The notes beneath the pieces were generated by a model. The model saw nothing but the letters and a program-made list of their open reading frames with translations, was not told the DNA's origin and did not search any database. Both the position numbers and the translations under genes were made by a program. 45,995 nt of DNA from Patescibacteria group bacterium (GTDB lineage: Bacteria > Patescibacteriota > Minisyncoccia > Phycocordibacterales > UBA12079). The stretch spans positions 1-45,995 of the forward strand of contig JAHITU010000002.1 in assembly GCA_018817595.1 (NCBI GenBank), written 5' to 3'. Below, one piece after another: positions 1 to 45,995 of this stretch (position 1 is the first letter of the stretch; each line of letters starts with the position of its first letter).

Positions 1-325
1 ATTGAAAAGAATATTCAAGCAAATAGCCAAATGGAAAAAATTAAATATACTAGCGTGGCATGTAGGAGATGAACATATACATCTCTATCTCTCTATCCCT
101 CCTAAATATTCAGTTTCCTACACTATGAATATTATGAAAGGAAAATCATCAGCTTGGATAAAAAAGAAAACTAAAAAGTTCCCCAAAGGTACCCTTTGGA
201 ATAGAGGTTACTTTGTTACTACCACAGGTCTAAATGAATACGCAGTTAAACAATACATAGAAAATCAATCACACCATCAGGTAGAACTTATACAAAAATC
301 TCTTTTCCAACATATCGTGGGATAA
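1..325 (+). CDS. tnpA: IS200/IS605-family transposase TnpA, 3' portion (partial at window start)
   Basis: This is the C-terminal part of a small single-strand transposase of the Y1 HUH family, which cuts and joins IS ends as ssDNA through a phosphotyrosine link. The HUH metal-binding pair is in DEHIHLYL and the likely catalytic tyrosine is in the helix reading KQYIENQ. The stop is at 323-325. The missing N-terminus is at the other end of the window (45736-45995). The two parts share 141 identical bases in the same frame and together give a 147-residue protein, the usual length for TnpA of this family. No tnpB-like gene is adjacent, so it is an IS200-type, tnpA-only element. Confidence 0.9.
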   Translation, partial: LKRIFKQIAKWKKLNILAWHVGDEHIHLYLSIPPKYSVSYTMNIMKGKSSAWIKKKTKKFPKGTLWNRGYFVTTTGLNEYAVKQYIENQSHHQVELIQKSLFQHIVG

Positions 326-373
326 ATGCACGAAGTGCATAGGATAGAAACCACCAGCGTAGCTGGTGGTTTT
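326..373 (+). mobile_element. Right end of the IS200-like element (two hairpins)
   Basis: Directly after the tnpA stop come a 6-bp hairpin (326-331 with 335-340, loop GAA) and an 11-bp hairpin (348-358 with 362-372, loop GTA) whose core is ACCACCAGC/GCTGGTGGT. Subterminal hairpins are what TnpA of this family recognises at its ends. A related ACCACCGGC hairpin lies at the left end (45631-45648). The exact cleavage site is not resolved. Confidence 0.7.
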
Positions 374-420
374 CATTTAGGCTTAATAGTAAATTAATCA
401 GGCTGTTTTCGCAAAACTCT

Positions 421-516
421 CTCTGGATCGCTTTGTCGTTTCACTGCGCTTCACTCCCACGCCTGAGGCGGACAAGCTCGTGAAGACGGACAGTGGCTCT
501 GCCACTGTCTCTGCGA
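421..516. repeat. Dispersed REP-like palindromic repeat, copy 1
   Basis: This is a degenerate member of the family with arms CTGGATCGCTTTGTCG and GTCTCTGCGA. The copy-specific palindrome GACAGTGGC-tct-GCCACTGTC sits next to the right arm. It abuts the hairpin element that begins at 517. An unlikely 60-codon minus-strand reading frame covers it and is ignored. Confidence 0.6.
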
Positions 517-607
517 CCCAGCACTTTGTTAAATTATATGATGAAGTATAAAAAAATATAAATAGTAATTTTATAAACAAAATTAGTATTTATATCAAAG
601 TGCTGGG
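517..607. repeat. 91-bp hairpin element (MITE-like), copy A
   Basis: It is bounded by CCCAGCACTTTG and its inverse complement CAAAGTGCTGGG, with an AT-rich interior that is poorly conserved. Two further copies lie at 11532-11622 and 11819-11913. All three follow directly after a TCTGCGA or CTTTGCRA motif. The downstream flank GTCTAGAAATTT resembles the right arm of the REP-like family. From 608 to 817 I see only AT-rich DNA without a gene. Confidence 0.65.
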
Positions 608-817
608 GAAACAGTCTAGAAATTTTTAAAACAATTAAATTCTTTATAATTTAAATATTTAAGTTTTTAATTAAAAACCATTTTAAATAATATTAAAACT
701 AGCAAGTAATTACTAGCTAATTTATCATTTTCAGCCTGATTAATTTACCATTAAGTAAGCCTAAACTTATCCACAGTAGATCTATTTATCATTAGAAGTT
801 ATTTAAATTATAATAAA

Positions 818-844
818 AAAAGTAGGGGTGCTACCCCTACTTTT
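818..844. repeat. RAYT-associated palindrome, copy 1 (upstream)
   Basis: Core GTAGGGGTGCTACCCCTAC, extended by four A-T pairs to a 12-bp stem with a GCT loop. It ends 32 bp before the RAYT gene. Its A/T flanks also make it a possible terminator for transcription from upstream. Confidence 0.8.
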
Positions 845-876
845 AAAAACCTTGTTAATTTTTATGAAAATAAATT

Positions 877-1635
877 ATGAGAAAGAAAATATCTTATTTT
901 AAAAATGAATATTATCACATTTATAATCGAGGGGTAGACAAAAGAATAATTTTTGAAGATCTTTTTGATTTGTTAAGATTTTATCAATCTATGCAAGAAT
1001 TTAATTCCATAGAACCCATAGGATCTATCTATATAAATCGAAATATTCACAAAAAATACAAAAGTAGGGGTGCTACCCCTACAGATGAAGAAGACGATCG
1101 TTTGGTGGAGATTATAGCTTTTTGCCTGAATCCAAATCATTATCATCTTATTTTAACCCCGCTAGTTGAAGGAGGAATTAGTGAATTTATGAGAAGATTA
1201 AATAGCGGTTATACTTCTTACTTCAATCAAAAATATAAAAGAGTTGGCGCTTTATTTCAAGGGACTTTTAAATCAGTCTATATTGATTCTGATTCATATT
1301 TAAAGTTTTTGAGCGTTTACATAAATCTAAATTTTGATGTCCATAGAAAATTTCAAAATATGAAAGACAAAAACGGAAAACCAAAAAAACTATTTTATCG
1401 TTCAAGCTGGGGTGAATACACAAAGGCTAAAATTATCAAAGGAAAATTAGGAGAAGAAAATCAAGTAATTAATAATGAAAATGATATTTGTGATAAATCA
1501 ATGATTTTAAGCCATTTTGATTCAGTAGGTGATTATAAAAAATTCGCTATGGAATCTCTAAAAAATATACAAGCTAAAAGATACAAAGACGAAGAAGTTA
1601 TTAAAAACAATTTTTCAATAGGAAAGAAGTTTTAA
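877..1635 (+). CDS. REP-associated tyrosine transposase (RAYT), Y1_Tnp family
   Basis: A 252-residue Y1 HUH transposase of the RAYT branch. RAYTs are single-copy relatives of IS200 TnpA thought to spread REP palindromes. The start reads FKNEYYHIYNRGVDKR, the HUH motif is in NPNHYHLIL, and the block GALFQGTFKSVYI followed by LSVYINLNFDVHR corresponds to the family's G-LFQGRFKS and Y.HLNPV regions. One palindrome lies upstream of the gene and two downstream, as expected for a RAYT locus. Another copy is inside the reading frame and encodes SRGATPT at about residues 63-69. The C-terminal 80 residues are lysine-rich and not recognised. The call is secure at family level, but activity is not known. 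Confidence 0.88.
   Translation: MRKKISYFKNEYYHIYNRGVDKRIIFEDLFDLLRFYQSMQEFNSIEPIGSIYINRNIHKKYKSRGATPTDEEDDRLVEIIAFCLNPNHYHLILTPLVEGGISEFMRRLNSGYTSYFNQKYKRVGALFQGTFKSVYIDSDSYLKFLSVYINLNFDVHRKFQNMKDKNGKPKKLFYRSSWGEYTKAKIIKGKLGEENQVINNENDICDKSMILSHFDSVGDYKKFAMESLKNIQAKRYKDEEVIKNNFSIGKKF
1064..1082. repeat. RAYT-associated palindrome, copy 2, in frame inside the RAYT gene
   Basis: The identical 19-bp core GTAGGGGTGCTACCCCTAC occurs within the coding sequence. It lies between the N-terminal domain and the strand leading to the HUH motif. The frame stays open. Confidence 0.85.
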
Positions 1636-1661
1636 AAAGTAGGGGTGCTACCCCTACTTTT
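1635..1661. repeat. RAYT-associated palindrome, copy 3 (overlaps stop codon)
   Basis: A 12-bp stem with GCT loop begins at the last base of the RAYT stop codon and ends in TTTT. It may also act as the terminator of the gene. Confidence 0.8.
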
Positions 1662-1722
1662 CTAAAATTTATTCATGATACTTCTATTTATTGATTTATC
1701 ATTAATGGTTATTGAATCATAA

Positions 1723-1753
1723 AAAAAAGTAGGGGTAGCACCCCTACTTTTTT
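1723..1753. repeat. RAYT-associated palindrome, copy 4 (inverted)
   Basis: A 14-bp stem whose loop is AGC, so this copy is in the opposite orientation to copies 1-3. Copies 3 and 4 form an inverted pair about 62 bp apart, the arrangement called a REPIN. Its left flank resembles the left flank of copy 1. Confidence 0.8.
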
Positions 1754-1854
1754 AAAATTTGGGGAATATTTAGTTAAATTTCTCACTTCTTATTTTAATT
1801 CAAAATGTTTATTTAAAGCCCTAAAATATAACCTTTTTTTATCCACAGTCTTGT

Positions 1855-1883
1855 TCAAAAATCCTTTTAAAATAAGGTATAAT
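1855..1883 (+). promoter_or_regulatory. Candidate promoter for the giant fibre gene
   Basis: TTCAAA (1855-1860), 17-bp spacer, TATAAT (1878-1883). The start codon is 95 bp downstream. The leader shows no clear Shine-Dalgarno sequence. Confidence 0.5.
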
Positions 1884-1978
1884 GTTGTCTAAGAAGGTAA
1901 AAAGAAATTCAAAAAGTTTAAGGACTTGATATCACCCTAAAACTCTTTATATTTCTTGCAAAAAGACCATTTTTTAAA

Positions 1979-4900
1979 ATGTTTAAAAGAACTTTTTTAG
2001 ATAAAAAAACAAAAGCATCAAAGCTATTCAAACCTTGTTTGGGTACTTTTGTTATTTCTATTTTTTTAATCACTCTAATCTCATCTCCTTTTAGATTCAC
2101 ATTAGCTGATGAAATCAACCCAGAAAACGAAAACAAAGTTTTAACAACCATAAACGAAACAGCTAATTTTGTTTATTCTTTCATTAATTCAATTTTCAAA
2201 AAACAAAAAACTACCGACGAAATAATAACAAAAGATTTAACTCCAATAATTCCTGCAGATAAAGGAGACAAAACAGAATTAAATTTAATCACAACACAAG
2301 AAACCCAAGAAACTCCAACCTCAACAATTCCTACAGAAACTGCAACTACTCCCACAGCAACCAATCTTCTTCAACCATTCATCGTTACCACTTCAGGAAT
2401 CACAGAAGCAGAATTCACTAGAAGAATAAATATTTTAGAAAATTCTTTAAAAGCAGAAATTTACAGAATGGCATCACAACTTGCTCCGACTGGTTCAATC
2501 ACACCAGAGAGCAATTTTCAAGCCATTGCTCTAAGTCAAATAATCGATAACTTAGATTTAGTAACTATTTCCAGAGCTACCATCACAGGTTCTACTTTCA
2601 CTGGCTCACAAGCTACAATCACAAACCTAGCCTCAACAGATTTAACCACTACAAATTTAACTGTTTCCGGTATAAATAATTTCAACGGAATTACAAATCT
2701 TTCAAATGCTTCCTCTACTCAATTAACAGTTTCCGATAAATTATGGTTAGGAAATCTATTAACTACAGGTAATACAATTTCAGCCACTAACGACAGTGGT
2801 CTAGCTCTTTATGATAATGCCAGCAACGGAATTTTTATAGAAGATGGAGGAAATATTGGTATAGGATCAACTTCACCAGCACAAAAACTTTCAGTAGATG
2901 GAAATACCTATATCACAGGAGGGTTAGGAGTTGGTGTTACTACAACCACAGCGGGAGCGATAGAAACAAGTGGAAATGTAATAGTTGGAGGAGATTTGCA
3001 GGTTTCAGGAGATTCAATGGTAATCGGAGATACTATTTCAGATACTTTAGTAATTAATTCTTCTATCAATTCAAATCTTATTCCAGATTTAAACGCAATG
3101 AGAGACATGGGATCTCCAGCTTATTATTGGGATGATATCTATACTGATGCCCTTTATGTAAATAATTTATCAGCTGCTTCTACTACTATCTCAGGAACTC
3201 AATCTTCTCTCTTTACTATCAATTCAGATAATTCAACTTTAGATACTGAAGACATGGATCTAGTATTTTTCAGAGGAACAGTGGTTCCGAATGCTTTAAT
3301 TTCTTGGAATTCAGGGTTAGAAAAATTTGATTTCAATCAACCAGTATTTTTCCAAAATGACTCATCCACAACCACTGTGCCGTCCTTAGAGGTTCGAGCC
3401 AAAGCAGGACAAACAGCTGATGTTTTAAAAATTTCTGATAGTACTGGTGCTAGTTATTTGAATATTGATTCTAATGGAAAAGTCGGTATAGGAACAACTA
3501 CTCTCACTAAACAATTAAATCTTTCAGGAGGCTTCTATGTTGGGGGAACAGGGACTTCTACCATTGAAAATAATCTACAAGTTAATGGACAAATTCAGAT
3601 TGGAACAGGTACAGCTTACCTTACTGCTAATGAATTAAGTACTACTGGAGATTTTACAATTTCTACTCAATCAGAAGATAGCCATTTAACTTTACAATCA
3701 ATGGGAAGAGTGGGAGTAGCTACTTCCACTCCTTGGGGAGTTTTATCAGTAGAACATAATGGATCAAATGCTGGTATGCCCGTGATGGTAATTTCTGATG
3801 AAGGAGCTTCCAATGCTAGTCTTATGGTTGATTGGTTAGGTAATACCGGAGTGGGAACAAACAACCCCAGCTCTCTATTCCATGTAGGTTCATCAACCCC
3901 AACCTATTTATCTGGTTATCGAGATGCCTTCTTTTCTGGAGATGTTGAAATAGATGGTAATACTTATTTTAATGGGGCAACAAATTTCTCAAGCGCCTCT
4001 TCTACACAATTAACAGTCTCAGACAAATCTTGGCTAGGTAATTTACTAACTACAAGCAACACAATTTCAGCCACCAACGACAGTGGCGTGGCTATTTATG
4101 ATAATGCCAGCAACGGAATCTTTGTCCAAGACGGTGGCAACATCGGAATTGGGACAACCTCACCCTTCGCTAAACTCTCAGTCAAAGGAGCAGGCACAAC
4201 CACCGGCATAAACTTTCAAACCACTAACTCAAGTGATACACCACTTGTGACTGTTTTGGATTCGGGAAATGTTGGGATTGGGACGACGGCACCGGGAGGA
4301 AAACTTCAAGTATATTCTGCTAACGATGTGGATGCTATTAGCGTTCGTTCTGGTTCAAGTGGTTCATACGCAGGTTATAGTATCGGTCGTACTTCAATCG
4401 AAGGTTATCTTGGTATAGTCGCTAATACGAATAATTTTCTTACTGGTGCAGAAACTGGCAATCTTGTTTTGAAGTCAGGATCGAGCAAATTATTATTAGG
4501 AACTGGTAACTCTATAGTTATGACGATAAATAGCTCAAGCAACGTCGGGATTGGAACGACGGCACCTTCCCAACAACTTGAAATCACCGGCGACTTCGAA
4601 ATGCCCAATACCACCTTTGCCGATCAATCAGGAATAATCTACAAAGGCTCAACTCCTTTTATACATAATTTTAATTATGGATTAAATAGTGGTGGAGTGA
4701 CAACTTTAGGAAAAAATCTTTTTATTGGAGAAGGTGCTGGAAATTTGACTATGGGTTCTATTGCAACAATAGAAAATCATAGTAGTGGTAATATCGGTAT
4801 GGGTTTTAACGTTTTGAGACTACTCACTAATGGATTTAATAATACAGTCATTGGTAATTCTGCTGGAATTAATACTACTACTGGAGCGAATAATGTTTTT

Positions 4901-7900
4901 ATTGGTGAACAATCAGGTCTCAATAATACTTCCGGTCAAAGTAATGTTTTTGTCGGAGGTCGTTCTGGTTTTAGTAATACAACTGGTTTTTCAAATACTG
5001 GTGTGGGTTATGATGCTGGTTATGGACTTACTACGGCAAGAGACAATACCTATTTAGGAAATGGGGCTGGTAAATCAAACAATACAGGAGGATACAACGT
5101 GGTTATAGGAAAGAATGCTGGGGGTAGTAGTTATGGAGGGAAAACTTATGATTCAAACACTTTAATTGGTTACAATTCAGGATATGTATTAGATGGTGGA
5201 AACAATAATACTTTCTTGGGTTATCAGACTGGGAATTCTGTAACCTCAGGAGATTCTAATATTTTAATCGGTTATGATATTGACACTCCTGCAGTTGATA
5301 CTTCTAATCACTTAAACATCGGAAATACAATTTATGGGGATTTAAGCTCAGGCAACGTCGGAATTGGAACAATATCTCCTTTTGAAAAATTACATGTTGA
5401 AGGGAATATTTCACTCGGGGATACTGTCGGGAAAGAAGTTATACTTTTTGATGGTGTGGGATCTGATAATTACGGAATAGGAACAGAACAATATAATGGT
5501 CTTTGGTATACCAATATTTATGGTGGAACTAATGCAGGTATTTCTTTTAGAACTGCGGGACCTTCTGGAACAGTTTTGGCTGTGATAAAAAATTCAGGCA
5601 ACGTCGGAATCGGAACAACCTCCCCTCAATCTCTCCTACACCTAGGAGGAACACCGGGGGCTTTGAGTAGTGGTTTGACTTTTGGTGATGGAGATACTGG
5701 GTTTTATGAGGCTGCTGACGATAATCTTTATGTTACCATTGCAGGAGCTAGAAGGGGTTATTTTGGAGTGAGTGGATTTTTTGGTAATAATAATGATGCC
5801 TTTGGTCTTATGGATGAAGCATCTAGTGGGACTAATCCTACTATTATACCTCAGAAGCTTGATTTCGATACTGGTATCGGCCGAGCCGATGCCGACCAAC
5901 TCTCCCTAATCGCAGGAGGAGTAGAAGGACACAGAATTTCAGAAGATGCTGGAGTTATTACACATAGCTTGTCTGGCAACGTCGGAATCGGAACAACCTC
6001 ACCCTTCGCCAAACTCTCAGTTAAAGGAGCAGGCACAACCACCGGCATAAACTTTCAAACCACTGACTCAGCTGATAGTCCTTTGGTGACTGTTTTGGAT
6101 TCGGGGAATGTGGGGATTGGGACGGCGAGTCCGGGGAGTAGTTTAGAAATTGCTAAAAATGGAGAACCAGAGATTCGCTTAGTAAGAACAACCGATCCAC
6201 CAGTCAATGGTCTAATTTCTGCAAGTATTGGCTCTTATGTTACAGGAGGTGGTATAAATCGCAATAATGGATATATTCGTTTTATAGAAAGAAGCGCTAG
6301 CACAATACCCATTACTGATTTAGCTTTTGGGTTGGCAACGTTTAATAATCAATTACCATATGAGGTAATGAGAATAGCAAACACCGGCAACGTTGGAATC
6401 GGAACTACCTCCCCTCAATCTCTCCTACACCTAGGAGGAACACCGGGGGCTTTGAGTAGTGGTTTGACTTTTGGTGATGGAGATACTGGGTTTTATGAGA
6501 GTGCGGATGATAGGATATATATATCGATCAATGGAGCATTAAGAGCCGGTTTTACCTCTAATGCAATTTTTGCTGGAACCAATATAGATGGAAATCCAGC
6601 GATGATGTCTGAAGTTTCTTCCCCAAGTAATCCTGTTTTTGTTTTTGCTGGAGATGTGGACACAGGTCTAGGCTCCGCAGCCGCAGACCAGCTCTCCCTA
6701 ATCGCAGGAGCGAAAGAAATCGCTAGACTGACAGAAAATACAACAGAACAATTTATTATTAATCCACAAGCAGATTTAACAGGAACAGCCGCTGCTCCGA
6801 GTCTGGCTTTTGGAGATGGGGATACTGGGTTTTATGAGAGTGCGGATGATATAATGTATGTAGGTGTAGGTGGCACTAATAAAATGTTTTGGAATAATGT
6901 TGTTTTTAGTGGGACAAGTTTAACTTCACCTCAAATATCATACACAGGAGCTAGTGCTACTGTCCCTGTATTTTCTTATGCTTTTGATGGGGATACAGGA
7001 ATAGGAAGAGCAGCCGCAGACCAACTCTCTCTAATCGCAGGAGGAGTAGAAGGACACAGAATTTCAGAAGATGCTGGAGTTATTACACATAGCTTGTCTG
7101 GCAACGTCGGAATTGGGACGACGAATCCAATTACACCCCTTCATGTTGGCTATAACGGAAGTGGAAGCATTGCTACTTTTGCAAGAACAGATGCAGCTCC
7201 TTCTTCTTTAGAACTAAGTAATGCAAGTGGTATTTTTAATTTTAATTACACCGGCGGTAGCGGTGGTCTTCGTTGGCAATTAGGGGGTGTAAGTAAATTA
7301 ACGTTAGATGCGAGTGGCAACATCGGAATTGGAACAACCTCACCCTTCGCCAAACTCTCCGTCAAAGGAGCAGGCACAACCACCGGCATAAACTTTCAAA
7401 CCACTAACTCAAGTGATACACCACTTGTGACTGTTTTGGATTCGGGAAATGTTGGGATTGGGACGGATAGCCCTAATAATAAGATACAAGTTCAAGATTT
7501 AATTAATTTTGATGATACCTTACAAAATACTTCTTTAGGTAAAAATGCCGGAAATTTAGGACAGTACAATTCATTCATTGGTTATGAAGCAGGGAAAAAT
7601 ATTACTTCTAGTTGGAATACTGGGGTTGGCTGGAAAGCTCTTATGTCAGCAACAAATGCGGAAAGAAATAGTGCTTTTGGTTATTATTCTTTATTCTCTA
7701 ATTCTTCTGGCTCAAGAAATGCTAGTTTTGGCTATGTTGCTTTATCTAGTAATACTACTGGGAATTACAATACAGCTTTTGGTTCAAATGCTTTAACTTA
7801 TAATCAGACTGGTTCTTCAAATGTTGCTATTGGTCAAGAGGCTGGAAGTGGTAGCACTGGAGCATCTAATATTTCAAATAATGTTTTTATTGGAAATGCC

Positions 7901-10039
7901 GCCGGTAAAGCTATACGAACAGGTGGTAATAATAACATATTGATAGGACATCAAGCCGGAGATAGTATTACAACTGGAGCTAGTAATATTCTAATCGGAT
8001 ATAATATAGACACTCCTGCAGTTGATACTTCTAATCATTTAAACATCGGAAATGCTATTTACGGGGATTTAAGTTCAGGCAACGTCGGAATCGGCACAAC
8101 CACCCCTCAATCTCTCTTACACTTAGGCGGAACACCGGGGATTTTGAGCAGTGGTTTAACTTTTGGAGATGGTGATACTGGGTTTTATGAGAGTTCAGAT
8201 GATGTTGTAGTAATTCATCAGGGTGGTACAGATAAATGGTCAATGACAAATGGGAAAGTATCTGCAACTGACTTTAAAACAACGAGTCCTAATACTGGCT
8301 TTTGGTTAAACAATAATGTTGGTACGTCAATTTTTAGTGGAGGAACTGGAATAGTTAATTATCACGCAACAGTTGCACATAATTTCAAGGATAACTATGC
8401 TGGAAACTCTGTTATGTACATTAATTCAACTTCTGGCAACGTTGGAATTGGGACGACTACTCCTCAAGGATTATTTGCTGTAGCCACCTCAACCAACGCC
8501 TCTTTCTTTGTTGTAGACGACCAAACAGGGAACATCGGAATGGGAATAGATAATCCATCCTACCAATTACAACTTTCAACAGACTCAGCCGCAAAACCAG
8601 GAACAGCTACATGGACAGTCGATTCCGATGAAAGACTAAAGAATGTTAATGGAGACTTTACTCGTGGTTTGTCAGCTTTAGAAGGGCTTTATCCATCTTA
8701 CTTTAATTACAAACCAGACAACGAAAGAGGAATTCCATCTAATAGGGAATATGTAGGATTAATCGCTCAAGATGTTCAAAAGGTAATTCCCGAAGCAGTC
8801 AAAGAAGGAAAAGACGGTTTCCTTTCAGTTGAATCTGATCCGATTTTCTGGACAATGTTGAATGCTATTAAAGAGTTAGCTTTGAAAGTTGGCTCTGATA
8901 ATATCTCTTATAGTAAAGATACTTTGCAGGTATTAAACGACACTGGAGAACCTCAAATGAAATTGGCCTATGATCAAGAAAACTTGGCTGAATTTAAAGT
9001 GTCTGCAGTAGGGGATTTGTCTATAAGTACTGCTGGAAAAGATATTCGTTTACCTGATGATAATATGCAAATCTGTTCAGGGGGAGCTTGCCCAACAATT
9101 TCAACTCCTCAATCAGTCGTCTCTGCGAGGAGTGGAGAGGTACGCAATGACAAAGCAGTCCAGAATTTCGAAAAATTAACTAGAGGAACAGGTAACTTAA
9201 TCGTAGAAAATGTTGCTTATATTAATGGAGCCTTAGGAGTGGGAACCCCTGCCCCAGGCAGAATAATGGATGTTTACGAATCTCAATCCGATCCACAAAT
9301 GAGGATTTCTTATGACGATGATTTGTATTCTGAATTTAATGTTTCGGCAACAGGGGACTTAACCATTTCTGCATCAGGAGGAGATGTTTCTGTTTTGAAT
9401 GAAAACTTGCGAGTTTGTTCTGATGATGGTTGTCCTTCTGTTGTCAGTCAAATCCAAGACAAGGGTAATTTAGTGGTAGAAAATTCATTGTTGGCATTAG
9501 GTAATGTAGGAATCGGAGGTACAGTTTCTCCTGATTACACCTTAGATGTTCAAGGAACTCTACGAGCCTACGGCATCACCGACGCCTCCGACATCCGCCT
9601 GAAAACAAATATCCGTAATTTGACAAGGGGTCGTTCCCCTTATAGTGAGGTTACGAACGGAGGGGTGCGACCCCTAAGTCAAACTTCAGCCACCCTTCAA
9701 AACATCCAAAAACTTCGTGGTGTAAAATTTGAATGGAAAGACTCCACTTTTGGCACAGGTGATCAAATTGGGTTCATTGCCCAAGAAGTAGAAAAAGTTT
9801 ACCCAGAATTAGTTTCCACAGATAATGACGGTCTTAAATCGGTTCAATACGGAAAATTCACTGCTGTGTTATTAGAAGCTGTAAAAGACTTAATCAATTG
9901 GGGAGAAACTATCGAATATCGTTCTGCTCGCCTAGAAGACAGAACAACTCAATTAGAAAAAGAAAACGCCTCATTAAAACAAAAAACCCAATCCCTAGAA
10001 TCCCGAATCGAAGCCCTAGAAAACATTCTGAGACAATAA
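1979..10039 (+). CDS. Giant secreted fibre/adhesin-like protein with two S74 intramolecular chaperone domains
   Basis: This 2,686-residue protein starts with a signal peptide or anchor (hydrophobic 20-40, likely cut after TLA at about 43) and a Thr/Pro-rich linker. The body is built of repeated GNVGIGTTSP units alternating with beta-roll segments like YadA heads (NNVFIGEQSG type, roughly residues 950-1105 and 1850-2010). Two Peptidase_S74-like domains follow. The SDERLK signature is at 2216-2221 and SDIRLK at 2537-2542, both with the Ser and Lys five residues apart as in the known self-cleaving dyad. The last 40 residues form a coiled coil. S74 domains help trimeric phage fibres fold and then cut themselves off, so I infer a trimeric surface fibre. 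Two REP-like repeats are inserted in frame near the C-terminus. No phage genes adjoin it. Confidence 0.85.
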   Translation: MFKRTFLDKKTKASKLFKPCLGTFVISIFLITLISSPFRFTLADEINPENENKVLTTINETANFVYSFINSIFKKQKTTDEIITKDLTPIIPADKGDKTELNLITTQETQETPTSTIPTETATTPTATNLLQPFIVTTSGITEAEFTRRINILENSLKAEIYRMASQLAPTGSITPESNFQAIALSQIIDNLDLVTISRATITGSTFTGSQATITNLASTDLTTTNLTVSGINNFNGITNLSNASSTQLTVSDKLWLGNLLTTGNTISATNDSGLALYDNASNGIFIEDGGNIGIGSTSPAQKLSVDGNTYITGGLGVGVTTTTAGAIETSGNVIVGGDLQVSGDSMVIGDTISDTLVINSSINSNLIPDLNAMRDMGSPAYYWDDIYTDALYVNNLSAASTTISGTQSSLFTINSDNSTLDTEDMDLVFFRGTVVPNALISWNSGLEKFDFNQPVFFQNDSSTTTVPSLEVRAKAGQTADVLKISDSTGASYLNIDSNGKVGIGTTTLTKQLNLSGGFYVGGTGTSTIENNLQVNGQIQIGTGTAYLTANELSTTGDFTISTQSEDSHLTLQSMGRVGVATSTPWGVLSVEHNGSNAGMPVMVISDEGASNASLMVDWLGNTGVGTNNPSSLFHVGSSTPTYLSGYRDAFFSGDVEIDGNTYFNGATNFSSASSTQLTVSDKSWLGNLLTTSNTISATNDSGVAIYDNASNGIFVQDGGNIGIGTTSPFAKLSVKGAGTTTGINFQTTNSSDTPLVTVLDSGNVGIGTTAPGGKLQVYSANDVDAISVRSGSSGSYAGYSIGRTSIEGYLGIVANTNNFLTGAETGNLVLKSGSSKLLLGTGNSIVMTINSSSNVGIGTTAPSQQLEITGDFEMPNTTFADQSGIIYKGSTPFIHNFNYGLNSGGVTTLGKNLFIGEGAGNLTMGSIATIENHSSGNIGMGFNVLRLLTNGFNNTVIGNSAGINTTTGANNVFIGEQSGLNNTSGQSNVFVGGRSGFSNTTGFSNTGVGYDAGYGLTTARDNTYLGNGAGKSNNTGGYNVVIGKNAGGSSYGGKTYDSNTLIGYNSGYVLDGGNNNTFLGYQTGNSVTSGDSNILIGYDIDTPAVDTSNHLNIGNTIYGDLSSGNVGIGTISPFEKLHVEGNISLGDTVGKEVILFDGVGSDNYGIGTEQYNGLWYTNIYGGTNAGISFRTAGPSGTVLAVIKNSGNVGIGTTSPQSLLHLGGTPGALSSGLTFGDGDTGFYEAADDNLYVTIAGARRGYFGVSGFFGNNNDAFGLMDEASSGTNPTIIPQKLDFDTGIGRADADQLSLIAGGVEGHRISEDAGVITHSLSGNVGIGTTSPFAKLSVKGAGTTTGINFQTTDSADSPLVTVLDSGNVGIGTASPGSSLEIAKNGEPEIRLVRTTDPPVNGLISASIGSYVTGGGINRNNGYIRFIERSASTIPITDLAFGLATFNNQLPYEVMRIANTGNVGIGTTSPQSLLHLGGTPGALSSGLTFGDGDTGFYESADDRIYISINGALRAGFTSNAIFAGTNIDGNPAMMSEVSSPSNPVFVFAGDVDTGLGSAAADQLSLIAGAKEIARLTENTTEQFIINPQADLTGTAAAPSLAFGDGDTGFYESADDIMYVGVGGTNKMFWNNVVFSGTSLTSPQISYTGASATVPVFSYAFDGDTGIGRAAADQLSLIAGGVEGHRISEDAGVITHSLSGNVGIGTTNPITPLHVGYNGSGSIATFARTDAAPSSLELSNASGIFNFNYTGGSGGLRWQLGGVSKLTLDASGNIGIGTTSPFAKLSVKGAGTTTGINFQTTNSSDTPLVTVLDSGNVGIGTDSPNNKIQVQDLINFDDTLQNTSLGKNAGNLGQYNSFIGYEAGKNITSSWNTGVGWKALMSATNAERNSAFGYYSLFSNSSGSRNASFGYVALSSNTTGNYNTAFGSNALTYNQTGSSNVAIGQEAGSGSTGASNISNNVFIGNAAGKAIRTGGNNNILIGHQAGDSITTGASNILIGYNIDTPAVDTSNHLNIGNAIYGDLSSGNVGIGTTTPQSLLHLGGTPGILSSGLTFGDGDTGFYESSDDVVVIHQGGTDKWSMTNGKVSATDFKTTSPNTGFWLNNNVGTSIFSGGTGIVNYHATVAHNFKDNYAGNSVMYINSTSGNVGIGTTTPQGLFAVATSTNASFFVVDDQTGNIGMGIDNPSYQLQLSTDSAAKPGTATWTVDSDERLKNVNGDFTRGLSALEGLYPSYFNYKPDNERGIPSNREYVGLIAQDVQKVIPEAVKEGKDGFLSVESDPIFWTMLNAIKELALKVGSDNISYSKDTLQVLNDTGEPQMKLAYDQENLAEFKVSAVGDLSISTAGKDIRLPDDNMQICSGGACPTISTPQSVVSARSGEVRNDKAVQNFEKLTRGTGNLIVENVAYINGALGVGTPAPGRIMDVYESQSDPQMRISYDDDLYSEFNVSATGDLTISASGGDVSVLNENLRVCSDDGCPSVVSQIQDKGNLVVENSLLALGNVGIGGTVSPDYTLDVQGTLRAYGITDASDIRLKTNIRNLTRGRSPYSEVTNGGVRPLSQTSATLQNIQKLRGVKFEWKDSTFGTGDQIGFIAQEVEKVYPELVSTDNDGLKSVQYGKFTAVLLEAVKDLINWGETIEYRSARLEDRTTQLEKENASLKQKTQSLESRIEALENILRQ
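4136..4285 (+). repeat. Intragenic 150-bp cassette, copy 1
   Basis: A 50-codon block encoding GNIGIGTTSPFAKLSVKGAG and following residues. It recurs nearly identically at 5975-6124 and 7316-7465 within the same gene. The sequences on either side differ, which points to cassette shuffling. Confidence 0.85.
5597..5710 (+). repeat. Intragenic 114-bp cassette, copy 1
   Basis: A 38-codon block encoding GNVGIGTTSPQSLLHLGGTP and following residues up to FYE. It is repeated at 6386-6499 and 8078-8191. Confidence 0.85.
5975..6124 (+). repeat. Intragenic 150-bp cassette, copy 2
   Basis: Same block as 4136-4285. It is preceded by a stretch (about 5908-5974) that also precedes a different cassette near 7034-7100. 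Confidence 0.85.
6386..6499 (+). repeat. Intragenic 114-bp cassette, copy 2
   Basis: Same block as 5597-5710, with almost no substitutions. Confidence 0.85.
7316..7465 (+). repeat. Intragenic 150-bp cassette, copy 3
   Basis: Same block as 4136-4285, followed here by a second YadA-like head segment. Confidence 0.85.
8078..8191 (+). repeat. Intragenic 114-bp cassette, copy 3
   Basis: Same block as 5597-5710. The region just before it (about 7984-8077) repeats 5255-5350. Confidence 0.85.
9118..9167. repeat. REP-like dispersed repeat inserted in frame in the giant gene
   Basis: CGTCTCTGCGAG at the left and AAGCAGTCCAGAATTT at the right match the intergenic copy at 10049-10100. It is translated as about 17 residues (VSARSGEVRNDKAVQNF) between a PTISTPQ segment and TRGTGNLIVEN. 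Confidence 0.85.
9619..9683. repeat. Double palindrome inserted in frame in the second S74 domain
   Basis: Two palindromes, AAGGGG-tcgtt-CCCCTT (9625-9641) and AGGGGT-gcg-ACCCCT (9661-9675), lie between TTTGAC and GTCAAA. The second resembles the RAYT palindrome core. It adds about 20 codons within an otherwise normal NIRNLT...SATLQNIQ region of the chaperone domain. Confidence 0.75.
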
Positions 10040-10048
10040 AAATCTTCC

Positions 10049-10100
10049 CGTCTCTGCGAGGAATGGAGCGTAGCGAAATGACGAAGCAGTCCAGAATTTT
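10049..10100. repeat. REP-like dispersed repeat, just after the giant gene
   Basis: CGTCTCTGCGAGG, GGAGCGTAGCG, then ACGAAGCAGTCCAGAATTT. It lies 10 bp after the stop codon and is one of the cleanest short copies of the family. Confidence 0.8.
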
Positions 10101-10123
10101 AAAAAAATAACCCCAAAACCAAA

Positions 10124-10423
10124 ATGAAATCTGAAAAAATTCCCTGTGTATATATTCTTGCAAACAAAAGGAATGGAACTTTGTACACAGGAGTAACCTC
10201 TAATTTACAAAAGAGGATTTTTGAACATAAAAATAATTTAATTGATGGTTTTACTAAAAAACACAATATTCATAAATTAGTATATTTTGAAACAGGAGAA
10301 TCGATGGAAGGTGCAATCCAAAGAGAAAAACAAATCAAAGGTGGTTCAAGAAAAAATAAACTGAAATTAATTGAAGACAAAAACCCACAATGGAATGATT
10401 TATTTGATAAATTATTTAATTAG
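10124..10423 (+). CDS. GIY-YIG domain protein (YhbQ/UPF0213-like)
   Basis: A 99-residue single-domain GIY-YIG nuclease-fold protein. The motif reads VYILANKRNGTLYTGVTSN, with the conserved arginine in LQKRIFEHK and the conserved acidic helix around MEGAIQREKQIKGGSRKNK. Small stand-alone members are common in bacteria, often in many copies, and are suspected to act on damaged or branched DNA. No specific role is known here. It stands alone between two REP-like repeats. Confidence 0.85.
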   Translation: MKSEKIPCVYILANKRNGTLYTGVTSNLQKRIFEHKNNLIDGFTKKHNIHKLVYFETGESMEGAIQREKQIKGGSRKNKLKLIEDKNPQWNDLFDKLFN

Positions 10424-10428
10424 ATTTC

Positions 10429-10580
10429 TGGATCGCCACGTCAAGAATTTAATTTCTCGGAAATTAAATTCTTTCCTCCCGAAGACGGTTTACCTTCGAC
10501 AAACCGTTACGAAAAACAAAACTTTTCGTCTTTGCGAGCGTAACGCAGTGAAGCGAAACAATCCAGAAATTTATCATCTC
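10429..10580. repeat. Composite REP-like repeat with two internal palindromes
   Basis: It starts TTCTGGATCGCC and ends AACAATCCAGAAATT, so the two outer ends are inverted copies. Inside are a palindrome of AAGAATTTAATTTC with its complement, an ACGGTTT.../AAACCGT palindrome, and the shared module GTTACGAAAA...TTTTCGTC before TTTGCGAG. Confidence 0.8.
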
Positions 10581-10672
10581 TGCAAGAGATACGACAGCTT
10601 GCCCGCCCCTGCCTACCCACGCCTGCTGGCGCGCAGGGGCAGGCAGGGATGAGGAGGGAAGCAATCTCTTCA
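10581..10672. repeat. GC-rich palindromic repeat
   Basis: CCTGCCTACCCACGCCTGC and its near-complement around 10625-10648 form a strong GC-rich hairpin, flanked by TCTCTGCAAGAGAT and GAAGCAATCTCTTC. It contrasts sharply with the AT-rich surroundings. The CCTGCCTG/CAGGCAGG module also occurs at 32826-32846 and 35551-35570. Confidence 0.65.
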
Positions 10673-10716
10673 TAAACTATTTCTCAATATCCCCATATTT
10701 AGTATTAAATATTTTA

Positions 10717-10725
10717 TGCTAAAAT
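10717..10725 (+). promoter_or_regulatory. Extended -10 promoter of the toxin-antitoxin pair
   Basis: TGCTAAAAT, an extended -10 element. The toxin ATG at 10732 is only 7 bases beyond it, so the message is probably leaderless. The same TGCTAAAAT occurs at 25871 and 38153. Confidence 0.6.
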
Positions 10726-10731
10726 ATATTT

Positions 10732-11046
10732 ATGGAAACAAAAATAATATTTTTTGATGAATCTATAAAAAAATTTATTTCTAAATTAGAAAAAAGCACC
10801 ATTGCCAAGGTTCTTAAAACAATAGATCTTTTAGAAAAATTTAATTTTAAATTAGGATTACCTCACTCAAAGAAAATTGATAAAAATTTGTTCGAATTAA
10901 GAATTTATGGACAGCAGAAGATTCGTATATTTTATGCTTTTTATAAAGAAGATATATTTTTATTGCATATTTTTGTTAAAAAGACGAACAAGATACCTTT
11001 AAATGAATTAAAATTAGCTAATTCAAAATTAAAACAATTGCAATGA
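10732..11046 (+). CDS. RelE/HigB-like toxin (Gp49 / DUF891 type)
   Basis: A 104-residue protein of the phage-derived Gp49-like branch of the RelE/ParE fold. Supporting segments are LPHSKKIDKNLFELRIYG, QQKIRIFYAFYKED and IFLLHIFVKKTNKIPLNEL. Such toxins cleave mRNA on the ribosome. An Xre antitoxin gene follows directly, giving the toxin-first order typical of higBA. No truncation is seen. Confidence 0.85.
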   Translation: METKIIFFDESIKKFISKLEKSTIAKVLKTIDLLEKFNFKLGLPHSKKIDKNLFELRIYGQQKIRIFYAFYKEDIFLLHIFVKKTNKIPLNELKLANSKLKQLQ

Positions 11047-11072
11047 TATCACATATATGTTATATTAATATT

Positions 11073-11339
11073 ATGAATGAATATAAACAATTTAAAAAAG
11101 AAATATTGAAAGATAAGGAGGTTAAAAAAGAGTACGAAAAACTTGGTGTAGAGTTTACTTTGATTGAAAAGATTATTGAAGAAAGAATAAAAAAAGGTTT
11201 AACTCAAAAAGATTTAGCTAAAGCTATTGGTACAAAACAATCAGCTATTTCAAGATTTGAATCTGGAGATAGTAATCCTACTTTAGCTTTTATTGGAAAA
11301 GTTTCCAATATTTTAGGTCTAAAATTAAGTTTAGAATAG
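11073..11339 (+). CDS. Xre-family HTH antitoxin
   Basis: An 88-residue protein with a C-terminal helix-turn-helix (LTQKDLAKAIGTKQSAISRF, then ESGDSNPTL). It would neutralise the upstream toxin and repress the operon. The start at 11073 gives MNEYKQFKKEIL, which looks like the family's usual beginning. An upstream in-frame ATG at 11043 overlaps the toxin stop (ATGA) and could allow translational coupling, so the true start is uncertain. Confidence 0.87.
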   Translation: MNEYKQFKKEILKDKEVKKEYEKLGVEFTLIEKIIEERIKKGLTQKDLAKAIGTKQSAISRFESGDSNPTLAFIGKVSNILGLKLSLE

Positions 11340-11455
11340 ATAATAAAAAATCAAAACCCCGCCGAAGCGGAGTTTCTCGGAGCTTCCAAAGAAGCACTAA
11401 TAACTAAATAATAACAAAGCTCAAAAAAAAAGCAAGTTAATTTAATTTTAAACCA

Positions 11456-11530
11456 ATGAAAAAAAATCCTAACCCTCCTACTCCTAATATTTATCCTCTC
11501 AACCACCACCTCTATTTTTCCGTCTTTGCG
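11456..11530 (+). pseudogene. Remnant of a secreted-protein gene (signal peptide only), cut by a repeat
   Basis: An ATG at 11456 is followed by eight As. If one A is removed, the frame reads MKK followed by ILTLLLLIFILSTTTSIFPS, a convincing signal peptide. It then runs directly into CGTCTTTGCGA and the 91-bp hairpin element at 11532. I infer that the gene lost its body to repeat insertion and acquired a frameshift in the A tract. Confidence 0.4.
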
Positions 11531-11531
11531 A

Positions 11532-11622
11532 CCCAGCACTTTGAATTAAGCTATTTACTTTAGTTTAAATTATTATTTATTTCTTTATAAACTTTATTTA
11601 TACTATATAACAAAGTGCTGGG
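11532..11622. repeat. 91-bp hairpin element (MITE-like), copy B
   Basis: Ends CCCAGCACTTTG and CAAAGTGCTGGG, exactly the same length as copy A but with a different AT-rich interior. It is preceded by CGTCTTTGCGA. Confidence 0.65.
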
Positions 11623-11711
11623 GAATCATTCCCTTTCCGTCTCAAATTCCGTCTTCGCGAGCGATAGCGCGGCGACCCAGAGTTTCATCGCGACCGTTTA
11701 AATAATTACCA

Positions 11712-11739
11712 TAACTATTCCAATCGATTGGAATAGTTA
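11712..11739. repeat. 28-bp perfect palindrome with CCAATCGATTGG core
   Basis: TAACTATTCCAATC and its exact inverse complement meet without a spacer. A shortened version (core plus right arm) is at 22703-22721 between dut and the glycosylase gene. Confidence 0.6.
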
Positions 11740-11750
11740 AACAATATCGA

Positions 11751-11786
11751 CACTTGGATCAAGAAGGTCCAAGTGATTTTGTTTTT
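11751..11786. terminator. Hairpin of the CACTTGGA family followed by T-rich DNA
   Basis: CACTTGGA (11751-11758) pairs with TCCAAGTG (11768-11775) and is followed by ATTTTGTTTTTT. The same stem core is used by terminators after trpS, the split membrane gene and aspS. Confidence 0.55.
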
Positions 11787-11818
11787 TACGATTTATCTTT
11801 AATAATTCGTCTTTGCAA

Positions 11819-11913
11819 CCCAGCACTTTGTTTTAATGGTATAAATAATAACTTATAAGAAATAAATAACATTTTATAAAACAAAAATAAACACTTTAAT
11901 TCAAGGTGCTGGG
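11819..11913. repeat. 95-bp hairpin element (MITE-like), copy C
   Basis: Ends CCCAGCACTTTG and CAAGGTGCTGGG (one change from copies A and B), preceded by GTCTTTGCAA. The rest of 11340-12164 holds only the elements listed and AT-rich leader DNA. Confidence 0.65.
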
Positions 11914-12010
11914 GGAACCCACACCTACAGGTGGTTTAAAAACAGTTTATTTTTAAACAAAAACCATTTAATTTCACTTAATTTAAAGATTTTAAAATAT
12001 AATAAAAAAA

Positions 12011-12019
12011 TGTTATAAT
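12011..12019 (+). promoter_or_regulatory. Candidate extended -10 promoter for the Ig-like surface protein
   Basis: TGTTATAAT at 12011-12019. A second TATAAT lies at 12081-12086, closer to the gene. Either could start a leader of 70-140 bases. Confidence 0.4.
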
Positions 12020-12164
12020 ATAAGCGTTTTAGAGGGTTTAGTTATCCACTAAAATGTTTATTTTTATCTATATTTTTTGATATAATATTTATATTAAAGG
12101 AAGAGAATATCTCTGAGTATCACTTTATATTTAAAGAAAAATATACCTATAAATTAGGTTAATT

Positions 12165-14564
12165 ATGCTAAATAACTTTATAGAGATAATTAAAAATACT
12201 GTAATCACTACCGTTGGTTTGATAGTAGGGTTATTTGGTGTTGATAACACTGATTTTCTTAAAGCTACTGATGTCAATTTGCAGACAGCTCAAGAACAAG
12301 CAATTAATCTAAGTGATTTTTCACAAGCAAATATTTTAGAAGCTGTAAGTGGTGAAACTCCTGCCATAATTGACGAAACAATAACAACCACTTCAGAAGA
12401 ATCTCAAACAACTGAAACAGTTCCAGTTACAACAACTACTCAAGACGGAACAGAATATTTTGTCAAAGAAAATATTCCATCTGCTATTTTTGCTCGGCCA
12501 GAATCATTAATTACAAAAGCAGTAAAAGTAGAAGAAAAATTAATTACTTTAGGAGAAGGAGCCAGTGAAGACACACGAGCTATTAATCCTATTAAATCAA
12601 CTATTACCAAAAAAGAAATCGATGTTGCAAAAATACTAAATACAGATTTTGATAAATTTGATTCTAAATTACAAATTACCGAAATTACTGAGGATGAAAA
12701 TAATTTTTATGTGTCATATCAATATGTAACTCTTGCCATAGAAAACAGAGTTTGGGATGAATTTATAAGAGAAAAAAATATCAGTATTGCCAAAAATATT
12801 CTGAATGGAAAAGATCTAAGTGAATATTTATCTGAAGAATTAGCAGAAGTAATCGACACAGAAATTGTTTATTTAAAAGAAGTCCAAGAAATACAAAAAA
12901 TTAAAAAAGCCAAAGCAGACAAGCTTGCCCAAGCAGAAACAAAGAAAAGAACAGTGGCATCAGCTTATTCTTCTTTGATTGGAAAAGTTCTTCAAGTTGA
13001 AGAAAGTGAATTTGGTGATTTCGAACCTATTGTTAAACCACAGATTAAAGAAACAACTATTATCTCAGATATTGTGATTGGTGGAGAGACCACAACTACT
13101 ACAACTACTGCAACAACAACCGAAACAACTGCTACAACTACTCCTGTTGTAGAAACCACAGTTGAAGACAAAGTAACATCAAATGGAGTAGTAGATAATC
13201 AAGCCCCACTAATTGTAATTCAAGGAAATAATCCTGCTTTAATCCAAATCGGTTCAAGTTATGTTGATTTAGGTGCAAGGGTTAGTGATAACATAAGTGA
13301 AGGGTTAGGAGTTAATATTGGGGGTGATGTAGTTGATACAGAAACTAAGGGGTCCTACTTCGTAGTTTATTCAGCTACTGATGAAGCTGGAAATACAGCG
13401 ACAGCCACAAGAGAAGTAATCGTTTATGATTACGGACTTGTACCAGATGTAGAGCAAGTAGTTGACACAACACCTATTGGAACAGTAGAAACAACAACTT
13501 TAACCCCCGCAGAAGAGGAGGAAATAATCACAACTCCTACAGAAACAGAAGAAGCAACCATAACTCCAGAAGAAGTTGCTACAACTACCCTTAATGAAGA
13601 AATTGCAATCACAACTCCTCAGGTAGGAATTATTGAAAATATATTAGAGGTAGCAACTAATGTTATCGATACTTCAGCAGAAGCTGTTCAAGAAACAATT
13701 GATGTGGCTGTCGAAGTTACTGTTGATACTATTGATACTTCAGCAGAGGCTGTTCAAGAAACAGTTGATACTGCATTTGAGACCACTGCTGAAGTAATTG
13801 GGGACAGTGTTAATGCTGTGATTGAAACTACATCTGAAGTGGCCGAACAAGTAACTGCTATGATATTGTCTATAAATATAAGGGAGTTACTTGGAAATAT
13901 TGGAGCCGCAGGAGATGGACAAATTACTCAAGTTTTCACTAATAGCTTAGATAAATCTGGCGAGGTTGTTTACAGAAATATCAATAAAATAATAAACAAA
14001 ACCAAAGAATTTATATTTGACTTAATAGATTTATCACCTTTTGTTTTAGAAGAAACCTCTAGTCCTGTTACTGAAGGAGAAATCAATATAGCTCAAATAT
14101 TAAGTACAGGAATTTATGGAATAATTGGTAATATGGCAGATAGTTCTTATGGTGCTTTCAATTTTATTTGGAAAAGGATTAAAAACTTTTCAGGAGATAA
14201 TTCTTTAGAGACTGATGAAAATGTTGGAACAATTGTTGAAAGTGTTTCAGATATTTCCTTAAATGAAGATAGTGAAAAAAATACTTTTGTTAGATTTATT
14301 ATTTTTTCAGCAGGAGAAGCTAAGAGAATTGTTTTAAACACTTTCGAAAAAATATCAGGAGGTAACTCTTTAGCTTCTATAAAATACTCTAACAAGGAAT
14401 TTGTTTTGGAAGAAATGCAAGAAAATGATGCAAGTAAAATGGAAATATTAAAAAATAAAATATCTGATTTTTCAAATATTATGAAAGATGGTTTTTCAAA
14501 AACTAAAGAATTTTTTAAAGAAACAAGTCCCACTATTAGATTTAAAGAAATAGAAAATGAATAA
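12165..14564 (+). CDS. Large surface protein with one Ig-like (DUF5011-type) domain
   Basis: A 799-residue protein with a hydrophobic N-terminal stretch (about 10-26, VITTVGLIVGLFGV) that can be a signal or anchor. An alpha-helical lysine/glutamate-rich region (about 150-270) is followed by a Thr/Glu linker and an Ig-like domain at roughly 345-420. That domain has NQAPLIVIQGNNPALIQIG, YVDLGARVSDN and YSATDEAGNTATATREVIV, the usual DUF5011 pattern. A long Thr/Glu/Val-rich stretch holds the repeat VIDTSAEAVQETIDVAVE and its near copy. Probably exported and cell-surface; ligand unknown. Its last 8 bases overlap gap. Confidence 0.75.
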   Translation: MLNNFIEIIKNTVITTVGLIVGLFGVDNTDFLKATDVNLQTAQEQAINLSDFSQANILEAVSGETPAIIDETITTTSEESQTTETVPVTTTTQDGTEYFVKENIPSAIFARPESLITKAVKVEEKLITLGEGASEDTRAINPIKSTITKKEIDVAKILNTDFDKFDSKLQITEITEDENNFYVSYQYVTLAIENRVWDEFIREKNISIAKNILNGKDLSEYLSEELAEVIDTEIVYLKEVQEIQKIKKAKADKLAQAETKKRTVASAYSSLIGKVLQVEESEFGDFEPIVKPQIKETTIISDIVIGGETTTTTTTATTTETTATTTPVVETTVEDKVTSNGVVDNQAPLIVIQGNNPALIQIGSSYVDLGARVSDNISEGLGVNIGGDVVDTETKGSYFVVYSATDEAGNTATATREVIVYDYGLVPDVEQVVDTTPIGTVETTTLTPAEEEEIITTPTETEEATITPEEVATTTLNEEIAITTPQVGIIENILEVATNVIDTSAEAVQETIDVAVEVTVDTIDTSAEAVQETVDTAFETTAEVIGDSVNAVIETTSEVAEQVTAMILSINIRELLGNIGAAGDGQITQVFTNSLDKSGEVVYRNINKIINKTKEFIFDLIDLSPFVLEETSSPVTEGEINIAQILSTGIYGIIGNMADSSYGAFNFIWKRIKNFSGDNSLETDENVGTIVESVSDISLNEDSEKNTFVRFIIFSAGEAKRIVLNTFEKISGGNSLASIKYSNKEFVLEEMQENDASKMEILKNKISDFSNIMKDGFSKTKEFFKETSPTIRFKEIENE

Positions 14565-15597
14565 TTTAAATAACAAAATAAGAGTGGCTATTAATGGTTT
14601 CGGTAGAATAGGAAGGGCTTTTTATCGCTTAGCTCAATCAGAACCTTTAATAGAGATTGTGGCAGTTAATGATTTGTCATCTATAGATAATCTAAATTAC
14701 CTACTAAAATACGATACGGCTTATGGAGTTTCTAATGATTTAATTCTAGATGAGTCTATTTTTTATAGTGAACCCGACCCACAATACTTACCTTGGGGTG
14801 ATTTAGGTGTTGATATAGTTGTTGAGTCAACTGGAGTTTTTAATACATATAAAAAAGCCAGTGCTCATATTAAAGCAGGAGCAAAAAAAATAGTTTTGAG
14901 TGCCCCAGCCAAAGATGATAAACCTCTATCCAGAGAGGATTCCACAATACCTAATTATGATTTAAATGGCAAGACTATTCTAATGGGAATCAATGACGAA
15001 GAATTAAAGACTTGTCAGATTAGTGCTAATGGTTCTTGTACAACCAATGCTGTCAGTCCTGTTTTGCAAATTTTGAATCAAAAAATAGGAGTAGAAAAGG
15101 CGATATTAAATACAATCCATTCCTACACTGCAACCCAAGGATTAGTAGATTCAACTAACAAAAAAGATTTCAGAAAAGGAAGAGCTGCTGCTCAGAATAT
15201 AATTCCAACCACTACCGGAGCAGCCATTGCCACAACCTTAGTTATTAAAGAACTAGAAGGTAAATTTGACGGAATGGCTATTCGAGTGCCTACTCTCGTA
15301 GGGTCTATAATTGATTTAACTTTTATTGCTAAAAAAAATGTAACAGTCGAAGAAATTAATTTAATTTTAAAAGAAGCTACAAAAGACAAAAGGTGGGAAG
15401 GTATTTATGGCGTTACAAAAGACCCAATTGTATCTTCTGATATCATAAATAATAAATACGCCTCCTTGGTAGATTTATCTTTGACAAAAGTAGTAGGAGG
15501 GAATCTTGTGAAAGTCTTGATATGGTATGATAACGAAATGGGTTATACTAACACTTTAATAAAACATGTTATAAAAGCAGGAGAAAATTTAAATTAA
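14557..15597 (+). CDS. gap: Glyceraldehyde-3-phosphate dehydrogenase
   Basis: A 346-residue GAPDH, oxidising glyceraldehyde-3-phosphate with NAD(P) and phosphate in glycolysis. The Rossmann motif INGFGRIGRAFYR is at the N-terminus, the catalytic cysteine is in SANGSCTTNAVSP, the catalytic histidine in LNTIHSYTATQ, and the C-terminus has WYDNEMGYTN. The full family length is present. The start overlaps the upstream surface-protein stop by 8 bases, so the two genes are co-transcribed despite unrelated roles. Confidence 0.97.
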   Translation: MNNLNNKIRVAINGFGRIGRAFYRLAQSEPLIEIVAVNDLSSIDNLNYLLKYDTAYGVSNDLILDESIFYSEPDPQYLPWGDLGVDIVVESTGVFNTYKKASAHIKAGAKKIVLSAPAKDDKPLSREDSTIPNYDLNGKTILMGINDEELKTCQISANGSCTTNAVSPVLQILNQKIGVEKAILNTIHSYTATQGLVDSTNKKDFRKGRAAAQNIIPTTTGAAIATTLVIKELEGKFDGMAIRVPTLVGSIIDLTFIAKKNVTVEEINLILKEATKDKRWEGIYGVTKDPIVSSDIINNKYASLVDLSLTKVVGGNLVKVLIWYDNEMGYTNTLIKHVIKAGENLN

Positions 15598-15624
15598 AAA
15601 GGCAAAGACAAATCACTTTTGTGG

Positions 15625-15695
15625 TTCGTCTTTGCGAGGTGAGTGGGATTTTGGTTTTTGCAAAAACCAAAATCCCACTCAACGAAGCAATCCAG
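15625..15695. repeat. REP-like repeat with a 40-bp perfect palindrome as core
   Basis: Left arm TTCGTCTTTGCGAGGT, then a spacer-free perfect palindrome at 15641-15680 (half-site GAGTGGGATTTTGGTTTTTG), then right arm AACGAAGCAATCCAGAAA. A partial, shorter inverted unit follows to about 15727. The palindrome may also terminate gap transcription. Confidence 0.85.
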
Positions 15696-15742
15696 AAACG
15701 ACGATTGCTTTAGCAATCCCTTCCCGTCATATTAAAAAGTAG

Positions 15743-15750
15743 TGTATAAT
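15743..15750 (+). promoter_or_regulatory. Candidate -10 promoter for rpiB
   Basis: TGTATAAT ending at 15750, about 50 bases before the rpiB ATG. No clear -35 is seen. Confidence 0.4.
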
Positions 15751-15799
15751 AAAAAGGAAAAATATTAATTTTATAATAAAAATAAAATAATAAAAAGAT

Positions 15800-16255
15800 A
15801 TGCAAAAACCAAAAAAAATATTATTAGCCACAGACCATGCCGGATTTGAATTAAAAGAATCCTTAAAGTTCTTTTTAAAAGAACTAGGTTACGAGATAGA
15901 AGATAAAGGAGCTTTTGAGTATAATTCAGAGGATGATTATCCTGATTTCATAAAGCCAGTCGCAAAAGAAGTTTCAGAAAACCCCGATGAATTCAAAGCT
16001 ATTATTTTAGGAGGGTCAGGACAAGGTGAGGCAATGACAGCTAATCGTTTTAAAAATGTAAGAGCAGCAGTCTATAACTTTTTAGATTTTGATATTATAA
16101 AACTATCCCGTGAGCATAATGATGCCAATATTTTATCGTTAGGAGCTAGGTTTTTGACTGAGGACCATGCAAAAGAAGCTGTTAAATTATGGCTAGAAAC
16201 ACCATTTTCAGAAGAAGAAAGACACATCCGAAGAATACAAAAAATAGAAAATTAG
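15800..16255 (+). CDS. rpiB: Ribose-5-phosphate isomerase B (RpiB/LacA/LacB family)
   Basis: A 151-residue sugar-phosphate isomerase interconverting ribulose-5-P and ribose-5-P in the pentose phosphate pathway. It has ATDHAGFELKE near the start and GGSGQGEAMTANRFKNVRAA in the active-site loop. E. coli RpiB has a cysteine in that loop; this protein has GSGQGE, as in the mycobacterial form, where a glutamate is the base. SREHNDANILSLGAR is also conserved. It is monocistronic, ending at a convergent terminator. Confidence 0.93.
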   Translation: MQKPKKILLATDHAGFELKESLKFFLKELGYEIEDKGAFEYNSEDDYPDFIKPVAKEVSENPDEFKAIILGGSGQGEAMTANRFKNVRAAVYNFLDFDIIKLSREHNDANILSLGARFLTEDHAKEAVKLWLETPFSEEERHIRRIQKIEN

Positions 16256-16288
16256 TAATTTTTTATTTTTTTTAATTAATTATTTACT

Positions 16289-16316
16289 AAAATAGTGCGA
16301 TTAATCGCACTATTTT
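16289..16316. terminator. Convergent bidirectional terminator (28-bp perfect palindrome)
   Basis: AAAATAGTGCGATT and its exact inverse complement, with no spacer. The A and T ends make it work on both strands, between rpiB (+) and the minus-strand gene ending at 16316. Confidence 0.8.
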
Positions 16317-17089
16317 CATTTTATATTTTTCTTTAATAATTGCCCAATCTTCCACCAAAATATTTTCTGTTGAGCTTTGATAGATTTTCGGCTTTCTTTA
16401 ACTTCGGACCAATATTGATAAATAGTGGACACAGGAATTCTCTTAAAAAATCCTAAATAAAAACTAAAAGAACCTTTACCTTTTTTAGCTGTTTCTCCAA
16501 AATATTCTCTTATTTCGGATACTAAATAATGCTTTTCCGAGTGAAGAGAGCTTTTCTTATTATTATTTTGAGAGATTAATAGATTTTCAATAGACTGGAT
16601 TCCTTTTTTATTTTCATTTTTTATAATTTTCTTTTTCAAAAAAGGTCTTAGTTTTTGACTAATAAAATCAGTATCAATTTTTTTAATATATTTTTCTATA
16701 TTAGATTTATCTGATGTCTCTGAAATTTTGTTTAGCTCTTTTTTTATATTTTGAGTGAATAGCTTTCCTAGAGAAAACTCCACAGGTTTTTTAATTTTAC
16801 TAGATTTAGTTTTAATATCTTCAATAATCTCCAAGAGAAGAAATTTAAATTCAAAATCATTAATCATTTTATTTATTGGAATATCATTTTTTCTTAAAAA
16901 TTGTTTTTGACTTTTCAAATCATCTATTTCTATAATCAGAGCAGGTTTTTCCTTTATATTTTTAGGGTTATCTGTTTTTGAATAGGGAACTAAGACAATA
17001 GACCCAACACTAAAATCCCTCTGACTAAAAAATATAGCCGGTTTCTGAAAATTATTTCTATAAATAGGAATGACAGTGATAATATTCAT
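16316..17089 (-). CDS. Protein with a PriA N-terminal-like (3' DNA-binding) domain; function unknown
   Basis: A 257-residue protein. Its first 75 residues (NIITVIPIYRN, FFSQRDFSVGSIVLVPYSK, EKPALIIEI) resemble the N-terminal 3'-DNA-binding domain of the replication-restart helicase PriA. No Walker or helicase motifs follow. The rest is lysine-rich and mostly helical, ending FWWKIGQLLKK. It could bind DNA 3' ends or act as a partner in restart, but this is inference from the N-terminus only. It stands alone on the minus strand. Confidence 0.6.
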   Translation of the reverse strand: MNIITVIPIYRNNFQKPAIFFSQRDFSVGSIVLVPYSKTDNPKNIKEKPALIIEIDDLKSQKQFLRKNDIPINKMINDFEFKFLLLEIIEDIKTKSSKIKKPVEFSLGKLFTQNIKKELNKISETSDKSNIEKYIKKIDTDFISQKLRPFLKKKIIKNENKKGIQSIENLLISQNNNKKSSLHSEKHYLVSEIREYFGETAKKGKGSFSFYLGFFKRIPVSTIYQYWSEVKESRKSIKAQQKIFWWKIGQLLKKNIK

Positions 17090-17134
17090 AATTTAATTAT
17101 ATAGTAATTGTTGAAATATTAAAATTTATTTTGT

Positions 17135-17162
17135 TTGACTTTATATTCCTAACTTATATAAT
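17135..17162 (+). promoter_or_regulatory. Promoter of hicBA (leaderless)
   Basis: TTGACT (17135-17140), 16-bp spacer, TATAAT (17157-17162). The hicB ATG is at 17170, about where transcription should begin, so translation is probably leaderless. Confidence 0.65.
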
Positions 17163-17169
17163 TTAAGTA

Positions 17170-17400
17170 ATGAAAAATCAATTTTTTACAGTTTATATTG
17201 AGCAAGACGAAGACGGTGTTTTTATCGGGTCTATTCCTACTGTTCCAAGTTGCTATGCTGAAGGAAAAACCCAAGAAAAAATGTTAAAAAATCTACAAAA
17301 AGTTTTAAAACTTTGTCTTCGAAATACTAAAAAAGACATTAAAGATTTAAGAAAAAGCAGATTTATCGGCATTCAAAATTTAGAAATAGAATATGCCTAA
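17170..17400 (+). CDS. hicB: HicB-like antitoxin
   Basis: A 76-residue protein with the HicB fold: FFTVYIEQDEDGVFIGSIPT, VPSCYAEGKTQEKMLKNLQKV. It would bind and block the HicA toxin encoded next. It lacks the C-terminal ribbon-helix-helix or HTH DNA-binding domain present in longer HicB proteins, so operon autorepression is uncertain. The stop overlaps hicA by 8 bases. Confidence 0.85.
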   Translation: MKNQFFTVYIEQDEDGVFIGSIPTVPSCYAEGKTQEKMLKNLQKVLKLCLRNTKKDIKDLRKSRFIGIQNLEIEYA

Positions 17401-17614
17401 ACTTGTACCTATTAAACCCAAAAGGTTTATAAAAATTCTAATAAGTTTAGGTTTTAAAAAACGTGATGCAGAAGGTTCTCATTTATTTTTTGAACATATA
17501 GATGGAAGAACTACTGTGATTTCCATCCATAACAAAGAAATGAGTAAAGGTATATTGAGAAAAGTTTTAAATGATATTCATTTATCTGTTGATGAATATA
17601 ATAAATTAAGATAG
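17393..17614 (+). CDS. hicA: HicA-like mRNA interferase toxin
   Basis: A 73-residue YcfA/HicA protein with a double-stranded-RNA-binding-like fold that cleaves mRNA. It shows KRFIKILISLGFKKRDAEGS and the catalytic histidine in GSHLFFEH, then TTVISIHNKEMSKGILRKVL. The antitoxin-first order with an 8-base overlap suggests translational coupling. Confidence 0.88.
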   Translation: MPKLVPIKPKRFIKILISLGFKKRDAEGSHLFFEHIDGRTTVISIHNKEMSKGILRKVLNDIHLSVDEYNKLR

Positions 17615-17620
17615 AAAAAA

Positions 17621-17649
17621 TTGACAAATAAATAATCGTGTATTAGATT
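17621..17649 (+). promoter_or_regulatory. Promoter of the orphan gene at 17708
   Basis: TTGACA (17621-17626), 17-bp spacer, TAGATT (17644-17649), giving a leader of about 50 bases that ends in a strong Shine-Dalgarno sequence. Confidence 0.6.
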
Positions 17650-17707
17650 AAAGGCAGGTTTGGGGAAGTAGTTTTTAAAATACGTAATAAAAATCGGAGG
17701 AATATAA

Positions 17708-18127
17708 ATGGATTTGGATAAAATGAGTCGCGAAGAACTGAAAGACACTCTCTGTGGATTAAAGGTCTCAGGGAGGTCAAAAGTGAGAAACAAAAAAAAT
17801 ATGAAAATGCTTATTCAAAAGCATTGTCAGAACAAAAATATCATTGAAGGCACCGAAGAAATTAAGGTCATTTGGGAAGAAGTTAATAGTGAAAATCCAG
17901 ATGATAGGGGTATCGATATTATGAAAATGAATGGCTCTTATGGTGATCTTAAAATTGTTCTTAATCGAATGGTTGATTCTGTCGGCTGGAAAATGAGAAC
18001 AAATTTTGGTGTTTCTGTGAATTTTCACACACCATTGAAATATTCAATCGAGGAGGCAGAAAAACATATGAAAAAAGCCATAGGAACCTTTCGAAATATA
18101 TATCTTCAGTGTGTGGTCTCTATCTGA
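17708..18127 (+). CDS. Unknown protein, possible SAP/Rho-N-like N-terminus
   Basis: A 139-residue protein I do not recognise. Residues 5-38 (MSREELKDTLCGLKVSGRSK and onward) have the pattern of a SAP or Rho-N-like helix-extension-helix nucleic-acid-binding motif, but this is weak. The rest (YGDLKIVLNRMVDSVGWKMR, PLKYSIEEAEKHMKKAIGTF) has no motif I can name. It has its own promoter, a strong TCGGAGG ribosome-binding site 7 bases before ATG (rare among genes here) and its own terminator, so it behaves as an independent cassette. Confidence 0.7.
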   Translation: MDLDKMSREELKDTLCGLKVSGRSKVRNKKNMKMLIQKHCQNKNIIEGTEEIKVIWEEVNSENPDDRGIDIMKMNGSYGDLKIVLNRMVDSVGWKMRTNFGVSVNFHTPLKYSIEEAEKHMKKAIGTFRNIYLQCVVSI

Positions 18128-18173
18128 TTCTTTCTCCGTAAAAGACATAAAAACATGTCAAAAACACAAAACA

Positions 18174-18207
18174 GGGCAACTCAACTGAGTTGCCCTATAT
18201 TTTTTTA
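18174..18207 (+). terminator. Intrinsic terminator after the orphan gene
   Basis: GGGCAACTCA-ac-TGAGTTGCCC (18174-18195) followed by TATATTTTTTT. Confidence 0.9.
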
Positions 18208-18289
18208 AAAATTTAAAAATTGAGATTTATTTAAAAATTAAAAATTAAAAAATTAAAAATTTTAAATAATTTATTGTTTAATAAATTAT

Positions 18290-18934
18290 TTAATAACTAA
18301 CCTCCATTAAATTCCCGTTATCCATTATATAGATAGAATCATCGTTTTTCTTTACAAAAGTAGGATTTTTTCCTTTGTAAATTGGTTGTAGATTTTGTTC
18401 TGTTTGGTAATCAACCCCTAAAGCATAAACCCCATCAGCCAAAGACATCAAAACAACATCTGTTCTGTTTTTGTAAAAATCAACAGCTGTTATTTGGTCT
18501 TTGATTTCTATAGTAGAGATTGTACTCAAAGCATCCGCTGAAATTAAATCTTTTTGGAAAAGAGACCAGATATCCCAATACTCAGGATCAGTTTTTCCAA
18601 TCATAAAACCACTAGTATTTTGAGGGATAAAAAATGGATTTAATTCAAGAGTAGTTTCTCCAAGAATCTGAACTTCTTTAGTCCAAGGCCAATATCCTTC
18701 TTTATGTACTATTACACTGTGAATTCCTTTTTTAATTTTGAACTCTGGATTAATATTGTTTTTTGAATCTTCTTTTACATTATCTATATAGACAGTAAGA
18801 GTTTCGTCTAAACTATTAATTTGCAAAAAACCTTTTTGTTTTTTGTCGTAGTTAAAATAAAATAATCCTCCTAAAATTAATATTAATACACCTATAAGCA
18901 TCAATGAGCTTTTTTCTTTTTTTATTTTTTGCAT
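18290..18934 (-). CDS. Membrane-anchored PEGA-domain protein
   Basis: A 214-residue protein with a lysine-rich start, one membrane segment (about 11-27, LMLIGVLILILGGLFYF) and an exported C-terminal part. Residues 35-95 match a PEGA domain, with VYIDNVKEDS, KIKKGIHSVIVHKEGYWPW and TLELNPFFIP. PEGA domains are found in S-layer and surface proteins and are thought to bind surface polymers. The remaining residues look like beta-propeller-type strands (VDFYKNRTDVVLMSLADGVY) without a clear family. Confidence 0.75.
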   Translation of the reverse strand: MQKIKKEKSSLMLIGVLILILGGLFYFNYDKKQKGFLQINSLDETLTVYIDNVKEDSKNNINPEFKIKKGIHSVIVHKEGYWPWTKEVQILGETTLELNPFFIPQNTSGFMIGKTDPEYWDIWSLFQKDLISADALSTISTIEIKDQITAVDFYKNRTDVVLMSLADGVYALGVDYQTEQNLQPIYKGKNPTFVKKNDDSIYIMDNGNLMEVSY

Positions 18935-19007
18935 TTTTTAATTTTACCACTACTTAGATTAAAATCAATTGTAAATTGTTTTAAAAAATCGTATGATTAG
19001 TTTTAAT

Positions 19008-20297
19008 ATGAAAGATAAATTTATTATAGAAGGATTAGGAAATAAAAGAACTTTATCTGGAAAGATAAGGGTAAACGGAGCTAAAAACGCTGTTTTACCA
19101 GTGATGGCTTCTTCTGTTTTGTTCAAAGACGGTTTCCGTATCAAAAATGTTCCTTTTATAGAAGATTTAAATCGTTTAGATGAAATATTCAAAGGTCTAA
19201 AAATAGAAATGAATAAAGAGTCAGAAGGAGAATATTTTATTGATACTAAAAAAATTGAATCTAAAGAAATAGACGAAGAAGCTTCAAAAAGAATGAGAGC
19301 TTCAATTATTTTCAGTGGTCCTGTTTTGGCTCGTTTTGGTGAGTTGGTTTTTCCTCATCCTGGAGGTTGTGTTATAGGGGCTAGACCCATTGATTTATTT
19401 CTAGAGGGTTTTGAAAAAATGGGAGCCACTATTGACCACCACGATGAAAAATATTTTTTAAAAACTGAAAATGGAAAATTAAAAGGAGCCAATATATTCT
19501 TCAAAATACCATCTGTAACTGCTACAGAAACATTTATCATGGCGGGTGTTTTGGCAGAAGGAAAAACTATATTGAAAAATGTAGCTATGGAACCAGAAAT
19601 TGGTTCTCTAATAGAATGGCTAAATACATGTGGAGCAAAAATTAAAGGAATAGGCACACCAACCTTAGAGATTGAAGGAGGAGGTTTATTAGAAGCCAAA
19701 GATAAAGTTTACGAAACCATTCCTGACCGTTTAGAAACTGGCTCTTTTCTAATTTTAGGAGCCTTGTGTGCTTCTGACTTAGAAATTACGCACTGTAATC
19801 CTAATCATTTAGAAATTGTCATAGAAGCGTTAAAGGATTCTGGCGTAGATTTAGAAGTAGGTAAAGACTACATTAAAGTAAATAATAAAAATCTAAAAAA
19901 TTATAAAGCTTTCAATATTAAAACTCACGAATATCCAGGTTTTCCAACAGATTTGCAATCTCCTATGACAGTTTTTTTGACTCAAGCTCAGGGCGAATCT
20001 TTTATATTCGAAACAATTTTTGAAGGACGTTTGAATTATATTAGTGATTTAGTTAAGATGGGGGCAAATATAAAAATGTGGGATTCTCATCGAGTAACAG
20101 TAAAGGGACCCACTCAAATAAAAGGAAGAGAATTAGAGGGTCCTGACATTCGAACTGGTTTTGCTTTTGTGATTGCTGCTCTCGTGGCTGAAAAAGAATC
20201 AACTATATCAAATGTTTATTATATCGATAGGGGATACGAGAAAATAGAAAAAAGATTATCTAACATAGGGGCTGAAATTAAAAGAAAAAAAGAATAA
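19008..20297 (+). CDS. murA: UDP-N-acetylglucosamine 1-carboxyvinyltransferase
   Basis: First committed enzyme of peptidoglycan synthesis, transferring enolpyruvate from PEP to UDP-GlcNAc in the cytoplasm. The EPSP-synthase-like fold is shown by SGKIRVNGAKNAVLPVMASS, the active-site cysteine in HPGGCVIGARPIDLF, EYPGFPTDLQSPMTVFLTQA and GPDIRTGFAFVIAAL. I chose the ATG at 19008 (MKDKFIIEG), which gives the normal family start; an in-frame ATG at 18993 would add five residues. About 429 residues, full length. mreB follows after 16 bases, so the pair likely forms a wall-shape operon. Confidence 0.96.
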   Translation: MKDKFIIEGLGNKRTLSGKIRVNGAKNAVLPVMASSVLFKDGFRIKNVPFIEDLNRLDEIFKGLKIEMNKESEGEYFIDTKKIESKEIDEEASKRMRASIIFSGPVLARFGELVFPHPGGCVIGARPIDLFLEGFEKMGATIDHHDEKYFLKTENGKLKGANIFFKIPSVTATETFIMAGVLAEGKTILKNVAMEPEIGSLIEWLNTCGAKIKGIGTPTLEIEGGGLLEAKDKVYETIPDRLETGSFLILGALCASDLEITHCNPNHLEIVIEALKDSGVDLEVGKDYIKVNNKNLKNYKAFNIKTHEYPGFPTDLQSPMTVFLTQAQGESFIFETIFEGRLNYISDLVKMGANIKMWDSHRVTVKGPTQIKGRELEGPDIRTGFAFVIAALVAEKESTISNVYYIDRGYEKIEKRLSNIGAEIKRKKE

Positions 20298-20313
20298 GTA
20301 AATAAACAAAAAT

Positions 20314-21330
20314 ATGTCATTTTTTATAAAAAAATTAGGAATAGATTTAGGAACAGCCAATACCCTAGTTTATCTTCCTGGAAAAGGAATAGTTTTAAGT
20401 GAGCCATCTGTAGTGGCGGTTTCTGAAATAGATAATAAAATCTTAGCAGTAGGGAGCGAAGCTAAAAAAATGATAGGAAGAACTCCTGAATCAATTATTA
20501 CATATCGACCAATGCGAAATGGAGTTATTGCTGATTATCGGGTAACCGAAGCTATGCTTCGTTATTTTATAAACAAAGCTTTAGGAAAGTTCAATTTCTT
20601 TAAACCCGAAGTTATTATCTCTGTTCCTGCTGGAATTACTTCAACAGAAAGAAGAGCTGTAGTTGAAGCTACGATTAAGGCCGGAGCAAAAAAGGCTTTT
20701 GTAGTTAAAGAACCTATTCTAGCAGCTATAGGAGCTGGGGTAGCAATTGAAGAGGCTGGAGGGCATATGATTGTTGATATTGGTGGAGGAACTATTGATG
20801 TGGCTGTTATTTCTCTAGGTGGTATTGTGGCTTCTACTTCAGTTAAATGTGCAGGTGATAAAATGAATTCAGCTCTTATTGAATTTGTTAAAAGAAAATA
20901 CAATCTATCAATTGGGGACAAAACCGCAGAAGATATAAAGATTCAAATCGGGTCAGCTTTACCTTTAGAAGAAGAGCTATCTATGGAAATAAGAGGAAGG
21001 GATTTTATTTCTGGATTGCCTCGAACAATTGAAATAAGTACTAATGAAGTATCCAAAGCTTTAAGTAAAGAATTAAGAGAAATGGTTCGTGCTATTAAAT
21101 CTGTTTTTCAAGAAACTCCACCAGAATTATCTGCTGATATTGTTCAAAGAGGAATAATTATGACAGGGGGTTCTTCTCAATTAAGAAATTTACCTGAATT
21201 AGTTTATAGAAGAACTGGAGTAAAAGCTTGCTTGGCAAAAGATCCTTTTTATTGTGTTTCTAAAGGAACAGGAGTTGCTTTAAAACATTTAGATGTTTAT
21301 CGAAGGTCAGTTATTTCAAAGAATTACTAG
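20314..21330 (+). CDS. mreB: Rod shape-determining protein MreB
   Basis: A bacterial actin of 338 residues that polymerises with ATP under the membrane and guides wall synthesis. The phosphate-1 motif is LGIDLGTANTLVYLPG, phosphate-2 is MIVDIGGGTIDVAVISLGG, the connecting region has VPAGITSTERRAV, and the adenosine motif is IIMTGGSSQLRNLPEL. It is co-oriented with and 16 bases after murA. Its presence suggests a rod or elongated cell. Confidence 0.96.
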   Translation: MSFFIKKLGIDLGTANTLVYLPGKGIVLSEPSVVAVSEIDNKILAVGSEAKKMIGRTPESIITYRPMRNGVIADYRVTEAMLRYFINKALGKFNFFKPEVIISVPAGITSTERRAVVEATIKAGAKKAFVVKEPILAAIGAGVAIEEAGGHMIVDIGGGTIDVAVISLGGIVASTSVKCAGDKMNSALIEFVKRKYNLSIGDKTAEDIKIQIGSALPLEEELSMEIRGRDFISGLPRTIEISTNEVSKALSKELREMVRAIKSVFQETPPELSADIVQRGIIMTGGSSQLRNLPELVYRRTGVKACLAKDPFYCVSKGTGVALKHLDVYRRSVISKNY

Positions 21331-21332
21331 TT

Positions 21333-21427
21333 TAGTAGGTTAGGTAAACTTAGCTTTTAGCTTTTAGGAAAAATTTACAAAGCAAATTTTTCTCCTAATA
21401 ACCTAAAAGCTAACCTACTAAAACCTA
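21333..21427. repeat. Inverted repeat of the AGGTTAG/CTAACCT family
   Basis: The arms TTTAGTAGGTTAG and CTAACCTACTAAA bracket GCTTTTAGG/CCTAAAAGC and an AAATTT-centred hairpin. Related right halves lie at 27957-27982 and 39495-39550, always just before a start codon. Confidence 0.7.
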
Positions 21428-21433
21428 AAAAAT

Positions 21434-22123
21434 ATGTTTTTAAACCCTCAGAATCTACATCATGCATATCTCCTAGAAGGAGAAAAAGAATCTGTTTTTA
21501 AAGAATTAATACTTTTTTTAGAAAATGATTTAAATTTTCAAACTTCCGCTAACCCAGATTTTTATCTAGGGGATTTTGATAGTTTTGGGATTAATGATGG
21601 GCGAGTTATAAAAGATTTTCAATCAAAAAAGACTTTGGCTGGAGATAAACAAATCATAATTATCCAAACAAATTTTATAACCAACGAAGCTCAAAATTCT
21701 TTACTAAAAATGTTTGAAGAACCAACTGAAAATACTCATATATTTTTAATAATTCATTCTTCTGAAAATCTTTTAACTACTCTTAAATCTCGTTTGCAAA
21801 TTGTTAAATTTCAGAGGGATAATTTAACTAATGATTTTGTAGATGATTTTTTAAAAGCAAGTATTTCAGAAAGGTTTGATTTAATTAAAGTTTTTTTACC
21901 TAAAACCACAAATGATAAAGCTGACAAGGCTGGAGCTATTCAATTTTTAAATAATTTAGAAAAAGATTTATATATTAAATTCAAGCAAAACAATGAAAAA
22001 GATTTAAAAAATATTTTTCAGGAAATTATTCAAAATCGTTCTTATTTATCTGATAGGTCACCTTCAGTTAAAATGATTTTAGAACATATTTCACAAATTA
22101 TTCCTAGAAGTCCGACCTCTTAA
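21434..22123 (+). CDS. holB: DNA polymerase III delta'-like clamp-loader subunit (degenerate ATPase)
   Basis: A 229-residue protein resembling the delta'/gamma-tau AAA+ core: HHAYLLEGEKESVFKELI at the start (no Walker A GxxGxGK), DKQIIIIQTNFITNEAQNSL and LLKMFEEPTENTHIFLI, typical of the HolB sensor region, then KSRLQ in place of the SRC motif. Delta' subunits do not hydrolyse ATP, which fits. It is shorter than the roughly 330-residue E. coli protein and lacks much of the C-terminal collar domain. It would help load the sliding clamp. Confidence 0.82.
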   Translation: MFLNPQNLHHAYLLEGEKESVFKELILFLENDLNFQTSANPDFYLGDFDSFGINDGRVIKDFQSKKTLAGDKQIIIIQTNFITNEAQNSLLKMFEEPTENTHIFLIIHSSENLLTTLKSRLQIVKFQRDNLTNDFVDDFLKASISERFDLIKVFLPKTTNDKADKAGAIQFLNNLEKDLYIKFKQNNEKDLKNIFQEIIQNRSYLSDRSPSVKMILEHISQIIPRSPTS

Positions 22124-22225
22124 CGTGTATACCTGTAACCTTTAGTAATTTGTATTGTGTTGTTAATACCGAGGTCGTACTTCTTAACATAATACTGAGA
22201 TTGTACTTCTAATTAAATAATTACC

Positions 22226-22651
22226 ATGAATCTAAAAATAATAAAAATGCACTCCGATATGACTTCGCCGAGTTATGCTCACAAAGGAGATGCTGGTTTA
22301 GACCTTAGGTCTGCTGAGGAATTAGTTATAAAAGTAGGGGAAATAAAAAGTATTAAAACTGGTATAAAAATAGAAATACCAGAAGGATTAGTTGGTTTGG
22401 TATGGGATAAGAGTGGTCGGGCAGTTAAAGATAATTTACATTGTCTTGCTGGAGTGATTGATGCTGGTTTTCGTGGCGAAATAACCCTTACTTTTAAGAA
22501 CTTGGGAGATAAAGATTTTGAAGTGAAAAGAGATATGAAAATAGCCCAAATACTTATTCAACCTATAGTTACTCCTAACATTATAGAGGTTGATTTTTTA
22601 AATGACAGTACAAGAGGGGATGGAATGTGGGGAAGCACAGGAGACTTTTAA
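22226..22651 (+). CDS. dut: Deoxyuridine 5'-triphosphate nucleotidohydrolase (dUTPase)
   Basis: A 141-residue trimeric dUTPase that hydrolyses dUTP to dUMP and pyrophosphate. The five motifs are readable: KGDAGLDLRSAE (1), DKSGRAVKD (2, with DKSG in place of the usual RSS/RSG), GVIDAGFRGEITLTF (3), KIAQILIQP (4) and RGDGMWGSTGDF (5, normally RGxGGFGSTG). A uracil-DNA glycosylase gene follows after 90 bases, so both uracil-avoidance steps sit together. Confidence 0.94.
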   Translation: MNLKIIKMHSDMTSPSYAHKGDAGLDLRSAEELVIKVGEIKSIKTGIKIEIPEGLVGLVWDKSGRAVKDNLHCLAGVIDAGFRGEITLTFKNLGDKDFEVKRDMKIAQILIQPIVTPNIIEVDFLNDSTRGDGMWGSTGDF

Positions 22652-22702
22652 TTAAGAAATAAAATCAACCTTGTAAAAAAACCTAAAATATTAAGCAGCT
22701 AG

Positions 22703-22721
22703 TCCAATCGATTGGAATAGT
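22703..22721. repeat. Partial copy of the CCAATCGATTGG palindrome
   Basis: TCCAATCGATTGGAATAGT, matching the core and right arm of 11712-11739. It sits 20 bases before the glycosylase start. Confidence 0.5.
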
Positions 22722-22741
22722 TTAATTGTTTATATAAATAT

Positions 22742-23326
22742 ATGGATAAAATAAAAGAGATGGAGAAAATTGAAAGGAAGCTTCTAAAATTAAAAAAATC
22801 TCCTCTTTATAGTGAAAGAATTTTAAATAAAGCTTTTCCTGTCATTGGAGAGGGGAGCCTTGATTCTAAAATTATGTTTGTCGGAGAAGCTCCAGGAAAA
22901 AAGGAAGCTCAAACAGGTAAGCCTTTTTGTGGGGCCTCTGGTAAGGTTTTAGATGAATTATTGGCATCAATTAAATTAGATAGAAAAAAAGTTTATGTTA
23001 CAAATATAGTAAAAGATAGACCTACGGATAACCGTGACCCTTCCAAAGAAGAAATAGAGATTTATGGACCCTTTTTAGATAAACAAATTGAAATTATACA
23101 GCCTAAAATAATCGCAACACTAGGCAGGTATTCAGCGGAATACATAATGAAGAAATTTAGCCTAGAGGAAAAAATAGAACCAATAGGCAAAATGCACGGA
23201 AAAGTTTTTCAGAGTAAACTTGGAATAAAAATTATTCCCTTGCTTCATCCAGCTGTTGTACTATATAATTCATATAGTCGTGATGACCTTAAATTAGATT
23301 TTAAAATTTTAAATAAATTTAAGTAA
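22742..23326 (+). CDS. Uracil-DNA glycosylase, family 4-like, without Fe-S cysteines
   Basis: A 194-residue glycosylase that removes uracil from DNA. Motif A reads FVGEAPGKKEAQTGKPFCGA, followed by SGKVLDELL, YVTNIVKDRPTDNRDPSKEE, and the later LLHPAVVLYN containing the HP(A/S) motif. Classical family 4 enzymes carry four cysteines for a 4Fe-4S cluster. Here only one cysteine exists (in PFCGAS), and the usual positions hold Asp (VKDRP) and Tyr (EIYGPF). It therefore probably folds without the cluster. It lies next to dut. Confidence 0.85.
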   Translation: MDKIKEMEKIERKLLKLKKSPLYSERILNKAFPVIGEGSLDSKIMFVGEAPGKKEAQTGKPFCGASGKVLDELLASIKLDRKKVYVTNIVKDRPTDNRDPSKEEIEIYGPFLDKQIEIIQPKIIATLGRYSAEYIMKKFSLEEKIEPIGKMHGKVFQSKLGIKIIPLLHPAVVLYNSYSRDDLKLDFKILNKFK

Positions 23327-23338
23327 GGGAGGTGTTCT

Positions 23339-23596
23339 TTGAAGTTTTTGAAAATTTTTTTAAATGTAATTTTGTCACCTATGTTTTATTTTATTTACCC
23401 ATCATTGGGTAAAATAAAAACAAATTTAAAGTTTTGTTTTTGTTCGTTTATAGTCTCTGTTGTTTTTTATTATAGAGTTTTGGATAGTTTTTTGTGGTCT
23501 TTCTTGTTTTTTTATGTTTTTTGGGGAGTTTGTCTTTTTATAGGCTCCTATATGGAATATAAAGAAAAACCGCAAAATATAAACAAATTATATTAA
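23339..23596 (+). CDS. Small membrane protein of unknown function (TTG start)
   Basis: An 85-residue hydrophobic protein with two or three predicted membrane segments (about 4-19, 32-45 and 50-69) and a short polar tail. There is no ATG. The TTG at 23339 is preceded at 6 bases by AAGGGAGG, a strong Shine-Dalgarno sequence, which decides the start. A strong terminator follows. I do not recognise a family. Confidence 0.65.
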   Translation: MKFLKIFLNVILSPMFYFIYPSLGKIKTNLKFCFCSFIVSVVFYYRVLDSFLWSFLFFYVFWGVCLFIGSYMEYKEKPQNINKLY

Positions 23597-23609
23597 ACCT
23601 TTTGTTTCC

Positions 23610-23643
23610 GAACGGCTCAACTCGTTGAGCCGTTCTTTTTTTT
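23610..23643 (+). terminator. Intrinsic terminator
   Basis: GAACGGCTCAA-ctcg-TTGAGCCGTTC (23610-23635) followed by eight Ts. Confidence 0.92.
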
Positions 23644-23665
23644 ATTGTATACTGTCTTTAATTAT

Positions 23666-23737
23666 ATGAAAATTTTAAACAAAAAATTCGCTATTGCCAT
23701 AAGGGTTGCTTCTGCAACCCTATTTCCAATGAATTAA
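23666..23737 (+). CDS. Possible 23-residue leader peptide upstream of alaS
   Basis: ATG to TAA encoding 23 residues with four Ala codons (peptide core FAIAIRVASATLF). A TATACT box (23648-23653) lies 12 bases upstream. The Ala codons at 15 and 17 fall in an 8-bp hairpin AGGGTTGC-ttct-GCAACCCT (23702-23721). This could be an alanine attenuator, but no T tract follows the hairpin and chance is not excluded. Confidence 0.25.
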   Translation: MKILNKKFAIAIRVASATLFPMN

Positions 23738-23745
23738 AAATTAAT

Positions 23746-23880
23746 AAGTTCTGGATTGCCATGATTCAATTTTTTAACAAAAAATTGAATCTCGCAAAGA
23801 CGGATTTTGAGAAGCAAAATCCGTTACGAAAAGCAAAGCTTTTCGTCTCTGCGAGCGATAGCGAAGCAGTCCAGAAATTA
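23746..23880. repeat. Composite REP-like repeat upstream of alaS
   Basis: The outer ends TTCTGGATTGCC and GCAGTCCAGAAATT are inverted. Inside are GATTCAATTTTTT/AAAAAATTGAATC, CTCGCAAAGACG, the ACGGATTTTG/CAAAATCCGT palindrome, GTTACGAAAAGC/GCTTTTCGTC and TCTGCGAGCGATAGCGAAG. It ends 11 bases before the alaS ATG. Confidence 0.85.
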
Positions 23881-23891
23881 ACAAAACTATT

Positions 23892-25652
23892 ATGAAAGCA
23901 AAAGAATTAAGACAAAAATATTTAGAATTTTTTGAATCAAAAGGGCATACTATTATTCCTAGTGCTTCTTTAATTCCAGAAAACGACCCTACTGTATTAT
24001 TCACCACAGCTGGAATGCATCCTTTAGTTCCATATCTGATGGGAGAAAAACACCCAGGAGGAACTCGTTTAGTAGATGCTCAAAAAGCTATACGAACTAC
24101 TGATATCGAAGAAGTGGGAGACACTACTCATCATACTTTTTTTGAAATGATGGGGAATTGGTCTCTCGGGGATTACTTTAAAAAAGAATCATTAGAATGG
24201 TCTTGGGAATTTTTAACTTCTCTTGAATGGTTAGGTTTAGATCCTAAGAGATTAGCCGTCTCTGTTTTCGAAGGAGATGAGGTAGCACCTTTTGATGAGG
24301 AAGCCTATAGAATCTGGAAAGAGATTTTTGAAAAACACGGAATTCCAGAAGCAAGAATCGCCAAGTTAGACAAAAAAGCTAATTGGTGGGGACCAGCTGG
24401 AGAAACCGGTCCTTGTGGTCCTGATTCAGAAATTTTTTATTGGGTTGGTCCAGAAGACGAAATCCCTCAGTCATTTAATGATGACAACGATTTGTGGGTA
24501 GAAGTTTGGAATAATGTTTTTATGGAATTTAATAAAACAGAAAATGGTTCTTTTGAAAAATTAACTCAGCAAAATGTAGATACTGGTTTAGGACTAGAGA
24601 GAGTAACTGCAGTGATGCAAGGATTAGACGATAATTACAAAACAGAACTTTGGATAAACTTGATTACTAAAATCGAAGAATTATCTGGGAAAAAATACGG
24701 TCAGTCAGAGGAAATAACCAAAGCTTTAAGAGTAGTTGCGGATCATATCAAAGCATCAACATTTATCATCGGAGATGACAAAGGAGTAACACCATCAAAC
24801 ACAGACCAAGGTTATATTGTTCGTCGTCTAATTCGTCGGGCTATTCGTTTTGGAAAACAATTAGGAATCACCAAAGATTTATGGTTAAAAGAAATTGCTT
24901 TAATTGTAATTGAAGATTACAAAGATGTTTATCCAGAATTAGAAAGAAATAAAGATTTTATTTTAGGACAATTAGATAAGGAAGAAATTCAATTTTCTAA
25001 GACTCTTGAAAAAGGATTGAAGGAATTAGAAAAAGGAACTGATCCCTTTGTTCTGTTTACAACTTATGGTTTCCCAATTGAAATGACTCAGGAATTAGCT
25101 GAAGAAAAAGGAATAAAGATTGATGCAGAAGATTTTAAAAACAAAATGAAAGAACATCAAGAAAAATCTAGAACTGCTGCAGCTGGAAAATTCGCTTCAG
25201 GTCTTGCTGATCACTCAGAAGAAACCACCAGATTACACACAGCCGCTCATTTACTTCTATCGGCTTTACAAAAAGTATTAGGACCAGAAGTAATTCAAAA
25301 AGGTTCAAATATTACAGCTGAAAGACTTCGATTTGACTTCGCTTGGGAAGAAAAATTGTCTGATGAACAAAAAGCAGAAGTAGAAAGATTAGTTAATGAA
25401 GCCATCGAGCAAAAGATCCCAGTAGATTGTAAAGAAATGCCGATTGAAGAAGCGAAGGCTCAAGGAGCCAGTGGAATTTTTGGGGATAAGTATGGAGATA
25501 GAGTAAAAGTTTACAAAATCGGTGATTTTTCTCACGAATTGTGTTCAGGCCCTCATGTTGAAAACACAGGTGACTTAGGAAGATTTAAAATCACCAAAGA
25601 ACAGAGTTCTAGTGCAGGGGTTAGACGAATCAAAGCCGTTTTGGAAAAATAG
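23892..25652 (+). CDS. alaS: Alanyl-tRNA synthetase, short form lacking the C-terminal domain
   Basis: Charges tRNA-Ala. The class II catalytic core is at residues 1-240 (TTAGMHPLVPYLMGEKHPGG, THHTFFEMMGNWSLGDYF, ETGPCGPDSEIFY), followed by the tRNA-recognition region. The editing domain at about 450-586 has HTAAHLLLSAL and ELCSGPHVENTG, so the zinc/editing residues are kept. At 586 residues it ends right after the editing domain and lacks the DHHA1/C-Ala domain of the usual 870-residue enzyme, as in many CPR and some organellar forms. A strong terminator follows. Confidence 0.96.
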   Translation: MKAKELRQKYLEFFESKGHTIIPSASLIPENDPTVLFTTAGMHPLVPYLMGEKHPGGTRLVDAQKAIRTTDIEEVGDTTHHTFFEMMGNWSLGDYFKKESLEWSWEFLTSLEWLGLDPKRLAVSVFEGDEVAPFDEEAYRIWKEIFEKHGIPEARIAKLDKKANWWGPAGETGPCGPDSEIFYWVGPEDEIPQSFNDDNDLWVEVWNNVFMEFNKTENGSFEKLTQQNVDTGLGLERVTAVMQGLDDNYKTELWINLITKIEELSGKKYGQSEEITKALRVVADHIKASTFIIGDDKGVTPSNTDQGYIVRRLIRRAIRFGKQLGITKDLWLKEIALIVIEDYKDVYPELERNKDFILGQLDKEEIQFSKTLEKGLKELEKGTDPFVLFTTYGFPIEMTQELAEEKGIKIDAEDFKNKMKEHQEKSRTAAAGKFASGLADHSEETTRLHTAAHLLLSALQKVLGPEVIQKGSNITAERLRFDFAWEEKLSDEQKAEVERLVNEAIEQKIPVDCKEMPIEEAKAQGASGIFGDKYGDRVKVYKIGDFSHELCSGPHVENTGDLGRFKITKEQSSSAGVRRIKAVLEK

Positions 25653-25709
25653 TTTTCCAAAAAAGATTTAAGATTTAAGAATTAAGAAAATGAAAATCTT
25701 TGATTTTTA

Positions 25710-25797
25710 ACAGTCGCTCCGCGATCGTCTTTGCGAGGCGAGTGTTTTTTTATTTTTTTAAAAAAAATTAAAAAATCACTCAACGAAGCAATCCAGA
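25710..25797. repeat. REP-like repeat with A/T palindromic core
   Basis: Left arm ATCGTCTTTGCGAGGC, core GAGTG...CACTC with an AT-only interior, right arm AACGAAGCAATCCAGA. The design equals 15625-15695 but the core is different. Confidence 0.8.
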
Positions 25798-25827
25798 TAA
25801 ATTAAACCTATTACAAATATTTAGAAA

Positions 25828-25862
25828 TGAACACCTCAACCCGTTGAGGTGTTCATTTTTTT
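25828..25862 (+). terminator. Intrinsic terminator of alaS
   Basis: TGAACACCTCAA-cccg-TTGAGGTGTTCA (25828-25855) followed by TTTTTTT. Confidence 0.92.
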
Positions 25863-25870
25863 ATTTTTCG

Positions 25871-25879
25871 TGCTAAAAT
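25871..25879 (+). promoter_or_regulatory. Extended -10 promoter for the baseplate-J-like gene
   Basis: TGCTAAAAT, identical to the elements before the RelE-like toxin and before the tyrS leader. The predicted transcript begins about 100 bases before the ATG and carries the hairpin at 25908-25975. Confidence 0.55.
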
Positions 25880-25907
25880 ATAGGGATAAAATAATTTATT
25901 AAAAATA

Positions 25908-25975
25908 AGTCAAAAGTCCATAAAGTCCATAAAGTCAAATGACTTTCGACTTTCGACTTTATAGACTTTTAACTA
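25908..25975. repeat. Satellite-like hairpin with GTCCATAAA/GACTTTCG words, copy 1
   Basis: The left arm has AAAGTCCATAAAGTCCATAA; the right arm has GACTTTCGACTTTCGACTTT followed by ATAGACTTTT. Related elements precede rpsK and rpoA. An apparent upstream start at 25939 lies inside this repeat and is not used. Confidence 0.75.
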
Positions 25976-25983
25976 AACTCGCT

Positions 25984-27252
25984 ATGATACAAAAACTACA
26001 AGATGTGACCCCACCAAAAAGATCTATTCATGATATTCCAGTACCAAATGGAAAGCCAAGAAAATCAATAACTTCGCATGTGAGATCTGCAAACAAAAAA
26101 TCAACTTCTTTCATTAAAAAAGTTATTATTGCTTTAGTTTTAGCAGTGATTGCTTTTGTATTATTTATATCTCTGGCTGCTTCTAGTGTGGAGGTTTCTA
26201 TAGTGCCTAGACAACTAGAAAAAAGAACAGATGCTTCTTATATCGCTGTTTCGGACAATGAAACAGGAGGAATCCCTTTTGACATTATAATGTTGGACAA
26301 AACTTCAGTAAAAGCTGTAGCAGTCACAGGTGAAGAAAAAGTAACAGAAAAAGCTCGAGGAGAAATAATTATTTTCAATGATTTTGATTCTAGTAGTCAA
26401 AGATTGATAAAAAATACACGTTTTGAAACTCCGGAAGGGTTGATTTTTAGAATTCAAAATTCAGTTGTTGTTCCTGGACAAAAAGAGGACAGTACAGGAA
26501 AAATGATTCCGGGTTCTATCGAGGTGACTGTATATGCTGATCAGCCCGGAGAGGAATATAACATAGGATTAAAGGACTTTACTGTTCCGGGATTCAAGGG
26601 TTCTGACAGATATGATAAATTTTATGCTCGTTCCAAAACGGAAATGACAGGAGGATTTGAAGGAGTTAAAAAAGTTGCTTCAGATGAAGATATTATAAAT
26701 ATGCAAACTCAATTAGGAACAGAATTAATTTCTGGGCTAACTGAAGAGATAAAGACACAAATTCCTGATGGTTTTATCTTATACGATGACGCTATTTTTT
26801 CGGAAACAAAATTTTTAGGAACTAAGAATTTAGATGATGGTGTAGGTGTAGAAGAAAAAGGCTCTGTTTATGCAATTATTTTTAACAAATCTAATTTAAG
26901 TAAATACGTAGCCGAGAATGTTATTGATGACTATGATGGAGCTGATTTGATAATTTCTAATTTGGAAGAACTAGATTTTGAAATAAAAAATAAGAAAGAT
27001 GTGACTCCTTGGGTAGAGGGAAGATTTGTATTCTCTCTTAAGGGTCAATGTAACTTTGAATGGCTTTTTGATGAGGAAGCTTTAAAGAATGATTTTGTTG
27101 GTAAAGCAAAAGATACCACTAGTGAAATATTATCTCAATATCCTAGTATTGATTCTGCAGAAGTTGTAGTTAAACCTTTTTGGAAAAATTCTTTTCCTAG
27201 AAGTACTAGCAAAATAGAAATAATTAAGAATTTAGAAAAGGAAAATATCTAA
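25984..27252 (+). CDS. Membrane-anchored protein with a baseplate-J-like domain
   Basis: A 422-residue protein starting MIQKLQDVTPPKRS, with a cytoplasmic basic tail, one membrane helix (about residues 48-68, VIIALVLAVIAFVLFISLAA) and a large external part. The external part has GEIIIFNDFDSSSQ, ETPEGLIFRIQNSVVVPGQ, GSIEVTVYADQPGEEYNIG and FTVPGFKGSDRYDKF, the pattern of Baseplate_J-like proteins, which in CPR genomes appear as chromosomal membrane proteins and not phage parts. The upstream frame extension to 25939 is translated repeat and unlikely. Function unknown. Confidence 0.7.
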   Translation: MIQKLQDVTPPKRSIHDIPVPNGKPRKSITSHVRSANKKSTSFIKKVIIALVLAVIAFVLFISLAASSVEVSIVPRQLEKRTDASYIAVSDNETGGIPFDIIMLDKTSVKAVAVTGEEKVTEKARGEIIIFNDFDSSSQRLIKNTRFETPEGLIFRIQNSVVVPGQKEDSTGKMIPGSIEVTVYADQPGEEYNIGLKDFTVPGFKGSDRYDKFYARSKTEMTGGFEGVKKVASDEDIINMQTQLGTELISGLTEEIKTQIPDGFILYDDAIFSETKFLGTKNLDDGVGVEEKGSVYAIIFNKSNLSKYVAENVIDDYDGADLIISNLEELDFEIKNKKDVTPWVEGRFVFSLKGQCNFEWLFDEEALKNDFVGKAKDTTSEILSQYPSIDSAEVVVKPFWKNSFPRSTSKIEIIKNLEKENI

Positions 27253-27353
27253 CAAAATAAGGCTATTTGCATAAATTTAATTTCCATAAAATTGAATTTT
27301 TAATTTCACTTTGTCACTGATTTTTTATATATTTTATTTAAATTAAAAAACAC

Positions 27354-27382
27354 TTGAAAAAAGAGAGGGTTTTTGTTAGAAT
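27354..27382 (+). promoter_or_regulatory. Promoter of the infA ribosomal-protein operon
   Basis: TTGAAA (27354-27359), 17-bp spacer, TAGAAT (27377-27382) with a TG extension. The infA ATG follows 20 bases later. GAGAG (27363-27367) and CTCTC (27385-27389) flank the -10 and could form a hairpin. Confidence 0.65.
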
Positions 27383-27402
27383 AACTCTCGTTACTTTGAA
27401 GT

Positions 27403-27633
27403 ATGATAAATAAAGAAGAACAATTTGTAGAAGGGACTATTGTAGAGGCTCTGCCTAATACTCTTTTTAATGTTGAGATTGAAAACCCAGATACCAAAGA
27501 AATAGAAACTAAGTTAGTTTATTTATCTGGTAAAATGAGAATTCACAGAATTAAAGTTTTAGTGGGGGACAAGGTTAAAATAAAAGTAGATCCTTATGGA
27601 GGAAGAGGAAGAATTGTTCAAAGATTAAAATAA
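27403..27633 (+). CDS. infA: Translation initiation factor IF-1
   Basis: A 76-residue OB-fold factor that binds the ribosomal A site during initiation: [53 protein letters not shown] short insert ([10 protein letters not shown]) replaces the usual gap between strands 2 and 3. It heads the infA-rpmJ-rpsM-rpsK-rpsD-rpoA-rplQ cluster, in the standard bacterial order. Confidence 0.95.
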
Positions 27634-27641
27634 TAAATAAC

Positions 27642-27755
27642 ATGAAAATAAAATCATCAGTTAAAAAAATATGTGTGAAATGTAAAACCGTTCGAAGAAA
27701 CGGTCGTGTTTGTGTTATTTGTGAAAATCCTAGACATAAACAAAGACAACGTTAA
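27642..27755 (+). CDS. rpmJ: 50S ribosomal protein L36
   Basis: A 37-residue protein beginning [19 protein letters not shown] with the zinc-binding pattern CVKC...CVICENPRH. It begins 8 bases after infA and fits the conserved infA-rpmJ-rpsM order. Length is exactly typical (37-38). Confidence 0.95.
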
Positions 27756-27817
27756 GAAATAATTTTGGATTTAAATTATTTCAAATTAAAAATGATAAAT
27801 TATAAATTTTAAATTAT

Positions 27818-27929
27818 GGACTGCTTCGTCGCAGGCTCCTCGCAGAGACGAATTTTACAAAGTAAAATTCGTTACGAAAAGCTAAAGCTTTTCGTCTTTG
27901 CGAGGAGGTTACGACGAAGCAATCCAGAG
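27818..27929. repeat. Composite REP-like repeat between rpmJ and rpsM
   Basis: A nearly symmetric unit: GGACTGCTTCGTCG...CTCCTCGCAGAGACG, then GAATTTTAC/GTAAAATTC, GTTACGAAAAGC/GCTTTTCGTC, and TTTGCGAGGAG...CGACGAAGCAATCC. It sits inside a ribosomal-protein operon, so it must be transcribed. An apparent start at 27898 lies within it and is rejected. Confidence 0.85.
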
Positions 27930-27990
27930 ATTAATAAGAAAAAAATTACTTTGCAATTTTTTCCTAAAAGCTAACCTACTAAATAAATAT

Positions 27991-28368
27991 ATGAGAATTT
28001 CAGGAATTACAATCCCAGATGAAAAAAGATTAGAAATAGGCCTAACGGTCTTGTTTGGTGTTGGAAGACCATTAGCTCATAAAATTTTAGATGAAGCAAA
28101 GGTTGAATATGGTAAAAAACCAAAGGATACAACTCCAGAAGAAGAGAACGCGATAAGAAAGATTGTTGAAGAATTAAAACTAGAAGGAAACTTAAAAAGA
28201 GAGATAAGTGGAAATGTTAAAAGATTGATTGATATTGGTTCATACAGAGGATCAAGACATTCTAGAGGTTTACCTAGTCGAGGTCAAAGAACTAGAACAA
28301 ATTCGAGAACATTGCGTGGTAAGAAGAAAACTATGGGTTCTGGTAGAAAAAAGGCAGATAAAAAATAA
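27991..28368 (+). CDS. rpsM: 30S ribosomal protein S13
   Basis: A 125-residue protein of the small-subunit head that contacts the P-site tRNA through its tail. MRISGITIPDEKRLEIGLTV at the start, then LFGVGRPLAHKIL, and the C-terminal GSYRGSRHSRGLPSRGQRTR, TNSRTLRG. ATG 27991 is chosen because upstream codons come from the repeat and the family starts with (M)RI.G. Usual length. Confidence 0.96.
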   Translation: MRISGITIPDEKRLEIGLTVLFGVGRPLAHKILDEAKVEYGKKPKDTTPEEENAIRKIVEELKLEGNLKREISGNVKRLIDIGSYRGSRHSRGLPSRGQRTRTNSRTLRGKKKTMGSGRKKADKK

Positions 28369-28376
28369 TAATAACG

Positions 28377-28478
28377 AGTCAAAAGTCCATAAAGTCCATA
28401 AAGTCAAAAATTAAAAATCACAAAGTGATTTTTAAAAAAAGACTTTCGACTTTCGACTTTAAAGACTTTAGACTAACA
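28377..28478. repeat. Satellite-like hairpin, GTCCATAAA/GACTTTCG family, copy 2 (before rpsK)
   Basis: Left arm AAAAGTCCATAAAGTCCATA, an inner AAAATCAC/GTGATTTT hairpin, right arm GACTTTCGACTTTCGACTTT. It ends 5 bases before the rpsK start. Confidence 0.8.
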
Positions 28479-28483
28479 TAATT

Positions 28484-28927
28484 ATGGGTAAAAAAAGAAT
28501 TATAAAAAAGACAGGAAAAACAGGAGGATCAAAAAACAGTGCTTTGAAATCACGTTTTTTAAGTCGTGGCTCAAAAAGGAAGTTAGACACTGGGATTTTG
28601 CATGTTCGTTCAACTTATAACAATACCCTTATTTCCCTAACTGATTTAAAAGGGGATTTAATTTGTAATTCTTCAAGTGGGGCATTAGGTTTCAGAGGGG
28701 CTAAAAAAGGAACACCTTTCGCAGCTGCTAAAATAGGTGAATTAATTGGAGATATGGCAAAATCATTAGGTATAAAGACTGTTGATATCGTTGTAAAAGG
28801 GGTAGGAGCAGGAAGGGAGGCTGGAATAAGAGGTTTTATTTCAAAAGGTATTCATATTGATTCAATTAAAGATATGACACCAATTCCTCATAACGGACCT
28901 AAACCTAAGAAACCTAGAAGAGTGTAA
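28484..28927 (+). CDS. rpsK: 30S ribosomal protein S11
   Basis: A 147-residue platform protein of the small subunit: GILHVRSTYNNTLISLTDLK, SSSGALGFRGAKKGTPFAA, GVGAGREAGIRGF, and the C-terminal DMTPIPHNGPKPKKPRRV. A basic N-terminal extension of about 30 residues precedes the conserved core. Position between rpsM and rpsD is the standard alpha-operon order. Confidence 0.97.
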   Translation: MGKKRIIKKTGKTGGSKNSALKSRFLSRGSKRKLDTGILHVRSTYNNTLISLTDLKGDLICNSSSGALGFRGAKKGTPFAAAKIGELIGDMAKSLGIKTVDIVVKGVGAGREAGIRGFISKGIHIDSIKDMTPIPHNGPKPKKPRRV

Positions 28928-29058
28928 AAATTAAACAAAGTTTAATTTTAAGAGATAGGATTTAAGATTTAAGATTTAAGAAAAAAATTTGCAGAGCAAA
29001 TCCTTAAATCCTAAATCTTAAATCTTAAATCTTATTTTTAAATAATAATTTAAAAATT
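28928..29058. repeat. 130-bp r-protein intergenic repeat, copy 1 (before rpsD)
   Basis: AATTAAAcaaaGTTTAATT hairpin, then TTTAAGATTTAAGATTTAAG, the centre ATTTGC-aga-GCAAAT, then the inverse arm of TAAATCTTAAATCTTAAATC, and a common tail AATAATAATTTAAAAATT. Nearly identical copies precede rplM and rpsI. Confidence 0.88.
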
Positions 29059-29059
29059 T

Positions 29060-29671
29060 ATGATTATAAAAACAAAATATAAATTATGTCGAAGATTAGG
29101 TGCTAATCTTTTCGAGAAAACTCAGACACAAAAATATGCTTTAGCTGAAGCTCGAAAGAGTGGAAACAAAAGATTGAAAAGAAAGAAGATGCCTTCTCAA
29201 TATGGTTTACAATTGATTGAAAAGCAAAAATTACGTTTTTCTTATGGTATAAGAGAAAAGCAATTAGCTAAATATGTTAAGGAATCAATCCTTCAAGAGA
29301 ATTCAAATCCAGCAGATTCTTTAAATAAGAGACTGGAACTAAGATTAGATAACGTTGTTTATAGATTAGGAATAGCTCCTACAAGAGCAATGGCAAGACA
29401 ATTAGTTTCTCATGGACATATTATGGTAAATGGTAAAAGACTATCAATTGCTTCCCACAAAACAAAGGTAGGAGATATCATAAGTATAAGAGAACAAAGT
29501 CAAAGTAAAAAAGCGTTTGAAAATTTAGCAGAAGTTATAAAGAATGCTGTTAAAGTTGATTGGTTGAATTTTGATTTAAAAAAGAAAGAAGGAAAAATTA
29601 TTTCTGAACCCAAGTTAGAGAGTCAAGAAATCTTTGATTTCAAAACAATTCTAGAATTTTATGGTCGTTAA
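29060..29671 (+). CDS. rpsD: 30S ribosomal protein S4
   Basis: A 203-residue primary rRNA-binding protein that nucleates 30S assembly. KYKLCRRLGANLFEK at the start (without the zinc cysteines of some forms), KQKLRFSYGIREKQLAKYV, and the S4 RNA-binding domain at about 95-160 (RLELRLDNVVYRLGIAPTRA, RQLVSHGHIMVNGKRLSI). Full length. Preceded directly by the 130-bp repeat. Confidence 0.97.
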   Translation: MIIKTKYKLCRRLGANLFEKTQTQKYALAEARKSGNKRLKRKKMPSQYGLQLIEKQKLRFSYGIREKQLAKYVKESILQENSNPADSLNKRLELRLDNVVYRLGIAPTRAMARQLVSHGHIMVNGKRLSIASHKTKVGDIISIREQSQSKKAFENLAEVIKNAVKVDWLNFDLKKKEGKIISEPKLESQEIFDFKTILEFYGR

Positions 29672-29746
29672 TATAGCCTTTTAATTTGCAAAAATGCTTA
29701 AAGTGATGTACTATTTATAAAACTTTTAATAATTAATTAAAAAGAG

Positions 29747-29931
29747 AGTCAAAAGTCCATAAAGTCCATAAAGTCAAAAAAGTCCATAAAGTTCATAAAG
29801 TCTATAAAGTCCATAAAGTCAAAAAATTTGGAAAGCAAATTTTTCACTTTCGACTTTCGACTTTCGACTTTCGACTACTGCTGACAAGCAGCTCTGACTT
29901 TCGACTTTCGACTTTATAGACTTTTAACTAA
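29747..29931. repeat. Satellite-like hairpin, GTCCATAAA/GACTTTCG family, expanded copy 3 (before rpoA)
   Basis: The longest copy. The left arm repeats AGTCCATAAAGT words about six times. The right arm repeats CGACTTT words about seven times, interrupted by CTGCTGACAAGCAGCT. An AAATTTGgaaagCAAATTT hairpin is at the centre. It ends 7 bases before the rpoA ATG. Confidence 0.82.
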
Positions 29932-29938
29932 TCAATCT

Positions 29939-30916
29939 ATGTCTGAATATAATATTTTATTACCATCAAAACCTATTATCGTTAAAGACGAGGGTTTTAA
30001 AGGTCTTTATCAAATAGATGGTTTATATCCAGGCTATGGACACACATTAGGTAATTCTTTAAGAAGAATAATTTTATCTTCTTTACCAGGAACAGCTGTT
30101 ACTTCAGTGGAAATTGAGGGAGTTGAACATGAATTTTCTACTATCAGTGGAATCAAGGAAGATGTGATTAGAATTCTTTTAAATATCAAAAAATTAAGAA
30201 TTAAGATGTTAACAGATGAGCCACAAGTTTTGACTTTGAAAGCAAAAGGAGTTAAAAATGTTACAGCTGCAGATATTGATGCTAATGGGCAAATAGAAAT
30301 AATGAATCCTGAGTTAGAGATAGCAACTTTAACAGATGTCAAGGCTTCCTTGGATATGAGAATCACAGTTAAAAAAGGATTAGGATACATAAGTAAAGAA
30401 GATCAAACAGAAGAAAGAACTAAAATTGGAATGATGATTTTAGATGCTTCATATACACCCATTAGAAGAGTTTCTTATGAAGTTGAAAATATGAGAGTTG
30501 GAGACAGAACAGATTTTAACAGACTTTCTATTTTCATAGAAACCGATGGAACAATTGAACCAAAGGAAGCATTAGAAAATTCAATAGAAATAATGATTAA
30601 GCAGTTGGCTGCTATTGTTGGTTTTGAAGAAGAGTCAATTGGAATTTCAGAAGAAGAAAAGAAACAAGTTGAAGAAAAAGAAGATGTAGGGAAAAAAGAT
30701 GAAATGGATAACGATTTTCTGAAAACAAGAGTCGATACCTTGAACTTATCTTTAAGAACAGCAAATGCTTTAGATGGTGCAAGTATTCGAACAGTTGGAG
30801 GTTTAGTTAAAAAGACAGAAGACGATTTATTGTCTTTGGAAGGATTAGGAGCTAAAGGAATTCAAGAAATCAAAAGAGCTTTAAGTGATTTTGGTGTAAT
30901 ATTGAAGCAAAAATAA
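29939..30916 (+). CDS. rpoA: DNA-directed RNA polymerase subunit alpha
   Basis: A 325-residue subunit. The N-terminal dimerisation domain has GLYPGYGHTLGNSLRRIILS, SSLPGTAVTSVEIEGVEHEF and TIEPKEALENSIEIMIKQL. An acidic linker (about 235-258) leads to an intact C-terminal domain with helix-hairpin-helix residues NLSLRTANALDGASIRTVGG, LEGLGAKGIQEIKRAL. The alpha CTD is therefore kept and can contact UP elements or regulators. rplQ begins 2 bases after the stop. Confidence 0.98.
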   Translation: MSEYNILLPSKPIIVKDEGFKGLYQIDGLYPGYGHTLGNSLRRIILSSLPGTAVTSVEIEGVEHEFSTISGIKEDVIRILLNIKKLRIKMLTDEPQVLTLKAKGVKNVTAADIDANGQIEIMNPELEIATLTDVKASLDMRITVKKGLGYISKEDQTEERTKIGMMILDASYTPIRRVSYEVENMRVGDRTDFNRLSIFIETDGTIEPKEALENSIEIMIKQLAAIVGFEEESIGISEEEKKQVEEKEDVGKKDEMDNDFLKTRVDTLNLSLRTANALDGASIRTVGGLVKKTEDDLLSLEGLGAKGIQEIKRALSDFGVILKQK

Positions 30917-30917
30917 T

Positions 30918-31274
30918 ATGAGACATCATAACAGTAACAAAAAATTCGGTAGATCAAAAAATCAAAGAAAGGCACTTTTACGTTCTTTGGCTATTTCTCT
31001 TGTAGAAAATGAATCAATAAAAACAACTGAGACCAAGGCTAAGTCTTTAAGACCTTTTGTTGAAAAATTAATTACACGAGGTAAAAAAGATTCCATTTTT
31101 ACAAAAAGATTATTAATGATGAAATTAGGAGGAGAAAATATGAAGATTGTTAATAAATTAACAAATGAATTAGCTGGTAAGTATAAAGAAAGAAACGGAG
31201 GATATACACGTATTACAAAATTAACACATAGACAGGGAGATGGAAGCCCTATGGCTCAAATAGAGTTAGTATAA
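30918..31274 (+). CDS. rplQ: 50S ribosomal protein L17
   Basis: A 118-residue protein near the exit tunnel: RHHNSNKKFGRSKNQRKALL, RSLAISLVENESIKTTETKA, RPFVEKLITRGKK, and ERNGGYTRITKLTHRQGDGS. It lies directly after rpoA, as almost always in bacteria. Confidence 0.97.
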   Translation: MRHHNSNKKFGRSKNQRKALLRSLAISLVENESIKTTETKAKSLRPFVEKLITRGKKDSIFTKRLLMMKLGGENMKIVNKLTNELAGKYKERNGGYTRITKLTHRQGDGSPMAQIELV

Positions 31275-31403
31275 AATTAAACAAAGTTTAATTTTAAGAG
31301 ATAGGATTTAAGATTTAAGATTTAAGAAAAAAATTTGCAGAGCAAATCCTTAAATCATAAATCTTAAATCTTAAATCTTATTTTTAAATAATAATTTAAA
31401 AAT
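31275..31403. repeat. 130-bp r-protein intergenic repeat, copy 2 (before rplM)
   Basis: Differs from the copy before rpsD at only a few bases. It ends 1 base before the rplM ATG. Confidence 0.88.
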
Positions 31404-31404
31404 T

Positions 31405-31752
31405 ATGGAATATAATATAGATGCACGAGGAGAAAAATTAGGAAGATTAGCTAGTCAAATAGCAATTTTGTTAATGGGAAAAAACAAAACAGACTTTACA
31501 AAAAATGAATTAGCAGATGCTAAAGTTAATGTTATTAATGCTTCAAAATTAAATATTACTAGAAAGAAAATGAAGCAAACAGAATATCAAAAATATTCTG
31601 GGTTCCCAGGAGGAAGAAAAGTTGAAAATATGGAAAAAGTAATTTCAGATAAAGGATACACAGAAATATTAAGAAAAGCTGTATATGGAATGCTTCCTGG
31701 AAATAAATTACGACCATTAATGATGAAAAATTTGATAATAAAAGAAAATTAA
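31405..31752 (+). CDS. rplM: 50S ribosomal protein L13
   Basis: A 115-residue early-assembly protein: EYNIDARGEKLGRLASQIAI, GKNKTDFTKNELADAKVNVI, YQKYSGFPGGRKVENMEKVI, EILRKAVYGMLPGNKLRPLM. It is about 25 residues shorter than the E. coli protein, ending soon after the MLPGNKLR motif. The rplM-rpsI order is conserved. Confidence 0.95.
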   Translation: MEYNIDARGEKLGRLASQIAILLMGKNKTDFTKNELADAKVNVINASKLNITRKKMKQTEYQKYSGFPGGRKVENMEKVISDKGYTEILRKAVYGMLPGNKLRPLMMKNLIIKEN

Positions 31753-31875
31753 ACAAAGTTTAATTTTAAGAGATAGGATTTAAGATTTAAGATTTAAGAA
31801 AAAAATTTACAGAGTAAATTCTTAAATCCTAAATCTTAAATCTTAAATCTTATTTTTAAATTATTATTTAAAAAT
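31753..31875. repeat. 130-bp r-protein intergenic repeat, copy 3 (before rpsI)
   Basis: Third near-identical copy; in the centre GCAGAGC is changed to ACAGAGT. It starts at the rplM stop and ends at the rpsI ATG. Confidence 0.88.
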
Positions 31876-31876
31876 T

Positions 31877-32287
31877 ATGACTACAACTAAAACAACAAAT
31901 AAATATATAGAAACAGTTGGAAGAAGAAAAACAGCTACAGCCAGAGTTAGATTAACTGAAGCTGCAAAAACTTCTTATATTGTTAACGGTGGAAAATTAT
32001 CTGAATATTTTAACACAGAAGAATTACAATCAATAGTAAAAGAAGCTTTTGATATAGCTAAATTTGAAGGTAAATATTCAGTCTCTGCCTTAGTAAACGG
32101 AGGAGGTATCCATGCGCAAGCAGAAGCCATTAGACATGGAATTTCTAGAGCTTTACTTAAAATCGACGAAGAATTTAAGAAGGATTTGAAAAAAGCTGGA
32201 TTCTTGAAGAGAGACCCAAGAATGAAAGAAAGAAAGAAATTCGGTTTGAAATCTGCTCGTAGAGCTCCACAATGGAATAAGAGATAA
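31877..32287 (+). CDS. rpsI: 30S ribosomal protein S9
   Basis: A 136-residue protein whose basic tail reaches the P-site tRNA: YIETVGRRKTATARVRLTEA, VNGGGIHAQAEAIRHGISRA, LLKIDEEFKKDLKKAGFLKR, and DPRMKERKKFGLKSARRAPQ, WNKR. Full length. The following 194 bp (32288-32481) is AT-rich with imperfect TTTTTAATTTTTAAA-type inverted words and no gene. Confidence 0.97.
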   Translation: MTTTKTTNKYIETVGRRKTATARVRLTEAAKTSYIVNGGKLSEYFNTEELQSIVKEAFDIAKFEGKYSVSALVNGGGIHAQAEAIRHGISRALLKIDEEFKKDLKKAGFLKRDPRMKERKKFGLKSARRAPQWNKR

Positions 32288-32481
32288 AAAATACTCTATA
32301 TTTTTTATAATTTTTAATTTTTAAATTTTGTAATTTTTAAATAAATTAAAATTTTTAATGTTTTAAACTTTACAAAAATTTATGTAAAGTAGTTTTTAGT
32401 TTTATTTTGAAATTAAAAATTATATATTAGAAATTATTTATAAAATTAAAAATTCAAAATTATAAAATTTTTTAATATATT

Positions 32482-33090
32482 ATGTCAGAAGAAAACAAAA
32501 AAAACAAAAATACAGATGAAAATGATATTATCGAATCAGAAATTGACGATGTTATTATCGAATCAGAGGAAGAATCTCTAAACTCTTTTGGAGATAAAAC
32601 TTCTGATAAACTCAGAGAAAAATTAAATAAAGCTGTTGAAGAAAAGCAAGAATATTTAGCAGGGTGGCAAAGAGCCAAAGCAGATTTAATTAATGCTCGA
32701 AAAGATTTTGGAGAACAAAAAACAGATTTACTAAAATATGCCAATACAGATTTAATTTTACAACTTATTCCTGTTTTGGATTCTTTTGAAATGGCTTTAA
32801 AAAATGTTGATGAAAGTGATGAAAACCTGCCTGCCGGACAGGCAGGACTTAAGGTTTGGTCTCAAGGAGTCCGACATATTTATTCTCAATTAATGTCTAT
32901 TTTAGAATCCAATGGAGTTAAACAGATAAACCCATTAAACGAAGAATTTAATCATGAACTTCATACCTCCGTTGAAAATGTTAAAGTTGACGAAGCTACT
33001 AAGAAGAATATAATAGTAGAGGTGGTCCAAAAAGGATATGAATTAAATGGAAAAATTATTCGAGAAGCCAAAGTAAAAGTTTCCGAATAA
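32482..33090 (+). CDS. grpE: Nucleotide exchange factor GrpE
   Basis: A 202-residue DnaK co-chaperone that releases ADP. An acidic N-terminus is followed by the coiled coil (about 40-75, LREKLNKAVEEKQEYLAGWQ, RAKADLINARKDF) and the beta domain (QINPLNEEFNHELHTSVENV, VEVVQKGYELNGKIIREAKV). At about residues 116-122 an in-frame palindrome encodes LPAGQAG, in the helix that normally runs through GLEMV. It heads the grpE-dnaK-dnaJ cluster. Confidence 0.95.
   Translation: MSEENKKNKNTDENDIIESEIDDVIIESEEESLNSFGDKTSDKLREKLNKAVEEKQEYLAGWQRAKADLINARKDFGEQKTDLLKYANTDLILQLIPVLDSFEMALKNVDESDENLPAGQAGLKVWSQGVRHIYSQLMSILESNGVKQINPLNEEFNHELHTSVENVKVDEATKKNIIVEVVQKGYELNGKIIREAKVKVSE
32826..32846. repeat. In-frame palindrome inserted in grpE
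   Basis: CCTGCCTG-ccgga-CAGGCAGG. The same module stands at 35551-35570 and in part at 10609-10648. Its GC content is far above that of the flanking gene. Confidence 0.85.
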
Positions 33091-33104
33091 AAAATAAAAT
33101 ATTT

Positions 33105-33260
33105 TTTGAATTTTCAATTATCAATTATCAATTTTCAGTGAATTTTCAATGATTAAATGTTCAATGTTGACTAATTTTGGATTCGCCAAAATTCGTGTTT
33201 GAAAATTTATAAATTAACTCATTGATTGAAAATTGAAAATTGTAAATTGAAAATTAATTT
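33105..33260. repeat. Satellite-like inverted repeat before dnaK
   Basis: The left arm repeats TCAATTATCAATT and TTTTCAATG words. The right arm repeats ATTGAAAATTGAAAATTG words. GATTCGCCAAAATTCG lies between. The layout is like that of the ribosomal-protein repeats, but the word is different. Confidence 0.7.
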
Positions 33261-33336
33261 TACGAACATAATTTATAACTTTGATTTTTCACATTATTAA
33301 TAAAATTAAATTATTAGTTAACTAAAATAAAATACT

Positions 33337-35292
33337 ATGAGTAAAATACTAGGAATTGATTTAGGAACAACAAACTCAGCAATGTCTATTATCGAAGGAG
33401 GGGAAGCAAAGATTTTAGAAAATGCCGAAGGTTCAAGAACTACACCATCTGTAGTAGCTATTTCAAAAACAGGAGAAAGATTAGTTGGACAATTAGCCCG
33501 AAGACAAGCTGTAACTAACCCAAAGAATACAGTGTTTGGTATAAAGAGATTCATTGGACATAAGTTTGACGATAAAGAATTAGACAAGGATAAAGCCACA
33601 GCTCCTTTTGAAATTGTGAAATCAGCCACAGGAGGAACTGAAATAAAAATGGGAGACAAAAATTATAGACCTGAAGAAATTTCAGCCATGATTATTTCTA
33701 AATTAAAAGCTGATGCAGAAGCAAAGATTGGTGAACCTATCACAGAAGCAGTTATTACTGTTCCTGCTTATTTCAATGACTCACAAAGACAAGCTACAAA
33801 AGATGCAGGAAAGATAGCTGGATTGGAAGTAAAAAGAATAATCAATGAACCTACTGCTGCCGCTTTGTCTTATGGTTTTAATAAAAATAACGATCAACAA
33901 ATTGTAGTATTCGATTTCGGAGGTGGAACTTTTGATGTTTCTGTTTTGGAGGTTTCTGATGATACAGTGGAAGTTAAATCAACTGATGGAGATTCTCATA
34001 TGGGAGGAAGAGATATTGACCAAGAAATTATTCAATGGATTATTGCAGAATTTAAAAAAGATTCAGGAATAGATATTTCAAAGGATACTTTAGCTCTACA
34101 AAGACTAGACGAGTCAGCAGAAAAAGCAAAGTTAGAATTATCCACAGCTCAAGAGACAGAAATTAACATTCCGTTTATTACTTCTGGAGAAGATGGACCT
34201 AAACATCTTTTGATAAAAATGACTCGAGCTAAACTAGAAGAATTATCTGAAAAATATATTACAAAATCAATAGAAATTACCAAAAGAGCTGTTGAAGCTT
34301 CTCCTTTCGAAATTGCAGATATAGATGAAGTTATTTTAGTAGGAGGACAGACAAGAATGCCAGCGATTAAAAATGCCGTCAAAGAGTTATTTAATAAAGA
34401 ACCAAATCAATCCATTAACCCTGATGAAGTTGTAGCTGATGGAGCAGCTATTCAAGCTGGAATTTTACAAGGAGATGTTAAAGATGTGCTTTTACTAGAT
34501 GTTATTCCTTTGTCATTGGGTATTGAAACAATGGGGGGTGTGGCTACAAAATTAATCGAAAGAAACACCACTATTCCAACTTCAAAATCTCAAATTTTCT
34601 CTACCGCGGCTGATAATCAACCTTCCGTAGAAATTCACATTACTCAAGGGGAAAGGCCTTTAGCGAGCGATAATAAGAGCCTGGGACGCTTTATATTAGA
34701 AGGGATTACTCCAGCACCGAGAGGAATTCCTCAAGTTGAAGTAACCTTTGATATTGATGCTAATGGTATTTTAAATGTAAAAGCCACAGATAAAGCTAGT
34801 GGTAAAGTTCAATCAATAAGAATCGAAGCTTCTTCAGGATTAACTGATGAAGATGTTGAAAAAATGAAAAAAGATGCAGAAATTCATGCTGATGAAGATA
34901 AGAAGAAAAAAGAAGTCATTGAAATAAAAAATACTTCAGAACAATATATTCATACAGCTGAAAAAGCTTTGAAAGAAAATGAAGCAAAAATTTCAGAAGA
35001 AGTTAAATCAGATGTAAACGCAAAAATTGAAGAAGCAAAAAAAGTAAAAGATGGACAAGATATTGAAGCTATTAAAAAAGCCAACGAAGAACTGTCCGTT
35101 TCTATGCAAAAAATAGGGGAGGAAGTGATGAAGAAAATGCAAGAAGAACAAGCTAAGTCAGCTTCAGCCGGTGGGGAAGCCCCACAAGGAGAAAATGTTC
35201 GCGATGCTGAATATAAACCAGCGGATGAAGACGATAAAAAAGACGAAACCCAAGGAGAAGACTCCTCAGAAGAAAAACCTTCTGAGAATTAA
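33337..35292 (+). CDS. dnaK: Chaperone protein DnaK (Hsp70)
   Basis: A 651-residue Hsp70. ATPase domain: [86 protein letters not shown]. The linker and substrate domain follow ([24 protein letters not shown]-type [18 protein letters not shown]), then a helical lid and an acidic, disordered tail (residues 615-651). It acts with GrpE and DnaJ in the cytoplasm on unfolded proteins. Confidence 0.98.
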
Positions 35293-35319
35293 AAATGATA
35301 AATTATAAATTTTAAATTA

Positions 35320-35440
35320 CGGATTTTGACTTAGTCAAAATCCGTCTCTGCGAGGAGGGAAATTTCTAAAAACAAAAAACTCCAGTTAACTGGAGTTTTT
35401 TGTTTTTAGAAATTTATTGACGCGGCAGTCTAGAAAAAAC
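35320..35440. repeat. REP-like repeat with a 56-bp perfect palindrome downstream of dnaK
   Basis: GGATTTTGACTTAGTCAAAATCC palindrome, arm CCGTCTCTGCGAGG, then a spacer-free perfect palindrome at 35360-35415 (centre CTCCAGTT/AACTGGAG), then ACGCGGCAGTCTAGAAA as right arm. The inner CTCCAGTTAACTGGAGTTTTTT also makes a good terminator for dnaK. Confidence 0.85.
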
Positions 35441-35479
35441 AAAAAAACGTAGGTACCCACATACGAAGAGAAGGAGATC

Positions 35480-35590
35480 ATTGCTCTTAACTAGCATTAC
35501 TATGAACTTTAGTAGTTTCGTTTTTGTATTGTTGATGCCGAGCCTGCCTGCCGGCAGGCAGGCTGCGACCTCTAAATTAGAAACAGGATT
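35480..35590. repeat. Imperfect copy of the 22139-22205 spacer, with inserted CCTGCCTG palindrome
   Basis: The segment ACTTTAGTAGTTT...GTATTGTTGATGCCGAG and GCGACCTCTAAATTAG resembles the dut upstream spacer (CTTTAGTAATTTGTATTG, TAATACCGAGGTCGTACTTC). The palindrome CCTGCCTGCCGGCAGGCAGG (35551-35570) splits the copy here. No gene is supported in 35441-35917. Confidence 0.4.
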
Positions 35591-35658
35591 GCCTTTCATA
35601 TAAAAACAAAAATGTACCCACCCATGTACCTATTTCTGTAGGTACGAAATCTAATTTA

Positions 35659-35692
35659 TCAATTATACGATTATATATAATCGTATAATTGA
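35659..35692. repeat. 34-bp perfect palindrome
   Basis: TCAATTATACGATTATA followed without spacer by its inverse complement. Confidence 0.7.
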
Positions 35693-35737
35693 AAATAAAA
35701 ATAAAAAAACCTTTTTTTAACACTAAATCTTAAATGA

Positions 35738-35767
35738 CAACTTATTTCGCGGTCGCGAAATAAGTTG
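35738..35767. repeat. 30-bp hairpin CAACTTATTTCGCG
   Basis: A 14-bp stem (35738-35751 with 35754-35767) and a 2-base loop. It lacks a T tract in either direction, so it is not an obvious terminator. Confidence 0.6.
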
Positions 35768-35917
35768 CCATTTATAAAAAATAAACAAGTTTAAAATTCA
35801 TAAAAATGTTTTCAATGAAAGTATTGAATTTCAGGAGGTGATTCAGCTATCATATTTACAAAACCCTTTTATAGGAGTATCATAATCTTACTTAAATTAA
35901 TTTTTAAAAATCTATGA

Positions 35918-36035
35918 ATCCCGTTAGAGATTTGGTGAAATATAATAATTATTATAATTAAAAATAAAACGGGAATATGTAATTAACAATTTAATTAAGA
36001 TCGTCTGTCAAAAACAGACTATCTCTAACGAGATG
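35918..36035 (+). ncRNA. Candidate switch-like 5' leader element of dnaJ (118 nt, copy 1)
   Basis: The 5' arm ATCCCGTTAGAGAT (35918-35931) pairs with ATCTCTAACGAGAT (36021-36034), which includes the AU of the dnaJ start codon; 13 of 14 positions pair. A 6-bp hairpin GTCTGT-caaaa-ACAGAC (36003-36019) precedes the 3' arm. An internal AACGGGA (35968-35974) can pair instead with TCCCGTT of the 5' arm. A homologue of exactly the same length precedes tyrS. I know of no matching RNA family; the regulatory role is inference. Confidence 0.6.
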
Positions 36036-37088
36036 AATAAAGACTACTATAAAATTTTAGGGGTTGATAAAAAGGCTTCAAAAACTGATATTAAGAAGGC
36101 TTTTCATAAATTAGCTCATAAATATCACCCTGATAAAAAAGATGGAGATGAGGCTAAATTCAAAGAAGCCAGTGAGGCTTACTCAGTTTTGTCTGATGAC
36201 CGCAAGAGGTCAGAATATGATACCTATGGACAGTCTTTTGGTGGAAACGGGGCCCCTCAAGGTGGTTTTGGTGGTTTTAGTGGTTTCGGACAAGGTGCCC
36301 AAGGATTTGATTTTGATTTAGGAGATATCTTTGGTGATATTTTCGGGGGAAGAGGTCAAAGGCAAAAAAGAGGATCTGATATCTCTGTTGATATTGAAAT
36401 ATCTTTTGCCGAGGCTGTTTTTGGTATAGAGAGAAAAATTGTTTTAACTAAAAATTCTACTTGTTCAGTTTGTAAAGGAACGGGTGCTAAGGAAGGCTCA
36501 GCAATGGAAACTTGTTCTACCTGTAATGGTCAAGGAAAAGTTCACGAGACAAAACAATCTTTCTTGGGATCATTTTCAACTGTGAGAACTTGTGAAAAAT
36601 GTCAAGGTAAAGGAAAAATACCTAAAGAAAAATGTAAAGAATGTCGTGGAGACGGGATTGCTAGAAAACAAGAAGAATTCAAAATAAAAATACCAGCTGG
36701 AATAAATAACGGAGAAATGATTCGTTTAACAGGAGCAGGGGAGGCAATTCCTGATGGAGTTCCTGGAGACTTATATATTAAAATTCATGTTACCCCACAT
36801 AAAATCTTTAAAAAACAAGGAGTAGATTTGACAATGGACTTAGGAGTTAAATTAACAGATGCATTGTTGGGGGCTGAATATAATGTTGAAACATTAGATG
36901 GGAAAATAGAAATTAAAATTCCAAAAGGAGTCACCCATGGAGAAATTTTAAGAGTAAAGGAAAAAGGGGTGCCAATAACAGATAGAAAGAGAGGAAATTT
37001 ACTGATAACCTTAAATATTAAATTACCAACTAAACTTTCACGCAAAGCTAAACAATTGGTGGAGGAACTAAAAAACGAAGGAGTCTAG
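36033..37088 (+). CDS. dnaJ: Chaperone protein DnaJ (Hsp40)
   Basis: A 351-residue co-chaperone. J domain: [20 protein letters not shown], with the HPD triad in [19 protein letters not shown]. The Gly/Phe-rich region follows (about 68-112). Four zinc-binding CxxCxGxG repeats are intact: [32 protein letters not shown]. The C-terminal substrate domain has [17 protein letters not shown] and [17 protein letters not shown]. It stimulates DnaK ATPase. It is separated from dnaK by 740 bp of repeats and has its own leader element. Confidence 0.97.
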
Positions 37089-37142
37089 TAGAACGCGGAT
37101 TTATGCGGAATGGACGCGGACAAAATGCGGAATTAAAAAATC

Positions 37143-37175
37143 GGAGAAGTTCAACCTCTCCTATTTTTTATTTTT
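37143..37175 (+). terminator. Terminator of dnaJ
   Basis: GGAGA-a-GTT-c-AAC-c-TCTCC (37143-37161) followed by TATTTTTTATTTTT. Confidence 0.75.
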
Positions 37176-37189
37176 GTAATAGTTAAAAT

Positions 37190-37224
37190 AAAAAAAGTCC
37201 TACCGGATAAAAATCCGGCAGGAC
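37190..37224 (-). terminator. Minus-strand terminator of the small-gene operon
   Basis: On the minus strand, GTCCT-g-CCGGAT...ATCCGG-t-AGGAC is followed by TTTTTTTATTTT, 12 bases after the stop codon of the 91-residue gene. Confidence 0.85.
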
Positions 37225-37235
37225 AGGGGACAAAA

Positions 37236-37511
37236 TCATAAATGAAAAAGAACTCTGTTTGGTAAGAAGGGAATATCTGTTTCAGGAACAACAAGACTCA
37301 AATCAACTTTCATATTTATTCTTGAAAGAGCAATTTTTTCAATTTCGCTGGAATTCATTCCTTGAACATACATTTTTTCTTTTGTTTCAAGAGATAAAGA
37401 TCCATCTTTTTGTATTTCAAGAATACATTTCTGGACCCAATTTTCTTTTCTTATTGATTGGAAGTCTTTCCGAAGTTGTTTTTCCCAGTCAATCTTTTTT
37501 TTATTTCCCAT
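37236..37511 (-). CDS. Small protein of unknown function, Shine-Dalgarno-led
   Basis: A 91-residue protein starting MGNKKKIDWEKQLRKDFQSI. It is charged and mostly helical in the first half, with SSEIEKIALSRINMKVDLSL later and a hydrophobic tail. No family recognised. AGAGAGG stands 9 bases before the ATG. It is the second gene of an operon with the 43-residue gene and ends at a strong terminator. Confidence 0.65.
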   Translation of the reverse strand: MGNKKKIDWEKQLRKDFQSIRKENWVQKCILEIQKDGSLSLETKEKMYVQGMNSSEIEKIALSRINMKVDLSLVVPETDIPFLPNRVLFHL

Positions 37512-37529
37512 TTTTTAATACCTCTCTTT

Positions 37530-37661
37530 TTATGTTTTATAAACATTTCTTTTTTTGTCTCTTTTTATTTGATCAACTCTTCGAAAATACTCCTCATCAG
37601 AGATTTTCCCTTTTTGTTTTTTCAAAGGAACTGTTTTAATGACTTCTTTTTTGTCTGTCAT
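37530..37661 (-). CDS. Small basic protein of 43 residues, unknown function
   Basis: MTDKKEVIKTVPLKKQKGKI then SDEEYFRRVDQIKRDKKRNV and YKT. It has a strong AAAGGAG site 8 bases before ATG, lies 18 bases upstream of the 91-residue gene, and reads without interruption. It is highly basic, so RNA or protein binding is possible but not shown. Confidence 0.55.
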   Translation of the reverse strand: MTDKKEVIKTVPLKKQKGKISDEEYFRRVDQIKRDKKRNVYKT

Positions 37662-37760
37662 AATTGAAACTCCTTTTTTAAAAAAAGATTATAGATACAT
37701 CTAACCTCAAGAATATAAGAAAATAGACTTAAAATCAAGTAATAGTGTAAATAAAAAAAT

Positions 37761-37800
37761 AACCTCGTTAATTGAATAATAATATCCAATTAACGAGGTT
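37761..37800. terminator. Bidirectional terminator
   Basis: AACCTCGTTAATTG (37761-37774) pairs with CAATTAACGAGGTT (37787-37800). T-rich DNA follows on both strands. On the minus strand it ends the 58-residue gene. Confidence 0.85.
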
Positions 37801-37812
37801 TTTATAAATTTA

Positions 37813-37989
37813 TTATTTCACAAATGTGAGTTTAATATGCTGTTCGTTTAATGAAATTTCTCCTGATCTTAATTCATTTGCTTTTCTCAGGGCTTCATTA
37901 TGGGGTATTTCATTAATTTTGCTTTTTTCAAGGATTTTTACCAATACTTTTTCTCCAAAAGACATTTGGTGTTTTTGTTTAGTTTTCAT
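37813..37989 (-). CDS. Small protein of 58 residues, unknown function
   Basis: Starts MKTKQKHQMSFGEKVLVKIL, then EKSKINEIPHNEALRKANEL and a tail ending LNEQHIKLTFVK. AAAGGAG lies 7 bases before ATG, and a strong terminator follows. It resembles the neighbouring minus-strand genes in size, signals and charged composition, so the three may form a functional set. No family recognised. Confidence 0.55.
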   Translation of the reverse strand: MKTKQKHQMSFGEKVLVKILEKSKINEIPHNEALRKANELRSGEISLNEQHIKLTFVK

Positions 37990-38068
37990 CTATATCTCCT
38001 TTAAATAAAAAATTTATTACTTCCTGTATTTAGAATACACAAAAAATTCTCCAAAATCAACACATCTA

Positions 38069-38112
38069 TACTATTTCGTACTCCGACTACGTAGTCGGAG
38101 TACGAAATAGTA
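38069..38112. repeat. 44-bp perfect palindrome
   Basis: TACTATTTCGTACTCCGACT plus AC, followed without spacer by its exact inverse complement. It lies between the small-gene cluster and the tyrS promoter. It has no T tract, so it is not a classic terminator. Confidence 0.75.
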
Positions 38113-38152
38113 AAGCGTTCTAGTTTTGCCAGCTGGCGAATTGGTATTTTTA

Positions 38153-38161
38153 TGCTAAAAT
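38153..38161 (+). promoter_or_regulatory. Extended -10 promoter of the tyrS leader
   Basis: TGCTAAAAT. Transcription would begin about 38168, directly at the start of the 118-nt leader element. Confidence 0.6.
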
Positions 38162-38171
38162 ATTTGTATGC

Positions 38172-38289
38172 ATCCCGTTAGAGATTAGGAGAGATATAAT
38201 AACGATTGTAATTAAAAATAAAACGGGATTAAGGAATTAGTAGCTTAATTAAGATTGTCTGTCAAAAACAGACTATTTCTAACGGGATG
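38172..38289 (+). ncRNA. Candidate switch-like 5' leader element of tyrS (118 nt, copy 2)
   Basis: The 5' arm ATCCCGTTAGAGAT (38172-38185) pairs over all 14 positions (one G-U) with ATTTCTAACGGGAT (38275-38288), which includes the AU of the start codon. The same hairpin GTCTGT-caaaa-ACAGAC is at 38257-38273. The internal AACGGGAT (38222-38229) gives an alternative 8-bp pairing for the 5' arm. G-U here corresponds to G-C in the dnaJ copy, a compatible change. Confidence 0.62.
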
Positions 38290-39492
38290 AAAATAAACAC
38301 AGACGAAAAAGCAATAGATAATGTTTTAACTCGTGGAGTAGAACAAATCTTTTCAGATAAACTGGAACTAAAAAAACTTCTTATGTCCGGAAAGCAAATT
38401 AAATTATATTGTGGTTATGATCCAACCGCCCCTTCTTTGCATATTGGGAATGCTATTTCTATAAAAAAACTTTCAGAATTTCAAAAACTTGGGCATAAAG
38501 TAATATTTTTAGTGGGGGATTTTACTGCTTTGATTGGAGACCCAACAGATAAAACAGCTACTCGTCCTAAATTAACCAAAGAAGAAATCGAAGAAAACGC
38601 TAAATACTACAAGAAACAAGCATCAATTTTTCTAGATTTTGAAGGAGAAAATCCAGCCGAAATAAAATACAATTCAGAATGGAATGATAAATTAAATTTT
38701 AGAGATTTAATTGAGTTATCTTCTAATTTTACAGTACAACAGATGTTACATAGAGATATGTTTGAAAAAAGATTAGAAGAAGAAAAACCAATCTATCTTC
38801 ATGAATTTTTATATCCTTTAGCTCAGGCTTATGATTCAGTGGCTATGGATGTTGATTTAGAAATCGGAGGAAACGACCAAATGTTTAATATGATGCGAGG
38901 AAGAGATTTGCAAAAGGTAATAAACAATAAAGATAAATCTGTTCTGACTTTAAAGATTCTAGCCGATGACTCTGGTAAAAAAATGGGGAAATCAGAAGGG
39001 AATGCAGTTTTCTTGGATCAAAAACCAGAAGATGTTTACGGTTCTGTAATGTCTTGGGTAGATGGAATTATAGCCAATGCATATGAATTAATGACAGATA
39101 AACCATTAGAAGAAATAGCAGAAATGAGAAAACAAATGGCAGATGGTTCTGTTAACCCGCGAGACCTAAAAATGCAATTAGCCTTTGACTTAGTAGAAAT
39201 TTTCCACAACACAGAAGAAGCCCAAAAAGCCCAAGAAGCCTTCAAAACCCAATTCCAACAAGGCGGAGTGCCAGAAAATATTGAAGAGATAAATATTGAA
39301 GAAAATAAAAATATTTTAGACCTGTTAGTTGAAGTTGGATTTGTTCCTTCGAAATCAGAAGCCCGAAGAAAAATAAAAGAAGGGGCTGTCTACATTAATG
39401 ATGAAAAAGTTGTTGATGTTGACCTAATGAGTCATGGAGATGAAATGATTTTAAAACTTGGCCGTAAAATAATTAAAATAAAAAAGAAATAA
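38287..39492 (+). CDS. tyrS: Tyrosyl-tRNA synthetase
   Basis: Charges tRNA-Tyr. Class I signatures: YDPTAPSLHIGNAISIKKL (HIGH region) and KKMGKSEGN (KMSKS region). The tyrosine-binding loop and GGNDQMFNMMRGRDL are present. A C-terminal S4 RNA-binding domain (about 340-401, SKSEARRKIKEGAVYINDEK) is kept. 401 residues, usual for the TyrZ/TyrS short class. Its start codon is embedded in the 118-nt leader stem. Confidence 0.96.
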   Translation: MKINTDEKAIDNVLTRGVEQIFSDKLELKKLLMSGKQIKLYCGYDPTAPSLHIGNAISIKKLSEFQKLGHKVIFLVGDFTALIGDPTDKTATRPKLTKEEIEENAKYYKKQASIFLDFEGENPAEIKYNSEWNDKLNFRDLIELSSNFTVQQMLHRDMFEKRLEEEKPIYLHEFLYPLAQAYDSVAMDVDLEIGGNDQMFNMMRGRDLQKVINNKDKSVLTLKILADDSGKKMGKSEGNAVFLDQKPEDVYGSVMSWVDGIIANAYELMTDKPLEEIAEMRKQMADGSVNPRDLKMQLAFDLVEIFHNTEEAQKAQEAFKTQFQQGGVPENIEEINIEENKNILDLLVEVGFVPSKSEARRKIKEGAVYINDEKVVDVDLMSHGDEMILKLGRKIIKIKKK

Positions 39493-39494
39493 AG

Positions 39495-39550
39495 AAATTT
39501 GCAAAGCAAATTTTTCCTAATTTCCTAAAGCCTATAAGCTAACCTACTAA
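39495..39550. repeat. AAATTTGC/CTAACCTACTAAA repeat after tyrS
   Basis: AAATTTGCaaaGCAAATTT, then CCTAATTTCCTAAAGCC and AAGCTAACCTACTAAA, related to 21333-21427. Confidence 0.6.
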
Positions 39551-39556
39551 AAAAAA

Positions 39557-39715
39557 ATGCCCATCCAAGATCTTAAAAAAATAATACCCGCTTTTTTTGA
39601 AAATGTCTGGTACCTTAAACCAGAGTTTCTTTGGTCTTTGAAAAAAGATTTAGCCGAAAAACCACACCCAGAAGCCACCACAAGCTTAAGGGTTTATAAA
39701 CAATTTTATCGGTAG
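39557..39715 (+). CDS. Possible 52-residue protein
   Basis: ATG to TAG encoding MPIQDLKKIIPAFFENVWYL, then KPEFLWSLKKDLAEKPHPEA and TTSLRVYKQFYR. It follows a CTAACCTACTAAA repeat end, as rpsM does, and has coding-like composition (Trp, Pro, varied codons). No SD. I do not recognise it; it may be a genuine small gene or a remnant. Confidence 0.4.
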   Translation: MPIQDLKKIIPAFFENVWYLKPEFLWSLKKDLAEKPHPEATTSLRVYKQFYR

Positions 39716-39719
39716 AGAA

Positions 39720-39749
39720 TTGACATGTATATACAAAAGTATATACTTA
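39720..39749 (+). promoter_or_regulatory. Promoter with palindromic operator of mazEF
   Basis: TTGACA (39720-39725), 16-bp spacer, TATACT (39742-39747). Overlapping these are two GTATATAC words separated by AAAA (39727-39746), each self-complementary, a good operator for the AbrB-type antitoxin. The mazE ATG is 8 bases past the -10, so the message is probably leaderless. Confidence 0.65.
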
Positions 39750-39754
39750 TTTAC

Positions 39755-40003
39755 ATGATAACTGAAACTAAAATAAAAAAATGGGGGAATAGTTTAGCTG
39801 TGAGATTACCAAAAAAAACAGTTGATTTTTTGGGATTGAAAGAAGGTTCTGTTGTTGGTTTCAACTACGATAAAAACCAAATTGTTATAAAACCACAAAA
39901 GGAAAAAGAATATACTTTAGATGAATTACTTGCTAAAGTTACATCAGAAAATATTCATGAAGAAATAGATTTCGGTGGACCATTTGGAAAAGAAATATGG
40001 TAA
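39755..40003 (+). CDS. mazE: AbrB/MazE-family antitoxin
   Basis: An 82-residue protein. The N-terminal AbrB-like swapped-hairpin DNA-binding domain reads TETKIKKWGNSLAVRLPKKT, DFLGLKEGSVVGFNYDKNQI. The C-terminal tail (EYTLDELLAKVTSENIHEEI, DFGGPFGKEIW) is the toxin-binding part. The ATG at 39755 is chosen because the longer frame starts inside the promoter. It overlaps mazF by 7 bases. Confidence 0.9.
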   Translation: MITETKIKKWGNSLAVRLPKKTVDFLGLKEGSVVGFNYDKNQIVIKPQKEKEYTLDELLAKVTSENIHEEIDFGGPFGKEIW

Positions 40004-40335
40004 AGAATATATATATTCCAAAACAAGGAGATTTAGTTTGGTTAGATTTTGATCCTGCAAAAGGACACGAACAAAAAGGAAGAAGACCCGCTTTTGTTTT
40101 GTCTTCTGAGAAATATAACAAAAGAATTGGCTTAGTTTTGTTCTGTCCAATAACATCCGTCGCTAAAAATTATCCATTTGAGGTTCTTTTAACTGATGAT
40201 AAAATAAAAGGTGTAATTTTAGTAGATCAAATTAAAAGCTATGATTGGAATAAAAGAAAATTAGAATATATTACTAAAAGTAACCATAATATTACATTAG
40301 AAGTTATTAAAAAAATTAAGACAATAATAGATTAA
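39997..40335 (+). CDS. mazF: MazF-family mRNA interferase toxin
   Basis: A 112-residue endoribonuclease of the PemK/MazF fold: PKQGDLVWLDFDPAKGHEQK, GRRPAFVLSSEKYN, VLFCPITSVAKNYPFEVLL, GVILVDQIKSYDWNKRKLEY. The conserved QKGRRPA arginines and the T/S of CPITS are present. Complete and coupled to mazE. Confidence 0.92.
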   Translation: MVKNIYIPKQGDLVWLDFDPAKGHEQKGRRPAFVLSSEKYNKRIGLVLFCPITSVAKNYPFEVLLTDDKIKGVILVDQIKSYDWNKRKLEYITKSNHNITLEVIKKIKTIID

Positions 40336-40339
40336 TTTA

Positions 40340-40367
40340 TTGATTAAAAATAGAATTTTGTTATACT
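40340..40367 (+). promoter_or_regulatory. Promoter of trpS
   Basis: TTGATT (40340-40345), 16-bp spacer, TGT-extended TATACT (40362-40367). AAGGAG at about 40399-40404 precedes the ATG. Confidence 0.6.
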
Positions 40368-40417
40368 AATAATTAGCAGTACTTAAAATAAACTTATAAT
40401 AAGGAGAATAAAATATC

Positions 40418-41389
40418 ATGAAAAAAATATTACTATCAGGGATAAAACCAACAGGAAGACCACATATCGGTAATTATTTTGGAATGATGAAGCAAATGGT
40501 TGATACTCAAGATGAATATCAATCCTTTCCTTTTATTCCAGATTACCATGCTTTAACATCGGTTCATTCCGCGGAAGATATGCGCAGAGATACCATTAAT
40601 GTCGTTATGGATTTTTTGGCAATTGGACTAGACCCTAAAAAAGTTAATTTATTTAAGCAATCAGATGTCCCTCAAGTAACCGAATTAAATTGGATTTTTA
40701 ATTGTATTACTACCATGCCATATTTGATGAGAGCTCATGCTTTCAAAGATGCTGAAGCAAAAAACAGTGAAATAAATGTAGGAGTTTTTGATTACCCTAT
40801 TTTGATGGCGGCAGATATTTTGATTCAGGATACCGATGTGGTGCCTGTGGGAAAAGACCAAATTCAGCATGTTGAAATGGCTCGTGATATTGCTGAAAAA
40901 TTCAACAAAATCTTTGGAGAAACTTTTAAATTACCAGAATCAAAACTAGTTTCTGGAGTTGAAGTAGTTCCGGGAACAGATGGTCAAAAAATGTCTAAAA
41001 GTCACGGAAATACCATTGGACTTTTTGCCGAAGATGAAGAAATCCACAAAGCTGTGATGAGTATTCCTACAGATTCAAAAGGAATAAACGAATCAAAGGA
41101 CCCAGAAGAATGTAATGTATTTGCTTTGCATAAATTATTTTCTACCGAAGACGAATTAGGAGAATTAAGAAAAAGATATGTAGAAGGGGGAATGGGTTAT
41201 AAAGAAACAAAATATATCTTGATAAAAAATATTCAAAAATTTATCGAGCCTTTAAAGGAAAAAAGAAAAGAAATCGCTCAGTATCCCGAAATTGTCGATG
41301 AAATATTAAGAAAGGGTGGACTAGTAGCAAGAGAAAGAGCTGAAGCAAAAATGATGGATGTAAGAAAGAAAGTAGGCTTGAGTTCATAA
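40418..41389 (+). CDS. trpS: Tryptophanyl-tRNA synthetase
   Basis: Charges tRNA-Trp. A 323-residue class I enzyme: LLSGIKPTGRPHIGNYFGMM (HIGH region), FDYPILMAADILIQDTDVVP, VGKDQIQHVEMARDIAEKFN and GQKMSKSHGNTIGLF (KMSKS). Normal length. Its own promoter and a very strong terminator make it monocistronic. Confidence 0.97.
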   Translation: MKKILLSGIKPTGRPHIGNYFGMMKQMVDTQDEYQSFPFIPDYHALTSVHSAEDMRRDTINVVMDFLAIGLDPKKVNLFKQSDVPQVTELNWIFNCITTMPYLMRAHAFKDAEAKNSEINVGVFDYPILMAADILIQDTDVVPVGKDQIQHVEMARDIAEKFNKIFGETFKLPESKLVSGVEVVPGTDGQKMSKSHGNTIGLFAEDEEIHKAVMSIPTDSKGINESKDPEECNVFALHKLFSTEDELGELRKRYVEGGMGYKETKYILIKNIQKFIEPLKEKRKEIAQYPEIVDEILRKGGLVARERAEAKMMDVRKKVGLSS

Positions 41390-41415
41390 TTTATTTACTT
41401 TATATAAACTTTATT

Positions 41416-41457
41416 AAAAATCACTTGGAAGTTCAACTTCCAAGTGATTTTTGTTAT
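41416..41457 (+). terminator. Terminator of trpS (CACTTGGA family)
   Basis: An 18-bp stem from AAAAATCACTTGGAAGTT (41416-41433) with its complement at 41435-41452 around a single C, followed by T-rich DNA. Confidence 0.92.
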
Positions 41458-41483
41458 TTTTAAGCATTTTTTGAAGCCTCCTT

Positions 41484-41506
41484 ACTTGGAAGTTGAACTT
41501 CCAAGT
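41484..41506. repeat. Second copy of the CTTGGAAGTT palindrome
   Basis: ACTTGGAAGTT-g-AACTTCCAAGT, the core of the trpS terminator in opposite orientation, without a T tract. Confidence 0.65.
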
Positions 41507-41585
41507 CTACTTCTGAGTAGAATTTAAGTGCTTTTCTCTTCCAATTTATTAATATTTTGTTATTATCTATGTAGATAGTTCGGTA

Positions 41586-41594
41586 TGATATAAA
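41586..41594 (+). promoter_or_regulatory. Candidate extended -10 promoter
   Basis: TGATATAAA, 30 bases before the ATG at 41625. AAAGGAG stands 6 bases before the start. Confidence 0.45.
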
Positions 41595-41624
41595 ATACAA
41601 GTTAATTACATAAAGGAGTAAAAA

Positions 41625-42038
41625 ATGAAACTTTTAAATTTTATTGGTGAATTCATCAAAGCATTGTTTTTGATTGTTTTTTGGGTATTTTATCTTATTG
41701 TTGTATTTTTTCCGTATATTGATTATGTATTAAAAAATACAAAAAATGAAGTCTTAGATTCTTTGGCTTGTTTAACAAAAAACACCATTTTATTAACACT
41801 AGGAATAATGTCTTTACTTGCGCCTTTCTTGATAATATTTTGGGGTTTGGATACTTCCTATGTTTTTGAAATCTCTGCCTTGGTGTATTTAATTCTCGGG
41901 TATCTCTTTTTTAGAGATATTTATCCATTTGTGGATATTAATAAAGTGAATCAAAAAATAATTGAACTTTTGAGCCTAGGAACAGGCTTGATTAAAAAGG
42001 TCTTTAAGGCTACTCTCTTTGGTTTTTTTGTGGCTTAG
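41625..42038 (+). CDS. Polytopic membrane protein, N-terminal part of a split gene
   Basis: A 137-residue hydrophobic protein with about four membrane segments (about 9-31, 52-72, 79-95, with another starting at 126). A strong AAAGGAG site precedes it. It ends in TTT GGT TTT TTT GTG GCT TAG, that is, inside a seven-T tract. Removing one T joins it to the next frame as a single 213-residue protein with a continuous membrane helix across the joint. Family not recognised. Confidence 0.7.
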   Translation: MKLLNFIGEFIKALFLIVFWVFYLIVVFFPYIDYVLKNTKNEVLDSLACLTKNTILLTLGIMSLLAPFLIIFWGLDTSYVFEISALVYLILGYLFFRDIYPFVDINKVNQKIIELLSLGTGLIKKVFKATLFGFFVA

Positions 42039-42267
42039 TTTTGTTTTTCCAGAAGTGTTAGTAGATAATGGATCTACCTACCAAGCTAAAATGGAGATGT
42101 ATTTTTGTTTTGGGATTGCTTCACTTTTAAGTTCTTTCATTTCCTTTATTATTTTAGATAATCTTATACTTTCAATATTGATTGGGATATTAATCTATCT
42201 TATTATCGGTTTGATATCAATTATTGATATCAGAACCGAATGGGGAGACTTTATGCCCCGAGTTTAA
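42019..42267 (+). pseudogene. C-terminal part of the split membrane protein (frame +1)
   Basis: An open frame of 82 residues overlapping the previous one, with only a TTG start and no Shine-Dalgarno site, but with clear membrane segments (FCFGIASLLSSFISFIILDN, LILSILIGILIYLIIGLISI) and a tail ending EWGDFMPRV. It is best read as the rest of the upstream gene, separated by a one-base change in the T tract at 42023-42029. Confidence 0.6.
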
Positions 42268-42273
42268 ATTCTC

Positions 42274-42312
42274 AAGCACTTGGACACCCGATGTCCAAGT
42301 GCTTTACTTTTT
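42274..42312 (+). terminator. Terminator (CACTTGGA family)
   Basis: AAGCACTTGGACA (42274-42286) pairs with TGTCCAAGTGCTT (42292-42304), followed by TACTTTTTTG. Confidence 0.9.
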
Positions 42313-42334
42313 TGTTTGAGTGCTTTAGAATTAT

Positions 42335-42535
42335 TACAAAGCTAAGATACTGATGACACAGTGGAGCTAAAGGAAGAAATCTCGAAAAGCGAGAGAGTAG
42401 AACTTTTCGGGTAAGCCCGTTATCGCTGTAAACGAAGTTGCAATTCTGCAAAAATTAGGGTGGCACCGCGAAATAATCAATTAAATCGCCCCTATAAATT
42501 TACCAAAGCATTGGTGAATTTATAGGGGTTATTTT
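42335..42535 (+). ncRNA. T-box leader (tRNA-sensing) upstream of aspS
   Basis: The hallmark T-box sequence AGGGTGGCACCGCG is at 42457-42470. It is preceded by stem-loops (CTCGAAAAGCGAG; CGGGTAAGCCCG followed by TTATCGCTG) and followed by an intrinsic terminator with stem CCCCTATAAATT...AATTTATAGGGG (42489-42528) and TTATTTT. An uncharged tRNA pairing with GGTGGCACC would favour the antiterminator. GAC (Asp) at 42355-42357 is a possible specifier, but the specifier loop is not firmly assigned. Confidence 0.9.
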
Positions 42536-42577
42536 AATTTAGAAAGTGGGGAGTGGAAGGTAGAAAGTTGTGAAATT

Positions 42578-42690
42578 TTACTTTGTAAAATTTATTACGA
42601 AAAGCTAAAGCTTTTCGTCTTCGCGAGGAGTTCACTTTCCCAACTTTTGAAAAAGTTGGGAAAGTGAAAGACGACGCGATCCAGAGATAT
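42578..42690. repeat. REP-like repeat between T-box terminator and aspS
   Basis: GTTACGAAAAGC-type module (TTACGAAAAGC/GCTTTTCGTC), arm CTTCGCGAGGAG, an 18-bp stem with 2-base loop (42631-42668, half-site TTCACTTTCCCAACTTTT), and right arm GACGACGCGATCCAGAGA. Confidence 0.85.
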
Positions 42691-42731
42691 AAAAGTTACT
42701 AAAAGAATTATTAATTTAGTTAAATAAAAAC

Positions 42732-44060
42732 ATGCAGAGAATATATATAAAAGACCTAAAAGAATATATAGACCAAGAAATCACAATCGCTGGTTGGGTG
42801 AATGTGCGTCGTGATCATGGAAAATTAATTTTCATTGATTTAAGAGACCGAACTGGGTTGGTACAAATGGTAGCTTTACCGAATCATGCCGAGGCTAGTG
42901 AAATGGCTGGTCAACTTCGTTCAGAATGGGTAATCGAAGTAAAAGGAAAAGTAAACAAGAGACCAGAAAAAATGATTAACGCTGATGAGTTAAACGGAGA
43001 TTTAGAAATCGAGATTTTAGACATAAAAATAATTTCTGAAGCTCAAGAACTACCTTTTGATAGAGAAACAGAATTAAATTTGGATACATATTTTGATAAT
43101 ATGCCTTTGACTTTAAGAACTCCTGAGAAGAAAGCAGTTTTCATAGTTCAAGCCGTAATCGTTCAAGCCTTTAGAAAATTCTTAATTTCAGAAGAATTTA
43201 CCGAAGTTCAAGCTCCTAAAATTATTGGAGCTGATGCCGAAGGAGGAGCAGGAGTTTTTGAAGTAGATTATTTTGGAAATAAAGCTTACTTAGCTACTAG
43301 TCCTCAATTCTACAAACAAATAATGGTAGGAGTATTTGAAAGAGTCTTTATGACTGGGAATGTCTTTAGAGCAGAAAAACATAGTACTTCTAGACACATC
43401 AACGAATATACTTCATTAGATTTTGAAATGGGATTTATTGAAAGTCATTTGGATATAATGAAAATGGAAAATAAATTACTGAAATTTATGGTAGGGGAGT
43501 TGAAAGAGAAATGCTCAGTAGAGTTTGAATTGTTGGGTGCAGAGATACCAGAAGTGGTTGATGAAATCCCTCATATGAAGCTAAAAGAGGCTCAGGAAGT
43601 AATTAAAAAGGAATACGGAGAAGATTGCGTAGGGGAGCCAGACTTAGAACCGCAACATGAAAGATGGCTTTGCGAATATTCTAGAAGAGAATTTAATTCA
43701 GATTTTATTTTCATTACTCATTATCCAGTAGAAAAAAGACCAATGTATACTTACGAGGATGAAAACGATAAAGGCTTCACAAAATCATTTGATTTATTGT
43801 TTAGAGGAATTGAAATAACTACAGGGGGGCAAAGAATTCATAATTATGATTCTTTAATTAAAGGGATTGAAAAGAAAGGTTTAGATCCAGAAAAGTTTTC
43901 TTTTTATCTTCAAGCTTTCAAATACGGAATGCCAGCTCATGGAGGAATTGGAATGGGATTAGAAAGATTAACTGCAAAATTCCTAGGAATCAAAAACATC
44001 AAAGAAGCGACGCTTTTCCCAAGAGAAATAAATAGGATTGATAATTTACTTAATAAGTAA
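42732..44060 (+). CDS. aspS: Aspartyl-tRNA synthetase, archaeal-type (no GAD insertion)
   Basis: A 442-residue class IIb enzyme. OB-fold anticodon domain: ITIAGWVNVRRDHGKLIFID, LRDRTGLVQMV. Catalytic core: TEVQAPKIIGADAEGGAGVF, YLATSPQFYKQIMVG, NVFRAEKHSTSRHINEYTSL, and motif 3 GGIGMGLERLTAKFLG. It lacks the roughly 150-residue GAD insertion and C-terminal extension of the standard 590-residue bacterial enzyme, so it is the archaeal/eukaryal type, often non-discriminating (Asp onto tRNA-Asp and tRNA-Asn). Control by the upstream T-box is inferred. Confidence 0.93.
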   Translation: MQRIYIKDLKEYIDQEITIAGWVNVRRDHGKLIFIDLRDRTGLVQMVALPNHAEASEMAGQLRSEWVIEVKGKVNKRPEKMINADELNGDLEIEILDIKIISEAQELPFDRETELNLDTYFDNMPLTLRTPEKKAVFIVQAVIVQAFRKFLISEEFTEVQAPKIIGADAEGGAGVFEVDYFGNKAYLATSPQFYKQIMVGVFERVFMTGNVFRAEKHSTSRHINEYTSLDFEMGFIESHLDIMKMENKLLKFMVGELKEKCSVEFELLGAEIPEVVDEIPHMKLKEAQEVIKKEYGEDCVGEPDLEPQHERWLCEYSRREFNSDFIFITHYPVEKRPMYTYEDENDKGFTKSFDLLFRGIEITTGGQRIHNYDSLIKGIEKKGLDPEKFSFYLQAFKYGMPAHGGIGMGLERLTAKFLGIKNIKEATLFPREINRIDNLLNK

Positions 44061-44084
44061 ATTAGAATGAAGAATTAAGAATTA

Positions 44085-44245
44085 GGAATTAAGAACGGAT
44101 TTTGGCTTCGTCAAAATCCGTAATGAAAAGAGATTGCTTCGTGCTTCGCAATGACGGTTCGCTGGAAGCGAACCGTTACGAAAAGCAAAGCTTTTCGTCT
44201 TTGCGAGGAACAGAGCGTAGCGGAGTGACGAAGCAATCCAGAAAT
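44085..44245. repeat. Composite REP-like repeat after aspS
   Basis: ACGGATTTTGgcttcgtCAAAATCCGT, then AGATTGCTTCG...GCAATGACGG, GGTTCGCtggaaGCGAACC, GTTACGAAAAGC/GCTTTTCGTC, and the right end TTTGCGAGG...ACGAAGCAATCCAGAAATT. It contains most modules found singly elsewhere. Confidence 0.85.
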
Positions 44246-44247
44246 TA

Positions 44248-44290
44248 AACAAAGACCACTTGGAAATAACATTTCCAAGTGGTCTTTGTT
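44248..44290. terminator. Terminator (CACTTGGA family) after aspS
   Basis: A 19-bp stem from AACAAAGACCACTTGGAAA (44248-44266) with 44272-44290. Its arms begin in A-rich and end in T-rich DNA. Confidence 0.8.
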
Positions 44291-44303
44291 AATAAATAAG
44301 GAT

Positions 44304-44335
44304 AAAAGGTCGGTGCTTTGCACCGACCTTTTCCT
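44304..44335 (-). terminator. Terminator of the MFS gene
   Basis: AAAAGGTCGGTGC-ttt-GCACCGACCTTTT (44304-44332), a symmetric stem that also works on the plus strand. Confidence 0.8.
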
Positions 44336-44363
44336 AAAAAGCTAAATAGCTAATCCTTACAAG

Positions 44364-45515
44364 CTATCTAGTATCTTCAATTCTTAAAGAGTATCTCAAT
44401 CCCGTCAACATTATAATTCCCAGAACTAAGAAAATGAAACGAAAATCAATGACAAGAATTGTTAGGGAAGCCAAAGCCGGACCAAAAACATAGGCAATCG
44501 GGCGGGACATCCTAAAAAAAGATATTATATCAGCATCTTTTTCGCTAACTTTTTTAAAGAAATAGGTTTCCGTCATTATCTCGATGGAAGAGGCTCCCAC
44601 TCTAGTAATAAAAAGCAAAGCACCCCAAACCCAAATCGTATTTGAAGTTATAAAAGAAAGTGACATCGTAGTTATAGCAATTATTATAATAGCTATATTT
44701 AAAATTTCTTTTTCTCCATATAATCTATCAGCTATAATACCTAAAGGTAATTGGAAAAGAACAAAAGGAAGAAGCATTATAGTAAAGATTAAACCAATTG
44801 TTTTCCAATCTAAACCAATATATTTATGAAGATAAATTGGGGAGTAAATAACCATCCAAGAGTAAAAGAATTGCAACATTGTTCTCAAAGCAAATATCCT
44901 GTAAACATCTTTCATTCTGGTGAGTTTTTTAAGAGTTTTCCAAAATGGAGTATTAGTATAAAGAGGGTCTTTAAAATTTCTAAAATATGTAAATAAAATT
45001 AAAATAAAAGGGATTACCATTAAAGAAGCTAGTCCATAAATCTTCCAATAATCTCCGTTGGTCAATAGTAATCCAACAAGAAAAGGAGAAGTTAACCAGG
45101 CTAGATTAGATATAGTTAAATACAGACCACGAATATTTCCTGTTTCTAAATCATTAGATTGTTCTTCTAATAAAATGTCTAAATTCAGGAAGGCTATTAC
45201 ATGCATGGTTATGTAAATAACAAAAACAGGGATAATTATAATTGGATTTTGACTAAAAGCTAGAATAATTAAAGAAATGAAACTAGTTGTAAACAAAGCA
45301 ATAACCATCTTGTAGTTTCCTATTTTCCTTAATATTCTAGGGGCAAAAGTTAAACAGATAATAGCGAGAATAGAACTAATTGTATATAAGATACCAATAG
45401 CTTTTTCAGGAACAAATTGCTCCATAAAACTGGAATTAATATACCCTGGAAGGGAAATTGTTAAAGCTCCTAATAATCCTAAAATATAAATAACTGATCT
45501 TAATTTCTTTTTCAT
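44364..45515 (-). CDS. Major facilitator superfamily transporter
   Basis: A 383-residue protein with about 11-12 hydrophobic segments in two halves. The cytoplasmic loop between helices 2 and 3 reads APRILRKIGNYKM. The equivalent loop in the second half is GIIADRLYGEKEIL, close to the MFS motif A (G-x-x-x-D-R-x-G-r). The central loop is short (FRNFKDPLYTNTPFWKTLKK). Substrate cannot be told. It stands alone on the minus strand with its own terminator. Confidence 0.85.
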   Translation of the reverse strand: MKKKLRSVIYILGLLGALTISLPGYINSSFMEQFVPEKAIGILYTISSILAIICLTFAPRILRKIGNYKMVIALFTTSFISLIILAFSQNPIIIIPVFVIYITMHVIAFLNLDILLEEQSNDLETGNIRGLYLTISNLAWLTSPFLVGLLLTNGDYWKIYGLASLMVIPFILILFTYFRNFKDPLYTNTPFWKTLKKLTRMKDVYRIFALRTMLQFFYSWMVIYSPIYLHKYIGLDWKTIGLIFTIMLLPFVLFQLPLGIIADRLYGEKEILNIAIIIIAITTMSLSFITSNTIWVWGALLFITRVGASSIEIMTETYFFKKVSEKDADIISFFRMSRPIAYVFGPALASLTILVIDFRFIFLVLGIIMLTGLRYSLRIEDTR

Positions 45516-45582
45516 AATTCATATTATATCATTTCTTTTTATTTAGCACATTTTCCAGATCAAATAAACTATATATAATTAA

Positions 45583-45610
45583 AAAGAGCGAGGCTTTAGC
45601 CTCGCTCTTT
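45583..45610. terminator. Bidirectional terminator between MFS promoter region and IS
   Basis: AAAGAGCGAGGC-ttta-GCCTCGCTCTTT, a 12-bp stem. It could shield the IS from outside transcription. Confidence 0.75.
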
Positions 45611-45630
45611 CTCTAACTAATCTCATAAAC

Positions 45631-45648
45631 CACCGGCTTCAGCCGGTG
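45631..45648 (+). mobile_element. Left-end hairpin of the IS200-like element
   Basis: CACCGGC-ttca-GCCGGTG, matching in position and part of its sequence the right-end hairpin at 348-372. Confidence 0.65.
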
Positions 45649-45688
45649 TGTGCGTTTGAAGCGTAGCGTTTAGTAAACCTAATAAAGT

Positions 45689-45731
45689 AAAATTACCTTG
45701 GTCGATATATATTATCAACTAAGGTAATTTT
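45689..45731 (+). promoter_or_regulatory. Translation-repressing hairpin in the tnpA leader
   Basis: AAAATTACCTT (45689-45699) pairs with AAGGTAATTTT (45721-45731), burying the AAGG ribosome-binding site before the tnpA ATG. A stem that hides the tnpA ribosome-binding site is a known IS200 control feature. Confidence 0.65.
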
Positions 45732-45735
45732 AGCT

Positions 45736-45995
45736 ATGGCAAATTCAAGAATTTACAAAACTTTGAGTCATTCCACATGGCGTTGTGAATATCATGTAGT
45801 TTGGACACCAAAGTATCGAGGTAAAGTACTTGCCGATAGGTATATTAAAGCTGAATTGAAAAGAATATTCAAGCAAATAGCCAAATGGAAAAAATTAAAT
45901 ATACTAGCGTGGCATGTAGGAGATGAACATATACATCTCTATCTCTCTATCCCTCCTAAATATTCAGTTTCCTACACTATGAATATTATGAAAGG
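45736..45995 (+). CDS. tnpA: IS200/IS605-family transposase TnpA, 5' portion (partial at window end)
   Basis: Starts MANSRIYKTLSHSTWRCEYH, then VVWTPKYRGKVLADRYIKAE and runs into the HUH motif DEHIHLYL. The last 141 bases equal 1-141. The frame continues without a break into the CDS at the window start, giving a complete 147-residue TnpA. Confidence 0.92.
   Translation, partial: MANSRIYKTLSHSTWRCEYHVVWTPKYRGKVLADRYIKAELKRIFKQIAKWKKLNILAWHVGDEHIHLYLSIPPKYSVSYTMNIMK

Follow-up and report, generated by a model that had tools for sequence, protein, structure and literature searches.

Near-identical heptamer-repeat hairpins in the ribosomal-protein operon of a member of the Patescibacteria: probable recent copies of a palindrome made at the DNA level

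Do near-identical hairpins lying immediately upstream of three ribosomal-protein genes in one operon serve those genes, or are they copies of a sequence element that has multiplied in the spacers? The window (the whole stretch of 45,995 nucleotides analysed here, which is contig C7 of its assembly, with 32% G+C) belongs to a genome of 815,563 bases in 34 contigs, whose named relatives by rpoA are Candidatus Paceibacterota and Campbellbacteria/Zambryskibacteria MAGs, which make it a Patescibacteria genome of Parcubacteria type, within Paceibacterota. The hairpins stand in an rpsM-rpsK-rpsD-rpoA-rplQ-rplM-rpsI run (27988-32287) whose order is identical in the relatives examined, and the operon membership supposed in a first-pass annotation is thereby supported. 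Pfam matches cover S4, L13 and S9, while the other operon genes were named from their translations and from gene order; ORF calling was simple and the MAGs of the relatives are incomplete. A promoter-like element, TTTGCAAAAATG...TACTATTTAT, is also present in the rpsD>rpoA spacer (29672-29740) and has a counterpart in many relatives, which suggests an internal promoter for rpoA.

The first-pass annotation had described the spacers before rpsD, rplM and rpsI as nearly the same sequence, and alignment agrees with it. Copies A and B are 99% identical; copy C matches each of them at 95-96% over 131-132 nt, with one substituted site between A and B, five between C and A, and six among all copies together. 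The matching region begins at or within the upstream stop codon and runs to the downstream ATG, the alignment being gapless internally except for one base beside the ATG in A. Each copy comprises three hairpins: a small one on the 5' side, the heptamer stem, which is capped by an apical hairpin, and an AT palindrome on the 3' side (Table 1). The arms of the stem are tandem heptamers of period 7 (TTAAGAT/ATCTTAA, in other words GATTTAA/AATCTTA repeats). Minimum free energies lie between -36.5 and -37.7 kcal/mol; shuffled sequences average -13.8 to -14.9, giving z values of -8.0 to -8.7, and none of 200 shuffles folds as well. Elements of this kind are dispersed: the 815-kb genome has 55 occurrences of the heptamer pair GATTTAAGATTTAAG with at most one mismatch, versus one of a reversed control pattern. 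Full-length copies in the genome are A, B and C only, the next-best matches being mostly 40-57 bp long and 82-90% identical.

Table 1. Positions of the operon segment, the three spacer copies, their parts and the related repeats (coordinates of the window)
Feature	Position	Strand	Basis
Ribosomal-protein operon segment rpsK-rpsD-rpoA-rplQ-rplM-rpsI	28484..32287	+	ORFs, Pfam (rpsD, rplM, rpsI), conserved order
Copy A, spacer rpsK>rpsD, stop to start	28928..29059	+	99% identity to B, 96% to C; z -8.2
Copy B, spacer rplQ>rplM	31275..31404	+	Alignment; z -8.7
Copy C, spacer rplM>rpsI (spacer proper 31753-31876)	31746..31876	+	Alignment; z -8.0
5' small hairpin AAATTAAAC-AAA-GTTTAATTT	A 28928..28948, B 31274-31294, C 31746-31766	+	Fold; sequence identical in all three
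Left heptamer arm, GATTTAA repeats	A 28951..28978, B 31297-31324, C 31769-31796	+	Repeat analysis, fold
Apical hairpin ATTTGC-AGA-GCAAAT	A 28987..29001, B 31333-31347, C 31805-31819	+	Alignment, fold
Right heptamer arm, AATCTTA repeats	A 29012..29039, B 31358-31385, C 31830-31857	+	Repeat analysis, fold
3' AT palindrome abutting the start codon	A 29034..29057, C 31852-31875	+	C is the exact reverse complement, 24/24 inverted match
Second-family hairpin (AAAGTCCAT left, GACTTTC right), before rpsK	28369..28483	+	Repeat analysis
Second-family hairpin, before rpoA	29747..29938	+	96% copy over 103 bp on contig C25
Spacer with GATTTAA-type repeats and AAAGTCCAT/GACTTTC hairpin	25653..25983	+	Upstream of/overlapping the called start of ORF 25939-27252

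Collapsed or misplaced repeats might imitate such a pattern in an assembly of 34 contigs whose ends share overlaps of exactly 141 bases. The repeats are nevertheless shorter than this overlap, the copies differ at six sites, the gene order is that of relatives and other genomes show the pattern too, making an artefact scarcely credible.

The differences between the copies are informative in themselves. Relative to A, copy C has one compensated apical pair (G-C to A-T), carries the palindrome spacer in inverted orientation and shows one more difference. A compensated pair together with an exact inversion arose in 0 of 400,000 random draws of five substitutions, in a test that was framed post hoc. 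Template switching between inverted repeats is reported to homogenise arms and to invert spacers (PMC8604942), and also to create and maintain RNA-like hairpins (PMC8794818). Copy C additionally overlies the end of rplM, because the last codon and the stop come from the first bases of the element: L13 ends in LIIKEN* in the window versus LIIKE* or LIINE* in the closest relatives, and both the added AAT codon and the TAA stop fall within those first bases (AAAATTAAAC).

If the hairpins served rpsD, rplM and rpsI, for instance in the mRNA processing, stability or balancing of ribosomal-protein output that had been proposed for them, they should recur at the same genes, and the first-pass annotation had named this comparison as a check. 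Comparison of the sequences finds unrelated hairpins, or none, in the relatives. Within the same genus, the spacers of G003 are 10-25 nt long at all three junctions and carry no hairpin. In G002, rpsK>rpsD holds a hairpin of TTAGCT words and rplM>rpsI one of AAAGTC words, and rplQ>rplM is without any. The rpsK>rpsD hairpin of G001 is also of the TTAGCT kind and is related to its G002 counterpart; at rplQ>rplM this genome has a short TTAGCT-type sequence. Since hairpins are absent or built of other words at these junctions, and partly stand in other spacers, their presence at a given gene is labile. More broadly, each of six junctions (73-80 genomes per junction) has spacers of 80 nt or more in 3 to 17 genomes, with no preferred site. 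No clean empty site is definable among the relatives, whose AT-rich spacers diverge.

A role in mRNA, in which the hairpins would block exonucleases, direct processing or insulate cistrons while leaving an AT-rich start open, and so tune the output of S4, L13 and S9, has several observations in its favour: the copies fold strongly inside a conserved operon, occupy three ribosomal-protein junctions with a spacing to the ATG that is equal within one base, and more bases are unpaired before the start than after the stop (median 9 versus 4 nt, p 1e-4). This last asymmetry indicates that translation constrains hairpin placement; it is as expected if copies that close the start site are lost. Against such a role, positions are unconserved even within the genus, hairpins are found at any spacer and also outside ribosomal-protein genes, and the window has no Rfam match at gathering threshold, whether to ribosomal-protein leaders or to other RNAs. 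Stem mismatches likewise carry no RNA-type signature: on the sense strand there are 34 G-T and 48 A-C mismatches (p 0.82, with a symmetric stem finder), which matches composition. Selection on RNA should favour G-U pairs, so the absence of a sense-strand G-U excess over A-C favours the DNA level, as do the compensated pair, the spacer inversion and the orientation of the apical loop, which shows no clear bias. For that loop, C-AAA-G, a preference for one strand relative to transcription was considered and is not convincing (18 sense versus 8 antisense in co-directional spacers, A, B and C counted). The shared role in ribosomal-protein expression is thus unsupported by the comparison with relatives and by the mismatches, and we regard a function in mRNA as rather unlikely. 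Intrinsic termination was also considered and set aside, the three spacers showing no terminator-like site and their stems consisting of AT heptamers, not of a G+C-rich stem with a T run.

The three copies belong to a larger class. A survey covered 541 spacers of this operon from 95 genomes, a hairpin being defined by a fold z below -2.5; 120 of the spacers measured 60-400 nt, and 62 of these, spread over 36 genomes, passed the threshold. Autocorrelation at lag 7 in these 62 spacers reaches 0.412 versus 0.307 after shuffling (z 27) and recurs as harmonics at 14 and 21; spacers without a hairpin give a weak signal (z 3.3). Exact tracts show the same period, with 57 of period 7 versus 9 of period 8 in the relatives and 66 versus 8 in the own genome, of which 407 of 815 kb were surveyed. 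The words fall into 51 classes, most of them private to one genome, which rules out a limited vocabulary common to the genomes. Hairpins of one operon share words far more often (18 of 44 within-operon pairs) than hairpins of different genomes (90 of 1847 pairs; Fisher p 3e-12), and close parallels to the window are found in L116, where the rplQ>rplM and rplM>rpsI spacers are nearly the same, in L131 (three spacers) and in L118 (two). The recent spread or gene conversion that the first-pass annotation had suggested is therefore supported, by this recurrent within-operon copying as well as by the 95-99% identity of the copies and by the end of rplM that copy C supplies. Outside the operon, a genome of another genus (G004) has a relative of nearly full length, an 83% match over 107 bp, in a 121-nt spacer between pilT-like and pilC-like genes, so named by reading their translations. 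A few 3-kb loci from elsewhere in the phylum, such as L201, show that members of the class also exist in other orders.

Taken with the arm-symmetric changes, these data make it fairly likely, in our judgement, that A, B and C are recent copies of one palindrome from a tandem-heptamer class that extends across Paceibacterota, and that they were made and copied at the DNA level. Arms would grow by polymerase slippage in 7-nt steps, their complementarity would be kept by template switching between arms during replication, and whole elements may enter other spacers by ectopic recombination or conversion at short AT-rich homologies around stop and start codons. Stop-to-start spacers could tolerate the elements provided that the start codon remains open, and effects on mRNA would be secondary. 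As a broader and distinctly more tentative proposal, the heptamer-word palindromes of Patescibacteria might be self-templating, arising and spreading among operon spacers without a transposase through slippage and arm-to-arm switching, with a private word in each genome.

One property of a second family of hairpins, characterised by AAAGTC words and found in the window before rpsK and rpoA, counts against this DNA-level model: its members combine one arm of 9-nt words with one of 7-nt words, a difference not predicted by simple homogenisation of the arms. Speaking for the model, near-identical tandem and dispersed copies occur elsewhere in the genome. The C25 copy of the hairpin upstream of rpoA is 92% identical to another on contig C23, and C23 itself carries two hairpins 169 bp apart that are 97% identical.

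The closest precedents are the heptanucleotide stem of the Nostoc P6b and the inverted GGGAATC repeats of Xanthomonas. In the group I intron of the Nostoc tRNA-Leu (UAA) gene, P6b is a stem of complementary heptanucleotides, whose class I word is TDNGATT (PMC4476775). As in P6b, the arms of the window hairpins are complementary tandem 7-nt repeats, TDNGATT fits their arm word, and the change of P6b stem length through gain and loss of repeats is a further likeness. P6b occupies one intron site in a splicing context, unlike the class described here, which has many intergenic sites, many words and no intron; the window hairpins do not lie in a tRNA-Leu group I intron. Intergenic tandem heptamers are also known from Xanthomonas (GGGAATC) and Nostoc (GGGGAYT), with polymerase slippage proposed to explain the 7-nt size (PMC4692102); those of Xanthomonas further resemble the present class in often being paired in inverted orientation, but the repeats of both organisms use one fixed G-rich word with quadruplex potential. 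The TAACTGA heptamers of Beggiatoaceae (PMC4679880) are similarly intergenic and just upstream of starts, including that of rpsD (S4); they differ in being direct repeats with one indirect set only, in lacking hairpin arms and in having a word shared across phyla. No paper on palindromic spacers in Parcubacteria or on a heptamer-hairpin class in Patescibacteria was found among the open-licence papers searched.

REP and RPE sequences are, like the present copies, short dispersed intergenic palindromes; they differ in measuring 20-40 bp, in having a GTAG- or CGTC-tagged end and in lacking heptamer-repeat arms (PMC3733652). An identity of A, B and C as REPs was rejected, as neither tag is present in the aligned sequences, the unit is about 131 bp long and the RAYT-type gene of the window is flanked by a different palindrome. 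A related possibility is REP- or MITE-like non-autonomous mobility, in which a Y1 transposase of the IS200 type, encoded by the host, would move the copies. Copies are dispersed, the genome does have Y1 genes, including one at 877-1635, and hairpin DNA is a known type of RAYT substrate (PMC3733652). That Y1 gene is however flanked by GTAGGGGTGCTACCCCTAC palindromes, not by the A/B/C element. The flanks of the copies align without a consistent target duplication of the kind expected of MITEs, AT-rich flanks being able to hide short ones. Y1 genes (PF01797) were matched in 25 of 30 genomes searched and not in four hairpin-bearing MAGs (L130, L143, L147 and L153, which may be incomplete), so that a requirement for the transposase is not supported; G174 and G175, also Y1-negative, gave genome samples poor in periodic hairpin elements. 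Mobilisation by Y1 is on balance unlikely. The GTAGGGGTGCTACCCCTAC palindromes themselves look like GTAG-tagged REPs (PMC3733652). At 817-1766, AGTAGGGGTGCTACCCCTACT palindromes border the Y1 gene, one copy (1059-1101) lying within its reading frame, and gene and palindromes together are, judged from their sequence, a putative REPtron-like unit.

Finally, the hairpins might be recombination or protein-binding sites selected as DNA palindromes for a role in the chromosome. Strong over-representation of the C-AAA-G triloop in the genome and the family, and its sharing by several word families, would suit this; the words nevertheless differ between genomes, hairpin density varies widely, with nearly none in the G174 sample, and the loop has no convincing strand preference. 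We consider such a role very improbable.

Should the DNA-level origin of A, B and C be correct, strong, near-identical and even compensated hairpins can arise between essential genes without an RNA function, and covariation in such spacers would be unsafe proof of a riboregulator. Dozens of reduced genomes would moreover provide a natural system for measuring how palindromes are built by slippage and template switching.

Several other features of the window and the genome were observed. Among perfect 7-bp triloop hairpins, C-AAA-G is the commonest loop, with 31 of 532 when both strands of a 407-kb genome sample are counted; it is common to unrelated repeat families, and the reversed G-AAA-C control is nearly absent in the genome and the family. 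Such loops are found in CGTCTTTGCGAGG...GCAATCC repeats at 23818-23857, 27867-27906 and 44170-44258, which may belong with the CGTC-tagged palindromes known as RPE in Rickettsia (PMC3733652). A perfect G+C-rich palindrome, CCTGCCTGCCGGCAGGCAGG, lies at 35543-35562 and has 29 genome sites with at most one mismatch; it is also present in several family members and inside the arms of some AAAGTC hairpins. The ends of the contig (1-141 and 45855-45995) are identical over 141 bases inside an IS200-like transposase gene; this probably marks the point where assembly (k = 141) broke off in a multicopy element, and not a real circle. The 2686-aa repetitive protein encoded at 1979-10039, with two matches to the Peptidase_S74 chaperone domain, appears from its sequence to resemble a tail-fibre-like surface protein.
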